Assembly (NCBI GenBank): GCA_020055645.1
Contig: CM034548.1
Span: 25,966,201-26,030,200 of the forward strand
Origin: Tomocerus qinae
Lineage: Eukaryota; Arthropoda; Collembola; Entomobryomorpha; Tomoceridae
Direction of reading: 5' to 3'
Length of the DNA: 64,000 nucleotides
Position numbers and translations under genes: made by a program. This document shows positions 1-64,000 of the stretch, piece by piece. Under the pieces are notes generated by a model. It was not told the DNA's origin. It saw nothing but the letters and a program-made list of their open reading frames with translations, and did no database searches. How positions within the stretch are numbered: the first letter of the stretch is position 1; each line of letters starts with the position of its first letter.

Positions 1-3000
1 GTTTAAAACAAAGCGTTAAATGAAGGTGAAAATCGTCACTCTTGAATCATTGGCACATTTAAATAACTCGGAAAGTGAAGAATTTCATTTTAACGTCAAA
101 ATGAATTCGTAAAACCCAAATTGTAAATTTTGAATGAAAATTTTCTCTGTAGCTTCGTGAAACCTGAACTATAAATTAGGCATTAGTATTTAAGGATGTT
201 AGGGCAGGATAATTGTCGTTTGCCATGCCCGGGCTATGCTCTGATGTTAGGCACGTACAGTTCAGCTTTACACTATTCCTGTGCCTTGAGATGTACTTCG
301 GTCTAAGTCTTGTTGTGTTTTGTCCACATGTTCTGCAGCCTTTTCTTGTCTGTCCTTTTCATTCATCCGCCTAACAAACAAACAACTTTACATATGAACA
401 AAACACTGGAACATGAACATGACTCCAATATTTGTAATCGGAGACGAACATAAACATTGCTACAGAAAACATAGACTAATCGAGCAACGACAAGTCAACC
501 AAGTCAACAACAGTACAATGTGTACCTATACTCCTGTAGTGTCTCCTTAACTGAAATATCCACGTCAAAATAATATAAACTGGACCAGAATGTTTTTATA
601 TCTGTTGTCCCTTCGTGTCGTGTCCACTGGTCCATTCTACGGAAATGCCATGCAATTCCAGATATGAAATGAATACAGAGCATGGAAATAATAATCAAGT
701 ACTAAGTAGTACTACGTGCATAGTCCTGTGCTTCTTCAGTTGAACTGGATCTAAAATCTAAAACTACAGTCGGCGTCTTATGATTAGTCTCCCTCTTGTC
801 TCTTCCTACAAACTGTATATTTACATGCATTCCTGTGGCATATACGATACGATATGTAGGTACTTATTACTTGTGTTATCGTGTTACTACAACTATTTGT
901 AAATATAATATCATACACGGCAACTAACTGGTTCGTAGACATACATTCATATTAAGGTCTGTCAAACCGTTTTTTCCAGTGGACGAACAAAGCGAAAGTA
1001 AATTCAAAATGTTAGCCCATAAAGAAAGACACACTCACAAAGTGACACACTATTTAGGTACCTATGTACAAGTTACGGAGCAGTGTTTGAGTAACCAGAA
1101 CATTTGTATTTAAGTTCCCATGTCATGTCTTCTGCTACTCCAATCTCCGATATCTACGATGTTATTGCTTGTAGTAGACAAACAAAACCTGTCTATACGA
1201 CCCACGGATGCCTTCATGTAGTATTGAACAATTAATCAGTCTCTCTGTGTCGCTAAGAAATCTATTAGTCTTACGATTAGAAACTTTTTTAACGACAATC
1301 ACCGGCTGGCCTTCATTCCATTTACTAGATCTTGTTTTAAAATAGGCGTCACTGTCCAACCCAAATTCAGAAGCTCACATTCAAATTAACTTCTTATTCT
1401 AATAAACCTTTAAAACACCATTTATTGTCACCATCTAGTTTTAAACACCTTTATTTTATAAAATAAGTAGAGCAATTTACTTCTTACCAATTGCTTTCTC
1501 AGACATTACGCATTTATCCGAAAATAATAGCGCATTCACTTATTTTATACTGCATGTAATAAATCAGAACGGCTTTCATCACACTGGGTATTATTTGTAT
1601 ACTGAACACAGGAAATTTGTGAAATAAATTCATAGTTAATTTACTATAGGATAAATTTTTTCTGTCCTTTCAGCCAAAAAAAAATTAATCTATTTAATAA
1701 GTTGTGTGGCAGGAATGCACTGAATTCAATGAGTATTATACAAAAATATCATGGCTCACCATCTTTCAAATTAACCAAATTTTAATGTTGGTGCCTTAAC
1801 CTTTCGAAATAGAAACTAAAAAGAAATACTGAAATTCGGAGGAAATGAGATAATTTGGGCTTCACTTATCAATGATGTCTTAGTTTTCTAGGTGTATATT
1901 TTCAGCCGAGATATTTCCATATGGGGAGCTATTTTGCTTATAGAGTGTATTTATTGCTATTACATTGGAGGAAATTAGATTTGGGTTATCTTTCTAATTG
2001 CTTAGTTAACGGGAAAGATTTTGGTAGCGTAAACAATAATGAGTTTTGTTGATGTTTTAATTAATTAAATTCGTTTCGCGAGTAAATTGTTAAGATTAAA
2101 AGAATAATATTAAAGTCGAAGGTATTTAGACTTGTACATTTTTAATTTCTTAACAAACACAAAAATATTTATTATATCTTCGCTTTTCATAAATAAATAT
2201 TTTATAAGCTTTTTAGCATGTTAATTGCATTGTTGCAGTAGAGGAACCATGACATGGAAATTGAATTGTTGCTAACAATTTACTGGAATGGAATGATTTA
2301 TTTGGATTACTGATTGTGGGACTTACCTTGCCTGAAAGGGTAGTGAAATAATATTTCTCTATCTAAGGACTAAAGTGAGACTTGTAGTGTAATGAATAGT
2401 GAATTGTAGTATTAGGTTGACACCTAACGAATTGTGTTCATGTGTGAAGATGGTGATATTTTATTTTTAATGTGATTGTGATATGATTCAGTGAATATTA
2501 TCGTATTTACCTTGTTTACGGTTAACTGAATTCTTTTATGGAGGCAGTAGAGCCATTGAAGAATAAGAAAAAACAGATTGCGTTTTCTTGAGCATAAAGT
2601 TCTGTCCCAGCTAACCAAAAGCCATTGTGAATTGTGTCCCCAATCAAATAAAAGCCGAGTCTGACAAACGAAAGGACCTCGTTTCATTTCTTCTTGAAAG
2701 TGAACGAGAGATGCCTGAGGTGGGGAGGTACGTACGTCATGGAGAGATGTCTTTTCATCAATTTCCAAAAATGCTGACAGAAAGACACCGACAATCTCTT
2801 AAGAATTTAATTTTTAACCAATCTAGTCAATTCGAGTATGTACAACATCTTTCTATACAGAATGTTGTCCATGAAAGATTTCTTATAGCAAACTATTATT
2901 ATTGTCTAGGCAGTTGTTTTTCAAAACTAGTTTTACCAAATATTTGTAGCGCAGAATTAATACAAATTCGTAATAGATTCACCCCTTGTTGTATCCCAAA

Positions 3001-5329
3001 TAAATTAGATTTTCTTATACAAACTTATGATTGATATTCTTTAATAGTGTTTAAATTTTAATAAACGATATAATATTTGTGGGCTTTTATATTGGTTTCA
3101 AAAGTATCAACATATAATATTGGCAAATGATAAAAGTTGTGAAACATTGAAGACTAAATGTATGTTGACCCTTTGTCCTTCTTGTGTTTGAATTGAATAT
3201 ATTTTACTACCCCTCTTAACCCAACCTATATGATCATACCTATGTTTATTATTGATAGCGTGTCGAAGTTTATAATTCTGAGTGCTATGATTGCTGTAGC
3301 AGCCTTTTCGTTCATGCATCGAGTTAATAAGTTATATTACAAGAATTAGATTTGGCGAATTGTGATGCGAAATGATATTGAGAGCTGTGCTACCGTTAAT
3401 TAAAAACAGCATGTGTACTATAAAACGTGTTTATATATCATTAAGTTTTGTGGATCTGAGATTCCTAGAAACTCAATTTACTTGTTACATCTAAATAGCT
3501 TTCACCCGTTGATTATAGTTCATGGTGCAATTTCCATCTGCAAACAACAATCTGTTTATAATTTTCTTGTCCTTTTTCGGTGGAATTGTGAATGGTAGTT
3601 AGTCGTATTCCCATTATAATCTAAACGTTTGCGTCATCTTTAGTTGATAGATACGACGGTGACTGTGGGGAATTGTTCATTAGTTGAAGGGATGTCCTTA
3701 AAGACGTCACTGCAAATAAATGATGTTTGACCTTAAGAATGAGGTGGTATCTAAAGGAACAATGTTGGTTATGCCGACAAGACGACTCATGGAGTTGTCA
3801 CCGTATGCCTTAAATGAATAGTCGGGTAAGATAGAAAGCCATAGAAAATAAAATGCCCACCACTGACTATGGCAACCAAAACTTCATTTTAAAGCATTGG
3901 AGAGGAAATAACAATAAGAGTTTCCATTCATATCCTTGTATCAGTATAAGTACTTGTCCATAAATATAGAAAGAACAACATACTGTAGAAAGTGTCTATT
4001 TCCTTTCTGTATAGTAGAGTGGAGAGTTACATTGACCAAGAGATTTTGTTGAATGAATCTGAAAGACTGCAAGTTTCCTGGGGAGAAGAATGGGAAAGGC
4101 ACTTAAACTTGAAAATATAAAATACATAGAATGATTTTCCGACAAAGTTTAAATAAAACGCATAAACAATTTAGCTGCGTCTAGTCCAAACACAAATCCC
4201 TCTTTTTCTGTAAATGAAAATTAATTTCGTCGTTATTCATTTCTTATTCTTTGTCATTGCCTGTAAATTGTGCATTCTTCCCTTTTCCTCTGCAAATAAT
4301 AAGGGACGGAAAGAAAACATACATGCCACGCATGATTATTATGAGTGAGCACCAAGAATTGTTATACTTTTTATTCTATTTATTCCAACATAGGGTACAC
4401 TAACTAATCCATACAAAATCTAGTCAGTAAATGCGTTATTGTTACGATCGTATTCTTCTGATTTGAAAGCGTGATTTAACCCCTGTTTTGTAGTTTCAGT
4501 TTGCCCAAGTGTACATCTTTTGTTGCAGCCATGCATTTTCCTTCTACAGCTACGGAAGTCTTCTGTGTCTAAACGACAGTTGGCCTGTCTGTCTCAACTC
4601 TCAACCCCACATAGCTATACACTTCTTTCCTACTTTACATGACATGTCTCTACAGCTTGAAGGAAATCGAATATTTACTGCTGCTTAACAATGAGCTGAA
4701 TCAGCTTTGTTCACCCTCAGAAATCTACTATGGCTTGGTAGCGTGAAACTCATTGACAATAAGAAAATATATTAATGGTTAGCAGTATAGTCACAGACGA
4801 TGACCTGCACACAGGCAATAAGTAAAACTTTACTATAATATTTTACAATTCTGTCGCTTATTGTGAATGTAGTGCAAGAAAGACTAAGTTAGAAAAGGAC
4901 AACATCCACGTAAGTAAATAAGTCCCAGCTACTTCTTTGTCGTTGGGTGTTGGGTCACTGGAATTTATAGTTTTCAATGTCGTGATGCAATGCCTTTTGT
5001 ATTCATGTAACAACATTACCGATCCCTAACTATAAAATATGAAGGTAAACTAACACCAAATTCTTATGCATCACTACAATCGTTTCGGTTTCAGTTTCTT
5101 ACAAACGAATCCTTTATGGTATATGATATTTAGTTCTGCTAACTCAAATTTAATCATAAGAATCTCAATCCAATTCAGAGTTCATTCTGAATAACCGTCA
5201 ACAAGGCAAATACGCCCATTTTTATTTTTCTGCATTTCTTAAATATAGCAATATTACAAAAATGTTGAAGACACCTTATGACTCATGATATCCATTTGTG
5301 ATTTTTTGCTCATATAGAGCTTAATATTT
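1..5329. other. Gene-free stretch, nothing recognised
   Basis: AT-rich sequence with stop codons in all frames every few dozen codons. The longest frame, 2627-3034 plus (135 residues), opens at GTG and resembles no family I know. No RNA gene, tandem array or transposon terminus was recognised. Confidence 0.5.
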
Positions 5330-5405
5330 ACTAGGTCACCAGTAGCACTGCTGAATTTCAAATTGCTTAGTTATAAACAATTGGTTTAGTTTCAAAGTTT
5401 CATGC
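5330..5405 (+). repeat. Dispersed repeat copy A, partial
   Basis: ACTAGGTCACCAGTA followed by CTGAATT, CAAA, TG and TTAG blocks in the same order as at 6540-6605, roughly three quarters identical by eye. Similarity fades after about 5405. Confidence 0.45.
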
Positions 5406-5765
5406 GATGTGACTTTCGACCATATCACATTGTAGAGCCGTCGTGTAACGTTTTGGTCATAGTAGAAAAATCTTAGATGGCGGAGGGAGCTAAGCTCTGA
5501 AAGTAGCTACAAATTTCTTATTTTCTCTATAAAATATCATTTTAGTGGTGTATAAACAGTTCAAACCATAAAATGTCATTGCTAGAGAAGTCTGTTAATT
5601 TATCAAGCACAATGGATTGTTTTGGAAATAACTTCCAGATTTATATACATGTCAAAAGCGTAGTACATCATATGTGCAAGTAGACCTTTAATTACAATTA
5701 TGTCAATAATTTAGTCAAACAACAACCTATATCAGTATGAGTTATACCAAAAATACCTAAATACC

Positions 5766-5802
5766 TAATGCAGTATAGGCTAAATACCTTTATACTGCAT
5801 TA
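5766..5802. other. 12-bp perfect inverted repeat
   Basis: TAATGCAGTATA and TATACTGCATTA are exact reverse complements separated by 13 bases. A hairpin is possible in DNA or RNA. No mature small RNA is recognised. Confidence 0.6.
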
Positions 5803-5870
5803 TTTAAAGTCTAAACTTTATGCAAAGTACAGAAGAAAAAAAGGAAAATACATAAAAATCAAAATTGTTG

Positions 5871-6180
5871 CTTATGATAAAATGGCCTTTGTCACTTATG
5901 ATAAAATGGCCCCAATTCATTTTAAAAAGTGTCGCTTATGATAATATGGCCCTCAACTTTCAAACCCTAAAAGAAATACTTTCCTTGTAACTGTTATTAA
6001 CAAGTAATATGCCGTTCGAAAGCTCGTTTCAAGGACTATCAACTGTCATCATAACATTAGACGTTTTCAACTCAAAACTAAAATGACACCATTTCTTGTA
6101 CCCCATGTCTCACGTTGATTAATTTTGAAATTATAAATTACAAAAAGGGATTTTAGTCTAATATTATTTTTTAAGAGCTC
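5871..6180 (+). repeat. CTTATGATAAAATGGCC cluster and diverged repeat unit
   Basis: The 17-mer CTTATGATAAAATGGCC occurs at 5871-5887 and 5895-5911, and with one change at 5935-5951. The sequence after the third copy (CCCTCAACTTT, then AAACCCT and a CGTTTCAAGGACT block) recurs in diverged form at 6306-6430. That makes a direct repeat of some 370-bp spacing. No coding function is visible. Confidence 0.5.
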
Positions 6181-6305
6181 CGTTTATATCGTTTATCTAT
6201 AGACTATGATGTGTAGCCTTTGACAAAAATCTGTAATGTGGTCCCAGAGGACTGAGGACACACGCTTGCATCAATTAGATCAAACTGTCAAAATTCGTTA
6301 CAAAT

Positions 6306-6539
6306 AGTGTCGTTTGGGAGGAAGTTAGCCCTCAACTTTTGAAACCTGAACTAAAAACTTGCTATGTAGGTACAATTAAAAATGCTTAAACCATTCAAAA
6401 GGTCGTCTCAAGGACTGCGAAATTAAACTTCAATATTGTAACCGCTTAAAACCAATCAGAATAATCGCGTTTCTTTTAAAAAAAAATCCACAATTTCATT
6501 AATTTTTAATTTACAAATTACTAAATATTATTTTGTATT
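6306..6539 (+). repeat. Second diverged copy of the 5.9-kb repeat unit
   Basis: Starts GTGTCGTTTGGGAGG. It shares GCCCTCAACTTTTGAAACCTG and CGTCTCAAGGACTG blocks with 5930-6050 in the same order and orientation. It runs into the ACTAGG repeat copy B, so both may be parts of one longer element. Confidence 0.45.
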
Positions 6540-6948
6540 ACTAGGCCACCAGTACTATTTCTGAATTGCAAAATGATTAGGCATACTAACATTGTTAAAT
6601 TTCGGAATATGCTAGCTAACGTTCACTAATATTGTACTTTCATTTTTATGTGATATCAGGGCATGAAAAAGGCAAAAAGCTACCTTTTTGCCTCTTTGCC
6701 TTTTTGCTTGCCTTTTTGCCTAGCAAAATCAGCAAAAAGCTTCAATGAAGTTTCATAGGTGGCGGCGGCTACTCCAAAAAGGCAAAAAGGTAGCAAAAAG
6801 GCAAATAGGTAGCAAAAAGGTAGCAAAAAGGCAACCTTTTTCATGCCTTGTGTAATATGCATTGTATACGCGCATGTGTATTGCAACAAAAATTCGCAAA
6901 GTCCATGACATACATACATACATAGTTAGATACATGCGACATAGGAAC
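6540..6948 (+). repeat. Dispersed repeat copy B, interrupted by the MITE
   Basis: Begins ACTAGGCCACCAGTA. It is broken at 6657-6850 by the hAT-like MITE and resumes with ATGCATTGTATACGCGCATG at 6857. It then runs through CATA-type simple sequence to about 6948. The first part aligns with 5330-5405, and the part after the MITE aligns with 12799-12890. It belongs to no family I recognise. A tail containing a tetranucleotide microsatellite is common in arthropod retroposons and MITEs. Confidence 0.6.
6657..6850. mobile_element. hAT-like MITE with 16-bp terminal inverted repeats
   Basis: A 194-bp non-coding element. The left end CAGGGCATGAAAAAGG and the reverse complement of the right end, CAAGGCATGAAAAAGG, match at 15 of 16 positions. 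Flanking octamers TGTGATAT (6649-6656) and TGTAATAT (6851-6858) match at 7 of 8, the 8-bp duplication expected of hAT transposons. The interior is built of GGCAAAAAGGTAGC-like words in both orientations, so the element folds back on itself. Removing it restores continuity with the related repeat at 12.7 kb. The 79- and 65-residue open frames across it are low-complexity by-products. Confidence 0.75.
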
Positions 6949-9900
6949 AAACAGCTTTGAGATGAGCCTGGACTCTACAAAACGGATATAAATCTTTGAT
7001 CATCATTATTGTTTAATCTCAAGTTTTTTAATCTGCTAATTATAGTGACCGTCACATAAATCAATCATGAACTAAATTGTGAATCAATAATAATTATTTA
7101 AAAATTTCAGAGAAAATTTCCGTCAAGGATGCTGTCAATAACACAAAAGAAAAGAGCAATCATTATTCTAGGTATATACCGGCTCTTTGAAAACTCTGAC
7201 TGAACCCACGTGTACATAAAATCTTTCGGGTTCGTTTGGTGTAATCGATAAGATAGAGTGACCCTGTCTCCATTGAAGTGGAATTAAGCTAGCAAAAAAG
7301 AACTACTGAACTGAAAGAGTGAAGGTAAACAGAGTGTAATTAAATTTGCGTGGATTAAGCCATGTATGGAAGTCTGAAGTGGAGTTTGATGGGAGGATAA
7401 TAGAAAGACTGATTGATTTACCGAATGGAATGAAGCATCAAATCAAGCGTGTTGAGATTTAAGATGCGTCTAGTTTATTGTGATTGTTGTAGTGCAATGT
7501 GTTAGATTAAGAGGGGCCATAGGAAGAAAGTGGGGCTATTGTATCTGGTGAGGTTGGCGAGTGAGTTGAGTTAACTTCACTTGACTTAATTCATTTTCTT
7601 GCTGGCCCTGGCCTTCCTTTCCTATCCGTCTTCTCTTGTGAATTGAATGACGAGACCAAAGAAAAATGTCAAGTCATCCTTTCTGCAAGATTAAATACAT
7701 TTTCACCACACATTACATGAACATTATATTATTCTACCTGCACACGGATACTCACCCTTTTCTATCTCCACCTATACCATTTTTTAATATTCTGAGCCTT
7801 ATAATGTCTCAAATCCTTTCCTCCCAATTTCATAGACACTGCCAATATAAAACCATAAAATCTGAAGGGTATAGATTTATTACAAGTACCTTTCCATGGA
7901 CCATACACATGTATTGTATGCCTACCTTTGTATCTTCTGGATAATGCATATCGATATCTACAGATATACTCACACCCATAATTTTGGTGCTTTTATGCGT
8001 TTGTTTCGTAATTCGAACATGCAATAGCAAGTAATCTATGCATAAAAAGTGCGACCCCATCAGTATCTGCAGACTATAGAGATTTACAACGCACCTAAGG
8101 AAGACAGTAGTGGTCCTTTGTACCTATGGAAGGCGAAATACAAGAAAAGCTTGGCTTAGCATTGGCTTAGAAAGAGTTGGCATGACTTGATCCAAAAGAA
8201 CTTGACTGAGATCATCATATCATGAGATTCACAATGCAACTGTATAAAATGATTGACAGCCGTAATTAGCCTTAATTACACTCAAGTTCCTCCTCTGTAC
8301 TCAGCATTTGTGCGTACATTGGTTATCTCTTTTCTATGATAAACGGCGGTCAAACAGTCAAGTCAGGCAAAGCAGGAGTTAACATTTGATATGCATATAA
8401 CGCACACATTTACTAGTACTAGATAATTGCCACCCATACCTACATAGGTACTTCTATTCCCTCAATGCCCAATAATCCACGATACAGTTCCTAGTTTGCA
8501 AGATTTCATTTGGGCTAAAACACTACCTTTTGTTATCAAACTTCCTGGCAAAATTTCATATTGAATTTGGAAGCAATGTCCAACCATTCAGAAACCTGAT
8601 TTTTAATTTGTCTCTGAATATCGAATGAAATATATCCCCTATGTATTTTATTGCTCCTAGAGTCAAATGTATTGAGGCACATATAATTGTACACATTTCA
8701 GTGATGTAAAAATTGAGGTGATGTGAGCTAATAAACAATTTGAGAAAAACCTGATGATATGAAAAATTGATTGAAAATATGCTTTAATAATTAAAGTTTC
8801 GTTGCTAAAAACAATACTCATACTGAGACAAGTTATACCTACTTAATTATCAAGGTTTTTGTGATGAGAAAAAAAGTTCTGTTTATTAGGTTTTTTTACC
8901 AATCATAACGAAATGAAAGTTTTTGCAGTGGGGATGTCATAAAGCACCAGAGAGATAGTTGGAAAGGTGAATTTGTAGTTGGATAGTTGAATCCTGTTAT
9001 CGCTATATGATTAGTAATCACTCATACGTGCATAGCAGGTGTAGTTAATAGATTTATTTGTGTTGGTGTAGGTTGGTTAATCGTAACGAGAAATACTCTG
9101 GTTTACTAATGGCATCAGGTACGAGTACAAGTACGCGCAAAGCTTTCCAAGTGATGGCAAAAGTATTTTCATTGGCAAGGTAGCAAGTAGCAATTTTTCT
9201 TGATTAGTACAGTACCTTTAAGCAAAATACGTGCATACCAGGGGCTCTTCATGAATTGTCTCACTCGTAATAGAAAGACAACGTTTGAGCTTAAAAAAGA
9301 ATAATCTAACTTTTTTCTATTTTGTAACATTTCATTATTACATAATATCTTGTACCTGTGATTATCGTAGCTATTAGCTATACAGACGCCACTTATTACT
9401 TTCTTGCCAATTATTAATAATTTGAAATGCTATACTAAGTGAATATCTATCCACTATTAGTCACTTTAACCTCCCAAAATTAATCTTAGAATATTTTTGT
9501 TTCCAATGCCTTTATTTAGTGAAAAAGTGGTAATAGATCCTATTTTATTCTACTAAACGGGAATCATCTTCGAAGTCACATTTTAGAAAACGGTAGATTG
9601 GAACTGAAAATCTGGGAGAACAAATCAGTAAATTAGCAATTGGCTGGCAAGGCATCGGAAGGTAATAAAAGCTAGCTTATTTGGAAAAAAGTGAAAATTC
9701 TTAATTAGTGAAATGTTATAAAAGTTGCTCCAGAAATTTAATTAAAAGTCGCTAGCAGGTAAAGTGCATTATACTAAAAGGATAGAAACCTTGGTAGATT
9801 TTTGAATCTGGAATTGTGGGTATAAAAATGTTTGGCGACGGTTGGATGGAAAGTCCCTGGTGTTGCTAAAGAGGTACGAAATAAGGCTACTATTACACAT

Positions 9901-12249
9901 TGCTCATAGTTTATGTGTATCTAGTACTAGATCTTACAATATTATGTTGTTTATGCTGATCTAGGATTATGTAGTGTGGATCTAGTAAGTCCAAGTTAGT
10001 GTTTTGTGTGGCTATAGTAGTATGTGTGGATTATACTGGGCAGTCGGGCAGTATAGATTGGTAATATGCAAAATGCATTAAGTAAAATAAGCACAGCACG
10101 ACTCTGACTGTACTGACTTGATAGACTTGACTTGGCTGGACTCGACTGGACTGAAGATGAGAACGAATTGTTGTTTTGTGTGAGAGCTTTGTAGATTTGC
10201 CAGGGAAAGAGCTCAACGCCTTCCGGTCCTCAGCAGCCAACTGACTTCTCATACAACCTGATCTTGAGCCAACCTCGTCCCTGTCAACTCCCTTTATTGC
10301 CATTTTCTCAGTTTTAATTTACCTACTTTTTGCATAGGTAACTGAATTTCGTGCCTGCTTCAGATACGGCAAAGCTACTTAATTAACGTAACACTTGTTT
10401 GCACTTGCAGCATTCTTATATACCTGTTGTGTAACTCTATTAACTGCTCTCCTATACTACGATTTTTCAGATTCGCTCACGCAGAACCATTTAAAAACTC
10501 GCAATTATTTTTACTTAATGCATGTGGTGCGCAGAGTGACGTGATGAGGTCAGAGGTGGATATGACAGCTGCCCCATTACCTGCCTGCGACCAAGTCCTT
10601 TCTAAATTGAATGATAAGTAATGAGCTCCTGAATCTCCATGACTCTTCCCTCACTCTGCCTGATGAGAACTAAATTGTTTTTCCACTATCAATGCCAATA
10701 CCAGATTTAATAGACGACTAACAATAACAACCAATTCTGTGGGAAAAATTCAGGTGAGATGTTGTTGGGAGACATCCGTATACCTATAATACGCTCTCTA
10801 TAATGTGCTTTATACATGGGAGAGACGTGTCTGACTCAGCAGCTTATTATAATATTCATTATCATGAGTTCTATTTCATCTAATGAATTATTTATTAATT
10901 TACTTCTCATTATAATCTAATCTCACCTGAATGAAATCACTCGGAATTGTCTATTAATAACACTTGATCTTGCGATTACATTTTTTACTTGAATTAATAT
11001 GAGATATTTTTCTTCTGAGCTTAACATTAATCCTCCATGTGTCTGAGATGAGATTATGAGATTGCATTTACAGATAATTGTGAAGAGACACTACCCATGG
11101 AAACCCACATGGATTCAATATATAAGCTTCCTATACTATTCCAAATGGTCGCAAGGAGAGAGCAGAGATACGTGTGATAAGTCGCAATGTAGTGAATATC
11201 TCGTAGGTGCAAGTACATGAAAAGTGAAAAGTCAAGTTTATTGATTGAATTGCCTAGGTATGCACTTATTTATTGTGCTATGCATTATGAGTCAGTTAAG
11301 TACTTCACTTCAAAACTTAAGTGCCTATGCATTTATAATTCCGTAGTCTACATGTTCGTTATAAATAAGATAAATGCAGCAGTAAAGATACCTACCTGCA
11401 ACAGGACAGTAAAGAATGCCACCCATATAGAATCATAGCTATTCATCACAATCTGCAGTACAATAGGACTTATTGTTGAAGTTTCTTTAACTTAAGGTTT
11501 GTCTTGTCTCTTGACGCGTACCGGATCTGCTGATATGGAACATAAATATAAGTGAACCCACACAGAGAGTACCTAACAATGTGTTCGTGAGCTCGTCTTT
11601 TTCACACTACTACAATTTGCTTGTTAAAAATACAATTCAGCTTCACTGTCATATGTTGATAATTCCATACTTGGTAAATAAACATAATATGCTAACGAAG
11701 ACATTGACACAGCTATCTACCTACTAGCGATATACACTTTCTTCTATTAATATTTGTCGTAAGTGAAGTGGGAATAATGGTTACCGACGTCCCACATTAA
11801 AAACTATCATTTAATAGCATTTAAAAGATATCCTTACTATGCGTCATTAAAATGTTAAATTAATTTACCAGTTAAATATTTAAAAGGGAAATTAAATCAG
11901 TGTAGTAATTTATAAATAATTTAACTTTCACTCTAATATTTTTGGCTCTGTGTAAATGGAAGATTTACTATAAAATTTTACATCTCATTTATTCGGTGCC
12001 TTCAAAATTGAGACACCTTAAGAAATGAGTAAGTTTTCTTACATAGGATATCTCATTAGATAAATTCTAAAATTGTCACGAAGTTACGACGTGATTAAAC
12101 CTTTTTACTAATATTTATTAAAATTTGCAAAATATATCCTTAAGAGGTCTTCCGATTGGATGACAATCAATAGGCAACCACATGCAAATCTCTTTTGACC
12201 AAAAATTAAAAATGTACTCTTTTCAAACAAACTTCTTTTCCCCTTATAA
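6949..12249. other. Gene-free stretch
   Basis: No gene recognised. It contains a short GACTTGACTTGGCTGGACT-type pentamer cluster near 10118-10155, beside the slightly GC-richer 10160-10310 segment. That segment is open on the minus strand for 90 residues but has no recognisable domain. Confidence 0.45.
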
Positions 12250-12625
12250 AAACGTGCTTTCCAGGAAAAACTTTTTCCTAGTTAAAATCTTGCTTCTCCG
12301 GATAAAATTTATTAGCATAGCTCTAAATTTATTAGCATAGCTCTAAATTTATTAGCCTCTATAGCTCTAAATTTATTAGCCTCTATAGCTCTAAATTTAT
12401 TAGCCTCTATAGCTCTAAATTTATTAGCCTCTATAGCTCTAAATTTATTAGCCTCTATAGCTCTAAATTTATTAGCCTCTATAGCTCTAAATTTATTAGC
12501 CTCTATAGCTCTAAATTTATTAGCCTCTATTATAGCCTCTATTTTTCTGAATGAAAAGCTTGTTTTTCCGGATAGAAAATATGTTTTCCGGATGAAAGTG
12601 TTTGTTTGCTTTCCTGGTTTAGAAG
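12250..12625. repeat. TTTTCCGGAT-type degenerate repeat flanking the minisatellite
   Basis: Words such as TTCTCCGGATAAAA (left) and TTTTTCCGGATAGAAAA and TTTTCCGGATGAAA (right) recur at about 20-bp spacing on both sides of the 24-bp array. The array therefore appears to have grown inside an older, degenerate repeat of about 20 bp. Confidence 0.4.
12321..12535. repeat. 24-bp minisatellite
   Basis: About eight head-to-tail copies of a 24-bp unit, CTCTAAATTTATTAGCCTCT plus ATAG, start at 12341. They are preceded by a 20-bp variant in which GCCTCTATAG is shortened to GCATAG, and part of another. Copies are nearly identical, so the array expanded recently. Because 24 is a multiple of three, the minus strand reads as repeating IEANKFRA, producing a 116-residue open frame that I do not regard as a gene. 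Confidence 0.9.
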
Positions 12626-12715
12626 CCTGTTGAAAAATTTTAAACAGGCGTCGAAAGATCACATTTTATACGACGACGATTACTCATTTAATAAATGATA
12701 TAAACGTATATACTA

Positions 12716-12890
12716 ACTAGGCCCCCAGTACTAATGTTTAATCTTCGTTTAAGCTAAGCAAATGTTCCCTCATATTGGACTTGCTTGTTTTATGAACTAT
12801 GCATTGTATACGCGCATGTGCATTGCAACAAAAATCCGCATAAGCCATGGTACAGATAGATAGATGGATAGAGACATACGCCATCATAGC
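12716..12890 (+). repeat. Dispersed repeat copy D, uninterrupted
   Basis: Begins ACTAGGCCCCCAGTA. At 12799 it carries ATGCATTGTATACGCGCATG followed by a stretch nearly identical to copy B for about 50 bases (a handful of differences). It then has a GATA-type microsatellite at 12854-12872 and the ending GACATACGCCATCATAG. It lacks the MITE found at the equivalent point of copy B. Confidence 0.6.
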
Positions 12891-13042
12891 TTTATTATAA
12901 AGAGATAGTAAATTTGCAATGAGCGACTTAATAAACTATAACTATAAGGGTTGCCAGTCAGAGTAAGGTTCGTGCCTCATGCTGCCCAGGTTTATCACCT
13001 ACTGTATCACCTATCTGTCACTTTCCTATCACCTACCTATCA

Positions 13043-13066
13043 CCTAACCTAACCTAACCTAACCTA
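13043..13066. repeat. Short interstitial telomere-like (CCTAA)n run
   Basis: Nearly five perfect copies of CCTAA, the complement of TTAGG, follow CACCTACCTAT-type words. TTAGG is the telomere motif of most insects and many other arthropods. A run this short could equally come from a retroposon tail or from simple-sequence drift. Confidence 0.6.
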
Positions 13067-13091
13067 GATCGTGCCGGGTAGTCAATGAAAT

Positions 13092-13103
13092 CGGTTATAA
13101 CCG
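13092..13103. other. 12-bp palindrome CGGTTATAACCG
   Basis: A perfect palindrome 25 bases after the telomere-like run, followed by a related TAATCGGTCC word. It could be a dimeric factor site or chance; there is no gene nearby to connect it to. Confidence 0.4.
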
Positions 13104-13288
13104 TTTAATCGGTCCAACCAACATGCTTTTCCCCAGTAATCATGTAATAAAATCACCTGAAAACTACGCCATCTGACAAGAAAGTGTTTTATACATTAAA
13201 TGAGAAAAAATATCAAATTTAAAGAGTTTAATTTTCAATATTTTGAATGTAGTGCGTTAAACATTCAATTCAAGGTTGTATTTTACGA

Positions 13289-13352
13289 GTTTTGACCATT
13301 TTGACCGCTCTTTGGGGTCAAATTTTGGTGCCATTTTGACCATTTTAACCCT
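13289..13352. repeat. TTTTGACC direct and inverted words
   Basis: TTTTGACC occurs three times within about 60 bases, with an inverted GGTCAAA between copies and a final TTTTAACC. It is a small degenerate repeat cluster without recognised function. Confidence 0.35.
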
Positions 13353-13844
13353 GTTTCAATCATCAGGTATGGGTAAAATTATGATCAGTGTTAAGACTGG
13401 GTTAATAGATACAAAATTGCTCAGAATTTCTAAAGATGTTCTAATTTGGATTTCAAAAATGAGGTAATAGCATAGCATTTGACAGCACTAAAAATAGGTT
13501 TTTTTTAGAAACGCTTAAAATAATTAAAATTGTAGTTACCTAAAATACTTACTTTATTGGGACCATTGGGAGCAAACTAAACTAATTAATTTCAGGTTTT
13601 TTCTGGTGGTGTTATTTGTAGATTTGTTAAAAATAATGGATATTATAGGCATTCGAATCATTGAAAAATTTTAGTGCCTACACTATCTCAAATCTAAACC
13701 TTTACTCTCTTTCTCTTTTATTTCAGAAAAATTTATAAACAAATGGTTTAAATGGCAAAATTATGTGGTTAAACTACTAATAGTTAGTATATATAACCAT
13801 AGTCTGAGATTAAAGCAATAAATAGAAGAGTGGTAAGGATACTT

Positions 13845-13885
13845 ACTCTCCCTATCACACATTTTCCATGTGTGGTAGGGACAGT
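13845..13885. other. Strong hairpin, 18-nt arms
   Basis: TCCCTATCACACAT (13849-13862) pairs with ATGTGTGGTAGGGA (13868-13881) around a 5-base loop, with one position pairing as G.U in RNA. After a C.C mismatch, three more pairs extend the stem. No miRNA seed is recognised, and the loop is short for an animal pre-miRNA. Confidence 0.65.
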
Positions 13886-14271
13886 CTAAATGCGCAAGGG
13901 CTTATGCTATGCATATTGCATAAAAAATGAACTACACTCTGGGACAAGAATATTTCTAAAATAAACAAAATATTGACGCTCAAATCTCTTGAACTTTAAA
14001 TTAAATTTAAATAGGAGAACTAATGGCCTAGTGCAGTGTTAGGTAAAAGTCATTAGAATTCATTGCTGTATGCAGATATATATGCATTTTCGTATGGAAA
14101 ATACTCTAATAATACTACTCTAACACATTTAATACATTAACATAATACAATACAGAAAATGCAGAATAATTGATCGCGGTGTAGGTCCAAATATTTACGA
14201 TAAATGAACGATTTTATTTTTATTAAATGCCATCTCTATATTATAATCGTAGACTTGATAAAGCAATAAAT

Positions 14272-14315
14272 TTACCTATCTATATATCTATGTATGTATG
14301 TTTGTATGTATGTCT
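14272..14315. repeat. TATC/TATG microsatellite
   Basis: Imperfect TATC, then TATG and TTTG tetranucleotides follow ACC. The adjoining GGTAGGGTGATCG is typical of the unique sequence at a retroposon end, but no body is recognised. Confidence 0.5.
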
Positions 14316-14983
14316 GGTAGGGTGATCGTAAAAGCAAAATGTCATGAAATTTGGAAATGAGTGTTGAAAGTGGAATAAGCTGCTGCCCTAGCAGCATACC
14401 AAAATTCAAATAGAATTGTTTCATAATATGTACATTTGTACAATGCAACTGTAAGAAGCGTCAACTGCGTGAAAAGTGTTTTTTACTGTACTATTTACAT
14501 TTTGCACTTTCAATTCATTTTTTGCTGATTTTTGACGAAAACACGAGTTACCAAATTCTCTTCTGTCTGCTATCAAAAGGAATACTCATCTTTCTGATCT
14601 GAAAATTAGCAACTGTGAATCTATACCTACACATTGTCCTCAAAACTGAAACTGCTGCTGATTTAAATGAATATAAGGCTCATTCATTGTAACTGTAAGT
14701 GATTAAACGTATTATGGTAAAATTTTAATTTAATACACTTTTAATAAGATTTGGAAAATGAGGTTTCATGTTGCTTATTTGAAACCAATTGTTAATTTTA
14801 GCTTATAATAATCTCCTTTGTATTTGAATAATATTTTCTGCATTTAAAAGTCGAAGTGTATTTTCTGTTCAATCAAGAAGTTTCAATGTGTTTACCATTG
14901 GCTAATGACTTTCCAACAAATGGTCCAATAATTATAAATAATATATAATAATTACATATAATAATTATAATTTTATATATATT

Positions 14984-15006
14984 GTCCAACTCCAACATGG
15001 TTGGAC
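14984..15006. other. GTCCAAC/GTTGGAC hairpin
   Basis: Seven-base perfect arms with a 9-base loop, directly after a 60-base stretch of almost pure A/T. A TGGTCCAATAATTATA word at 14919 partly mirrors the ATTGTCCAAC at the left arm, hinting at a degraded fold-back element. Confidence 0.4.
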
Positions 15007-18000
15007 GATAAATAATGTTACCATATTATTGTAAAACATTGGGTAATAGCAAAAGGAAAAGTCACAATATTACTGATTACCGAGTAAAAAGCGAAGATCT
15101 TATACACATAAATATATTATTATATATAGAGATACCTAACCAATAATTTGTGATTACGGTTACATGTAGGATTTTTAATTTAATAGTTGTGCTAGATTCA
15201 TTTCTTTGCTGGGTTCACTAGTAATATTAATCTTCACTAAATCATGAATCAAACCATTTGCAAATGAGTTTATTTCCCGTTGTCAGTTTCCTCATTGTCA
15301 TTGTGAATCATCATACAATGAAATTAAAAACATACAATTGTGAAGAAGTGATTTCTCACTCATTATCATTATTGTAGATAAAAAATGATTGCAGTGCTGT
15401 GCTAAAATGTCTAACATTTTATTTCGAAACTGAATATGAGTGAAACATTTTCCAGATAAAATAATTACCTTTCATGTGTTCAATAACTTATGCGAAAAAA
15501 ATTATCGACGAGTGTACTGAAATAGCTTACAAAAAATATTTATTACAAATTAGTATTTTACATGCGAGTAGAGTAGCAAACTAAGCTAAATGGATTCTTA
15601 TAAAGGTGAGTCTCAAGTAAAACAAATTTAGCTATATTTATTAATTTAGTAAAAATGAAAAAAAATCTTTCATGGAAAAAGAGCATGTAATCGAAAGATA
15701 AAAACATAAAAGGGGAAAGGCAATGAAGTGCAAAGATATTTAAAATGTGTAAACAGAGATGTATGAGAAACATCATGAATTGAGAAATAATAATAAATAA
15801 TTAATTGCTGACATTTTTTAGCTATATAGACATATACTAAATACGATCTTATACAAAATAATTCATAGTGATATAGTGATATTAATTACATGAACATTTG
15901 ACAGTAGTACGAACACCTATAGACATCAATCAGCGTTGTGACGTACACCATAAAAAATCCTTCTGATACAAATACAAATTCTATTTGAAAAATTGGGCTC
16001 ATTTTCCATTAAATAATTGGATCAGTGGCATTTATGCCTATAAAATGAATACATGTAGAAAGATGGGAATAAATAAATAACAATATTGTCGCAGGGGGAG
16101 GTTTGAGAGATAAAAATGGGGTTGATTTCTCAGATAGTGGTAGAAATTATAAATAAGTATTAGTTTAGCTAGTTGGGTAAGAAATGATGGTAGAGGGAGA
16201 AGGAGCTAATGGGTATATTTATGAAGTTAAGAACCTACGATTACCTATTTCAATTGAGGAGAAAATTGGCAGGTAGAGACTTGGCCAGGAGCACTTGACT
16301 ATCATCATCAACAACATCATTGCCCAGAACACACCGAAGCCGCTCCATTATTTCACCACTTTGTAGTGCACTTAACTACACATTAACGGATTACACGTTT
16401 GTATACACAATACGTACGTACGCAGCTCAGATACTCACAATCAGTACTTAAGTGAACTCACCCTCTGCTTCCATTTTCATTGCATGTTCCTATTCATTAT
16501 TATCATCATTATGTGTACCTACCTATTTACCTATAGTAGTAAATGTAGTTACTACACACTTACTAACTACAACCTACCCAAGGTAACTATTAAGAGCCAG
16601 AATATAATATTATTATGTTATTACACTTGTGTTCCGTACAATGTGGCTCTAACTAAATGCAATAATTGTACATTGATGTACCTACTCGGTTCTAGTAGCT
16701 ATTATTGCTATTATCACCATTTCCCACAAAACTACATAACATGCACCGACCAAGCCAACACTCATTAATCCGAAATAAACACGCACTAGCAAACATAACA
16801 CAAAACGTAATCCTCTAAAACATTTTTATTACACATTACACTGTCTTTATGTGAGGCCTGCTCAATTGTTCTCATTGAATTATAATTGTAGCTACATGCG
16901 TGTAAGTATCTCTTCTTCGTTTCTCTTATACTCACTTTTACAATCACAGCTCCTTCAAAACAAAATAAAACTCTCATTAAAAGGATGTACGTGCGTACAA
17001 ATAAATAAATACAAATAGTAATTCATTTTAACTTCCTTAATGATTTTCTTTTGGACCTTTATTCAAAAAAACTCGAGGGAAAAAGTGTTTATTATACTTT
17101 TTAAGGGTATCATTACCTCATCGCACTGACTACTTGGCCTACGGAGGTTAGGATGTTATGCGCTATAAATGTTTATAAGCAATGTCATTATCCCATATAA
17201 GATCATAATTATTCCTAAAGACAAAAGCCCGTTAATGTTACTTTCTTTTGCTCTCATGATTTTAGTATACGATCTGTAAGTGTACATTAATACTTATTTA
17301 AAGACAACTAAAACTAAATTTTATAAGCAACGTAATTAGTTTTCAAGGAAAATTTTTGACTTTAAACAAATACTAAGTGATAAAATTCATAATTCCAACA
17401 AAGCTTTTTAAAATTTTAGCAATGAAAATGTCTTTTCACTATAACTGTAATTCGTTAAAATATTTGTTAGCATTTTTATGCTGCTACAATCCAAAAACCC
17501 AAAAAGAATAAAGTTTATTTTATATTTCCTTCTCAATATTTAAAAATAATTTTGGGCAAGATTTATTCCACATAGGAAGGAGAATAAAACTGGATTAATT
17601 CTTGATATTCTGTCGGTACATTGGTTATGACTATTAAACAATGGTAAAAACTTTAATTATATCGAAATGAAAACAATTATCCTGTATATAAAATTGCTTT
17701 ATAGTTGTTAAATTGTGTTGCAAATAATCTGAGGAAATATTTGTTGGTACTAGGAAACAGAATCATTATTTGTAGTAGCTCTGGAAACATGTACCTATAT
17801 TTGTAACCGAATTTATATACAGAAGAGACTTGGACTGCATATTTTTGCATTGATGCCCCAGGGGTTACTGTAATTTTGAGATTACATTAAGTGAGCACTT
17901 GAGCACCCAAAGAAAGAAAAGAGGCAGGATGTTTCAATAAAAAGGTACCTACTTATCTGTCTGTTTTCAAGACATATTATACTGAAAGCTATGATATGCC

Positions 18001-19024
18001 TAGCATATTTGTTAATATGAAAGGAAAACTGCAACTCATTAATAATACTTAAGACTTTTTTATAAAGAAGGTTGGCCCAAAAGAATAAAAGAAATTGAAA
18101 TACCGAAAGTGACAAGTACGAGTAAACACATCCCAAAAATGTTTCATTGCTGGCAATTAGGCTTGGGTACATTTACAAGCTATTAAGAATGATAAATGAA
18201 TACAATGCTCAGGCAAGTGTGAACAGTTTATAAAATGATGGAAAGGGCGCATAACGTGAGCGAAGCTGTCTGAGTGAGAACAAACTTCAGTAGTTTAGTT
18301 GAGTCTTAGTCTTGTTGAGTGCTCAGGTAAACATAAGACACATTGACATGACACACGAACAAAACAAAATTTTATGATCCGCATCATTTCTTTACAGAGG
18401 TATTGAGTTCCTTTGATTTGAGATGTGATGATAGAAGCAAAATGGCAAGTTTTTCAACAAGATGCATATTATGCAATAGTGTACCAAAATAACTAATACA
18501 TCTTGCTATTTATAATATATCGTCTTGTCAAATCTTGTATTCCTATTTCTACCCTAAATCATAAATGAGGTTGTACCTTTTTATAATTTTGGCAAAAAGC
18601 ACCCATCGTTTTACAAAATTGTCATCAGAATATTTTGACACAAGCGTTATAATTAGAGACAACTATTAGGATTCATAAAACAGGTAATAACACCAAATAT
18701 CAACACATGAAAATAATTTCAATGTTTGCCTGTATTAAATACTGTCTATTTAAAATTCTTTGACCTTTTTAAATGCTCAAGTAATATTTTTGCAGAAACC
18801 AATGTAATGACATCAAAGAAAGTAACAGAAATCAAAAAAATGACGCATTTTGCTGTACTAATTATGTTTAATGCAACGAGCATTAAAACTAAGTGTCTGT
18901 TGTAACATTATTTTTGATATTTACATATATATTATGTGGGTAGTATATGCATTTACTCAGTACATTAAAAGTATTGTCCTAAAAGTATTTCTACGTGCAC
19001 AAAGGTTTATGTTAAGTGGTATAC

Positions 19025-19345
19025 TAGAAAGGAAAAGGAATGAAAAGAGTCTGTGAGTATGATAGTGGGCGGATGAAGAAAGGAGATAATGTGATTGAAT
19101 TGAAGATGCAACAAGATTCTGATGTTGGTTGAAGAAGAGATGGGCTAGATGCCGACAATGTGGTGGCAAAGATGGGAAGGGAGACGTTAGCTCCGTATAA
19201 ACAGCATTGAGCATGAAGAAAAGAGGTAGGGAGAGAGAAGATGAATATGTAGAGATGTTAGTGTATGTATATACAATTTGGAAGATGAGAGAGAGAGAGA
19301 GAACGGAATGGGTATAGAAGATGAGTAGGTACGATCTGAGAAAGG
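19025..19345. repeat. Purine-rich, strand-asymmetric block with (GA)8
   Basis: About 320 bases strongly enriched in A+G on the plus strand, including a perfect GA run at 19287-19302. Because the minus strand is pyrimidine-rich, it shows long Ser/Leu/Pro/His-rich open frames (85 residues twice) that are compositional artefacts. Confidence 0.55.
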
Positions 19346-19750
19346 ATGCGGATGGAAATGCATATTATTCGTGAAGACAGGTAAGTAAACTAGGCAGGCA
19401 GGCAGCTTATCTATGTAGATAAAAGTACATACACATATGCACACTTAGTTTTAGGACAACAGTACAAGTTCATGTACATCATGCACATGTATGTATGTCA
19501 TGTGTATGTAAACTACATACGTACAAGTACATAATAGGTAGGTACACAATTTTATACGCCTAACTCTTTGTTAAGATAGCTGCATTACAAAGTTATTATA
19601 TCGAAGCAACAGGTGATACTATATAGAGTATAGCCAGACATAACCTTTGGTTTACTTATTTGAGTTTGGACAAAGTAACCTGAGCATGGACAAGATAGAT
19701 AGATTCCTTTTTAGCTTCACTAGTAGATAGTTGCTGGATATAATAATATT

Positions 19751-19777
19751 ACACACACACACTCACATACATACATA
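19751..19777. repeat. AC/CATA microsatellite
   Basis: A CA-dinucleotide run passing into CATA tetranucleotides. Confidence 0.7.
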
Positions 19778-22012
19778 GGTACATACTTTTGGAAGTGGAC
19801 GGTGTATGTATATGTAGTTGGTGTGTTTGTGTTAGTAAAAGCATAAGATGTTTGACTATAGGAATTTGGTATTAGGGAGAGTGAGTAGTGGAGCAACAAG
19901 TGGATCGAATAAAGCAGAGCAGAAGTACGTAAGAAAACGTAAGATAAAGGTTGCTGCTGTTAGCTCTTAATAAAAGTGAAGTAAACTGTAGACAATGGTA
20001 GTGAGTGAGGAGCTGATCGTTAGAGAAGGAACGGTGGGATAGCATATTTTTACGAACTATAGCAATTCGTTGTTTTCTTGTAGTTGTTTGTGAGTCGTAT
20101 GTAGATGTAGATATTAAGCAACTTGTGTTCTTTTATATGTAACTTATCTCATGGTTTGCTTTTTAACGTTGACTGGCTGGCCCCAGCTTGGTTTGCCTCT
20201 CACTGAGAGTTGACTTAAAAGTTGACTCGACTTGACTTGCTCTGCGATCCTCTTGGCTCGGTTTGGTTTGACTTGACTCAGTTCAGCTCAGCGTGACTTC
20301 CAATCCCATCCTACTATCTATATCTGCTCGCTAGCATTTGTTTCGTCATGTTGGTACTAACAATTGACAATAAGATAAAACATTTCTCCAACTGAAGCTA
20401 CTTTTACTGTATCTCTGTGAGACTCTTTCAAGTGCTGTTGTGAGACCAAGTAGTAAATACATAGGTATGCAGGCAGACGCTATACATACCTCCTTTTACT
20501 ATATACTACAAATATATCTGTGCTATACTTTAGAAGAGTATTATGTGCACCTCTCATCTCGGTTCGAGCTATGATGATTATTGACATTCCTATAAGTTGT
20601 AGCAAACGTTTTTTAACCGAGACAGAGGAGGACTGAGCTGAGTAAAGTACGCCGTAATGTAAACTGCAGTGCAGAATGCCTCGGAATGAGGAGCAGAGAT
20701 AGTTGCATGAGATTAAGAGTGAAAAGAGCGAAAAAAGGTGGTGCCCTTTCCTTGCTCAGGTCATTATGTGCATTTAGTTCAATGTCAGGTGCAATTCCAA
20801 GTCTTCCCACTCGACTCGCTTAGTTTTGTCTCCGAAATGCAGTTTTGTCGTAAATTACGTTAGATTAGTTGTTGATCTGTCCCAGATAAACTGTTTCCTC
20901 TTTCTTCTTCTCTTATTAATACTCCAGGGAATTGTCCTTCACTTTCCAAATCCTTTTTCTCTGCCTCTTTAGTCTGGACCCACTTCAAACTCCTGCAATG
21001 CTTAACTATTTACTGGCTGACAATGAGATGAATTTAACACCGCAGTCTCCTCCGTCCACGATAGTCCACTTTTCTTCATCCCACTTATACTAAATACCAA
21101 TATCTATTCTTTATATTACATAAGTATTATTTACTTTTACGTTTTAGTAGGGACGGATGAAATATTTTTAATGTCCGTACTTACTTAGTACAAATATATA
21201 CATTCTTATCGACTCCCATCTATTCACCTGCTAAGCTGCAACCCTTTTCTCAGTTTATCTCTCTTATCGTCTTATGCTCACAAGACAAATGTAATGTTCC
21301 ACTCCGCTATATGTATACACATGTTAGGTATGTTCCCTATCTATATAGCTACCTATGTACACACATCTCTAATGGCCATCTACACAACTATTTTTACCCT
21401 CCGATCTCCTTACCTCACGTATTATATTATAATGCATACCTCTTGACAGACGCGACCAGAATTGAACTGTGGCAGTCTCTTTTTCTTCATCTTGCTCCCT
21501 AAACTATGTAACTGTCGTTAATAGTTACTACTCTCTCCTAAATACTTAAATCCGTCTTGAATTTGTATACTCTATAATATTTATTTTATTACGTCACTAC
21601 ATTTGTAAATCTTGCTATCAAAATTTACAAATAAAAATTCTAAATTGCCATCAACCGTATTTTAAAACATTTTGGACTCTTATGAAGTATTAAATAAACT
21701 TACTTTAAAACATGCTTTCCAAGTCTGTCCATAGAAATAATATTTATTTGCATACATGGCGATAATTTATCATTTTCACATGTATTTAAATTTTTTCCAT
21801 TTATAAATCTCGCGAATATAATATTTAATTTGTAATACATTGTAACCACATTTCTTGATTTTTTAAACCATTATTTCAATACAGAAAATATTATATACGT
21901 ATGGATGATTAAACAATTATTTAGGCTACCTGAATATTTATTTTTAATCTTTTGACAATGTTATAAATATGATTTGTTGAAATTGGATGAAATATATTTG
22001 TATTTATAGGAA

Positions 22013-22036
22013 CAATAATAATAATAATAAATAATA
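22013..22036. repeat. (AAT)n microsatellite
   Basis: About seven AAT trinucleotides with one interruption. Confidence 0.7.
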
Positions 22037-25000
22037 TTTTGTAAAAATTGGACTCGAAAAAGTTTTTAATTTTAATGAAGGAATGTATAGTAGATAGTTG
22101 GTAGCATCATCCGATTAGGTAGGTATATAGTTTGCCCAAATGAAGTGGTAGTAGGTATTGTTATTTACGAATAGGATGAAAATAATTACAATTTGTTAGG
22201 AACCTATTAAGGCATTAGTGTGTATGGTGGGCAAGTAATAATTGCCACAATTGTCTGCTACTGGGCGTGCGAAAATGGAAGCGTAGAATTTTTACAGCCT
22301 TGTCATCTTAGGAATGAGCGGAATAATAGCCAGGAATAGAGTGATTAGGAGGCTGGGAGAGTTTTATAGGTCTGTGGTGCAAACGGAGGTTGACAGAGTA
22401 GAGCATGGTGGAGTGGAATGGCGTGTAGGGTTGAATAGACTAAGAATAAAAGTGGGCCCACAGCTTATCAGAGTATGTACATGAGTCTTAAAAAGTTGAC
22501 ATCTGTTCTATTGACATGTTATTCTGATTTAGATCTCTGAATGGCCAGTCATTCCATTCTGGGCTTCCTTTTCCTTGCTCAACTTGCTTTTTACTGCCAC
22601 TCTTCCAACTCGTCTCTTGATCTAATCCGCACTCCGCTCAGTTGCATTTGCACAACTTCACAATTGAACTCCGTTTGAGTGGACGCATCGTCCACGTTTA
22701 CCCTTTTGCATTTTACACATAAATAAAATGGCTTTTCAATTGGATTCATTGCAGATTACTCTTGTCCTACAACACTTTCGAATAATGTAGATGTCATTCC
22801 GTTTGCTGTCAAATGTGCACTCATCTGAAATGAGTCCTACATATTCCCATTAACAGCTACAAATGTACAACTCATGTATAGCTAATGTAGATGAAACGAT
22901 AATATTATGCCTGGCTACATAATATACATAAGGACCTATCCATCCGTTTATAAACGTAGCTCTGAGGCATGGGCATGGCCAACATAATAAGTAACCAGCA
23001 AGTTGTCACATCGCATCATTATCACCCAACTCTGTGTATTCCACTATGTCAGCTTCATTTTATTTGGAGGTTTCATACTGCTAGTCTTTTCTTACCTAAC
23101 ACTGTATGAGATTTCCTTACCTATTCTTAATTATTGTGAGTATTCATTTACTGTTGAGCTAATGTAATCTTTATAAAAAACCTAATTATCTTTTCGTTGT
23201 TAAAAATATGAGCGATTTTATTAATTGATAATCCATTTGAAATACACATTATATTTTTATGTTTAGTAAACAGAATTATTTAAATTGGAGAAAATTACTT
23301 AAACTGTTTTGGTAATTTTCTTTGATATTCTGCCATGATTTTTTGTCCTCAGCCTACCGCCTGCTCGAAGGAATTTAAAAGAAATAGAGCGCAGAGCAAA
23401 CAATTTGATTCAATGGAAAATGAGTGACATTCAATAAATACCATACAACTTGAATTGGACCTAGCCACTTTATTGTTATACTACTATTGTGTTCATTACC
23501 TATTTACCATTCTTAAGTGAGTATGAGAATAGAGAGCCATTCCGTTATAGGAGACTATAGACGACTGAAAACAAATCAAGATTTCAATTGAATAGCGGAT
23601 AACAATTCAAGGATTTACAAGGTATTTATATATGGCTGGAGGCTGGTTCTCGTCACCTGCTTTAAACCTTTGTAATTTGAATACCTACCACAACTACAAC
23701 GTGTCGATGGAAAATAGCTTAAAAAGTAATCTCACTAACTAATCATAAATCGGTGACTATATTGCTCAAAAGTTCAGAAGGGGCATTCATATTCCTATAA
23801 TGTTAATACTACTTGTCAAGTTCCAACTATTCAATGGCAATATGTCCATACCTGGGTACCAATATCAAGGTCCTTTCTTCTATGCTATTCCGTCCACCAC
23901 TAAAGTTAAAAGTAGGATAAAACCCTTGCATCCAGATTAGGATTAGGAGATCCAGATGATAAACACGTAGGTAAGAATAAAAACGTGATTTTTATATAGG
24001 TACCTACCTATGTTGATTTAAAATATCAATTGAGCTAGCATCAAGTGTATAGTAATTGTAGTTTCACTAAATCTACTTTTTTGAAGGGAATTGCTGAAAT
24101 TGATGCAAGTGAAATTGGGGGAGTTTACGTTTTTATAATTTTTATTGATGTTGGAATGCTTTTCCATCAAAAATATTTAAAAATTAGCATATGCTATGAA
24201 ATAGGCGTTTTGGCATACCTACCCTTTAGTATCTTGAAATGTTTAACCAGTAAACATTTGTACAGCGGAAATATTCCTTGGAATTTATCAGGTGGAAGGC
24301 AAGGGTTTTGGAATATTAATGAAATGTCCGTATAAATATGAGTTAATTTGATATTCACATGAGTATAGTAATATAAGTTGAAAAAGTAGGGATACCTAGT
24401 TACCTAAGTAAGTGTAGAAATGTATATTGGTCAAGTTAGACAGGACGGGATTAGAAACAGGAATTCGAATAAAAATGTCTGAGATAAGTTTTGCTGTGTA
24501 ACGAAGGACGGAGGGAGATTAGGGTGAGGTTATTTGCTAGGATGCAATTTGGTGTTGAGAAATATGTAGACGGGGCTGCAAAAAGAGGGATATAATGGAA
24601 GAACCAAAAATTGTAAGATGATATTACATTATCTCCATATTATGCATAATATCTATGCAGCAGGTTTGCCTATACGAGTGAAGATAGGTAGACATATTGC
24701 ACATCGATATCTTCAGTAATCGCTTGATTCCTCTTAGCCTGTTGATTTACAACTCTGTAGAAAAAGTCAAATGCACGAACTTTCTCAGCATCTCATGAAA
24801 CGATATAAAAGGGATGAATTATTTCTTGACCCTATTGTCACAGTTCAGTTTCGATTTTTTGTGACTGACTGGCACTTAGTGAATGCTCCCCCAGATCCTG
24901 TGATTCGTGGAGATAGGGAGCTAAAAAGTACCAAACTGAGAATGTGCAGTTTGGTCTAGGAGGGTGATAGGTATTAGTAATATTTAGGTATTGATAATTG

Positions 25001-26740
25001 TAAAGCTGTTTGAGCCGTCCGTAGCAAATCGGCGAAACGGAATGCAAATGTAGAAAGTAAGATGCTTCCCCTTTGTTATTACACTGCACGCAAATCAATA
25101 TCTGGTAAAACATGAACATGCCAACTTTCAGCATATGTATGAACAACTAATGAATATTATTGTTTTCTCATTCTATCTACTTTTCTCCATACTTAACACA
25201 TCGAAAATGAAATAATAAGGTACCTAGAACCTTTTTGCTTCTTAATCTGGGGATGTAACCCGAGTCAGTTAGTTATTGCTACAGGTAGGTGGGTATAGGT
25301 TAGATAATGGGTAGCACATAATATGATTATACGTAAATAGCAGGTAGTTTAGGTAAATCCCATCTTCTGAACAAAGCATGCGAACAAAATAACAAACCAT
25401 CTGCTTTATTATTTTCTAATAGTTGCTTCAGTCAGTGTATGGCTTCAGGGTTTTGTAATAATTAACATGGCCGTACTATCAGCACAATGCAATGTTTTAT
25501 GCATTTCCATCCTTTGGAATTTAGTTGATACCGAGTTAAATAAATGCTATGTGTATAAAGTACTTTTTCGTTAAAAGTTTGACTGGTTTACGCTTGCACT
25601 CACTCCTTTACTTAGCTGAGTTAGGTTAGGACTGAGCGAGATAATTGAAAAGTTGAGTAGTAGTAGTACATTACGTGTGCTGCAAAATGAACTTTGCTTG
25701 CAATTCTCACAGCAATAATAAACATTTGTTAATGAGAGGCTGAGTAATTGATAAAGAAATATAAATGATAATTCAGTACTTCTCCCAACTAATGGCATTA
25801 TATTTAAGTTCCAATTTACAGAAAAACTAGTTTTTTTCGTTCGAAATGAAAGTTCAAGGATTAGTCTCCAACTTGTTCAGTCTTCTTCATGTCCATATCT
25901 GTTTAAGGATGGACGAAATACTACACGAACACATATACACAATTATCTGAACATATCTCTATATCTTATTATACAATAGAGTACAAGACATTATCTTTTA
26001 GTTAACTTATGTTATAAGACACCTAGAACTGAAAACGACAAGGTAACTACATACCTAGGTATCTGTAGAATAATATGAAAGAAATGGATGAATGGGTGCG
26101 CAGACAAGACAGACAGAACTATCTCCCTTAACTAAACTGAACACAGTACATTTACCATTTTCCAAGTCATAAGTATTATATTATAGTCTAAAATTCTAAC
26201 ATTTGAGCACATATCATGAATCTCTAATGTAATATAATGCATAGAGTCTCTGCATATGTAGTATTTCATTAGGTCATAGTCATATGTGTAAGAGAGCTCT
26301 ATACCTATATGTGATGAATGTAAAGACCAAAGGAGGCAAACCACGAACTAACTCTCGTAATAATATTATTATTATAATTCCAGTCCCATAGTCTGCTCTA
26401 TAGACATCGTATGCACAATACCTACAAGTACTAGTCTCAAAACCTGGTAACTGCATGGTGAATATTTAGAGATTGGGTTCCATCTTCGGCCATTCTTCTC
26501 ACAAATCAGCCCTACCCATTTTCATGGGGAAACTTTCGACTCGACTGAATTTAAAGTTCTCTGCTCTCCTCAGCAAAACTTCATGAATGAAAACTTGAGC
26601 CACACACTGTCTCCTCATAATCTAATATGCGTTAATACTAATATTCATTTTATGTAGTATTCTAACAAACCATCCACAACATTCAACCGATGTACATGTG
26701 CAGAAACTCATTTCGTCTACAATGAAATTGCATAAAATAC

Positions 26741-26921
26741 TGTCGCGGTGTTGGTATAATGTGAGACTTGGAAGTCTCGAGGATAGACTAGGCTTGTTGA
26801 TTGTGTAAGAAGGTAATAAGCTCGTGCTTAGCTCAGTTGGAAGAGCATCGGTCGCGTTTACCAGAAGGGCGGGGGTTCGAGTCCCTCAGCCGGGCTTTAC
26901 TTTTTACACATCAACTCGACA
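26741..26921 (+). repeat. Left LTR of the TRIM
   Basis: 181 bp, identical at every position to the right LTR 267 bases downstream. It contains a TATAAT-like word at 26755-26760. A perfect hairpin, GAGACTT-GG-AAGTCTC, lies at 26763-26778. The tRNA-like unit starts near 26822, and a T5 run at 26901-26905 could end Pol III transcription. The last bases CGACA mirror the first five, TGTCG. Confidence 0.9.
26822..26895 (+). ncRNA. tRNA-like (tRNA-Thr-related) sequence in left LTR
   Basis: Folds as a degenerate tRNA. Acceptor arms 26822-26828 and 26888-26894 pair at five of seven positions, one of them a wobble. The D stem GCTC/GAGC and the T stem GGGGG/CCCTC with loop TTCGAGT are intact. The A box TAGCTCAGTTGG is at 26829-26840 and the B box GGTTCGAGTCC at 26874-26884; both fit Pol III consensus. 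The anticodon loop reads CGCGTTT, so position 33 is G rather than the universal U. The triplet in anticodon position is CGT, which with the flanking bases suggests tRNA-Thr(CGT) ancestry. The missing U33 and the mismatched acceptor argue against a working tRNA; it is better read as a captured Pol III promoter or structure. Confidence 0.75.
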
Positions 26922-26940
26922 TGGTGGAGATGGGTTTTCG
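26922..26940 (+). promoter_or_regulatory. Putative primer-binding site of the TRIM
   Basis: Begins TGGTGGAGATGGG immediately after the left LTR. The leading TGG would pair with the CCA tail of a tRNA, and the complementary tRNA end would read CCCATCTCCACCA. I could not match this to a specific arthropod tRNA from memory. It does not match the 3' end of the element's own tRNA-like unit. Confidence 0.6.
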
Positions 26941-26971
26941 GTCCCCGTATTTTCTCATAGGAGGAGCGGGT

Positions 26972-26989
26972 GAGTGCGTGGAAGCACTC
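26972..26989 (+). other. Perfect hairpin in TRIM interior
   Basis: GAGTGC and GCACTC form a perfect 6-bp stem with loop GTGGAA. It takes up a fifth of the 86-bp interior, between the primer-binding site and the purine tract. It could be an RNA packaging or dimerisation structure, but nothing in the sequence proves that. Confidence 0.5.
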
Positions 26990-26990
26990 T

Positions 26991-27006
26991 GAATAAAAAT
27001 GGGAAG
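26991..27006 (+). promoter_or_regulatory. Putative polypurine tract of the TRIM
   Basis: A purine-rich run ending ATGGGAAG, one base before the right LTR. This is where an LTR element needs its plus-strand primer. Two T residues interrupt the wider run, so the functional core is probably the last six purines. Confidence 0.55.
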
Positions 27007-27007
27007 T

Positions 27008-27188
27008 TGTCGCGGTGTTGGTATAATGTGAGACTTGGAAGTCTCGAGGATAGACTAGGCTTGTTGATTGTGTAAGAAGGTAATAAGCTCGTGCTTAGCT
27101 CAGTTGGAAGAGCATCGGTCGCGTTTACCAGAAGGGCGGGGGTTCGAGTCCCTCAGCCGGGCTTTACTTTTTACACATCAACTCGACA
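27008..27188 (+). repeat. Right LTR of the TRIM
   Basis: 181 bp, identical to the left LTR, including the hairpin, the tRNA-like unit and the T5 run. It is followed immediately by ATAC, the copy of the 4-bp target duplication. Complete identity implies insertion too recent for a single substitution to have accumulated, or recent gene conversion. Confidence 0.9.
27089..27162 (+). ncRNA. tRNA-like sequence in right LTR
   Basis: Exact copy of the left-LTR unit, shifted by 267 bases. The A box is at 27096-27107 and the B box at 27141-27151, with the same non-canonical anticodon loop. A T5 run follows within about 10 bases. Confidence 0.75.
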
Positions 27189-27640
27189 ATACCTACATCA
27201 CTCAAGTTGATGTAAAATAATTCCATGATTTTTTTGTACTTTATTTGTGATTTTGTGTATTTTATTATTATGATTCGGTGTCTAGGCACATATTTGCTAG
27301 TATTAGATGATGAAATCGGGTTAACTATATTTAGGCTATCTGAATAGTTAATTTATTATGAAAACACATAGGAGCACGAAAATTATTGTCTTATCTGCGT
27401 ATATTATTATCTCAGTCACCAGTGTCTTCTTCTTTTCCCTTTCCATGGTAAGTAAAATGTAAATGAATTCAAAGCAAGCGCAAATTAACTACTCATGAAT
27501 AACTAAATGAAAAACTGATTAGGATGAAACGTAAATCAAGAAGATGAAACGCATACTACGAAAACCCATAAAATCATTTATATCTTCCATTTCATCATGT
27601 ATATATCCCATCCCAATTGGGTACATAAACTATGGCTTAT

Positions 27641-27675
27641 GAATTATTCTGTATAAGTATACTTATGAATAATTC
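27641..27675. other. Imperfect 35-bp palindrome
   Basis: GAATTATTC and GAATAATTC are reverse complements enclosing the perfect 14-bp palindrome ATAAGTATACTTAT, with a 3-base bulge on the left. It could extrude as a cruciform or bind a dimeric factor. It lies about 450 bases beyond the TRIM and is not part of it. Confidence 0.55.
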
Positions 27676-28675
27676 CTTGTAAGTAATTTCCTATAGCTAC
27701 AAAAAATGTATTCATACAACTAAGATGTAGCAGATGCTTTTGCAAAAGTACCTGTGAATCCTCTGTGTGAGTGCATGAATTCGTTTGAAGTAAACAGTTA
27801 ATATGTGTATAGCATTATTATTACGTTTAAATACCATTACTAGCTATATAATTTCATGAGTTAATTGATAATAGCACGTACTCCATAGCAATTATTAAGT
27901 AAAATGTTTTTATTTTCATTTGTTTGCGTTCTGCCTATCCATTCATATTTAATTGTATAAATTATACACTTATGGTATTGTAACTGTATAAATGTACTTT
28001 GAACATTCATTTCAGACCACTTCATTCTGTTTCACTTGCACTCTGATTTTCACAATTTTTCACAAATTCTCATGATGGTATAGCTTAAGGATACATAGGT
28101 ACTTAAAATTGCAACAATACGAACTGCATGCCTGCTCTCTAATTCTGGGTTTTAATTCAAGTTCAAGTAACTACAGTATTTCGTTTGACTTGACTCAACG
28201 TACTGTAAGTAATTGTACGTAGCACGACACAAATTAACAAACACATAAAGCAGAGGACGGAGAACAGAACAGCAATTGATTTTCGCACTGAAGAAACAGA
28301 CATACAATACACGAATGAGTTAGCTTTTAACATTAAGACAATAGAATTTACACACGTAATATACATAAAACATGTGTACTCGTACCATTAGTACACGCAA
28401 AACACAAATACATTTATAGGTACATGACATTTCTTAAGTATGTACAATCCTTTAAACAGCAAAACATACATCATTACTTTACTTGTTAGTTATATTGTAC
28501 AATATAATTATAGACGAAGATATTTTACGACTTATATATACACAGTTTAGAGTTTTATGTAGGTATGCTAACAAAACACAGGAGTAGAGACATAACAGAA
28601 AGATCAGGCGATAATTGCTTATGTAAGTGTTTCCACGTTTGTTTTCTTTCTCCCAAATAAAATCCTAACTCACAG

Positions 28676-28687
28676 GTAGGTACCTAC
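28676..28687. other. Palindrome GTAGGTACCTAC
   Basis: The clearest example of the TAGGTA/TACCTA word that recurs on both strands through the window, here joined head to head as a perfect 12-bp palindrome. Confidence 0.5.
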
Positions 28688-30204
28688 ACGAATACATCTC
28701 TAAGGGTAAATAAAATAACTACAAAAACAGCCAATCTTCAATTTTGGAATTCTTTTATGTTTGTTGAAACGTTAGTTTGATTACTTAGGCTTAGTACGTT
28801 AGACTGCATTTGTAATTTTCACCGTGTGGTAAGTGATAATATTTATGTCTTTTGGAAATAACCCTAAATGTAAAATTCAGCACCAATTTTCATGTGTATG
28901 TGAGTATTGATTTTCTACTCTTTTCTGTAAAAGCGTTTTAACTAGTTTCTCGGGACTTGTAGCGACATTTGTGCTAGTTCCTACAGTATAAGTGCCTATT
29001 TACTATCTACTGATTCTTCTGCTAATAAATACAGAATATTAATTATAAGCTCAAAATGTACAGAGGGTATTAAGAAACGTATGAATTGGAAAAGTGACTA
29101 AAAAATAAGTTTAGGTAAATATGTACCTACGTATGTAAGATCTTTGATCAAAATGATAGCTACAAGATGAAACTACTAAAGTAGAGATACTAGTAGTCAT
29201 TGATTTTCCATCGACGTGCATCTGTGTAATAATAAGATAAAATTGATTACCCAAACTTAGGCCCTGAAGCAAATCGCAAACGTGTAATCTGTTTACTTAA
29301 GTTAGATAGAATATATCAGACAAATAGTACGAGGAGTGGAAAGTGGAAGCTAATGAATAAAAATAAAATAGCTAAATGCGTAGCGTAATGATATTTGTCT
29401 ACGCCCATCGAGAGCACTCAAAGTCAGTCATAATGTTACGTGATGTCTGCATTCTATTGTAGTTATCTATGTAATGACTCTGCACTTATTGATACCAATT
29501 TTTTTTAAAAACATCTAATTGAATGCAAATTTTTATACAAAACGACTGTAATTAGGTAGCTAGGGATGAATACAAAGAGAGACAGACCTACGTGATTGAT
29601 AATGTAGTGTAATAAATTTGTTCATATTCAGTCTGGTGATAAAAAAATGGAAAACGTATTTTTGTATGAAAATTATGGCTAGGCGATGAGAACTTGATTT
29701 GTTATTTGGAACCGTAGACAAAATGGTGAGTGAAATGATGATATGTAGCTACAGTATTAGTAAATTTTCGAACATTTAAGCTATGTATTAAAGATCAGTC
29801 TGCAAAACTTGCAAAAGAAATACGAATAATTGTATTACTTGCCTACAAAGAATTATTCACTGACAATTACTGATAAAGTCAGCAAGTTAACGATTACACT
29901 GTCTATGTGAAATATATTACATGTAGAGAGAGTTAATTATATATAATATAATATCTATGCATGTAATTAAATGTATATAAATGCTATCGGCTACGTTCTT
30001 ACCATAAAATCTTATGAACGAAATAGCTATAACAAGTAGGTACGTCCTTAACTTAGGTCACTAATATTAATAACAATAATTAACACGTAATTAATTAATT
30101 ACCAACGCAGATCACATGAACTTGACAAGACTTTTGTAAGAAAAAATTCCGTTCGCAGTGGTCGAATATTTCTTGAATGTGTGCACACTAATAAAGGACA
30201 CTTC

Positions 30205-31800
30205 CTACGACATGTATAAGCTCTCGCATTTTGAAATTTGATCAAAGACACGATCAATGCGGCGATTAAGAATCTTAATAGACTTATCTGGAATCATCGG
30301 GAGATAGTCTACAAGAGCGGGCTCTAAACTCTGGAACATTGTTTTGAGATGGTGGCCGACGTTCTTGTCCCGATGAAGTCGTTTGACAGCTTCTGCCGTC
30401 GACCGACGAAATACACACAAAGAGTCCAACATAATTCGATGATACTGCTCGTACTTGTCCAAAAGTCTGTAACCGTGGAGAAGACCACTCTCATTGTCTA
30501 AAAATACTAAAAGTCCAGATGACACATCTTTGGCTAAGTTATGGGCAGGAGCCTCCATCATTGAGGGATTCCATTGTAAATTGTACAGATTGTTGACCAT
30601 TCTGTCAAGATTGGCAGTTAAGTAGTCAAACACAATTAAATCCGACCATTGAGCCAATTCTGTTGTGTCCAGCGAGGAGGAGTCCACTGAATTTGCGGAG
30701 AGAATTAAGTCAATGGGATGGAGTCGACGTGTCGAATCTCGGAACGGCGCCGGGATGTATGCGGGAGATAAATTCGGAATGAAACGGGTCAAAACAACAG
30801 GTTTTTCTTCTGCCCACTGGGCTAAATTCAGTTGCTGACGAACTGGAGTCCATTTGGAATTCAGTGGCTGGATTAAATCTAGAGCCGACGGAGCCAGATT
30901 CCTCAGATTTAGCAGTTGGCTAAGGTAGAAACTGAAAATCTCTCCCTGGATCTGATCGAAATTCTGGCGGTAGCGACAACAAGCTCGAGTTCCGTTTCCA
31001 AGAGTCAACAATCTGTTTTGCATTCGCCCACATCCCTCTTCAATTTTGGACACGGCGGACTCTCCTACAAACCGTCTCCAGGATTTCAACTCGTCATCGG
31101 TGAAACCTTTCGGAAGTTTCTTCTCCACCTTATCACTCCAGTAGATCCCATCTACATATTCATTCTCACTGTCGTCCAGAACTGGAGACGTCGACTCCTC
31201 TTTGCTCTCAGCCAGAGGGGATATGGTCACAGGCGGAATAGTGAAATTGTAGCGAGCCTGAGGGACCTCTTGCTGAACGGGATGCAGAGACAGGATGCGG
31301 GAGTCCGGAGCAACAAACTGAACATTTGGACTCGGTCTCCGAAAGACAGGGTATCCGGACTGCTTTTCATTTTGATTTCTCAGTGCTTGTATTTGTGCAA
31401 ACTCGGGGAAACGACTGGAGACACTATCCGGGCTCGAGTCCTCTTTAAAATAAAAGTTTTTCTCACTGGAAGTACTAAAAGGCTTAATCACAGACTGAGG
31501 AGTTTGAGTCAAAGGCTCGTATGAGATTGGCTCTGTGGAAGACAAACTGCTCTGACCCATCGTGTCAGAGCTCACAGGCAAAAAATACAGTGGGATCAGA
31601 ATGCCTATTCCAATCCCTATGCAAAAGGCTAATGAGGCTGTCAGAAAACAAAGGCCTTTCAAAGTACGCCCTGTCCGCACAGGGAACTGGGGATTAAAAC
31701 AACGGGAATGTCCAATCATTCTCGAATTGTGGGTCCTCTCATCTAGAATCACACTCTCCACTCCTGAGCCACAATGAAAACATGAGCACAATTCCAGCAT
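30205..31800 (-). CDS. fj: Four-jointed, Golgi Ser/Thr kinase of the Fat/Dachsous pathway (FJX1 family)
   Basis: A single uninterrupted frame encodes 531 residues, ending in TAG at 30205-30207. In this family the protein is a type II Golgi membrane kinase that phosphorylates Ser/Thr in cadherin repeats of Fat and Dachsous, tuning planar cell polarity and growth. Seen here: a short cytosolic tail; one hydrophobic anchor at about residues 49-74, including an alternating Gly-Ile run; a low-complexity Ser/Pro/Gln-rich stem at about 75-215; then the conserved lumenal kinase region. Diagnostic blocks are EGCGRMQNR near 255-263, GEIFSFYL at 286-293, the catalytic-loop-like FDYLTANLDR at 391-400 (Asp392, Asn397, Asp399) and the metal-binding-type Asp435-Asn436-Glu437. 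Possible N-glycosylation sites are Asn185 and Asn269. Start: the ATG at 31800 has A at -3 and G at -1, with an in-frame TAG at 31816-31818. The reading frame also holds a GTG six bases upstream, which is not a credible eukaryotic start. Met28 is a weaker alternative. Lack of introns matches fly fj and vertebrate FJX1. Confidence 0.96.
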   Translation of the reverse strand: MLELCSCFHCGSGVESVILDERTHNSRMIGHSRCFNPQFPVRTGRTLKGLCFLTASLAFCIGIGIGILIPLYFLPVSSDTMGQSSLSSTEPISYEPLTQTPQSVIKPFSTSSEKNFYFKEDSSPDSVSSRFPEFAQIQALRNQNEKQSGYPVFRRPSPNVQFVAPDSRILSLHPVQQEVPQARYNFTIPPVTISPLAESKEESTSPVLDDSENEYVDGIYWSDKVEKKLPKGFTDDELKSWRRFVGESAVSKIEEGCGRMQNRLLTLGNGTRACCRYRQNFDQIQGEIFSFYLSQLLNLRNLAPSALDLIQPLNSKWTPVRQQLNLAQWAEEKPVVLTRFIPNLSPAYIPAPFRDSTRRLHPIDLILSANSVDSSSLDTTELAQWSDLIVFDYLTANLDRMVNNLYNLQWNPSMMEAPAHNLAKDVSSGLLVFLDNESGLLHGYRLLDKYEQYHRIMLDSLCVFRRSTAEAVKRLHRDKNVGHHLKTMFQSLEPALVDYLPMIPDKSIKILNRRIDRVFDQISKCESLYMS

Positions 31801-32081
31801 CGTCACTATTGAGATCTACTGTACTTCCACAGTAGGCCGCACTTGTAGCTGTCAGCACAACTTCTGAATGTCTTCACAAAAATGATTGTGACAGAAATAG
31901 AAATGGCGAAATGGTCTGACAATGAGTATTAGCTCAACACTTGAGCAAATTGGCTCCCGGATATTCACGTCCCACTTCCAATGCTACAGTCAGCGATGAC
32001 AAAAGAGCGATGGAGTTTGGAACTTGGTCAATAATAAAACGTATATTATAGGTGTGTACTCTATCCAAAGAATAGAACTGT

Positions 32082-32089
32082 CTTATATA
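32082..32089 (-). promoter_or_regulatory. Candidate TATA box upstream of four-jointed
   Basis: On the minus strand the sequence TATATAAG lies about 285 bases upstream of the fj start codon. No clear initiator consensus sits about 30 bases downstream, and AT-rich DNA gives such matches by chance, so this is only a candidate core promoter. Confidence 0.2.
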
Positions 32090-35000
32090 ATAATCAGTAA
32101 GCAAAGCTGGAGATGACTATCTGAGTGATTGTTGGGTTTGCAGTTGAACTCAGGAGTCGTGCATCAGTTTGCTCATGAAGTTTCCTTTCAGTTGAAAAAT
32201 GTCCACAGGCGACTTTCACACTTGCCATATTGTACTTGTAGTCGATAATCAATATTTACTCAACAAGCGCGTCCTTATGTACGTAATGACGAGGGACTGA
32301 CAGGAGCAACTGTAAACATTTGTCTGAGATGTTTCCTTGTGTATGTGCACAGTCTTATCTTTCAATTCCAGGAGGACTTGTATTTACGATGATTCTCCAC
32401 AATTGACTTCCCTCAATTGCACTATCTCTCTCTGTCTATGTACTTATTAGTATTATGTCCTCATATGGTTTATTTATTCTCCAGGCAGAGATTTTTTTGT
32501 CCCAACTCCAAACGGCTGCCTTGGTTTTCTTTTTTTATCTTCCTTGCCTGACTTGACTCTACTTGGCTGGTTTGCCTCCTATTGTCTCTTTTTATGTTAC
32601 AGTTGTTACAAAACATTAGATACGTGTCTTGTGCTCCTCTTGCAGCACAGGAACGAAGAGAGACTGGAACATTTAATCGAAGCCAAACGACCCATTAATG
32701 ACACGTTCATTCACCAAACACAAGATGCTTCAACTTGTTCTTAAGATAAATCCAATCCAACAATGATTTACATTTATCACATCTCAGTCTTTCTCCTTTT
32801 GTTCAACCTTAGTAACTCTGAAGCGTAACGCTGCCTTCGATTCTATAAATAGACTATTGTTTCTTACAATTTGTATTCACTGGAGAAACTCACTTCCACT
32901 AATTTTATCATTTACTTAACACTGTTCACTTTGAGCAACAACCTTACGACTCATTAACCTGTCATTCCAATTACAATCCAACACAAATCTCTTCCATTAC
33001 TGTCTCAAAAGCCCCCTTTCTTCCTTACATCCTTTCAACCGGGCGATTTCCACGTTTTCGGATACCACTCTCTGTGAATCAAAAAAATTTAATAACATTA
33101 CATATAGAACTCAATTGATTTATTTACACACTACCTATCTTCCCTTGAGAAAAAAATTTGACACTCGTCGTATTGTATATTGTAATTTATTTTCTCTTTT
33201 CTACTTTTTGTAGTAGTCTAGTTGTCTAGTAATCAGACTTTTGAGATTAGGAAGTGAAATCCTGTAGTTATATACATGAATAAAACGAAAGTGCTTTGCT
33301 TAAGTAGTTTGGCAAGACAAGTAAATTACAATCTGTCTACTAAAGTAAGAACAGGACATTAAGAGTGTAAATGCTAATTACTTTTCAATAGGATCGGCAG
33401 CCGCCGAGATTTTTTTAAATTGAAAAGACAAGTTGAGTTGACAGTAATGCAGAGTGTAAAATTGTGATGTGGGAGGCTTGTGTCGTGTTTACACGAATTG
33501 AATGATTAGAGGAGGAAGAAAGCGGCAAGGATGCTGAGTTGAGACTGACTAAACTCAGTCGAACACAAAAAAGGCACGATAGAAATTGAGAGAAGTGGAC
33601 AGTAGTATGTAAAATGTTAATATTTATTGGTAAGTTGCCATTGCTGACCTTGTGAGTGTACGTCTGAGTATCTATAAATGTGATGGAAATCAGTGTTTTT
33701 GAAGAAGATGACGAAGAGATCCAGTTCAGTTGTATGCCGAAGTGGAAATGAGGTGGAACTAAGTAGAGATGGTGAGTGCAGTAGTACAGATATTATGTAG
33801 AATGGTACATAATAGTTTATTAGGTAGTCTTGGCAGTAGGTAAGGACTGGCTGAAGAAGAGTCAGAAATGATGTGCTGTGATGCTGAATATGGTCACAGA
33901 GTCACTTGTCTTGTAATATGCTCACGTATGCAAGCAATTTGTAAATTGATGAGTTGACACACCCTTAGCAACGTGCTCGAGAGGACAGGCCGACGGCAAC
34001 TGACCGATAGATCGGCAGCAACCATCTACTTGTACATCGCATCGTGTGTAGTGAGCTTTGGACGACCCGAGGGCCCTGGCCAATACAATCCTCACTAAAC
34101 ACATACAGATACACCAATCTCACACAACAGTACACCTAAGTAAGTAAGTGACTAAGTAAGCTGTAGGGGCAACCTGGCTAACATGTTCACTTATCCAGTC
34201 CATCCGAGGAACCCAACAACGTATGCCTCTCATATCTCCGCCGTGTATTTCTGTAGGGGAAACTTATCTGAGAGAGAGAGACTAGCATCTGTGTACTAGT
34301 ATCATCATCATCCAAGACTACTATAATAGTATACCTAAACTGATGTCTTTCCTGAGCTTTCCTCCTTTTTCTTTGCTCAAATGTGTTATGATCATTCTTT
34401 TCCTTTTCTTTCCTCGCTTATAACTTATACCTTATAGTAGACTATAATATTATTACTATAGTATGAGTAAGACTCGTCTCAGACTTACCTTAGGATTTAG
34501 ATTAGCCTGGCAACATGTAAAGGTATGCATCTAGTATAAATAATAGTGCATTTGCTTTGATATGTTGTTAGGGCGTTCGGGGCACCACGAGGTTACTTTC
34601 CTACTTCTTTTCCTACACACACAATACGCTAACTCTTTTTCTGGACTGGCTGGACTCAACTCCCTGGTATATAATTGTATATTACACCACGAAAGGAAGG
34701 CAAGGCGAGAGAGAAGACGTCCTAGACTATAGATATTATAATCATCCTATTACTTACCTTCTTCATGTAGAAATACTACGCTTATGCTTATGTACTTCGT
34801 TTAAATATACAACTATTTCTACATACCTATTCTACCTATGCGTATCCATTGTACCCATTCTATTACTATTCCCTTCAATATACGGCATTGTACAGAACAA
34901 GTCTACATAAGCAGGTAGGCTAACCAAGATGCCATTACCTTGTTGCCGTAACGAGACGAACAAAAAATATCTTTCAACTCAGCTTCAAATCCTACTTCGA

Positions 35001-38000
35001 CTCAACTTCAACTAACTAAAGCCGAGATGAGAATTAGACTCTACTCTCTTCACTCTACAATACTGGAACACCATCGCAGCACTTCAGAATTCTTCACATT
35101 AAACCATATATCTGCTTTATCTAATGACAATGTATCCAAACCTATAGGGCCTTCTTAAAATCCTTAAGTGCACCCTTTAAATACTTTCTTGCTTTACCAT
35201 TGGACTTTACTGGACTCTGTGCACTAACCGTCTCTTTATATTATGTCATCCACTATTGACTCACTTCATATCAAAATATACCATTAGTCTAATTGATCTT
35301 TTTACAGTAGATATCGGAAATGTCCCTGCACCCTAATTCTTTTAATTAAAACCATATTCAATTAATTATATACATGTCGTCGTCCCCTTTAATACCTTGG
35401 TAGTTTTACCATGGCAGAAACTTTTAAACCTACTTTGTTAACTTCCGGTTTTACTTAATAAACCTTTACCACAAACATCGTGGAGTTAGTAAAGTTAATA
35501 TGATTTTTAATAAATTAATTCTACCATAGATAGGTGCAATTTGACGTATAAACAGTGAGGAAAGGGATTATTGAATGTTGTAAATGGGTGGATACCAGTA
35601 CAATTGTCTAGTTTTTGTTCCTTTTACACTTACAAATACAACAAGAAGGTGAAAAATATAAAAAACGCAGGCCAAGGGTCACAAACTAAAGACTCGACCT
35701 TAGATTAAACGCAATGTTTGTACACACTGTAGTAATAATACAAGTGTAGGTAGGTAGGTAATGTGTTTTAAAGGCTTATTTCATTCATCGTCAGTTATCC
35801 TAATTGTACATCTCTGTACTTACATATACGACCAAGTACACAACTTAATAAATAGTTGTTTATTCTGATAAATGCAGCATATACTTACGATGAGATCAGG
35901 AGTTTTCTATCTGGGCTCTCTAGACCAGGGCTAAGAGTTTCATTCAAAGTATGTACTGCATGTGACTTTTTGTCTGTCATTCCTCTGGACATGAATGGAC
36001 GGATGCTTATGTACTACGCATATGTAGAGTCAACAGATTATGATGCGTGTGCGTGTACTACATGTAGGAGTAAATGTACTCTGGAAAATGCAAAATGTTC
36101 GGAGATGAAAAGTGAGAGGCGTAGGTGTGTGACAGTGGGATGCTACAGATTGGGTTGCACAAACAAAAAATCACGAAAAGTTATGAATAAGAAGTGAAAA
36201 TATGCAGTTGTAAGGAAATATTGTTTGCTGTAGAGTTAGAATAGGGAGGAGTTTCTCCAGGATCTCATCATCACACGTTCTACAGCCTATTCAACACTAA
36301 ACCCCTTCTCCAGCACTCGACTAGTCTCACATAACATTAGAATATAGAGCCGGTTTCTGCATCCCTTCCTCGTAATCTCTCTGCAAATGAGACAAACACG
36401 CTAACATTAACCAACGTGTTACATCATTACATAACTCTTGCATGACTCCATGAGAAAGGAATTATTTGTCCTACACTCAATCGTCGCTTTTCCAATTTCC
36501 TAGCACTCACCGTTTTCAAAGTTCCTACTTCCTATAGACAGAAATATTTTACACATTACACATTGTAAGTTACGCACAACTCAGAAATGAATTTGTACAT
36601 GCTTACAAACTTGTGTGGATTTGTACTTGTACTACATAAAAATACATTCCGTTTAGACAGTAATCATAATAAATACTGTGTAGCTATGTTTACATATATG
36701 GATACTGTCGATAGTTAAATTACGTCACAATGACTATTTTTCTGAGTCATAGCTATATTACATATTGGCATCCAGGGAATAATATATCTTAGAATTAAGC
36801 ATCTTGAGAGGATATTTCGGAAACCAATGCATTAATTACCTAAGTTCTTATTATTTATGTATACTAAAGTAAATATCAATCTATAGACACTGTACTTACT
36901 AAATTTCATGGCACATACTTATAAAAGTTACAGAAAAAGTTGTAATAAACTACGATATGATGAAATTAGTTTTCGTTTTAGATAGTAAGGCTCATGATAC
37001 CTTTTACTGTATTAAGTATGTACCCTTCTGTCTGATTGTGGTATCCGTTAAAAGTGTCTAATACAATAAGCCATGTAATACTGAATATTATGCTTGTTTC
37101 TACTTCACTACTGTCACTACTAACTTCAGTTGGTTGGTTTTAATACATGAGTGAAGTTATGCCTGATTGTTTGCAGTAGGTAAGTATATGTATGCATGTT
37201 AAGTATGTGTATGGATGTAGTATGTATATTTTGTTAAGGACGGAGCGGTTGGATCTTATTATCACACCTTGTTGAGGCCGACTCTTTACTTAACCGTCTG
37301 CCCTGTCTGTTTTCACTATTTATTTATAACTGACTTAGACATTGTCTACATTTCTCGTTATATCTACCTACCCACTATACACTATTTATTCAAACGAAGT
37401 GAATAATGCCTACGGGAAACTATAAAAGTACCAAATCAATGCAATCCATTCCATTATATTCCTTGCAGTGCAGTGTCAGCATTCGTTAAAAAGACGAATA
37501 AGTAGTAAAGCGTCAACATGTATACGCAGTATGTAGGTATCTATACTAAAAGTTGTAAAATGAGGTACCATTTATTCATTTATAAGTATAAATTCCTCTC
37601 CCTCCTAGTTACCTTTACAACCTGATACCCCTCATGAAGGTATAAAGCAAAGTATGTCGATTTAAATGCAATGTTAACAAGGGTTGTCATGTTCTAAGCA
37701 ATAATAATAACAATAGAAACAGAAAGAAATTACAGAACATTTTCTAGCCGTGTATATAGTAAGTATTTATATTATGAGTCAAGTATAGCTCTGTTAGTTT
37801 ACACACGATGATATATAAATTCTCGTGTTATAGAAAGATGTAAGTTATAAACTGTCGACAATTCCATAGAGATCACTCACTCATCAACTCATTTCCGACC
37901 CATAAGATGCAGATCAGTTGCACTGCACCTTTAGTTGGTTCAGGTACACCAACTTACAATATGTATTTACATGCAACAAGTGTTTCAATTTAGTTTACAA

Positions 38001-41000
38001 GAGAAAAAACACGAGTGGATTTCTGAGACTGCAGTTCTAGTTTGATTAGTGCATTTATTTTCTTAAGCAAAAACATGCGTCTCATCTTGTCTTATCATTA
38101 GTGCACAATAGCATATCAAACAAGTCCATGCATTTCTATATTTTACAATGGTACTTATGACTCTGCAAAAATGTGTAACATAATATAAGATGAAGCACAG
38201 AAATCTAATATACACAGTGAACCACATTGAGTGGAATAATACGAAAAGACTGAAATTGAATCTCGAATCAAATGAAAAACGGCATGATGGCAAATGTTGG
38301 CATATTCGCTGTCATTACTGAAAAGGGCGTGCATTACATACTATTGAACTGGCTTGGTTATCTGTTTTGTTAGGTGAAGTAGAAACAATGCAAGCCAAGC
38401 AACATTTTCTACCTACACACACATGCAACTCTGCATCATCTACATCTCCTGATTACAATGCATAACTCTCAATCTTCCCATTTACCCCACAATAAGAATT
38501 CGTCTTCATCTTAGGGTAGATAAATACTACAGATATTCACTGAGCATCCTCAGAATTTAGCAACTGCATATTATGCATTAACGAAACATATAATTAAATG
38601 TGCTAGTCAATCATAGCAAAACAACCCAACTATCGACAATGTAATTTCTATTGTAGGTGATTTTTAATGTTAAAAGTGTGCAGAGCATAAAGCATTGCCG
38701 CAATTTTTTATGGATAATATTGTGACTAATAATTAACAACAAATTCCTACAGCTTTCATAACACCTTGTGAAGAATTAAGGAATTACAATTATTTTGAAA
38801 AAAATGTGTATTATTTTTGTATTCGAGGATTGATGAAAAATTCATTTATAGTAATCTCTTATTGATATTATACGAAAGTTTTTGGTGGACATTGATTCAA
38901 GTAGTAATGTACATGCTGGAAAATTTCATTACAAAATTTGGAGCATTTTTTAAATTTGCGCCTAAGAGCTGTCTTAATTTGTGTATTATAATAATGTCTA
39001 ATAATGGGTAATAAAATCCATAATGCTAAACAGGAGACAGTGAGGCTTATCAGTAGAAATCCATTTATTTTATCTAAGGCACCGCTTCTGTAAGTAAAGG
39101 ATTTGATCTTAAGCCCGTCTGGATTTGGATTTTCCTTGAAGCTAAATGGATTCTTTAGTTATTCACTAGCGAAAAGCAAATATATTTAGTAAAGCCACGT
39201 TGTCTAATAAGTAAAGGTATATTATGAGAGGGTTGATGCATAAGTGATGGTTTAACAATGTTTTAATAAGGTAAACTACTTTAGTAACTCAGTATGATTC
39301 AGGTATGTACTAGGAATTTAAATTCAAATACCTGAGAGTGGAAATGAGTGAGTAATTTGATTACCAACAACTGTGAATACCAAAGTGAATCCTAACTAAC
39401 GTTGGCAGTGATGTGGAAAAGGTTGGATAAAAGAGAATAGAAGAAAGACGGAAAGGGCAGGGAGTAGGAAACGTTTGTGTAATTGTTGAGTGTATTATTG
39501 TATGTATGTGTGTGTCCAGCCTTTTGAAATAAGGGATGTATGAAAATAAGTATTGAACTGGTAAGAAGACTGAATTCATTCAGTAGGTACTCAGAAAATC
39601 ACAATCAGTCAGTGAGTGGAGTTGTGAATTGTTGAGCCGAGTCGGCAGGTTTATTGGTTTTCAATGGTGGAAAGAAAAAGAACCATAGGAATCCCAAATC
39701 CTCGAAGGGATTTTGACCCTTACATTGCCCATCCATAAGGTTACTACTATCTTTTAGAAGAGTCAAAGTCGCTTTACCACCCATATAGTTCACATGTCAC
39801 CGAAAATGATTGAAGAGATATTTGAGGCTGATAGTCACTTATTATAGGATTAGAATGTCTCTTTGTAAAGAAAATCTCCACTCGAAAAATACCGGAGCAC
39901 AAATTGGACGGTTAAACTTGTAAACTTTTTGTGTCTTTTTTTCAAGCTACATTTATATGTATTAAGTATCTACCTCGTAGTATCTGTGATACCCTTTAGT
40001 CACTAAGCATTGCATACTAATGTGACGAGAGCACAATATACAATTCGATAAACATATTCATTTGTGTACCTTACTAGTAAATAATGTCCTTATGAGACTA
40101 TCAGGCTAGGCCAAAAATCATAGCATTACCGCAATGTATAAGAGTGCGCTGCATGTGCATACCATTTGGGAATAATAGTTTAAGGATTTCCCTTCATTGT
40201 CTCCTGTATTTCTATGTCCATCTATAAAACTTATTCTGTTTAGTAAACTACATTCGTAACGCATTGCATTGAAGAGAAGAGGGGCTTGGAACGAAGTCTG
40301 TGGAATCGACCCGCCGCTGTGATGCATTGACAACATGTCCACTCCCTTATACACAGAGAACAGAGACATATTGCCTTTTGTGAATCAAAATCTGAATCCA
40401 CAGATTATCACAAAGAGCGTCATGTTTGATTGTTCTCTTCTCAAGTAGATTACCTCTGAGTCTGTGAGGCCCCGTTTTCTTCTGGGTATACTAGTAATAG
40501 TCCATGCGGACTTACTATCTACCTAAAGTAATGGAACCTCTGAACAAAATAAAATATTGGGTAGTTAGGTATAGTTTTATGTAGCATTTACTTAATAAAT
40601 TTCAATCCAAAATGCATTTTCAAGTTTTTATGACCTGAAGCTCACTAATGCTAAATCACCACTTGTTATTATTTCCATTAGTTTAAAGCTGCACTAGACG
40701 TATTGAAGCTTAGTACTTACAATTGTACAATACTAAAGCTAATAGGTAGTATTACAGTTCAAGTCAAAAAGCTACCTCGAGGATATCTGAATTTGTTGTT
40801 TCTTCTTAGAAAATTTAGAAAACTTGCATTTCTTCTTTTCTCTTCAGAGAAAGCCACAGCTGAATAGAATGGATTAGAGAGCACGAAGTAATACGATCGT
40901 ATTCAATCCCAGCCAAACATGACGAAACAAAGCTCTGCGAGTAATTTATGAAGCCGTGCAACTTTAAGCTAATCTTTACAAGACAAGACAGCTAAAGATA

Positions 41001-43500
41001 CGTGACTTTGTATCCTTACATATTTTCCTAAGCTTAATTTTTATGTCATGAATAATGAATAATATGGCAATTAATCTCACTAAATAAAGGAAATTGTCGC
41101 ATCTGTATTAAATATTCTGTGGATGCAGTAATAGAAACCTGTACTACCTGTACTACTACTACACCATAATTAATAGCCATTTATTAAATATCTGTATTGT
41201 CCATATGCTAATTAATCATCTCCACATTGAACTACATAAAATATATTTTATGTGTCTACAGACATGTGAAATGCTCTTACACAATTACATAACTAAATAC
41301 TATATCCTTCCAAGGCACTACCAAACTATAATCAGATAAATAATGATATCTTCTGCAAACTTGCTATTGTTAGGAGTAAATGCTCAGAATTTATCTTACA
41401 TATTCATTGCGCTGTACATACAATAAATTGTATTTATCGCCTAACACAAACTACGAGAATGGAAGAATGTTAATATCCTTTTGACACTTACAACTTACAT
41501 GCACATGGGAACTGCATCTGGCGAATCATTGTTAGTATTTATCCCATTTAACTATTATTTTAGGGTGAAATTGATATTGGAATGAAAATCCTGCACCGTT
41601 GATATCCTAAGGGAAGAATCCATAAGGGCAAAGCAATACAAGGAATAAAGGATTATACTTCTGTATACGAATAGTAGTGAAATCCACGACCTTATAATAT
41701 TATGTACATCCTTCGTTATTTCCTAAATATTTTTGAAAATGTTCTTAAAATCCATACTCATATGGAAAATGTCCATTCTGGTTAAAGCTTACCAAAGTTG
41801 GAAATATCTACTCTGCATGAATTTATGGAATTGTAATGAGGAGGAAGCTCAGTATGGTATACTGACTGGCAGTTAATATGCAAATGTAATAATTAAATAT
41901 TCTGGTAAATCTATTAATGCATATCTACTTCGTGTTGGAAATGTACATGTAGAAACATTTTGTACTAGAAATATTACTAATACTATACTGTATTACATGT
42001 TTCACTATTTTATGTTACTTATACAATGGTTTGGTTTAACAGTTCTTTCCCATAATAGAATTATAAATAAACTATTAAAATGTCCTTGGCACTCCTAATC
42101 TTAAGTTTAACAATAAATAGTAATAATATTCAAATTACAACTGCGAGAAATTGTTTTTACACGATATTTTACAAATTCTAACCAAATGGACTTTGCTCCA
42201 TCAACTACATGCAAAGTCATTTTTCCGCATTTCTTAATTTGAAATGACTAGTAAATTAGGTTACTAAAATGGTTCATTTATTTTAATTAAATCCATGTGA
42301 ATGCCCACCGCAAGCAATCTTTCTTTAACGGTCGGATATTTCTTAGGCCCATCACTTAAAATAAAAGTAAAACTTCAGCAGAAATTTTATGATCTAGGAC
42401 TTGAGAATAATAATGTCGGCTGGAGCTAACCTTAAGATTGTTACGTATTTATGTGTCAATATATACGAAATTTGGTTTTATGTATGGTTATTGGAAGTCA
42501 TTCGGCATGTATGAGTTTACTACGTATTCAAAGGAATAAATATTAGCACAATATAGTCAGTATCTCTTGAGAATAAGAAATGTGAACAAAAGCTCATTTT
42601 ATATAGAAGAGTCAAAAAAGTGGCTAAACTACATTCATTCTAGAAACTGACTTTTGTGTGCGTTAAGCCATGTAGGACACGGAGTATGAAATGAATACAT
42701 GTAGTTGGCTTCAGAAAAACCGAAATGCCACATCCTTATGGCACAATAACATAACACAAGTTCCACATGCCACTGCTTATGCACTTTGTTTCATCTCATT
42801 CTAGATTTCCCTTTTTTACTGTTTAGGTACACTCTATATATATTTGTTCAATAGTTATCCAAGAATTCAATTTAGAGTAGACCTCTAATAATGCGACCAT
42901 AAACTTATGTACTTGTTTGTAAGTTTGTATTTTCTGGAGTTTTTAACTTTATGTTTATCCGTGTCGCGTCGACTCTTTTCTGTCTACGATGTCCTGTCGC
43001 GTTCAGCTCAAGTGGTCATGTTACACTTTAGCTACAGATTACGAGATACTAATATGAAATATGAACAAGAACAGGATTTAATAACATAACACCACAAAGA
43101 CCACAATAACAAACCCCAATAAACATGAATATCTATTCAATAATAATTCGTTAAACAATATTTTTTACTTAGAAACTTCAGAAAACATACGATAATTTAC
43201 GTATTTATGTGCTACATAATATATAATTCGATACAGGTGTCTACAACTATACAACTTTTTCTCAATAAATGGTTTAATCTAGGTATTTAATACAAATTCA
43301 ATACCTTTTAACAGTTGCGTTATAAAGCGTTTGATTCTCATTACTGGACAACAGCTTTATACTTAGCCAACCTGTACCTTTCTTGTATTATGGAGTATTA
43401 TCGGTATTTATTGCCTATAGAGAGATTTTATATGTGTAAGCAACAGGATTTGGTCGTTTAGTCCATCTGTAGCAGCATTTGGTGCTAATATCGGTGAGTA
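32090..43500. other. Gene-free stretch upstream of four-jointed
   Basis: The first few kilobases would contain any fj upstream regulatory DNA; no factor-site cluster can be asserted by eye. It holds a GA run at 34270-34281 and TAGG units at 35.75 kb. The Cys-rich frame at 35856-36197 opens at TTG and is not supported as a gene. Confidence 0.4.
35746..35760. repeat. (TAGG)n microsatellite
   Basis: Three and a half TAGG units. Confidence 0.6.
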
Positions 43501-43585
43501 AGGTCCACATAAAACAATTGAACATGTTTAGGAGTAGTTATCCTGTTTAGTCTGGGTTGACCAGCCAGACGAATTTCACAATTCT

Positions 43586-43604
43586 GCTCTCTCTCTCTGT
43601 CTCT
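43586..43604. repeat. (CT)n microsatellite
   Basis: A CT-dinucleotide run with one G interruption, at the head of a pyrimidine-rich stretch that continues to about 44.2 kb. Confidence 0.6.
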
Positions 43605-46600
43605 TTGTTCGAGGGCAATATAATCAGTAAAACATAAAATGGATATTTGAAGTTTGAAGATCGAGAGCCACTGCTGTGAGCTCCTTCAATTTACCGTCTC
43701 GCGATAATATGTAGATATTAATAACATTCTCACTCAATCTCCAGCCGACAAACGAGCTACACTAAACCAAAGTTGTAGTAATCGTAAATCCAAAGTACAG
43801 TGCAGACGGACATAATACAGCTCAGACCACTACTAATAGTTCAGGAGCCACATACGTGAACAAATTCTAATAATATTATTGCTCCCACCCACTTGAGTCT
43901 TTTACCCTTCTCTAATGCATCTGTCTCACCTTCTCAAATTTATGCTTTTCTATCTGAATCTCACACTCCTTTCTCTGCTCCCGAAACGAGTTCCCTCTAC
44001 CTGCTTCCAATTTCAAAGACGGAGCAAATTTATTTCAATCTGCAGAAATTAGCGTCGACGGAAGATCAGCCTCTTTCTTTCAAGACCCACCACCGTGTCA
44101 AATGGCAACGTTGATTAATCGACTCGATACATTTCCGTCCTGCCACTTGTCTACCTCTCAATTCATTTCTCCTTCAACAATCTATCCTCAACCGTCTCTC
44201 ACACTCAGCTAAGGAAAACTGGCCCAAATATCATTAAATAAACAGCTAGGACCCTTAAAAAACGTCCCTGTTCATAAGACCCTATATAAACCATTTTCCA
44301 TGTTACAGATATATGAGCTGTTCATAAAACCACACAAAGATGAACACATCCGGGACTATAACTTGTCCATTCTCCTCCACTGAATAATACAAAAGAAAGC
44401 CAACAGAATCTAAAGAACCATACCCGTATAAAATAAAACCATATTCACTACTTTAAATAAAGTAATACAAACGCACAAAAGCAGTGAGTAACCATTCATT
44501 TTTAAAGAATACCCTTCGTCTCTACATAAAATGAGAACCTTAAAAGTATGACGCTCAACTGGTTATTGAAAGCACGAACTGCATTTTTATACAAAAAGTA
44601 TTTGTACTATAGATGAAAGGCATTGATGCACAAGACTCGATTCAACATAAAAAATCTTGTTAAAATGTTGGTTATTATTGTTTGGTTAGGAATTAGGAAA
44701 CCCGTCCAATATTAAAAGAGAAGCACATAAAATCTACGGGAACTTGCTTATTACTAATCCCTAAGAATATGTATAGCTAAAAATTCAATATTGAGCTTAG
44801 TAGGCCAAAAAACATCATAACATTGAACGTTGCTAACAAGTTTTTCATCAACCCATTCTGTATTGATTTACACTAAAGACTTCATGCTGCAAAAATAATG
44901 ATGAACATAATTTCCAATTGCAAACCAATGAGAATTTTAATACTTTTTCTAAGCCATCTTAAACAATCATCCCAATTGTAGCTAAAGAACTTTGAAAATA
45001 TTTGCATTATAGCCTAAGCATAATATAAATATGCTTACATATTATCGCTAAAAATTGACATAAAATGAAAGTAATCCTAATATTATTGATTAAATATTAA
45101 GTTGAGTATATAAAAACCTTAAATCAACTGCTAAATTCCGAATGACAAAAGAGTTACGGATGTGTAGTCTTAAGTCACGAAACCAGTACGTACCTAAAAC
45201 AAAAAACAAAAGAGCATTATTAGATATGTTAATTAAATCTGAGAATAAAAAAATGAAATGCGTAAAAGAAATCTACACCAGTAGATTTATGGGCGATTTG
45301 TTCATTAAAATGTTTTGTTAACATATCAATTTATACAGGTAGGAAAGTATAATTAAGGAATCAATAAATGTATTGCTCAAAGATAAAAATAGAAGGCGGC
45401 CTATCATTATGTTTCCCAGTCCATAATAGACACTGCCTTGAGTAATCATCCCGACAACGAATGTACCTAATATCTCATTGATTATGTGCATAATTGAGTA
45501 ATAGCAATTTTTGCAGGGTTGTCAATTAGCTTTTTTAGATAGAGATACGTTGTCCTCATGCCAGGAAACATTTTTATTACGACCCTGGCCATAATAATAT
45601 TACTACAAGTATCTAATCAATACTCTGTAATAAAATATGAAATATTTTGTTATTGCATTGAGACACGTTAAGCATTGGATTATAGTGCGACTGCATTGGA
45701 CGTAAGTTTTTACGATATGTCAATTATAAAGGTGTTTGTTAAGGTTGAGGTAAGTTGATAAAAGTAACTAGTTGTAAAGAAGTAATTGAGCGGCGGAGAG
45801 ACTAATTTGCCAATAATGATATTAGTTATTGAGTAGTAATAATAATGAGGGAATGGAGGTCTGTGGATGAATGAAGGAAGGGGAAGTACTGATTGGGCAG
45901 TTAAGATGGGATAGGAGTGATTGAGTGAGTGTGATGATTAGAAGGAGGCATGTGAGTATCGAGCGGATAAGTGAGTACAAGTAGGTGTTTATTTGGGATC
46001 AGATGAATGTAAGTGACCTAACCTGCCAATGGTGTAGTGATAAGAATCATATCGTAGTAGGAAGTTGTTGATTGGCAAGCTGAAGCAGTAAAGAATTGAA
46101 AAGAAGCTTCCAAATTATAGAGTAGAATCTCCGAAAATAATGCAGCATAATCAAGTGCCAACATTTTGTCCAGCTCCCTTCCACTCACGCAATATAATGG
46201 CCTATTAGTTGGGCTGGCTTTGAAGACGTTAGCGAGCATTGGCCCCTCACACTAATACCCATGCACTATTCCTACGCAGCTATTACTACTACATAGTAAA
46301 CATCAAGTATCTCTGCTCTACCTACTACTTTTCTGCATATCATGCATATAACTACCTACTTATTACATAATAACACTAGAATTATATTATTATTACTGAT
46401 ATTACACTTACACGGACGCACGCATCTTCACTCGCTTTCTAATTCATATGATTAGGAAATGTAGTACAACTAGTACAAGTTTATTTATTTACAGACGCCA
46501 TTCTGTCTAAATCTAACTATAATTGTCTCTACAATATAATCATTATTAATAGTCGTGTGTAATTTCCACATTTCTCTCTTTCTAGTCAACCACCCCGTCA

Positions 46601-49600
46601 GTTTACAATTTCTACCATTCTACTCTCCATTCTTTTTCTCATTTCACTCTCACATCACACTCCATCATTTGATATATATAACCTATCCACTTAAACAACT
46701 ACATTGATTGACAGTACAATGCTTCGCTTTACCACATGCTACATACACACTGTTCCATTTCACTAACTCTTTCATCAGGTACTACCATCATCCTTACCAT
46801 ACGTACTTTATTGCCTGGAGAATCCTCTTCCATCCACTTTTATATAATACGATATTGATACTCTGATATTATCTAAAGTATGAGATTCAATATACAAATT
46901 GAATTGATGTGAGTTAAGGTGATGAAACCAAGCACAATCTTCCCCCTCTTTCTAAACAATGCATGCAACAATACTCTACATAATATATAATATTATGCCA
47001 TTTTTACTCTCCTCACGAAATGATACTTGTTAAGTAATACTCTATAACTTACAACTACATATAATGAGATAGACATGCCAGAGAACGTTTACACTCTTCT
47101 CAAATTATATCTACAAATAAGATTCTTCCTATACATATTCCTAAAGTAAACGTTGTTAAGACATTCTCCTTGCCCTGCACCCTGCACGCTCTCATCTCAT
47201 CTTCAGACTCCATCTTACACATGAACACATACATACAAGTTGTTTCATATGTATTTTTGTAATCCGTTTCCCTACCTCATTATGTTCGTATACAGCCATA
47301 CCCTTTTCATCAACTCATTCCACTTTCAACTAAAATTCTAACTACCTGAACGTAGCGAGTAACGTACTGTGTATTTATCTCCCCGGTTACTTGTCTGTTA
47401 CACATTTCACGCAAAGGAAATTGCCACCAACAGACTAAACAATAAGTACGGACCTCAAACGAAGTTACCTAATTATTTTCAGTTTTGCGCAATAGAAAAA
47501 CAATAATTTTTTTGAATAGTCTAAAGAATGATGCTCATCTAGTTTCAACTATATTTATAATGCCAGTTTTAAATTAATTTAAAGTGGTAAAGACACAGTA
47601 ATAACAATTATAAAGTAATTGATATATCCGACAGCAAAAAATGTTTTTATATAGCTTCTAGTTGATACGTTGCAATAAGAGAATAATTGATATTGCCCTT
47701 TATTATAGAAAAGGAAGTCCTTTCTTTAACGGTTAACATTTAGTAAGATTTAGATAAATAGCCACGGGTTGTATGAATAGAAATAATTGTGTAATTGTAG
47801 CATTTATTTACCTACAGCTATGTTGGTATACAATCGGTAAACAGCTAAATACGTAAATAAATGGTACCTTTTCTGGTAGGTGAATTAGGATAAGTGCATA
47901 TTGGTAGGGTGCCTGTTTACTATAAGGGATTTGGTTCACACTTGAATGGTTGAGACTTGCTTGACCTCTGGGCACTATCTACTTAAGATAATGCGGACCA
48001 GCCCTACTGTAGTACTATTCTATTATGTCCACATTAATTAGAATAGTTCCTAATGAGGATTGTCCTGTTGTAAATTCCTTTTCTTTTGTAGCCAATAAAG
48101 CATTTAGGGAGACCGCTGAGTTGTTTTCTGTCTTATTAAGCCATGAATCAGTCCTGTCAATTTGACTTTTGAGAAAAACTGAATTCTCACGCTCCACTCG
48201 ATGATATTTTAAAATAAAAGCTTTATTCTTTTGTTTGGACATTGGAATTGCCTGTGATATCCAAATGAAATATATTTGTCAGCATTTGGCCTTCAGTGCA
48301 TAACAAGACTCAATAAAGATTCCCCAGGAATCATCCTCTAAGTGCAGTGGGTCATAAATCACATCTGAATTTAGTGAGCATAGAGCACAGGATCGTCAGG
48401 CAGGAGATGACATAAAAGTCTTTCCTTTACTCTATTCCGTTTTATTCAGATCAAGTGCACTGAACACAAGCCAGAGCTATCAGTTCCGTAGTCGGGAGCT
48501 GATTGCTGTAAAGTAAGTGACTCTATTTTGTTGTTTCCTATCAAATCCCATCTGTCTGTCCAGGTACATAGATATCTGTAAGTCAGTAGTTATTGTTTAT
48601 ATTCTCTAAGAGTGAGCTGTTGAGTATCTGCGGCAAGAATGAACCTATCTGTATTATTCCTACCCTAATTTACGTTTCTTTTAGTACACATAATATATAC
48701 TAAATATCACTATGTACAACTATATAGATGTAGGCTTAATACTATATAAAACGTTTCTATGCTATCTTTAATTCGTCCAACCGTGCTGCGACCTCAAAGT
48801 AAGGATTCAACTCACCTACCTCATGAAGACAGTTCCTGTGACACAAGGGACATGAATTGTTATATACGAGTCAAAAGAAAACCCTGCATTGACTTTAATG
48901 CTTTATACCAGTCCCGGCCACACTAATACAGATAGCACACAAAACTTGACTCTAAATCTTTAGAATGGATTTGTTTGCGTGGAGTCAAAACTTTGTTATA
49001 ATATCCCATGCTATTTACTCTTATAGGGATTATAAACAACAAACCCAATCTAAGAGAAATGATAATGTTTCTAGGTGTATACCATATAGTAGCACTGAAA
49101 ATATATATAAACGAGGATATTCATTTCATTTAGGTACTTTTCAAATACTTTCTTTACCTGTCTCTAATTGTAGTAAATCTATCTTCCTTCTACCTTAAGT
49201 TCTGCATCTATAGCATATCCATGTATAAAGTACACAACGATTCATATCTTGAAATCTTTAATGTCTATAGTGTTATTGTACTTTATACTATTTCAAATGG
49301 TATATAAACTACAGATACTCAATGTGATATAATGTTTCTTATCCTATGTTAGCTTTATATACTAAATGCTAAACTGGGAGTGTAGTTCAAGTTGTGTGTA
49401 CTACTACCGATCAGTATAACGCGTGCATAGTATTGTCGTAAGTGAAAATCAGAGCTTATAGTCATTTTCCTGCATTTGAGTGCCGCAACGCTGTTTTGAA
49501 CATTTTTGAGCCGCAATCCCGTCCTTTGGTTTTCGTTTCGTTCAGTGAAGTTGACATGCCTCTCCTTTTGGCTTGACATTCTCTTTCAATTTCATTGAAC

Positions 49601-52600
49601 ATCATTGTTACAACTTGAGGCTGACGTGAGATTAAGGAGGACGACACACTCTAACAACTCCAACACCAACATTTTGCCTTCTCCCTTAGCTTTCCACTCG
49701 AAATCCTTTTCCGTCCTGACTTCTTCCTTCTCTTAATAATATACTTCCTATTTCCAATGCTATTACGGTACATTACTGTAGATTATATTGTTGAACGGTC
49801 AGAGATACACGCATTTCTTTGGTTATTGAATATTCTATAGCTTACAACATATTAGACAGCACCCCAAGCTTAGACAAGACAGCATAAGTGAGTTAGAAAA
49901 CTTGTCTAAGCTACTCAATAATTTTCGGTTTTCTGTATTGAGATCAGAATGAACTTGGATTTCAAGAATTTGGAATAGAAATGCCAGTTTTCTGTTATAG
50001 GCAATTAAAGATCTAGTGAAGAAGATATTCTGACAATATTGATTTTATTTTTATTGTTATGTCCTTTAATGTTAATAGTTGGAGATTACTTGGGCTTGTA
50101 GTTAAACAACAATTCCTATCGCACACACACCATGAAATGAAATATGGCCTCTTGACTTTCACATAGATGTTTTGTTTATTTTTCGATATCTTTTATTTAC
50201 ATAAGTATAGGTAGGTATGCAAGTACCTATGTAGGTAGGCACTTAAATATTAGAATGGAGTTATGCTGGTATTTATTTTAGTTATTTTTATTACGCGTTT
50301 TCTGCCATATACTTATTCATACCTGCCGTGAGAAACTTGAAGAAATATACTCATTGCACGACATCCGAGTAAACGACTTATTGTTACTTAGACACACCAG
50401 TAACTAATGTAGGTATAGGTGGAGTTGAGTCAAGTCAGATTCAAAGACAGTTTAAAATTACAACAATGCAATGAAAAGAACAAGATTCCTCAATCTTTTG
50501 ATAATAAAAAGTTGGAATAAATGCTAAGTAATGTTACTTGTGATACATACATTGTAATCGTACGTGCATAGACACAATGATAGAATACATTGAAGCGCAA
50601 TAAGTAAATAACAATTTCTTATATAAATAAATATTACATATTTTCTCAACTGCACATTTACATTGTATAGAGGAGGGACAATGTAAATGATGACACATTA
50701 ATAAAATTTGGTGTATTTCATGAATTAATCATGCTTTCTTGGCGCACACATAAATTTATCAATGGTCATTTTTTAGTGTTGATGATTTTTTAGTTTTCTG
50801 ATTTATCAAACATCGCAATTATTTATTATGCAGAGCCAGAAGCTTTTATCAGTACTCAGGGTTTTAGCGGATATGCTACAGAATAATTCCCTTCAGAATG
50901 TTACTTAACTAGTGTAAGATGAACTTGCACAACAAGCTAAAATCTTTTAAGGGATTATCTGTAGACAGCAAACATAAATATAAGAATGTGTCCACTTAAA
51001 ATTACTTAGAGAGACTCTTGATAAGAATGCACCTACGTAGCACATTTTTAATCCACATTGCGTAAATCAATGTGTCTAGCCCAGCAGGGAATTATATTAT
51101 ACGGGATGAACTGGAAATGATAAATTTCAAAGTGGAGAGCAGCACGCACGGTAGCTTGCCAAACTTGCTTAACTCTATGAATAATAAGACTACCTCACAC
51201 TTCAGAATCAAACCAACACAATGAGCATCTTACTTGTTCCCCCTGACTAAACCAACTGATATCTTTTGCCTATATGCACGATTGTTATATTGGACATCGG
51301 ACTAAAGAAATAGTAGCCAGAGCTTACAGACAGATGCATAAAAGTATAAATATTTCCGTCAGCCTCTTGACTGACTGTGCGGTCGTGCTTTCATTGCTCT
51401 ATACCTTCAGTTTCTCTACTTTTCTCTGATTCTTTCGTATAATCTCCCTTGTATTAAATAATCGACCCACCTGGTCATTTTCCCTTTTTTAACCTCTGCA
51501 CACCTTAACTAGGATGCTATGATTTTTCGAATAAAACCAGTCAAGCGTACAAGTCTTGAGCTACGGGTGGCTATGTGTGTCATATTCACTATTCTTAATA
51601 CCACTACAGACTAAAGCATAAGCATGACACTGATTTTTGAAAGTTATAAAATTTCACAGGTAACGAAGAATGAAATCCCAACAAAAACTTTGTAAATACT
51701 TCAAGTGTTTCTTTTGTCATTAAATTAAACAAATATTTACAGAACAGCTTCTTCTATACTCTCAAAGTGTCTTCTTCGTGAGCTTAAGGAATTCAACGAA
51801 GGAATAACCACTTTGGGAATTATTTGATTTAGATCCTAGGTAACAAACCATATGTCCATGAAGACTTGGACCACATCCGGGCTTTCATATTTATTTTTTA
51901 CGTTGGTAGTCACCAAAAGCTACATACAATTAACATATTTACTATGCTAATTCTGTCACAATATGATTTAATTTTTCTTAGCTTTATAACAACCAAACAG
52001 GAGCTAAGAAGACACTACTAAACCAGTTTGCTCCCTCACAGTCAGTTTAATAAAGTGTTAAAAGGCACTTGAGTTCAATCAACGAAATTTCATTGACTGG
52101 CAATAGTTCTTCAACCGGACACCACAAATGCAGATGTATTCACATGATTATAAGGAGAACCATGTATTATATATCTATATACTTGTGCATATGCGGACGT
52201 ACTTAACCAAGCTGGTATTTCTATCCGCTTCTGACTCTGAAATAAATCGTTCTGAGAAATCATTGGTATTAAATAATATCATTTCACTGTGGAGCTGACT
52301 TTCGAGAAAAGGAAGTTGCATTTGACATGACATGACATAACTTATCCCTTATCCTGCAACGCAACAACACAAAGCTAAATGTGAGAAGAATATTGGATTC
52401 ATGTATGCAGCTGTGCACTTGACTCACAATCAGTGGGATTTGGTTTAAAAGGCTTTCATGGAGGAGGATGAAGGTATTATGCATGTACGTAGATATATCA
52501 TCTCTACTTCTGCCACAACTCCACTCCAATACTCCCGATTCATTTCTTATCTTTACCTTTGCACATTATGCATATCTAATAGTCTATCGTTGAAATACTT

Positions 52601-54837
52601 GCATACGCATATATTTACTAGAATAATCCAAAGTACTTCATATATCTCTTAGATAAGTATAAGTAATAAGTTGTAGATTATATTCAATGTTCTTATATTA
52701 TTATTACATAAGTATGTATAAACATCTCGTGGAAATCAGCTATAGTTATATTACTAAAATAGTCTCTTCAATACAGATACATGTATAGTTACATAATATA
52801 ACATACTCTATAACATACTATGATGACTTTATTTATAACGTTATTTAATTAAATACATTAGTTATTTAGAATATTTTAACATAAATGAAAAATACCATAA
52901 AATAGTGTATTGTATTGATTTGCTATCTAAAGGTATCTAATTTTGAAATGGTGAATGGTCAGAACGTTTAGCTGAAATAAATCGCGCCTTTAGTAATTTA
53001 CACATTTTAAGTTTATCCACCAATGTCGGATATAGTTAGCAAATAATGGCAGCAAAATGTCATGGAATATGGAAACTTCTTGTCTTTTAAAGTTTTACAT
53101 CTTTTTGTTCACATGTATGTAATAAACTAGTTTTCATAGATATAAAATGATTGGGAAATTAATAATACAACGTTTATCAACTCTAACTATTTTCGCCAAC
53201 TAAAAAATATGATTCATATAATATTATTAAAAGAAGTGAAATTATTATAAGGCATTAAACACCCTCTTTGGATGCTAATTTAGTTCCGAGATAAAATCGT
53301 AATACGCCCTAAATAAAAGTATATCTGACATTTGAACACTTTAAAGATAACCTACATCAAATGAAGCATAATAATGAGACCAGAAGCTTCGTTCGTCGAT
53401 TTCCTCAAATTGTGTACAGATATAAATCTACTATTTATTTCGTGTCTGAATTATGTATGCATCATTGAATAATATTTGAAAGTATGTTAAATCTACGTAG
53501 CAAAACGTTTGTTATTGTTTGTCTTAAAATATAAATTTAATAAAGAAGGAAATGCCTGCTTTACTGAAGAAATTGTCCAACTTTTATTAGAGAGATATTG
53601 CTTGTATATACTTTTACTAAAAGCATTCAATGCAATATTTCGATGCTACATGTGTAGTTAATTTTGGTGGAAAGTGTAAGTACTGTAATACGTGTTAGCT
53701 ACGATCTATAATAAAGCATTGGTATTTTGGTTGTATATAAAAGAGATGAAGATGGTATAAGATGAATAGGAATGTCTCAATGAAGAGGCTCATTTAAAGA
53801 GCCAGGAGGATTGTTGGATGGTCTGGTCCGTCCGTAAGTGTAGAAAAAAGTACGGCTGCATCGAATAAAGGATCCTAGCTCATAACATTTTTGAGATGTT
53901 TTTTCTAAGGAGCATCATGCCCTCATAATAAGATTATTCGACCCCTCACCTTCATTGGATGGTTAGGGAAGACATTGTTTGGGCATGTAGTATGTAATAT
54001 TGTTGAATGTGGTATGTTGGAACTCATGTAGTGAGAATGTTCTTTTACTCCAAGTAGTTAACATTAAGCTCCTTCCTTCGGACTCTCTTCTGCCTCATTT
54101 CATTTTACTGTTATATCCCTACTTCAGTTACGTATCCTTCGCATCTTCTCTATTACTAGCTCTCTGTCTCTCTACTATATCAGCTAACATTGTACATTAC
54201 CTACATCAGTTTTCTCTGTTACAAATAGCAAGATATGTAGTAGTATTCACCTGTGGTGCTACAATTTGGTTTCTACATAATGTACATTATATCAATACGG
54301 TTATACTTGTTAGAGTGATATCTCACATGAGCTTGGAACAAATCCTGCAGTTGTATAGATACATTAAGAAATAATCATGGAGTAGACACACCTATATGAA
54401 GTATAAGTGATATTAATGTAAGTACACATGCAGGTATATGTCTCAGGTCTCAGCATCCCTGTACGGATACGGAAAATGCAACGAAGCCAGCCACAGATGC
54501 GAACAAGTTTCTTTAACTTTATTACATTTATCCAAAGTATCACATGATCCTAAAGGAAGACTTAGTATAATGCAACACTCTCTAACAATGAACTAATGCA
54601 ATCTAACTAGTAGCATTATAAGGATTAACCAAGGGTACCTACCCAATACCTACCTCTGTAATATATTTACTACTACTTATGTATGTATATTTATGTAGGA
54701 CCAAATTAAGCGAGCAGATATGAATACAATCTCATCGTTAGTTTTCTGGGGAGCATCTTTTCTAAACCTTTACTTTATCACTTAATATTTGCTAAGCTTT
54801 GCTTTTCCTCATGGCCTACCTACCCGTTTAGTTGGCT
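43605..54837. other. Gene-free stretch
   Basis: Pyrimidine-rich on the plus strand at about 43.56-44.2 kb and 46.56-46.8 kb, and purine-rich at about 45.78-45.99 kb. The hydrophobic frame 54000-54374 plus (124 residues) opens at a TTG and sits in a CT-rich segment. It is not supported as a gene. Confidence 0.4.
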
Positions 54838-54853
54838 TACCTACCTACCTAAC
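54838..54853. repeat. (CCTA)n microsatellite
   Basis: Three CCTA units, the complement of the TAGG runs seen elsewhere. Confidence 0.6.
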
Positions 54854-57800
54854 TTACTACCTGACGGAGTGAGTGGGAGCTGGAGAAGACGGCTAAGACG
54901 AGACGGGAGACGACTCTTTTTCAACGAAATCTTCCTCTTCTTTAATGTACTATATTCAACCGTTCGGAACTGAGAGATGCAGAGTAGTACAGAAAATAAA
55001 GGCTCCCACAATCAGTTCGTTTCTTTCCTTTAGCTTTATTACTTACATAATGGCACTAGGTGTGTAATATAATGCGATGGACATGCAAACAAATGTATTT
55101 CATACGGTGACGGAGTACCTACCTAATAGTATAACTAACCATGTAATTTGCATAACATTCCCATTTGCTTTACTACTGAAGAACTGATCGTCATTAAAGA
55201 GATATACACCTGTGTATTACACCAAGTGAGTCCTTTCCCTATAATCATCCTAGTAAAGAATAATGTGGCCTAAACACGGTCCTTTTTTCGCCTCACATTG
55301 CAAAATACTTGCATCTTTGCAAAATTTTCTTGAAAAGTCTGTTCAATAAATTTTTCGTTCATGAATCCTTCAGAATTTCATTTCCTTCCGGTGTATACAA
55401 CGATTTAGTTATTATGCGGTTGAAACTGGTCTAATAAATAAGAATAATAACGGTTGTATGATCCTATGTTAATTATGTCGGTACAAACTGCTAGATTGCT
55501 TTTCAGTGTTTGTTGAAATAATTAAGCAATGTGTCTACTCGTATTAACACGTGCATGCAAATTTCATACAATATAGTGTGCACGAGTCTGTAGGACCGCT
55601 TATGTTGTCTTCCTCTGTCTTATTATATTATATGTACAAGATGTATTTATGTACTAATGACACTTGTAAGTATTCACAGTTACATTTACAAAAAAAACGA
55701 TGAGACCTAAATTTACATGTAGCTGTAGCTGCATAGATACGCATCGTTTTGGAGCGAGATTTCCTTTTGTTACTGTTGTTGAATAGCAAAATAACCATTG
55801 TTTATTTCCCCGTGAATATCCTGCAATGCATCCTTGTTGGCCATCTGAGGCATGCCAAGAACTCTCCCGCATCCTGTCACTCTTATTTATTGACCCCTCG
55901 GCATCATCTCTTAATAGACACCCATTCACGCTTCCTCATCTTACTTTGTAATCGTCAGTATTATATTGTCCATGCACAATGAGTTTGTTGGATGTAGGCA
56001 TGTAAATAGCATGTCCGTAGTGCACTAATGACGGCCGTGCATGATCACAGGATCAGCACGCACAACATACATCTCCTTATTACTTCATAATTATTTTGAC
56101 ATGTATGTATTTATCTTTTATACTTAGAATTTCCTTCCGTCCTTTTACAATTAATATGCATAAACACGCATAAAGGGCAATTTTATCTCTGCGATGATTT
56201 TATTTGCAATCTATAAATATTTTTTGTAACGCAACAGAGAAAGCTAAGCAATAATCTACATTGAAGATTATCAATTTGAGCAAAATATATAGAAATTGAG
56301 AATAACTTCAAGTAAAGAAAAGTACAGAGCTCTTTGTTGGATTTTTAGAGTGGATGTAGTAAGTATAACAAAGAATACGTGCAGATAGGTGATGTAAATG
56401 TAGATATTAGTTATTGTTATGACGCTGTTGAATGTTGTTTGGATTGGAATCAGGTAGAGGAAGAAGAGAATGTAAGTACTTGAATTGAACTTGTAATTTG
56501 CATCCTCTATATATGTATGTAGGTATGTGCACGTTGGCAAAGTATGTGATAGTATTGGCACTTACAATATTAATACGTATTAATATAGCCAAGTATGCAG
56601 GAACTTAAGGCGAGAACCCGTTGCCGGCGATCTTGGTTTTCATAGAGAGAGGGAAGAGTGAGTGAGCTGAATATACGTTCTGTTTAATAATCCCATCAAC
56701 ATTACGATTAACTGGACTCTCGACTAAAGATGTGCTGTTCTGATTCTCAAGTGAAATCAAGTGAGAATCGCTTGGCTTAGATTAGCCAAACCAAGTCAAG
56801 TGAACAGCGCTCAACTTGGCTCTCACGATTAGAAAATTCATCGAGTCAGATCCGAGGATTGTGCATTCATATCTTAACTTTTCCCCTCATATTCTATTCT
56901 GTCTTGCTCTCTGTCCAATTACTAACTGCACACACATTCCTATTCTACTTCTGCAAATACCTCTGCTTAATTATTATGCATATTTTACCAGCGATGTCAT
57001 TACTGAAACTAGAACTATAGAAATGAGAAGAAAGAAACTAAGAATTAACTATAATATGCGGCCACTTAGAAGTCAACTCCTGGAACATTCATGCATGTAT
57101 TTTCACTCACTGATCTCAAGTAATTAATACTGCACATACTTAATATTATTAAAAATCTGAGGTAAGGAGAGCAGTGGATTTTTGCAGAGAAATGCAGTAA
57201 GCTGCAAGTGCAGACGTAACAATAGAGATTTGGTAGTGGATGCGTTTGTAAGTACATCTCACTTGTCTTTGCTTATTTGGGTTCATTGTGTGATTTCCAT
57301 AAACAAGTTTTCCTCCTTTTTGTGACCGAACTACATGTTGTTTAGCATGAGTGAGTCCTATCTGGATTTTTTACACGATTTTCATGTTTCATGGTATTCT
57401 TATTTCTTGTCGAGTGAGATGGTGAGCTAAGCTCTCGAACAGCAGCTAAACAGTTCACCTCACTTACATACTACACTCCGCTCTTTGTCAGTTTACTAAC
57501 AGTCACAATAAGACTACTATAGTATATACTGATATTATGCTACGTATGTATTTCAAGTAAATAGGTGTAGTACAGTGTGCAGTGCAGTAGGTAGGTACTC
57601 AATATCCTATGCTAATACCTAACTACTACACCATATTAAACTATCTCTATGTGTGTGTGGATTAGGCTGGAGAGTCATAAGGCAAATGAAGGCAGTGGCG
57701 GATGGACTCGTCCAAAACAGACAGACATATCTGTATCGCTCTCCCAATCCAAAAAACACATTTTCACATCAGTCTTACTTTACTCACTAGTTAATGGTCT

Positions 57801-60800
57801 CCTTCATTTGTCACGCAATTTACATTTACTATTTTCCAACCTCGCTTTTCATTTCAAATGCACTGCATAATTATATTTATTTGTCCCTTATTGGCACTCC
57901 GTCTGTAGGATTTTAATATTTACTTGGTTACTCTATATATGTATAACTTTTCTAGTCTACAATGTCTGAAACTTACAATTAAAACAGACAATTAGTGAAG
58001 TCTGCCTGCGTGTCTTCGTCTGGCCTCCACTTTGTCTACCGATTCTCATTTCATTTACTTTAATCTCCCCCCTAATCGACAATTCCGTGCAAAAGTTTAG
58101 TTCTTTCTTAAAGTTCAATTCCTTATTATTTTTTCAGATAAGCTCTGATAGTCTCCTGCAGCATTTCTCACGTTATGTTGGTAGATTAAGCCGTCTTAAG
58201 TGGATATATAATATAGATCTGATAGGGTCACATCACACTTGTAGCATGTAGCAGTAGTTAATAGTATCTTGTATCTGCATACACTTAGAGTAATACTTTA
58301 ACACGTAAAACCTGAAATGATTCGGCAAAACTGACAATTGTTCGATGGCAAAGGGGATTTACAATGCGATACACAAACATTTGGCAGCAGAATGACATTT
58401 GGCTAATCCTTCTATAACTAACATAACACTAGCTAACTCAAACACTAGACTTAAGCTTAACAGGCACAGAGATTAAAAAAATTCAAACCTACATTAGATT
58501 TAGTATTCTAGTTGGTGATCAAAATCTTGTCTTTAACGTACTTTTCTGACACTTCAGTTTTAATCTCTCTAAGTCATTTTTGTATTTTTACGCAAGCCGT
58601 AGAATCATTTTTGTGTCAACTTGATAAAAAGTTCTGAGAAGGCCTGCACTTAGGTATTTGTTTTCTGCTGCTGAGGTAGCTCTGGGAAATACTACTTTGC
58701 CTACTATTTACCTACCTAAATTAGCAGATGCCTTGTTTGAGCAACATCAGGGATGTTGAAGACAGATTATATAGTACCTACTATAAGTATATCAGAAAAA
58801 CCATTGATATAGAGCAAATAGATATTTGAAATGTTTTAACTCGGAATTAATTTATATTATAATTATATAAAACACCAAGGGAAGGGTTTTAATCAAAAGC
58901 CACGGATTTTTTAGAACCTTGAGCAACACCAAAAGGGATATCATAGGCACGTATGAATGCACCAATTTTGCATATTAGTCGCATTGCTAACTCAATAATG
59001 AATGTAGTGTTAGAGAATGTTATGGGATGAGCATAATACGTTGGGATGAGAAGGGTAGAATAGTAGAATGTATTACAATTTACTATGAGAGACAGGCTAT
59101 ATAATTAAAGTCATATCTTCCATGCAAATGTAGCAACTTGCCAATGTCAGACAGAGTGAAAAATGTTCAAGAAAACTAAATGTATGCCCCTAAACATTGT
59201 ACGTCAGTATAAAGTAACTACTCATAATAAGTAAGATAGTAAACAAGTTAAAAGGATTAGAAGACCACTGCAAAAATTGTAACAGACATGATGCATGGAA
59301 CAGAATAGTTGAATGGTGTTATGTTACCGTGTGCTGAAATGAAGACAAGAGTTTTGGCAACTAAGCCAGTTTCGCAAATCCTACTAAGTATGTACGGGGC
59401 TCAAACATTGTCACAATGTTTCTGAATATCCAAACAACCAAAAAAGGCCTGCAACGAATTATGACAAGCCAAAAAATTACCTTGTAATAATATAGACTTA
59501 ATATTATTCAAAGGTCAGCGTTCTCACAGTCTGGTTTATCCTCCATTTTTTAAGAATGTCTTATAGCTTTTAATTTCCTTAATTATTACGGCTTCGATTT
59601 TAATTTTCAAAATCTGCTCTATGGTTGCAATTTTATTCTTTTGAACATCTGCAGATAACTTTAAAGCGGGATAATATTTTATGAAAAGATACTTTGCTCG
59701 TTCTGCATGGTTAATAATACTATAGTATTAGCAAAATAACATTTTACGGAAAGTATTGCATTGAATTAGAAAAATCCTCCTTCACGCCAAAATGTTTGTT
59801 TTTGCTATAAAATATTTTGAAAATTGAATTTTATACTTGTAGCCAAAAATTACTTGTTTTTAATCGGAACACAGTTGTCAAAAATTTAAAGTTATAAAAT
59901 TTCAAACTTTAAAGTTGTAGGTTACTGACTTGCGACTCAACGTACACTCAGATTTGATCTGTAGTATGAAAAATATGATTTTCAGAGGAAAGATTGATAA
60001 TTAGTGAAGAATTGTGGTAAGATTCTGTTAACGATTTATTGAGCCCTCTCAGAATACCCATTCCTCCTTAATGCTTTCAAATTTCTTGATTGTGTACTTA
60101 ATTGTTAAAATATCAGCCTTTTCATAGTAATTAACGATGACCTAATAATTACTATATTTTCTATTTATCTGAGCACAATTCATAGTCTCCTCACTATTAG
60201 AAACACATAGTAAGATAGTATCGACGATTTTAGGCGACCCTGTACATTTCACCGCGTCAATATCAATAAATAAATGCATGGTTTGATAACCCATCGTGTT
60301 TTGTGTTTTTTGCATTGCGCAGATTCGCACTACTTACAATGTTAGTACAATCGGTATGATTTCCCTCGTAACAACAAGCAGGTGTGTGTACACAAATAAT
60401 TCCCAACAAAAATGTAATCCTAAGGAAATATCCTTATATGTCAAACCAAGTTGCAAATCAAATTTATCTGAAACTTAGAACATTATAAAAGGTGTTCCAG
60501 CATCTTGTAATTGTATTGCTATATGTCAGTATGTGTATTAAGGGTCTACAATTATGCGAAGAGTGGCAAAAGTTTTACCAAGATTCATGGAGTCCTAACA
60601 ATGTGATATAGCTCATTAAAATAGTTCACTCAAATGAAAATTCATAATTTATTCCGAAGGCTTATAAGTTCTGTGAGGCAAATAAAGAAAGTTAGACTCG
60701 GAGTCAGTCAATGATATCTAAATGGCGAATCGCCTCTGGGAAACAATGAGGTTAAATATTTGGGATGCTTGAAAAAATGTATTCTACGAGCTTTAGTTAG

Positions 60801-63800
60801 TCGCGTAGTGATATAAGGTCCAGTCGACTGACTATATAGAGTGTACGTAGTTTAATCCTGTTAATACTTTGACTTTTATCTGTCTGTACACTTTAGCAGA
60901 GAAGACGATATGAAACGAAACTAAACCATCAAGGCTGCAACAAACGGACGGAGTAGTCCTACTAATAATATAATGATATGTACCCAAGTTAGAATGCTAG
61001 AACAATGCGTATGCGTATAAAAGTGATCCAATCCTATACTACCCAACTATACATAACCTACCAAAGCAAAGTTACCTGCCTGCCACTACTACACCAACCG
61101 ACCGACTATCTTCTCTGCTAGAATAAAGTTAAACGTATAATAGGCCAGATTACCTACCTAGCTGAACTCACAGACTGACGAGAGTAAAAGAGCGAGTTTG
61201 TCTTGCCAACAAGTGCAAGTAATATACAGCTTAACTGACATCCCCGCATCCTTATTATACTATTATACCAAAACATAGCAGAAAGAGCCAGAAAACTGAA
61301 CTCGACTCAACCAAGTCGGTCTTCAATAAAATACAAACAGAAAATATCTAGATTCATGTACACAGGTATTGCAGCATCTACACAAATGCTGATGCTCTCT
61401 CGTTTAACTTTCATACTTACACTACGAATACAAATATCATGCATATATCTATATAAGTGTAAGGATGGTGCAGTAAATTTAATAAACAATAGGTCTATTC
61501 GTGTAAAACATACCTGTAGCTAAGGATATACTTCTTTTCACCTGCATTGTATTACGATTTACAAGTCTTGTATCGGTCAGTCGCTTGCCTGCTTGGTTAG
61601 ATAACTTCATGTTATTATGTATTTACACACAAGAATTATTAAGCTGCTTCTATTTAACTGCTTCTGTCAAAAATACAATTTTATATTTTTCTACAGATCC
61701 TTTTATTTATTTACCATGCTTTCGCTAAATTAACTCATTTTTCAGCTATTCAACGCTTTTCCCCATTAATTCTAAGTACGAACATTAAATAGTTATCATT
61801 TGCAATAAAAGTTGGTATGTAATGTAAATACATGGGGAGATGATTAAAAATCGGAAGGTGGTTATGCATTTGTTTGTATAGATAAGTACACCTGTTGCGC
61901 AATAATGGTTATTGATCGCTTGCTTAAACAATGCTTAACAATTGCAATTATCTACATAGCATGTTTGGCAAACCTATACTCCTGGACATGGATAATGTTA
62001 TATAATGTTAAAAAACAATTTAATTAATGCAAGCCCCCATTAAGACCTTTGTGCTTAACAGTATCCATTTCCAGACCTCCATGATTGGCCATAGTTTTAT
62101 CATTTAAAGATCAATGCCGAACACCAGCTATATATTTAAAATATAGAAAATCGCAATAGTTAATAGCATTGTTTCTCGAAATTAACTTTACTTACTAGTC
62201 AAAAGAAAGCAAAGGTTAATAAATTACGGTACGATAGGAATACAATATAATGGGCAAATCTAACGATATAACATTAGATTTAAATGACTTTAAATCATAT
62301 CTGTAGCAGTAGATACTGTTTTATGCGATATCCAAATTCTATATTATGCTTTACTAACAAAATGTTCTTTTCGTATAACTCTTAAAACCACTTATTCAAT
62401 GCACCAAAGGTAACACCTATGGCCTCCAATTTTTACCACTTGAAATGACAGTTGCCAGTTGTAATTATGCAAAACGGCCATTTTCTATTGGCAACAAAAC
62501 TGGCATTATTTTACGGGCTTAAAATCTTTATAAAAAATTTACCTTTTGCTCTAATTGCCTTAGATTTATTTATTCTGATAAAACGCATAATTAAATCAAA
62601 GGGTTCAGTTGATTATTTGTTAATGACTTAGGGATGATAAGCTCAGATAAGACTGAGTCTAAGACTGTCACATTGAAGTTTTTTGTACAAGAGTTATGGC
62701 AGTGTCTCTGAGTATTTATGTTGAGACTCTTGTGTATGCTATTATGAGACTCCTAAGTGGAATGAATAGCATGAAATGATGCTTAGGGTAATGAAGATTA
62801 GAGTTGGCCTTGCTGACTGATTGATAGAATATTAGTCCATTAGTTAACATGCGTGTATGTAAACATGTATAGGAAAGAAAAATGATGTAGCTAAATAGTA
62901 CGGTATATGGGAATCGTATATAGAGGATAATATGATGTTGGCATTGTATATAAGGTATAAAAAGGAACGAAAGGGAAGACAACTGGATTGGCGCTTAAGG
63001 AAGACTAGTAGACCAGGTTGACACTTGCAGGTATGATATCCAGTCATAGTTTGATTTGATATAAAGTGGGTAGAGGTATTTAGAGATAAGAAGGCTGTAC
63101 ACAAATAGCTGGGCCAGAACTAGTGGAGAAAGATATCAGAAGAATAAGAAGCAAATACGTGTTCAGGTGTAGATTTAGTATAACTAAACTGTCCCGGTCT
63201 TTCTGTTTTGTTCGTACATATTTATTCGTTGGAGTTATCTCGAACACGTACCTTACAGCGGACCGACATAACGAAACATCCCATAACATTAAAGCAATGC
63301 AAATACCGAGTGATAAAAACAACGGCCCATCAAAGACGAACATCTATTCAAAATCAAATATGTGTTGTGTTCTACATGGCATTTTGCATTTCTTATCAAT
63401 TCATAGCCTTCTTTAATTCTGCTCACTCCTCTGGAATTGTGTCCCGTCCTGTCCTCCTCCTCCCAATCCCATCACATAGCATCGTTTTGTCTATTCTGCT
63501 CTCGAAATCCCAATTGTCACCTAGCCATGCACAACCATTTAACCTGCTTTGACTTGCCTTTATCTCAAAACAAAATACAAACACCACATACTAAATAAGC
63601 TAACCGGCCGGCCGCGTGGACAGATGTGATAATACAATGCATACTTATTATACTCTGCTCCCCTATCCTTTCGTTTAATAACCTTTGGACAGCTACAAAT
63701 TGCCATTTCATACTGGGAAGACAGTGATCCGCCTATATTATTATAGTTACTAGTTAATTTTCTAGCTATAATACCTAAGTATCGTTTATACCTAAACATA

Positions 63801-64000
63801 CCAGTTGACAATAAGTATCTCCACTTGAGTGTGGATTGCATGGTCGGACATATTTTTATAGGATGCATAATATGTACATTTTATCATGAAGGAAAGCAAT
63901 AATGGATGTTGTAGCTAATTAAGAAAATAGCACTGAGGACGAATGTCATTAACAAGCCTAAAAGAAAGCAGTCACCAGGACAAGATAGAGCAGGCAGGAT
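54854..64000. other. Gene-free stretch to the window end
   Basis: No gene recognised. Short overlapping frames on both strands at 56.3-57.2 kb and 62.7-63.9 kb lie in CT/GA-skewed DNA. A small GC-rich spot, CCGGCCGGCCGCG, stands out at about 63604-63616. Confidence 0.4.
56742..56789. other. Two adjacent short hairpins
   Basis: GATTCTCA/TGAGAATC (56742-56749 and 56762-56769) is followed by TTGGCT/AGCCAA (56772-56777 and 56784-56789). Both stems are perfect. A GACTTGACT-family word follows on the complementary strand. Confidence 0.45.

Follow-up and report, generated by a model that had tools for sequence, protein, structure and literature searches.

The 448-bp segment at positions 26741-27188 of the window, by which we mean the whole 64-kb stretch of DNA that was analysed, is a complete, non-coding element organised as LTR, interior and LTR, and it is almost certainly a tRNA-bearing TRIM, whatever transcribes it. 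The full explanation, in which it is a full-length, non-autonomous Helenus-type LTR retrotransposon that is transcribed by Pol III and served by a Gypsy-type helper, we consider probable. Helenus was defined by Kojima 2024 as the TRIMs with tRNA-derived sequence in their LTRs (PMC10886601), and judged by that published description the element seems to add a member to this recently named group, not a new type of element.

As listed in Table 1, the element is bounded by two 181-bp repeats that begin with TGTCG, finish with CGACA and enclose an interior of 86 bp. An earlier note made on this DNA had described this arrangement and called the repeats identical; we found them 100% identical over 181 nt. 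The perfect ATAC target duplication it had proposed was likewise borne out, as the motif stands directly outside both repeats, and at this base composition two chosen sites would agree over 4 bp by chance with a probability of about 0.006. That the LTRs do not differ at any of their 181 bp points to a recent insertion or to recent gene conversion, and judging from this identity the 448-bp element is probably young and recently inserted. A purine run had also been placed at the end of the interior, and the tract there, the candidate PPT, is indeed purine-rich, but it is interrupted by one T and parted from the LTR by another (AAAAATGGGAAG, then T). The longest listed frame lying wholly within the element encodes 63 aa, runs across the tRNA-like unit, U5 and the interior, and is spurious; used as a query for relatives among predicted proteins, it drew no candidate similar enough to receive a score. 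Elsewhere in the 64-kb window there was no second copy of the LTR or of the interior, the leftover matches being 10-20 nt long with E above 0.5; exact patterns of the LTR and of the LTR/PBS junction gave 0 matches in viral and prokaryote contigs, collections that are expected to hold little arthropod DNA and that may leave out the genome of the window itself, so that these zeros carry little weight. No autonomous partner came to light among six chosen ORFs of the window, whose Pfam scan gave no match to a retrotransposon protein. The U3 region contains an inverted repeat, GAGACTT/AAGTCTC, which recurs at 27030-27045 and is possibly a protein-binding site or an RNA hairpin.

Table 1. Features of the element and its immediate flanks, in positions of the window
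Feature	Position	Strand	Basis
Left TSD ATAC	26737..26740	.	flanking sequence
5' LTR, 181 bp, TGTCG...CGACA	26741..26921	+	100% identity to 27008-27188
U3 inverted repeat GAGACTT/AAGTCTC, two 7-nt arms, 2-nt spacer	26763..26778	+	sequence; predicted hairpin; again in 3' LTR
Upstream arm able to pair with 26896-26921 around the tRNA-like unit	26795..26819	+	folding against shuffles
tRNA-like unit, 5' LTR	26820..26895	+	ARAGORN 26822-26895, anticodon CGT; Rfam
A box TAGCTCAGTTGG	26829..26840	+	pattern match
B box GGTTCGAGTCC	26874..26884	+	pattern match; within the window in the two LTRs only
T5, Pol III terminator-like, proposed R/U5 border	26901..26905	+	sequence; role inferred
PBS TGGTGGAGATG	26922..26932	+	complementary to last 11 nt of a human tRNA-Ala
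Non-coding interior, 86 bp	26922..27007	+	sequence, ORF list
Interior hairpin GAGTGC-GTGGAA-GCACTC, possible RNA signal	26972..26989	+	fold
Imperfect polypurine tract AAAAATGGGAAG plus T	26995..27007	+	sequence
3' LTR, 181 bp	27008..27188	+	identity to 5' LTR
tRNA-like unit, 3' LTR	27087..27162	+	ARAGORN 27089-27162; Rfam
T5 of 3' LTR, proposed 3' end of genomic RNA	27168..27172	+	sequence; role inferred
Right TSD ATAC	27189..27192	.	flanking sequence

Each LTR carries a tRNA-like unit, which ARAGORN called as tRNA-Thr with anticodon CGT in both LTRs and nowhere else in the window, and whose match to the Rfam model RF00005 spans model positions 5-66 of 71 and scores 31 bits, just above the gathering score of 29. 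The earlier description of intact A and B boxes in each LTR is borne out by matches to the consensus patterns; outside the two LTRs neither strand of the window shows the B-box pattern again, whereas the A-box pattern has three further occurrences on each strand. Both boxes also match the motifs TRGCY, YGG and GGTTC given by Kojima (PMC10886601). The claim that the unit adopts a tRNA fold holds weakly: both ARAGORN and Rfam can fit one, yet at minimum energy the 76-nt unit does not form a cloverleaf. Its fold there consists of a T arm, one long rearranged arm and an acceptor-like stem in which 5 + 3 pairs flank a bulged U. Moreover, working tRNAs have U at position 33, and the base preceding the called anticodon is G. 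Boxes that are kept while the remaining parts of the tRNA have decayed are what a Pol III promoter might look like, although one copy cannot show selection, and the unit would act as a promoter and not as a working tRNA. We also considered a 5S-type TRIM of the Cassandra or Ajax kind and rejected it, as Rfam reported tRNA in both LTRs and no 5S rRNA in them either at the gathering threshold or at E up to 1. Two open frames, 26801-26992 and 27068-27220, span the tRNA-like units; spurious peptides are often predicted over tRNA genes, and these frames resemble such peptides and could be mis-annotated as proteins.

The interior begins with TGGTGGAGATG, and its first 11 nt are complementary (11/11) to the 3' end of a human tRNA-Ala fragment, after which the match stops. 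The complementarity includes the base opposite U70 of the tRNA, and the G3:U70 pair is the mark of alanine tRNAs. With such a PBS, tRNA-Ala fits as the primer of the element, the comparison being with a human fragment that is labelled AlaTGC and marked 'ambiguous' in its source (PMC10219402) and that may differ from the host's own tRNA-Ala. The primers listed for animal Helenus elements, from hymenopterans, vertebrates and bivalves, are Lys, Leu, Trp, Arg, His, Ile, Pro, Glu and Ser (PMC10886601), and since Ala is absent from this list of Kojima 2024 it would be new among them. The sole report of tRNA-Ala priming of LTR retrotransposons that we met in a literature search comes from plants, where tRNA-Ala is among the primers of non-chromovirus Gypsy elements.

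The assignment to Helenus, which the earlier note had suggested, is supported at the level of sequence by the features that Kojima 2024 describes (PMC10886601). The element is short (448 bp, where the published screen took lengths under 1000 bp) and protein-less with two LTRs; its LTRs hold a tRNA-like unit with kept A and B boxes; and a PBS of 11 nt follows the 5' LTR. The exception is the candidate PPT before the 3' LTR, which is purine-rich but broken. The 4-bp TSD is that of the animal families, whose PBS regions show likeness to Gypsy elements only (PMC10886601), and the tRNA is probably non-functional, as in Helenus. The class had been called rare, and here the claim needs qualifying, since 113 Helenus families are reported from rust fungi, 51 from bivalves and 40 from wasps (PMC10886601). 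The element differs from published arthropod Helenus in its host, as the arthropods in Table 1 of Kojima 2024 are only wasps (six families), and from the listed animal families in its PBS, which fits tRNA-Ala. No springtail Helenus appeared in that table or among the papers listed in literature searches that cover subscription journals thinly, and a 2026 meeting report among them does no more than cite Kojima's Helenus paper.

For the host, the clearest gene of the window is a homologue of four-jointed, a Fam20C-like kinase, with an open frame of 536 aa on the minus strand at 30205-31815, which gave a Pfam Fam20C match under the curated cut-off, the only match among the six ORFs scanned. Among the best 120 of 777 matching proteins the organism names were all arthropod. 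In a 32-row tree the four-jointed protein of the window and four further proteins (P0001-P0004) were sister to five rows including two of Orchesella, a collembolan, with support 97/95, and a 121-row tree built under a simpler model contained the same ten-row group with an SH-aLRT of 99. These matches and trees agree with the arthropod host named before, and on the evidence of this one gene and of the species listed the host is probably a springtail or a near relative. The window also contains a tandem array at 12317-12530 (24-bp unit, 9.1 copies, 97% matches), whose minus-strand reading gives a repeated NKFRAIEA peptide, and a 95-bp dispersed repeat at 6848-6942 and 12790-12884 (80% identity), perhaps the remnant of another mobile element.

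Among other short elements, Cassandra, a plant TRIM with 5S rRNA in its LTRs, shares with the present element a Pol III-type promoter in the LTR and a predicted super-hairpin of paired LTRs; it differs in carrying 5S instead of a tRNA-like unit, in belonging to plants and not animals, and in being known to be transcribed, whereas our element is known from sequence alone (PMC7215508). Ajax, a nemertean TRIM with partial 5S, also has a small RNA promoter in a short LTR, but this promoter is 5S-derived, the TSD is 5 bp long and the primer is tRNA-Leu (PMC10886601). Closer in host is PbTRIM of the red harvester ant, an arthropod TRIM with 4-bp AT-rich TSDs and LTRs of 152-184 bp; its PBS, however, fits tRNA-Leu, and the text of that report available to us contains no mention of a tRNA-derived LTR unit (PMC3532108). 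A study of bivalve TRIMs reports no clear PBS, and Pol III terms are absent from its accessible text (PMC6934838).

Taken as a Helenus-type retrotransposon, the element would be transcribed by Pol III, which the A and B boxes of the 5' LTR would direct to start at about 26810-26820. A fraction of the polymerases would pass the T5 that follows the 5' tRNA-like unit, as well as two T4 runs in the interior, and the proposed stop is the T5 in the 3' LTR. R would then correspond to the tRNA-like unit, about 26815-26905, with a U5 of about 16 nt and a U3 of about 74 nt. Reverse transcriptase and integrase would come in trans from a Gypsy-type element; host tRNA-Ala would prime at 26922, the strong-stop DNA would jump through R, the purine tract would prime the second strand, and integrase would leave the 4-bp duplication. 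Because the same T5 stands in the 5' LTR and is followed by the two interior T4 runs, a full-length Pol III RNA needs read-through, and the three T4-5 runs that Pol III meets on its way from the promoter to the 3' LTR may halt most of its transcripts early. Read-through of the Pol III terminator is reported for many yeast tRNA genes in a study that ranks 5U as weak (PMC4937561), and a second yeast study found T4 to have almost no activity in vitro except where an RNA hairpin stands directly before it or 7 nt upstream (PMC9278858).

Folding calculations bear on how the LTRs may behave in RNA. As RNA, the LTR reached -62.6 kcal/mol (z -2.66), and 2 of 200 shuffles were as good. In the predicted structure the sequences on either side of the tRNA-like unit form a helix (26795-26819 with 26896-26921), at a z of -3.09 with 2 of 500 flank shuffles as good, or at a z of -2.84 with 4 of 500 when a longer upstream flank was used. 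For the arms alone, 13 of 5000 shuffles did equally well, rising to 187 of 5000 once pairing anywhere in U3 was allowed, and the signal is a modest one because the arms were picked after the fold had been seen. In the modelled full-length RNA, U5 pairs with U3, and none of 60 U3 shuffles reached its energy. At this modest strength, the predicted pairing of the LTR arms resembles the super-hairpin predicted for Cassandra, in which the LTRs are paired and the PBS and PPT are brought close (PMC7215508). A further idea, to which we give little credence, assigns the U3 arm a role in termination: present in the RNA only once Pol III reaches the 3' LTR, it would extend the acceptor stem into T5 and so create a strong terminator, while the same T5 in the 5' LTR would be weak and read through, and the arms would then pair the RNA ends for strand transfer, in convergence with the Cassandra super-hairpin. 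In folds of the nascent RNA the helix reaches T5 when the upstream arm is included (-34.9 kcal/mol), later starts give -31.3 (26812), -29.9 (26814-26816) and -28.1 kcal/mol (26820), and without the upstream arm the stem still ends 3-5 nt before T5. The idea is weakened because an armless helix ending about 3 nt short of T5 is, by yeast tests, near enough to aid termination (PMC9278858), and because transcripts begun at 26812 or further upstream would already contain a part of the arm.

Transcription is also where the most serious competing explanation departs from ours. It accepts the same TRIM and attributes its RNA to Pol II, with the TATA-like motif at 26755 starting the transcript in U3, a poly(A) signal ending it in the 3' LTR, and the tRNA-like unit travelling as a passenger left by an old SINE insertion into the LTR. 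The TATAA at 26755 (again at 27022) together with the AATAAA at 26992, just ahead of the 3' LTR, makes Pol II transcription possible; a weak variant, AATAAG, is found at 26815 and 27082, and the T5 and T4 runs would stand in the way of Pol III. However, the AATAAA is interior and would direct cutting near the start of the LTR, giving little or no R, and the LTR itself has only the weak variant. The usual distance from TATA to start puts the expected Pol II start at about position 45 of the LTR, and the poly(A) site belonging to the AATAAA at 26992 would fall before or near it. Consensus A and B boxes amid an otherwise decayed tRNA also speak against a passenger, as does the result of a search on both sides of the unit for exact direct repeats of 7-12 nt, a possible trace of SINE insertion, which returned only TTGGAAG, a motif that has another copy inside the unit. 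We therefore regard Pol II transcription with a passenger tRNA as unlikely, though it is the alternative that deserves most attention.

The two other explanations we judge to be extremely improbable, each about as much as the other. A tRNA pseudogene or SINE duplicated locally in tandem, with no retrotransposon involved, would agree with the lack of a second copy within the 64-kb window, but it would leave unexplained the TG...CA ends of LTR type, a TSD lying exactly outside both repeats, a PBS exactly at the 5' junction and a purine-rich tract at the 3' junction, and with the LTR pair, PBS and TSD present a tandem SINE was rejected. Functional tRNA-Thr(CGU) genes riding on an LTR element and enlarging the tRNA set of the host would accord with the ARAGORN call of tRNA-Thr CGT and with the prediction that some bivalve and fungal Helenus families encode tRNA-Thr (PMC10886601); the Rfam score of only 31 bits, the G in place of U at position 33 and the minimum-energy fold that is no cloverleaf led us to reject a functional tRNA gene.

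Returning to the element as a tRNA-bearing TRIM of the Helenus type, if the host is a springtail, then Helenus-type elements occur in arthropods beyond the wasps reported. Kojima 2024 favours multiple origins of Helenus (PMC10886601), and the combination of another primer tRNA with a springtail host would, if true, fit such repeated independent origins. For genome annotation, LTR copies may be counted among the tRNA-Thr genes of such genomes. Finally, the intact and apparently young copy described here would be well suited to testing the claim, as yet unproven, that tRNA-like units in LTRs drive Pol III transcription.
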